Shown here: piece by piece, positions 1-7,989 of the stretch
Numbering within the stretch: position 1 is the first letter of the stretch
Layout: each line of letters opens with the position of its first letter
Source: Chloroflexota bacterium
Lineage (GTDB): Bacteria; Chloroflexota; Dehalococcoidia; SHYB01; JACPQI01
Direction: 5' to 3'
NCBI GenBank assembly: GCA_016190545.1
Contig: JACPQI010000175.1
Coordinates: 1-7,989, forward strand
Length of the DNA: 7,989 nt
Program-made: the position numbers and the translations under genes
Notes under the pieces: model-generated
The model's input: the letters and a program-made list of their open reading frames with translations, nothing else
Databases searched by the model: none
Told to the model about the DNA's origin: nothing

Positions 1-792
1 CTTCTGCGGGTTCTCGTTACTGTTCGTGCCTATCCCGAACCCTCTCGCTCAGTAATAGAGAGCTCCTGTACGGCTGGAATAACAGTTGACCAGAAGTGGA
101 TTCGCCTCTTTCCCTTGAACTCGCGTTCACTGGCTGACAGTCAGAAGTTTCACAAATACGATTGGATCGAGGTTAACGCCGCCAAATCACATGACCCGAG
201 ACCAGAGAGTTACATGCCCGACCCCGACTCCATGAAAGTCGTTGGGAAAGCAAAAGGCTGGGAGGAGAGAAGAAAGCTCATTCTCCCACTGGTTGCCCAA
301 TCTATCGAAGAACTACGGGAGCGGCAGGTCAAGACTGGGCAATCTTTAGGGGTTATCAAACCCAAAAGTATCTTACGACTGGTGATAGAATCGTCTGATG
401 ATGATGAATGGAGGGAAGAACAGCGAGCCAAATTAGCTCAACTCCCCCTCCCCACGTTCGTCGCGAAACAGCCCTCTCCTTTACAGAAGATACCCCACAA
501 GTTTTCGTACGAATTCCTATGTGACGACAAGAAGTGTGAACGGGCACACAAGATGATGGTTGTTGATTGGGAAATCCACGAGTCTTGGAGAAAATGGTCA
601 AAAACTTATGGAGTAGGGTGGGAGCAGAAGTTACGTCAGAGGTACGAGAACGAGATGATTTCCAAGAACGATACGTATTTCTACGTCGGCACGATGTTCC
701 GGCACCCGAGCAACTGGATCATTATTGGGCTGTTCTACCCGCCTGCACCAAAACAGACTTTGCAGGGTGCTTTGGCAATAACTGATAACTAA
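1..792 (+). CDS. 5'-truncated conserved hypothetical protein of the TVRAYP/WIRLFP family
   Basis: The reading frame is open from base 1 to the TAA at 790-792 (263 codons), so the gene enters from outside the window. The TTG at 115 is not the start: the 38 codons before it encode TVRAYPEPS (residues 7-15), CTAGI (23-27) and WIRLFP (33-38), which I recognise as the conserved N-terminus of a widespread uncharacterised family. Probably only a few residues are missing. Later landmarks are KYDWIEV (52-58), DPRPESY (65-71), a possible metal site C174-x4-C179-x3-H183 followed by VVDWEI, and a C-terminal WIIIGLFYPP (239-248). There is no signal peptide or membrane segment, so it is probably cytoplasmic. 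The WIRLFP strand recalls OB-fold-like families, but that is a guess. Biochemical function is unknown. GC is clearly lower than in the genes after 1314. Its 3' end overlaps the convergent DUF488 gene by 71 bp, and family members often lie beside DUF488 genes (from memory, unverified). Confidence 0.85.
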   Translation, partial: LLRVLVTVRAYPEPSRSVIESSCTAGITVDQKWIRLFPLNSRSLADSQKFHKYDWIEVNAAKSHDPRPESYMPDPDSMKVVGKAKGWEERRKLILPLVAQSIEELRERQVKTGQSLGVIKPKSILRLVIESSDDDEWREEQRAKLAQLPLPTFVAKQPSPLQKIPHKFSYEFLCDDKKCERAHKMMVVDWEIHESWRKWSKTYGVGWEQKLRQRYENEMISKNDTYFYVGTMFRHPSNWIIIGLFYPPAPKQTLQGALAITDN

Positions 793-1237
793 GATAGGAC
801 AAATGCTCAAAGCCAAGCTCGTTTCCATTTGCTTTCATTATGAGCGCTGTACATAACGCGCTTCTGTGGCACTGAGTGAATCTATCCTCAAAGCACATAA
901 TCGCAGAGGAATTTTCTTGCAAAAGCTCTACGGCGCGCGTGAGTACCGCTGTTTTGCCCCGTAGGTGTTCTCGGTAGCTCTTGAAAAACGTCTTGTAATC
1001 ACCACTATCCTGGAGATTTTTACGCGTTGTGGGCAGGGAACCTAATTCCCCACAATGAATATAATCGATTCCGCTTTCCTGAAGTTTGGCAGTTAAATGT
1101 GACCTGCTGAAACCGGGCTTGTGACTGAAGGGGTTGTATCGGACATCAATGAGTTGCCTGATCTCGTGTGCCTTCAGCAAGACGAGAAACTCGTCGAGCG
1201 TGAATTTCTCGTAACCTATGGTGTAGGATTTGATCAT
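722..1237 (-). CDS. DUF488 family protein
   Basis: The 171-residue product carries the DUF488 hallmarks: TIGYE near the N-terminus (6-10), IDVRYNPFS (30-38, with D31 and R33), GFSRSHL, a Y-x-H-x-G-E-LGS segment (59-67), and the signature C115-F-E117-x5-C123-H124-R125. In the family the Cys-Glu and Cys-His-Arg cluster is taken to be the active or metal-binding site, but no reaction is established. No signal peptide is visible, so it should be cytosolic. I chose ATG at 1237 over the GTG at 1255: homology begins just after it, and the best promoter candidate would start transcription near 1250, inside the longer form. Neither start has a clear ribosome binding site. The last 23 codons run into the 3' end of the convergent upstream gene, and this tail (after about residue 148) shows no family motif. 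Base composition is AT-richer than the housekeeping genes, suggesting accessory DNA. Confidence 0.88.
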   Translation of the reverse strand: MIKSYTIGYEKFTLDEFLVLLKAHEIRQLIDVRYNPFSHKPGFSRSHLTAKLQESGIDYIHCGELGSLPTTRKNLQDSGDYKTFFKSYREHLRGKTAVLTRAVELLQENSSAIMCFEDRFTQCHRSALCTALIMKANGNELGFEHLSYLSYQLLPKHPAKSVLVQAGRTAQ

Positions 1238-1255
1238 CTTTGTTCTACAAGTCAC

Positions 1256-1284
1256 AACTTATCTAAATTAGCCCCTTTTGTCAA
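1256..1284 (-). promoter_or_regulatory. Possible sigma70-type promoter for the DUF488 gene
   Basis: On the minus strand there is a perfect TTGACA (1284-1279), a 17-nt spacer, and a weak -10 TAAGTT (1261-1256). Transcription would begin around 1250, leaving a leader of about 13 nt before the ATG at 1237. The -10 matches only three consensus positions, so this rests mainly on the -35 box and spacing. Confidence 0.35.
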
Positions 1285-1313
1285 TTAGCTTGCGGGTCTA
1301 GAAAGAGGCGCAT

Positions 1314-1856
1314 TTGCGACTTCCAGAGGACCTCCACCCTCTCTACAATGAGCTGAACCGCCGCTACTTCGGCGGCAAGCTGCCCCGCTACCACGTCGAA
1401 TGGTCGAACCGCCTGGTCAGCACGGCGGGGCGGGCCTACCTGGGCGCTGGCCGCATCCGCCTCTCCCGCATCTACCACGAATGCTATCCGGACGACGTGG
1501 CCGAGACCCTGGCCCACGAGATGGTCCACGTCTGGCTCTGGCACCGGGGCGTCCCCGCCGACCACGGCCCTGAGTTCCGGGCCAAGCTGCGGGAACTGGG
1601 CATCCCCGCCGTCCACGCCAAGCGCATTCCGTCCCACTTCCTGGCCGAGCGCGGCTACGCCCGCAAGCGCTACCTCTTCGGCTTCCAGTGTCCCAACTGC
1701 GACTGGGTCTACTGGTCGCCGGTCAAGTCCCGCTTCGTCCACAAGCTCTGCTTCCCCAGGCGGGAGATGGCCTTCACCCGTGACCTGCGTGGCAGGCGGG
1801 TAGCGCGGAAGAACGTGGTCATGCGCTTCATCGGGCGCAAGGCGGTGGAACGCTAG
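1314..1856 (+). CDS. SprT-like zinc metalloprotease domain protein
   Basis: A 180-residue protein with the SprT-like fold signature: AHEMVH at 67-72, giving the zincin HExxH (H68, E69 catalytic, H72), and HGPEF at 84-88, where H84 is the probable third zinc ligand. The N-terminal part (LYNELNRRYFGGKLP) matches the usual start of the domain. After it comes FQCPNCDW (C126, C129) and then H143-x2-C146, which looks like a zinc ribbon with one Cys of the second pair replaced by His. Homologues include bacterial SprT and the catalytic domain of SPRTN, which digests DNA-protein crosslinks; the substrate of the bacterial proteins is not settled. The start is the TTG at 1314: AGAGG lies 5 nt upstream and an in-frame TAG at 1299-1301 excludes anything longer. 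The C-terminal tail is Arg/Lys-rich, compatible with nucleic-acid contact. It stands alone, divergent from DUF488, before the prfA promoter. Confidence 0.87.
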   Translation: MRLPEDLHPLYNELNRRYFGGKLPRYHVEWSNRLVSTAGRAYLGAGRIRLSRIYHECYPDDVAETLAHEMVHVWLWHRGVPADHGPEFRAKLRELGIPAVHAKRIPSHFLAERGYARKRYLFGFQCPNCDWVYWSPVKSRFVHKLCFPRREMAFTRDLRGRRVARKNVVMRFIGRKAVER

Positions 1857-1870
1857 GCCTCCCCTGACAT

Positions 1871-1900
1871 TTGAATCTGCCCCCTATTCGGGGCTATAAT
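1871..1900 (+). promoter_or_regulatory. Probable sigma70-type promoter for prfA-prmC
   Basis: TTGAAT (1871-1876), an 18-nt spacer and a perfect TATAAT (1895-1900) lie 14 nt after the SprT-like gene. The predicted transcription start near 1907 leaves a leader of about 100 nt before the prfA ATG. The spacer contains an inverted repeat, listed separately. Confidence 0.6.
1879..1894. repeat. Short inverted repeat inside the prfA promoter spacer
   Basis: GCCCC (1879-1883) and GGGGC (1890-1894) form a perfect 5-bp stem with a 6-nt loop, ending directly at the -10 box. There is no T-run after it, so it is not a standard terminator for the upstream gene. It could be a small operator or chance in GC-rich DNA. 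Confidence 0.35.
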
Positions 1901-2006
1901 GCCTGCTGGCCCCTCCAACGCGAATGGGATGCTTTATGTCTCCCTCCATTCCCCCAATCTTGTTGAAGGGTGGACCGCCTCATCGGCGTGAAGGCCACGT
2001 AAGACC

Positions 2007-3101
2007 ATGTCGCTACAAAAACTTCTCGACAAAGTGAAGCTGCTGGAGAAGCGGTACGACGAGCTGGCTGAGCTTATGGCCCAGCCGGAGGTCGCTACCG
2101 ATTCAGCGCGACTGCAAGCCCTCGGCAAGGAGCGGGCCTCCCTGGAGGACGCCGTATCCCTCCACCGGCGCTACCAGCAGGTGGCCAGAGGACTGGCTGA
2201 CGCCCAGGCCTTGGTCCAGGAGAGCGGCGAGGCGGAGCTTGTCGAGTTGGCCAAGCAAGAGGTCGCCGCCTTGCAGCGGCAGAAAGAAGAATTAGAGCAA
2301 GCGCTGACCGTCGCACTGTTGCCCAAGAACCCTAACGATGAACGCGACGTGATCATGGAGATCCGCGCGGGTACCGGCGGCGAGGAGGCCGGCCTTTTTG
2401 CCGCCGACCTCTTCCGCATGTACTCTCGCTATGCCCAGAAGCAGGGCTGGAAGGTCGAGGTCATCGACTGGAACGAGACCGGCGTCAAGGGCGTAAAAGA
2501 GGGCATCTTTGAAGTGAAGGGGCGCGGCGCTTACAGCCGCCTCAAGCATGAGAGCGGCGTCCACCGCGTCCAGCGGGTGCCGGTCACGGAGGCCAGCGGC
2601 CGCATCCACACCTCCACCGCAACGGTGGCTGTGCTGCCGGAGGCGGAAGAGGTGGACGTGGACGTCAACCCCAACGACCTCCGTATTGATATCTTCCATG
2701 CCGGCGGCCATGGTGGCCAGAACGTGCAGAAGGTGGCCACCGCCGTGCGCATTATCCATGTGCCCACCGGTATTACGGCCGTGTGCCAAGACGAGCGCTC
2801 CCAGCTCAAGAACAAGATGAAGGCCATGTCCGTGCTACGGGCCCGGCTCTACGAAATCGAGCGGCGCAAACAAGAGCAGGAGATCGCCGCCACCCGCAAG
2901 GCCCAGGTCGGCACGGCGGAGCGCTCTGAGAAAATCCGCACCTACAACTTCCCCCAGGACCGGGTGACGGACCATCGCGTCAACCTCAGCGTCCACAACC
3001 TGCCCGGCGTCCTGGAAGGCGACCTCGACAAGCTCATCGACGCCCTCCGCGACGACGAGCAGGCCAAGCGCATCGCCGCCCTGGCGGAGAGCGCCGTGTG
3101 A
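2007..3101 (+). CDS. prfA: Peptide chain release factor 1 (RF1)
   Basis: RF1 recognises UAA and UAG in the ribosomal A site and triggers hydrolysis of peptidyl-tRNA. The 364 residues are the normal family length. The N-terminal part (1-105) is the helical, coiled-coil-like domain. The codon-recognition motif is P192-V-T194, fitting the RF1 PxT pattern and not the SPF of RF2. The catalytic GGQ is at 236-238, in the context HGGQNVQKVATAVRI, followed by PTGITAVCQDERSQ (253-266). The C-terminal SEKIRTYNFPQDRVTDHR (307-324) is a strong family signature. ATG at 2007 is the first start after an in-frame TGA at 1989-1991. Its ribosome binding site is weak: GAAGG at 1990-1994 is 12 nt away. The stop overlaps the prmC start (GTGA), so the factor and its methylating enzyme are probably translated together. 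The HGGQ/NVQK version of the loop differs from the AGGQHVNKTDSAV form of many bacteria and is probably lineage-specific. Confidence 0.97.
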   Translation: MSLQKLLDKVKLLEKRYDELAELMAQPEVATDSARLQALGKERASLEDAVSLHRRYQQVARGLADAQALVQESGEAELVELAKQEVAALQRQKEELEQALTVALLPKNPNDERDVIMEIRAGTGGEEAGLFAADLFRMYSRYAQKQGWKVEVIDWNETGVKGVKEGIFEVKGRGAYSRLKHESGVHRVQRVPVTEASGRIHTSTATVAVLPEAEEVDVDVNPNDLRIDIFHAGGHGGQNVQKVATAVRIIHVPTGITAVCQDERSQLKNKMKAMSVLRARLYEIERRKQEQEIAATRKAQVGTAERSEKIRTYNFPQDRVTDHRVNLSVHNLPGVLEGDLDKLIDALRDDEQAKRIAALAESAV

Positions 3102-4087
3102 CCATCGGCGAATGGGTGGAGCGGGGGGCGGAGGAGCTGGCCAGAGCGGGCATCGCCGACGCGCGCCTGGAAGCGCAACTCCTTTTTTGTCACGTCTTCG
3201 GTGTGGACCGCGCCGGCCTGCTCACGCGCCTGGCTGACGAGCCCACGCAAGAGCAACGAAGGGCCTTCGGCGCCCTCCTCATGCGCCGCCACCGCCGCGA
3301 GCCTCTGGCCTACATCACCGGCAGCGCGCCCTTCTTCGGCCTGGACCTAGCCGTGGACCGGCGCGTCCTCGTCCCCAGGCCCGAAACCGAAGTGATGGTG
3401 GAGAAGATTCTTCAGCATGTGCAGGCCCGTTTTGTGAAGCTGTCTCGAAGTCCCTCACCCTCTCGGTCCCCCTCTCCTGCGGAGAGGGGGATGAAGAAAG
3501 AAGCTGGGGGTGTCCCCCAGTCCCCCGTCAGAGAGGGTACCCCCCCTCTGATCTCCCCCAAAGACAAGTTTCGGGATGAATTCATCACTATTACGGACGT
3601 CGGAACGGGGTCGGGGGCCATAGCGGTGGCCCTGGCGGTAAACCTGCCACAGGCCACCGTCTACGCAACCGATTGCTCGCCCGACGCCCTCGCCGTTGCC
3701 GAGGCGAACTGCAAGCGCCATGGCGTGGCCGAGCGGGTGCGCCTGCTCCACTGCGACCTGCTTGCGCCGTTGCCGGGGCCGGTGGACATCGTCGCCGCCA
3801 ACCTGCCCTATATCCCCACGGAGGAGCTTGCGCGCCTCCAGCCCGAAATCGCCTGGTATGAGCCGCGCGAGGCCCTGGACGGCGGACGGGACGGGCTTGA
3901 TGCCTTCCGCGCCCTGCTGTCGCAGGCCCCGGCGAAGCTCAAGCCGGGCGGCGCGCTCTTCCTGGAGATCGGGCATGGGCAGGCACAGGCCGTCTGCCAA
4001 CTGGTCGCACAGCGCCTGCCATCCGCACGGGTAGCTGTGACCAACGACCTAGCGGGCATCCCACGGGTCGTGGCCGCCTTCACCTAG
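3098..4087 (+). CDS. prmC: Release factor glutamine methyltransferase PrmC (HemK) with an inserted linker
   Basis: PrmC uses S-adenosylmethionine to N5-methylate the glutamine of the release factor GGQ motif, which speeds termination. The N-terminal helical factor-binding domain spans about residues 1-85, followed by VLVPRPETE (90-98). The Rossmann methyltransferase domain starts with the SAM-binding DVGTGSGAI (167-175). The substrate-binding motif is NLPY (235-238) where most PrmC proteins have NPPY; the amide-binding Asn and the PY pair are kept. The protein has 329 residues against about 280 usual. The excess is a Ser/Pro/Gly/Lys-rich stretch at roughly residues 116-158, encoded by a palindromic DNA element inserted in frame between the two domains. 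The GTG start overlaps the prfA stop (GTGA), with GGAG at 3086-3089, 8 nt upstream, showing tight translational coupling with its substrate gene. Both flanking domains look intact, so I expect an active enzyme. Confidence 0.95.
   Translation: MTIGEWVERGAEELARAGIADARLEAQLLFCHVFGVDRAGLLTRLADEPTQEQRRAFGALLMRRHRREPLAYITGSAPFFGLDLAVDRRVLVPRPETEVMVEKILQHVQARFVKLSRSPSPSRSPSPAERGMKKEAGGVPQSPVREGTPPLISPKDKFRDEFITITDVGTGSGAIAVALAVNLPQATVYATDCSPDALAVAEANCKRHGVAERVRLLHCDLLAPLPGPVDIVAANLPYIPTEELARLQPEIAWYEPREALDGGRDGLDAFRALLSQAPAKLKPGGALFLEIGHGQAQAVCQLVAQRLPSARVAVTNDLAGIPRVVAAFT
3451..3556. repeat. Palindromic element inserted in frame within prmC
   Basis: A G/C-rich element with nested inverted repeats. 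Hairpin A is a perfect 11-bp stem with a 3-nt loop (3467-3477 with 3481-3491). Hairpin B is a 7-bp stem with a TGT loop (3504-3510 with 3514-3520). Hairpin C pairs 3528-3533 with 3546-3551 and continues after one mismatch for 3 bp. An alternative outer stem, ACCCTCTC (3457-3464) with GAGAGGGT (3531-3538), would enclose A and B in a multi-branched structure. The element keeps the reading frame and encodes SRSPSPSRSPSPAERG and following residues, which have no counterpart in normal PrmC. This resembles mobile palindromic or MITE-like repeats; I associate similar CTGGGGG-TGT-CCCCCAG modules with Chloroflexota genomes (memory, unverified). Exact ends are uncertain by about 10 bp and no target duplication is obvious. 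Confidence 0.75.
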
Positions 4088-4137
4088 CCGCGTTGTTCAG
4101 CGTCCTATTCACACCAGCCCCGTGGCGTGCGGTGGAG

Positions 4138-4143
4138 TATACT
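4138..4143 (+). promoter_or_regulatory. Possible -10 box for the M16 peptidase gene
   Basis: TATACT lies 35 nt before the ATG at 4179, with no convincing -35 box at the usual distance. Transcription would begin near 4150. It falls inside the longer open frame that begins with GTG at 4122, which argues that the longer start is not used. Confidence 0.35.
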
Positions 4144-4178
4144 ATTCCTTCCGACTGCTCGACCCCGGAGTAAGTATT

Positions 4179-5441
4179 ATGTTTAGCAAAACGACGCTTC
4201 CCAATGGCCTTCGTGTGGTCTCCAGCCCTATGCCGGAGACCCGCTCTGTTTCTATCAGCGTCTTCGTGGGCACCGGCTCCCGCTACGAGCGCCCCGAGGA
4301 GGCCGGCGTTTCCCACTTCATTGAGCACATGCTATTCAAAGGCGCCGAGCGCCACCCCACAGCCAAGGACATCTCAGAGGCCATCGAGGGCGTGGGCGGC
4401 GTCATGAACGCCGGCACGGAGCGGGAGGTGACCGTCTACTGGCTGAAGGTGGCAAGTCTCCACTTCCAGATGGCCTTGGACCTGTTGGTGGACATGCTGC
4501 GCAACTCCAAGTTCCGTCCTGCGGACTGCAAGCGTGAGCAGCAGGTCATTGTGGAAGAGCTCAGCGCTACAGAGGACTCGCCGCAACAGAAGGTGGACTT
4601 CCTGATCGATGAATTGCTGTGGCCGGACCAGCCCCTGGGCCGGGACGTGGGCGGCACCAAAGAATCGGTCATGGGTCTCACCAGGGAGGTGAGCGTGTCC
4701 TACCTGGGCCTCCAGTACGTGCCGAACAACGTGGTGGTGAGCGTGGCGGGCGATATCACCCACGACCAGGTGGTGGAGGCCGTCGCCAAGCGCCTGGGCG
4801 ACCGCCTGTCCGGCGAGCCTCGGCCCTGGTTCCCGGCCGTCGATGGGCAGCGAGCGCCCCGCGTGAAAGTGGAGTCGCGGAAGACGGAGCAGGCCCACCT
4901 GTGCCTGGCATTGCGCGGCATCTCCACGCTGCACCCGGACCGCTACACCTTAGGCCTCCTCAACGCCGTCCTGGGAGAAGGGATGAGCAGCCGCCTCTTC
5001 CTGGAGCTGCGGGAAAAGAAGGGGCTCTGCTACGAGGTCGCCAGCGGCGTGAGCCACTATATGGATGCCGGCGCCCTTTCGGTGTACGCCGGCGTCGACC
5101 CCAAGAAGATCGATCAGGCCCTGGGCGGCATTCTGGAGCAGATCTACAAGCTGGAGGACCGGGTCCCGGAGCGGGAGGTGACCAAGGCCAAGGAGATGTC
5201 CAAGGGCCGCCTCCTCTTGCGAATGGAGGACTCCCACGCCGTGTCAGGGTGGATGGGTGTCCAGGAGCTCCTGCTGGGCCGCATCCGCACCGTCGACGAA
5301 GTGGTGGACATCATCGATGCGGTCACCCCACGCGACATGCAGCGCGTGGCGAAGCAGTTGCTGCGGCCCGACCAGTTCAACCTGGCGGTGGTGGGGCCCT
5401 ACCGCAGCGAAGGCCGCTTCCTGAAGGCGCTGGGCACGTAA
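4179..5441 (+). CDS. M16 family zinc metallopeptidase (insulinase/YmxG type)
   Basis: The 420-residue length matches the single-unit bacterial M16 peptidases related to B. subtilis YmxG and mitochondrial processing peptidase beta. The inverted zinc motif H46-F-I-E49-H50 is followed by the distal ligand at E127 (VIVEEL), at the family's 76-residue spacing, so the site looks catalytic. The N-terminal NGLRV-x-(S/P)-rich strand and GTGSRYERPEEAGVSHF are typical. The second half-domain contains SRLFLELREKKGLCYEV and the following SHYMDAGALSVYAGV, the usual M16 C-domain block. No signal peptide is visible, so it is probably cytoplasmic; members degrade peptides or process precursors, and the substrate here is unknown. 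The start is the ATG at 4179, with GGAG at 4167-4170, 8 nt upstream; the frame extends to a GTG at 4122, but those 19 residues are unlike the family and cover the probable -10 box. It follows prmC by 91 nt and is probably transcribed from its own promoter plus read-through. Confidence 0.93.
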   Translation: MFSKTTLPNGLRVVSSPMPETRSVSISVFVGTGSRYERPEEAGVSHFIEHMLFKGAERHPTAKDISEAIEGVGGVMNAGTEREVTVYWLKVASLHFQMALDLLVDMLRNSKFRPADCKREQQVIVEELSATEDSPQQKVDFLIDELLWPDQPLGRDVGGTKESVMGLTREVSVSYLGLQYVPNNVVVSVAGDITHDQVVEAVAKRLGDRLSGEPRPWFPAVDGQRAPRVKVESRKTEQAHLCLALRGISTLHPDRYTLGLLNAVLGEGMSSRLFLELREKKGLCYEVASGVSHYMDAGALSVYAGVDPKKIDQALGGILEQIYKLEDRVPEREVTKAKEMSKGRLLLRMEDSHAVSGWMGVQELLLGRIRTVDEVVDIIDAVTPRDMQRVAKQLLRPDQFNLAVVGPYRSEGRFLKALGT

Positions 5442-5454
5442 GAGCGTGGCTGTT

Positions 5455-5485
5455 CCCACCCCATGTTAGAATGCGGGGCGGTGGG
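5455..5485. repeat. Inverted repeat spanning the promoter before the stalk protein gene
   Basis: CCCACC (5455-5460) pairs perfectly with GGTGGG (5480-5485), and CC (5461-5462) with GG (5477-5478) across a one-base bulge, enclosing the -10 box. It could act as an operator or fold as a hairpin behind the M16 gene, but no T-run follows, so a standard terminator is not supported. Confidence 0.4.
5464..5472 (+). promoter_or_regulatory. Probable extended -10 promoter for the stalk protein gene
   Basis: TG-T-TAGAAT is an extended -10 box (TGn plus a five-of-six match to TATAAT), with no clear -35 box. Transcription would begin near 5479, about 45 nt before the GTG at 5524. The box lies in the loop of the inverted repeat at 5455-5485. 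Confidence 0.45.
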
Positions 5486-5523
5486 GACGTTCTCCCCTGA
5501 TTCCAGGCGCCTTCAGGAGATAT

Positions 5524-6828
5524 GTGTTGCTACCGCCGCTGGGTAGGGCGATGCCGGTCGCCGTCGTACTCGTTGTGGGCTTGGTTGCCGCGCTCCCGCA
5601 GCCGACCGCTGCTCAAAGCCAGGAGCTGCTGTCCAACGGCGGCTTTGAAGCGGGTAACGGCGACACACTCGACGTGTGGCGCAGTGTGCCGCCGCAGGCC
5701 ACGCTGAAGCGGGTGTCCGCGCCCGTCCAGTCCGGCTCCTTCGCCGCCGAGCTCAGCAGCAGTGGCGCTCAAGAAGCCCTGTTGTTCCAGAATGCTCCCG
5801 CCAGCCCCGGCCTGAGCGTGCGACTCTCCGGTTACGTGCGCAAGGACACGCCGGCCGCCGAAAGCGTCTTCTTCCGGCTGCGCTGGTTCAGGGCTGACGG
5901 TGAGATACCCGAAACTTCCGAGTCGTCGGCCAGGGTGACGGCGGACGGCCCCGGCTTCATCCTTCTCACGCTGGGCGCCGTTGCGCCCGCCACCACGGTC
6001 AGGGTTCAGGTACAAGGCGTCCTCGTTCGGGCGGGCATTGCGCCGGCCACCGTTCACTTCGACGCCGTGAGCCTCACCGTCACTGCGGCAGCGCCCGACG
6101 AACCCTATGATTACAATCCCTCGCCAACACCCGCAGCGACCCCGTTGCCGACTCCAACTCGTACCCCAACGCCGACTCGCACACCCACACCCACGCGCAC
6201 GCCGACGCCCACGAGGACTCCCACAGCCACACCTACATCAACGTCTACGCCAACACAGACCCCCACACCATCGCCCACGCCCACTGCTACGCCTTCGCCG
6301 ACAGCGTCGGCAACCCCCACGCCAACGCCAAGCCCAACGCCTACCCCCACGGCAACAGCAACGCCAACCGTCACGCCAATCGTGTTGCCGCCGCAGCCCG
6401 CCACGACACCCACCCCGTTGCCCGCTCCAACACCAACGCCAACAAGCGCTCTGCCTACTCCGCCTGCTGCCACGCCACCGCCGGGCCGGTCCCTGTCAAA
6501 CTCCTCCCGGACGCTCAACGAGCGGGACACCGGCGGCGAGGGCACCCCGGTCCTGTTGCCGGAGAAGCCGGTCAGCCCCCTTTTGACTGGGCCGGGTAGT
6601 CAAGCCACACCCAGCGGCCCGTCAGTGTGGCCGGGCCAGGCCGCATCCACCCAACCCACTACGCAAGCTGTTGCGCCCACTCGCGCGCCCTCAGCGAAGT
6701 CGGCGCAGGTCAATACGTCCGAGCGATTGAGCTTCCTCTGGGTGTTCCTGGCGGGCATGGGCGCCGCCCTGGGCGTGGTCACTCTGGCAGGCGCGGCATT
6801 CTATCTTATCGCCAGGCACAGGCGATGA
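5524..6828 (+). CDS. Exported, C-terminally anchored Thr/Pro-stalk protein with carbohydrate-binding-like N-domain
   Basis: A 434-residue protein in four parts. Residues 1-31 form a signal peptide (hydrophobic core [14 protein letters not shown], probable cleavage after TAA or TAAQ). Residues about 34-186 look like a beta-sandwich of the carbohydrate-binding CBM4/9 type: it opens with ELLSNGGFE, contains W52, SGSFAAEL and LSGYVRKD, and closes with VHFDAVSLT; this is a resemblance, not proof of sugar binding. Residues 199-320 are a Thr/Pro stalk with RTPTPT repeats, followed by a disordered Ser/Pro/Gly linker. Residues 403-430 form a transmembrane helix ending in RHRR, placing the rest outside the cell. 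No LPxTG motif is present. The GTG start at 5524 has AGGAG 4 nt upstream; the adjacent TTG at 5527 (7-nt spacing) is an alternative. Stalks of this kind are frequent in Chloroflexota surface proteins. It probably displays its N-domain at the cell surface; the ligand is unknown. cmk follows after 34 nt. Confidence 0.85.
6118..6483 (+). repeat. Thr/Pro-rich low-complexity repeat within the stalk protein gene
   Basis: About 122 codons are dominated by Thr and Pro with some Ala, Ser and Arg. Four consecutive 18-bp units at 6154-6225 encode PTRTPT three times and then PTRTPT again before the pattern drifts. The units are identical in protein but all differ in DNA: the Arg codons are cgt, cgc, cgc and agg, and the Thr codons vary freely. 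This is a coding repeat, not a mobile element. The reverse strand gives a Gly-Val shadow frame only. Confidence 0.9.
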
Positions 6829-6862
6829 TTGCAGACCACTTCTGCCTTAGGAGAAACTCAAG

Positions 6863-7540
6863 GTGCCTACCCACCGTAGAAAAGTGACCATCGCCATCGA
6901 CGGCCCCAGCGCCGTCGGCAAGAGCTCCGTCGGCGAGGCCCTCGCCCGCCGCCTGGGCTACCGCTTCCTCGACACCGGCGTCATGTACCGCGCCGTGACC
7001 CACCTCGCCCTGCGCAGCGGCCTGCCCCTGAACGATGAAGCGAAGCTGGGCACGCTGGCGTCTTCCTGCCGCATCACGACACGCCGTCCCGCGCCGGACG
7101 CGCCCCAGCGCGTCTACGTCAACGGCGAGGACGTGACGGAGGCCCTCAATGCGCGAGAGGTGGAAGCCGACGTCTCTCAGGTATCCAAAGTCGCGGCGGT
7201 GCGCAAGGCCCTCGTGCGCCAGCAGCAGGGCATCGCCAAAGGGGGTGGCATCGTGATGGTGGGCCGAGATATAGGAACCGTGGTGCTGCCCAAGGCCACC
7301 CACAAGTTCTACCTCACCGCGTCGGCGAAGGCGCGGGCACGGCGGCGCTGGAACCAGATGAACGGCGAACCCGCTTCCTATGATGCGGTGCTGGCCGACA
7401 TGAAGCGTCGCGACACCATCGATTCCACCCGCCCCATCTCGCCCTTGCGCCCCGCCGCTGACGCCACTATCGTGGACACAGCCAACCTGACTTTCGACCA
7501 AGTCGTCGAGATGCTCTACCGCCACATAACGAGGACCTAG
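6863..7540 (+). CDS. cmk: Cytidylate kinase
   Basis: Cmk phosphorylates CMP and dCMP to the diphosphates with ATP, recycling nucleotides from RNA and phospholipid synthesis. The 225-residue length is normal. The P-loop is GPSAVGKSS (14-22), followed by LDTGVMYRA (36-44), the CMP-binding motif at the start of the family. YVNGEDVT (85-92), VGRDIGTVVLP (133-143, with D136) and RRDTIDSTRPISPLRPAADA (182-201) are the remaining family blocks, the last binding the cytosine and phosphate. The substrate-specific insert and lid (ASAKARARRRW) are present, so the enzyme looks complete. The start is the GTG at 6863, with AGGAG at 6849-6853, 9 nt upstream. It begins 34 nt after the membrane protein gene and ends exactly where plsC starts, so it is cotranscribed with plsC. 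Confidence 0.96.
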   Translation: MPTHRRKVTIAIDGPSAVGKSSVGEALARRLGYRFLDTGVMYRAVTHLALRSGLPLNDEAKLGTLASSCRITTRRPAPDAPQRVYVNGEDVTEALNAREVEADVSQVSKVAAVRKALVRQQQGIAKGGGIVMVGRDIGTVVLPKATHKFYLTASAKARARRRWNQMNGEPASYDAVLADMKRRDTIDSTRPISPLRPAADATIVDTANLTFDQVVEMLYRHITRT

Positions 7541-7989
7541 ATGCCCGCTTTCTCCTGGATCGCCATCCGGTGCCTGTACGCCACCCTGCTGGTGGCTTCA
7601 CGCCTCCAGATCAAGGGTCGTGAGGGCGTCCCGCCCCGGGGGCCGCTCATTGTGGCCAGCAACCACATGAGCTACCTGGACCCGCCGCTGCTGAGCCTGA
7701 GCGTCCCCCGCGCCATCACCTTCCTGGCGAAGGAGGGCGTGTTCTTCAATCCCGCGGGCCATCTCCTGGCGCGGGGCTGGGGCGCCGTGCCCGTCGAGCG
7801 GGGCGGCCCCGGCGACCTTGCTGCGCTGCGCCACGCCATGCGGGTATTGCAACGCGACGGCGTGGTAGGCCTTTTTCCTGAGGGGACCCGTGACCGCGGG
7901 TCTCTCATCCCAGCCAAGCCAGGCGTGGCGCTGCTCGCCACGAAGACCCAGGCCCCCATCTTGCCCGTGGGCATCACGGGCACCGAGAA
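7541..7989 (+). CDS. plsC: 1-acyl-sn-glycerol-3-phosphate acyltransferase, 3'-truncated by the window
   Basis: The ATG at 7541 follows the cmk TAG directly, with GAGGA ending 5 nt before it inside the cmk 3' end. The frame stays open to the right edge (149 complete codons). All four acyltransferase motifs are visible: N41-H42-M-S-Y-L-D47 (the catalytic HX4D), GAVPVERGG (81-89), F112-P-E-G-T-R116, and LPVGITG (141-147). The family transfers a second acyl chain to lysophosphatidic acid at the membrane, giving phosphatidic acid. A hydrophobic N-terminal segment (FSWIAIRCLYATLLVA) may associate with the membrane. Usual length is about 200-250 residues, so roughly a third is missing. The cmk-plsC order is common in bacteria, often followed by ispH, which might lie just outside. 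The exact acyl substrate cannot be told from sequence alone. Confidence 0.93.
   Translation, partial: MPAFSWIAIRCLYATLLVASRLQIKGREGVPPRGPLIVASNHMSYLDPPLLSLSVPRAITFLAKEGVFFNPAGHLLARGWGAVPVERGGPGDLAALRHAMRVLQRDGVVGLFPEGTRDRGSLIPAKPGVALLATKTQAPILPVGITGTE

Follow-up and report, generated by a model that had tools for sequence, protein, structure and literature searches.

We found that the prmC gene of an uncultured Chloroflexota bacterium carries, at 3451-3558, what we take with a probability of about 0.88 to be one member of a dispersed repeat family of ~107 bp with three hairpins, presumably non-autonomous, which inserted just before motif I of the PrmC methyltransferase domain. Positions are those of the window, i.e., the whole stretch of 7,989 nucleotides that was analyzed.

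The prfA-prmC locus and the enlarged PrmC linker

The gene belongs to a prfA-prmC pair on the plus strand. prfA (2007-3101; TIGR00019, 506.5 bits) encodes peptide chain release factor 1 (RF1), the substrate of PrmC, and its stop codon is overlapped by the GTG start of prmC, four bases being common to both genes. prmC (3098-4087; TIGR03534, 252.6 bits against a cut-off of 199.1; PrmC_N, PF17827) encodes a release factor N5-glutamine methyltransferase of 329 residues. As the preliminary description had it, ~105 bp of palindromic DNA are read through as codons without a stop: the frame 3098-4087 is stop-free across all hairpins. According to Pfam, the insert is flanked by PrmC_N and the methyltransferase domain, and the conserved family residues of the enzyme are retained on either side of it.

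The linker that holds the insert lies between PRPET and DVGTGSG (3389-3595, plus strand). It has 69 residues, while the 120 best homologues have a median of 22, in agreement with the excess of about 45 residues claimed earlier. The linker is 18 to 25 residues long in 93 of these homologues and reaches at least 30 in 20. Among 121 PrmCs, including that of the window, we counted 22 insertions that exceed the consensus by 10 residues or more; 19 of them fell into this linker, and the other three lay elsewhere, one apiece. These sets were chosen because they were similar to the window or had long spans, and one genome list favors short linkers, so that the linker rates are not population estimates.

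The block-mean pLDDT of the AlphaFold2 model was 51 to 63 for residues 121-160 and 78 for residues 111-120, all other blocks reaching 94 to 98. The fold of the model best matched 2b3t (E. coli PrmC with RF1), with a further match to 1nv8, and between the matched blocks the window has 53 residues versus 4 in T. maritima HemK (1NV8). The low-confidence modelling of the linker is as expected for what would be a disordered loop. In the methyltransferase fold, the loop preceding the first strand is located away from the cofactor pocket. We infer that PrmC with the insert still works, the effect of the insert on the protein probably being neutral.

The rest of the window has features of its own. Positions 1-1260 have a G+C content of 47 to 50%, versus 61 to 69% from ~1200 onward; this low-G+C part, perhaps a recently gained segment, contains an unassigned open frame at 115-792 and a DUF488 gene (722-1255, minus strand; Pfam). 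The protein encoded at 5524-6828 is predicted to be of the surface type, with a long stalk of Pro/Thr repeats and a hydrophobic segment at its C terminus; it had no Pfam match and a weak NCBIfam match (NTTRR-F1) below the cut-off.

Three consecutive hairpins in the insert

The extent of the element was first defined from matches of the raw window sequence in other genomes. According to a covariance model, 3451-3558 (plus strand) spans the whole of the dispersed three-hairpin repeat, which is translated in frame into residues ~118-154. By pairing and covariation, it contains, all on the plus strand, hairpin 1 (3467-3491), with a perfect 11-bp stem (3467-3477/3481-3491) and a 3-nt loop; hairpin 2 (3504-3520), with a perfect 7-bp stem (3504-3510/3514-3520) and a 3-nt loop; and hairpin 3 (3528-3551), with 10 stem positions of which one is mismatched (3528-3537/3542-3551; 90% complementary). 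Both perfect stems, their 3-nt loops and the imperfect third hairpin had been correctly recognized in the preliminary description; the hairpins are consecutive, not nested as stated there.

RNA folding of 3440-3570 gave -60.7 kcal/mol, versus -45.1 ± 4.0 kcal/mol in 200 dinucleotide shuffles (z, -3.94), and none of the 200 shuffles reached so low an energy. On the minus strand, hairpin 2 (3504-3520) followed by CTTCTTTCTT forms a terminator-like site, and we counted one such site on this strand versus 0.2 ± 0.4 in shuffles. The purine-rich spacer next to hairpin 2 recurs among the copies of the repeat.

The repeat is dispersed in related genomes

In the preliminary description, the insert was considered a mobile palindromic repeat. 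Searching related genomes for further copies revealed a dispersed multi-copy repeat, in related genomes only; its dispersal was thus borne out, whereas mobility is read from that dispersal and a transposition partner was not found. The related genomes were found via an RF1 scan, and copies were counted in these genomes only. Repeat matches (E ≤ 1e-3) were present in at least 50 of 294 sampled genomes, apparently Dehalococcoidia, which were drawn from a larger group and searched with at most two candidates scored per genome. G002 probably belongs to the Dehalococcoidia, judging from the list drawn for its class, which includes G007, G014 and G017 (L007, L020 and L056), and these are so recorded. 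A deeper search of 10 of the 50 matching genomes, with up to 40 candidates scored per genome and every candidate scored in five of them, yielded 59, 33, 26, 19, 14, 8, 8, 7, 4 and 3 matches; these figures are matches and not copy numbers, some representing both strands of a palindrome or parts of the element.

Within 60 regions fetched from the three richest genomes (G055, G045 and G127), which had been picked for holding matches, nhmmer reported 75 matches in 57 regions. Near full-length copies in related genomes were 70 to 83% identical and had common ends; one of them (G045:C37:32164-32269) showed 82% identity to the window element over positions 1-108. The ends were common to all aligned copies save one that was cut at a contig end. 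The covariance model found a single copy in the window itself.

Two arrangements of the repeat were observed in passing. Three matches stand in tandem in L108:71-538 (G296), with a spacing of ~180 bp. In G046, a match to the whole model (L213:1292-1407, 47.5 bits) starts ~43 bp beyond the prmC stop; the repeat is therefore also located just outside prmC.

No match to the element was detected in plasmid and phage collections (E ≤ 0.01), and no Rfam family reached its gathering score anywhere in the window. The peptide encoded by the insert, used as a query among 361 candidates limited to proteins of similar length, had no relative at E ≤ 1.

The hairpins covary and the sense strand is poor in stop codons

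A length rule was passed by 35 of the 75 nhmmer matches; the three weakest were dropped, and the remaining 32 were aligned with the window copy, giving 33 sequences. The consensus consists of CCTCACCCCCT, hairpin 1, the purine-rich spacer, hairpin 2, hairpin 3 and CTCCCC, in this order, the loop of hairpin 2 being mostly ACA and sometimes TGT. Over the 33 sequences, 96.7% of the pair cells form a pair. Two-sided, compensatory changes occurred in 12 of the 21 base pairs, versus 2.3 ± 1.2 in shuffles and 1 to 4 with the partner slid, and none of 500 shuffles reached 12. Thus, the three hairpins have been kept through compensatory changes. A covariance model built from these 33 sequences, the window among them, matched 3451-3558 over positions 1-108 of 108 with 101.2 bits. 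It also gave 83 matches (E ≤ 0.01) in 47 other loci, which had been picked for the element, the count including both strands of palindromes, overlapping loci and training sequences. Weak matches to the model were seen in L231 (24.0 bits), L003 (19.7 bits) and L230 (18.3 bits).

It had further been suggested that the element may be tuned to keep one particular frame free of stops. Of the 33 copies, 26, 24 and 27 were open in the three sense frames, respectively, versus ~16 in shuffles, and 16, 19 and 16 in the antisense frames, which is the chance level; summed over six frames, 128 were open versus 98 ± 6, and 0 of 200 shuffles were as high. Copy lengths are distributed 10/13/10 over the three remainders, with no preference for multiples of three. 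Since the sense frames hardly differ in openness and the lengths are indifferent to three, tuning to a single frame is not supported: the repeat is readable whichever sense frame is used.

In other genomes, 44 of the 75 nhmmer matches lie within some stop-to-stop frame with at least 30 codons on either side, which counts for little because the DNA is GC-rich. We inspected 24 of these frames and scanned 10 with Pfam. Among the 10, none had a domain interrupted by a copy of the repeat, and the four frames with domains all had the copy preceding the domain, indicating that it is probably upstream of the start. In this partial check, the only clear in-gene copy of the repeat was that in prmC.

The repeat was most likely gained on the branch of the window

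A tree was calculated from 184 PrmC cores, comprising 67 genome loci, the window and 116 of the 120 database hits (those failing a motif filter were left out), with most of the linker excluded. The PrmC of the window groups with P0056, P0111, P0078, P0105 and P0009 (support, 0.82), whose linkers have 20 to 23 residues; the next wider clade includes P0018, with a linker of 40 residues. PrmCs lacking the insert are thus found among the relatives, and given the short linkers of these neighbors, the repeat was most likely gained on the branch of the window. From these sequences, the repeat in this prmC most likely was inserted and is not ancestral. No sister strain offers a clean empty site, as there is no close relative: the best-scoring PrmC homologue is just 50% identical, and the best match of the RF1 of the window is 62% identical among the matches listed in the RF1 scan of genomes. 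Repeat-rich genomes, G045, G036, G049 and G057 among others, have ordinary prmC linkers of 20 to 25 residues; the repeat is therefore usually not in prmC.

Linkers of at least 30 residues were present in 32 of the 184 tips and correspond to 18 Fitch parsimony changes, a number that pools gains, losses and every cause, with P0061 and L225 probably representing one record counted twice. Such recurrence of long linkers in the tree would fit a selected function of the insert in prmC, for example through mRNA hairpins that slow the ribosome between the two domains, an antisense terminator or a binding peptide, and so would the strong hairpins and the terminator-like site that hairpin 2 forms with CTTCTTTCTT on the minus strand. 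However, the insert sequences vary widely between lineages, the linker is modelled without structure, and most homologues manage with 18 to 25 residues. We therefore regard a selected function as quite improbable and favor a dispersed repeat inserted into the linker.

Other repeats and other long linkers at the same site

Long linkers of palindromic look were observed in three further PrmCs, those of G041 (L226), G091 (L227) and G062 (L225). Searched against their own genomes, the insert DNAs gave 19 matches in G041, at least 34 in G091 (40 of 77 candidates scored) and at least 49 in G062 (40 of 619 scored), the prmC insert itself being counted and some matches representing both strands or parts. 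The G041 insert had no match in G091 and one in G062, and the G062 insert had none in G041 and one in G091. The G091 insert matched twice in G041 and 42 times in G062, mostly through one palindrome of ~37 bp, indicating that these genomes have a module in common. With the G041 peptide as a query against proteins of similar length, no other protein was recovered: the one hit, which bears the name PrmC, comes from a Dehalococcoidia bacterium and shows 100% identity, is evidently the PrmC of G041 itself.

With the covariance model of the window repeat, the G041 insert scored 27.7 bits, on the strand that is antisense to the gene, and the G091 insert no more than 20.2 bits; matches of the window type are also present elsewhere in both genomes. 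The antisense match suggests that the G041 insert may be a remote relative of the window repeat in reverse orientation. We claim for the PrmC linker a minimum of two clearly distinct types of repeat, and up to four.

Multi-copy inserts were found in three of the six groups tested; the long linkers of the G198/G104/G166/G209/G143 group (which align with one another and drift in the manner of protein sequence), of G013 and of G095 are single-copy, so that multi-copy repeats are not the only way in which the linker grows. The PrmCs of L253, L254, L255, L256 and L229 share an alignable, single-copy linker of 51 residues that drifts like protein and is possibly an old decayed insertion. These single-copy linkers, together with the runs of similar short peptides in P0051, P0120 and P0020, could suggest that the window insert is an ordinary low-complexity linker as well, a Pro/Ser-rich disordered loop that was extended by slippage and merely looks like a repeat. 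Against this stand the near full-length matches of 70 to 83% identity in other genomes, which have their ends and all three covarying hairpins in common. We give this explanation very little credence. Slippage is refuted for the window by the dispersed, covarying copies; for other long linkers, it remains a valid explanation.

Comparison with known elements

Terminal inverted repeats were not found in the repeat, 5 of 16 terminal positions matching. Flanks were long enough in 31 of the 33 aligned copies, and no target duplication was detected in these: the longest word shared by the flanks had a mean length of 3.65, versus 3.55 in re-paired flanks, with 139 of 500 re-pairings as high. A short, hairpin-rich, dispersed repeat lacking both features resembles REPs and BIMEs, which would make it a REP-like element mobilized by a RAYT (Y1) transposase; REPs with a GTAG tag have been reported in Chloroflexi (PMC3733652). 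The Y1_Tnp domain (PF01797) is indeed present in two repeat-bearing genomes, G036 and G057. However, it was not found in 11 of 13 repeat-bearing genomes, including the three richest ones (G055, G045 and G127, all drafts), and it occurs in 3 of 10 genomes without a repeat match; there is therefore no association with the repeat. The absences weigh little, as most assemblies look like fragmented drafts. Moreover, REPs measure 20 to 40 bp and are mostly sorted by a GTAG or CGTC tag (PMC3733652), whereas the window repeat has ~107 bp and CCTCACC at one end. We consider mobilization by RAYT unlikely.

With a length of ~100 bp and a presumably non-autonomous nature, the repeat also resembles MITEs, among them ERIC, RUP and Correia, from which it differs in lacking terminal inverted repeats and target duplication. 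Both ERIC and the Correia form of 107 bp have open frames that are reported to be fused in frame with genes (PMC2229807). We do not assign the repeat to the MITEs or to the REPs. The CIR repeats of Caulobacter and Brucella likewise have no terminal inverted repeat and are given a different structure, with multiple arms, but they contain stops in all six frames and do not occur inside genes (PMC2229807); this comparison is by description only.

The closest parallel in behavior is offered by the Rickettsia palindromic elements (RPEs), to which the insert had been likened from the start. According to PMC10969869 and PMC2229807, RPEs are dispersed palindromic elements of ~105 to 150 bp that are located between genes and often also within them, including as in-frame fusions to conserved proteins. 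The window repeat, too, is palindromic, ~107 bp long, dispersed and present in frame in a conserved protein gene, at a presumably tolerant linker modelled with low confidence. It differs in consisting of three hairpins in a row, in belonging to another phylum, in having prmC as its single clear in-gene location in our partial check and in lacking terminal inverted repeats, which RPEs have (listed as 12 bp in PMC2229807). By analogy, the repeat would behave like an RPE, set apart by the missing terminal inverted repeats, the likeness being one of behavior. Hence, the earlier parallel appears to hold for behavior and not for the terminal inverted repeats. We file the repeat as a new family with a known kind of behavior, set apart from RPEs by description and not by sequence. 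In the literature on palindromic or inverted-repeat elements of Dehalococcoidia and on PrmC insertions in Chloroflexi, we found no report of it.

Discussion

The repeat could have arrived through a transposase acting in trans or through copying of single-stranded hairpin DNA. Its persistence in prmC may be explained by a linker that would tolerate nearly any in-frame sequence and by a sense strand unusually poor in stop codons. The simplest account would combine chance insertion, a stop-poor sequence and a tolerant linker.

We tentatively raise a further possibility, which we hold to be rather doubtful, namely that, throughout the Chloroflexota, dispersed palindromic DNA has repeatedly landed in the linker before motif I, where lineage-specific repeat families would have inserted in frame, several times independently. 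Either hairpin-borne insertion would favor the site, or the prfA-prmC operon would gain from a long disordered loop or hairpin. If this were true, PrmC would be a natural recorder of the small repeats active in a lineage.

Protein-coding palindromic repeats of Wolbachia were reportedly described by Ogata in 2005. According to PMC10969869 and PMC2229807, such repeats are known chiefly from Rickettsia and also from Wolbachia, enterobacteria and Neisseria. The same phenomenon now appears in uncultured, presumably free-living Chloroflexota, in the gene of an enzyme that methylates release factors, and one PrmC linker holds different repeats in different lineages. Since a single loop in many lineages carries inserts of differing age, insertion, decay and drift become directly comparable. 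This makes an old question testable, namely whether small repeats serve as useful protein segments or are merely tolerated.
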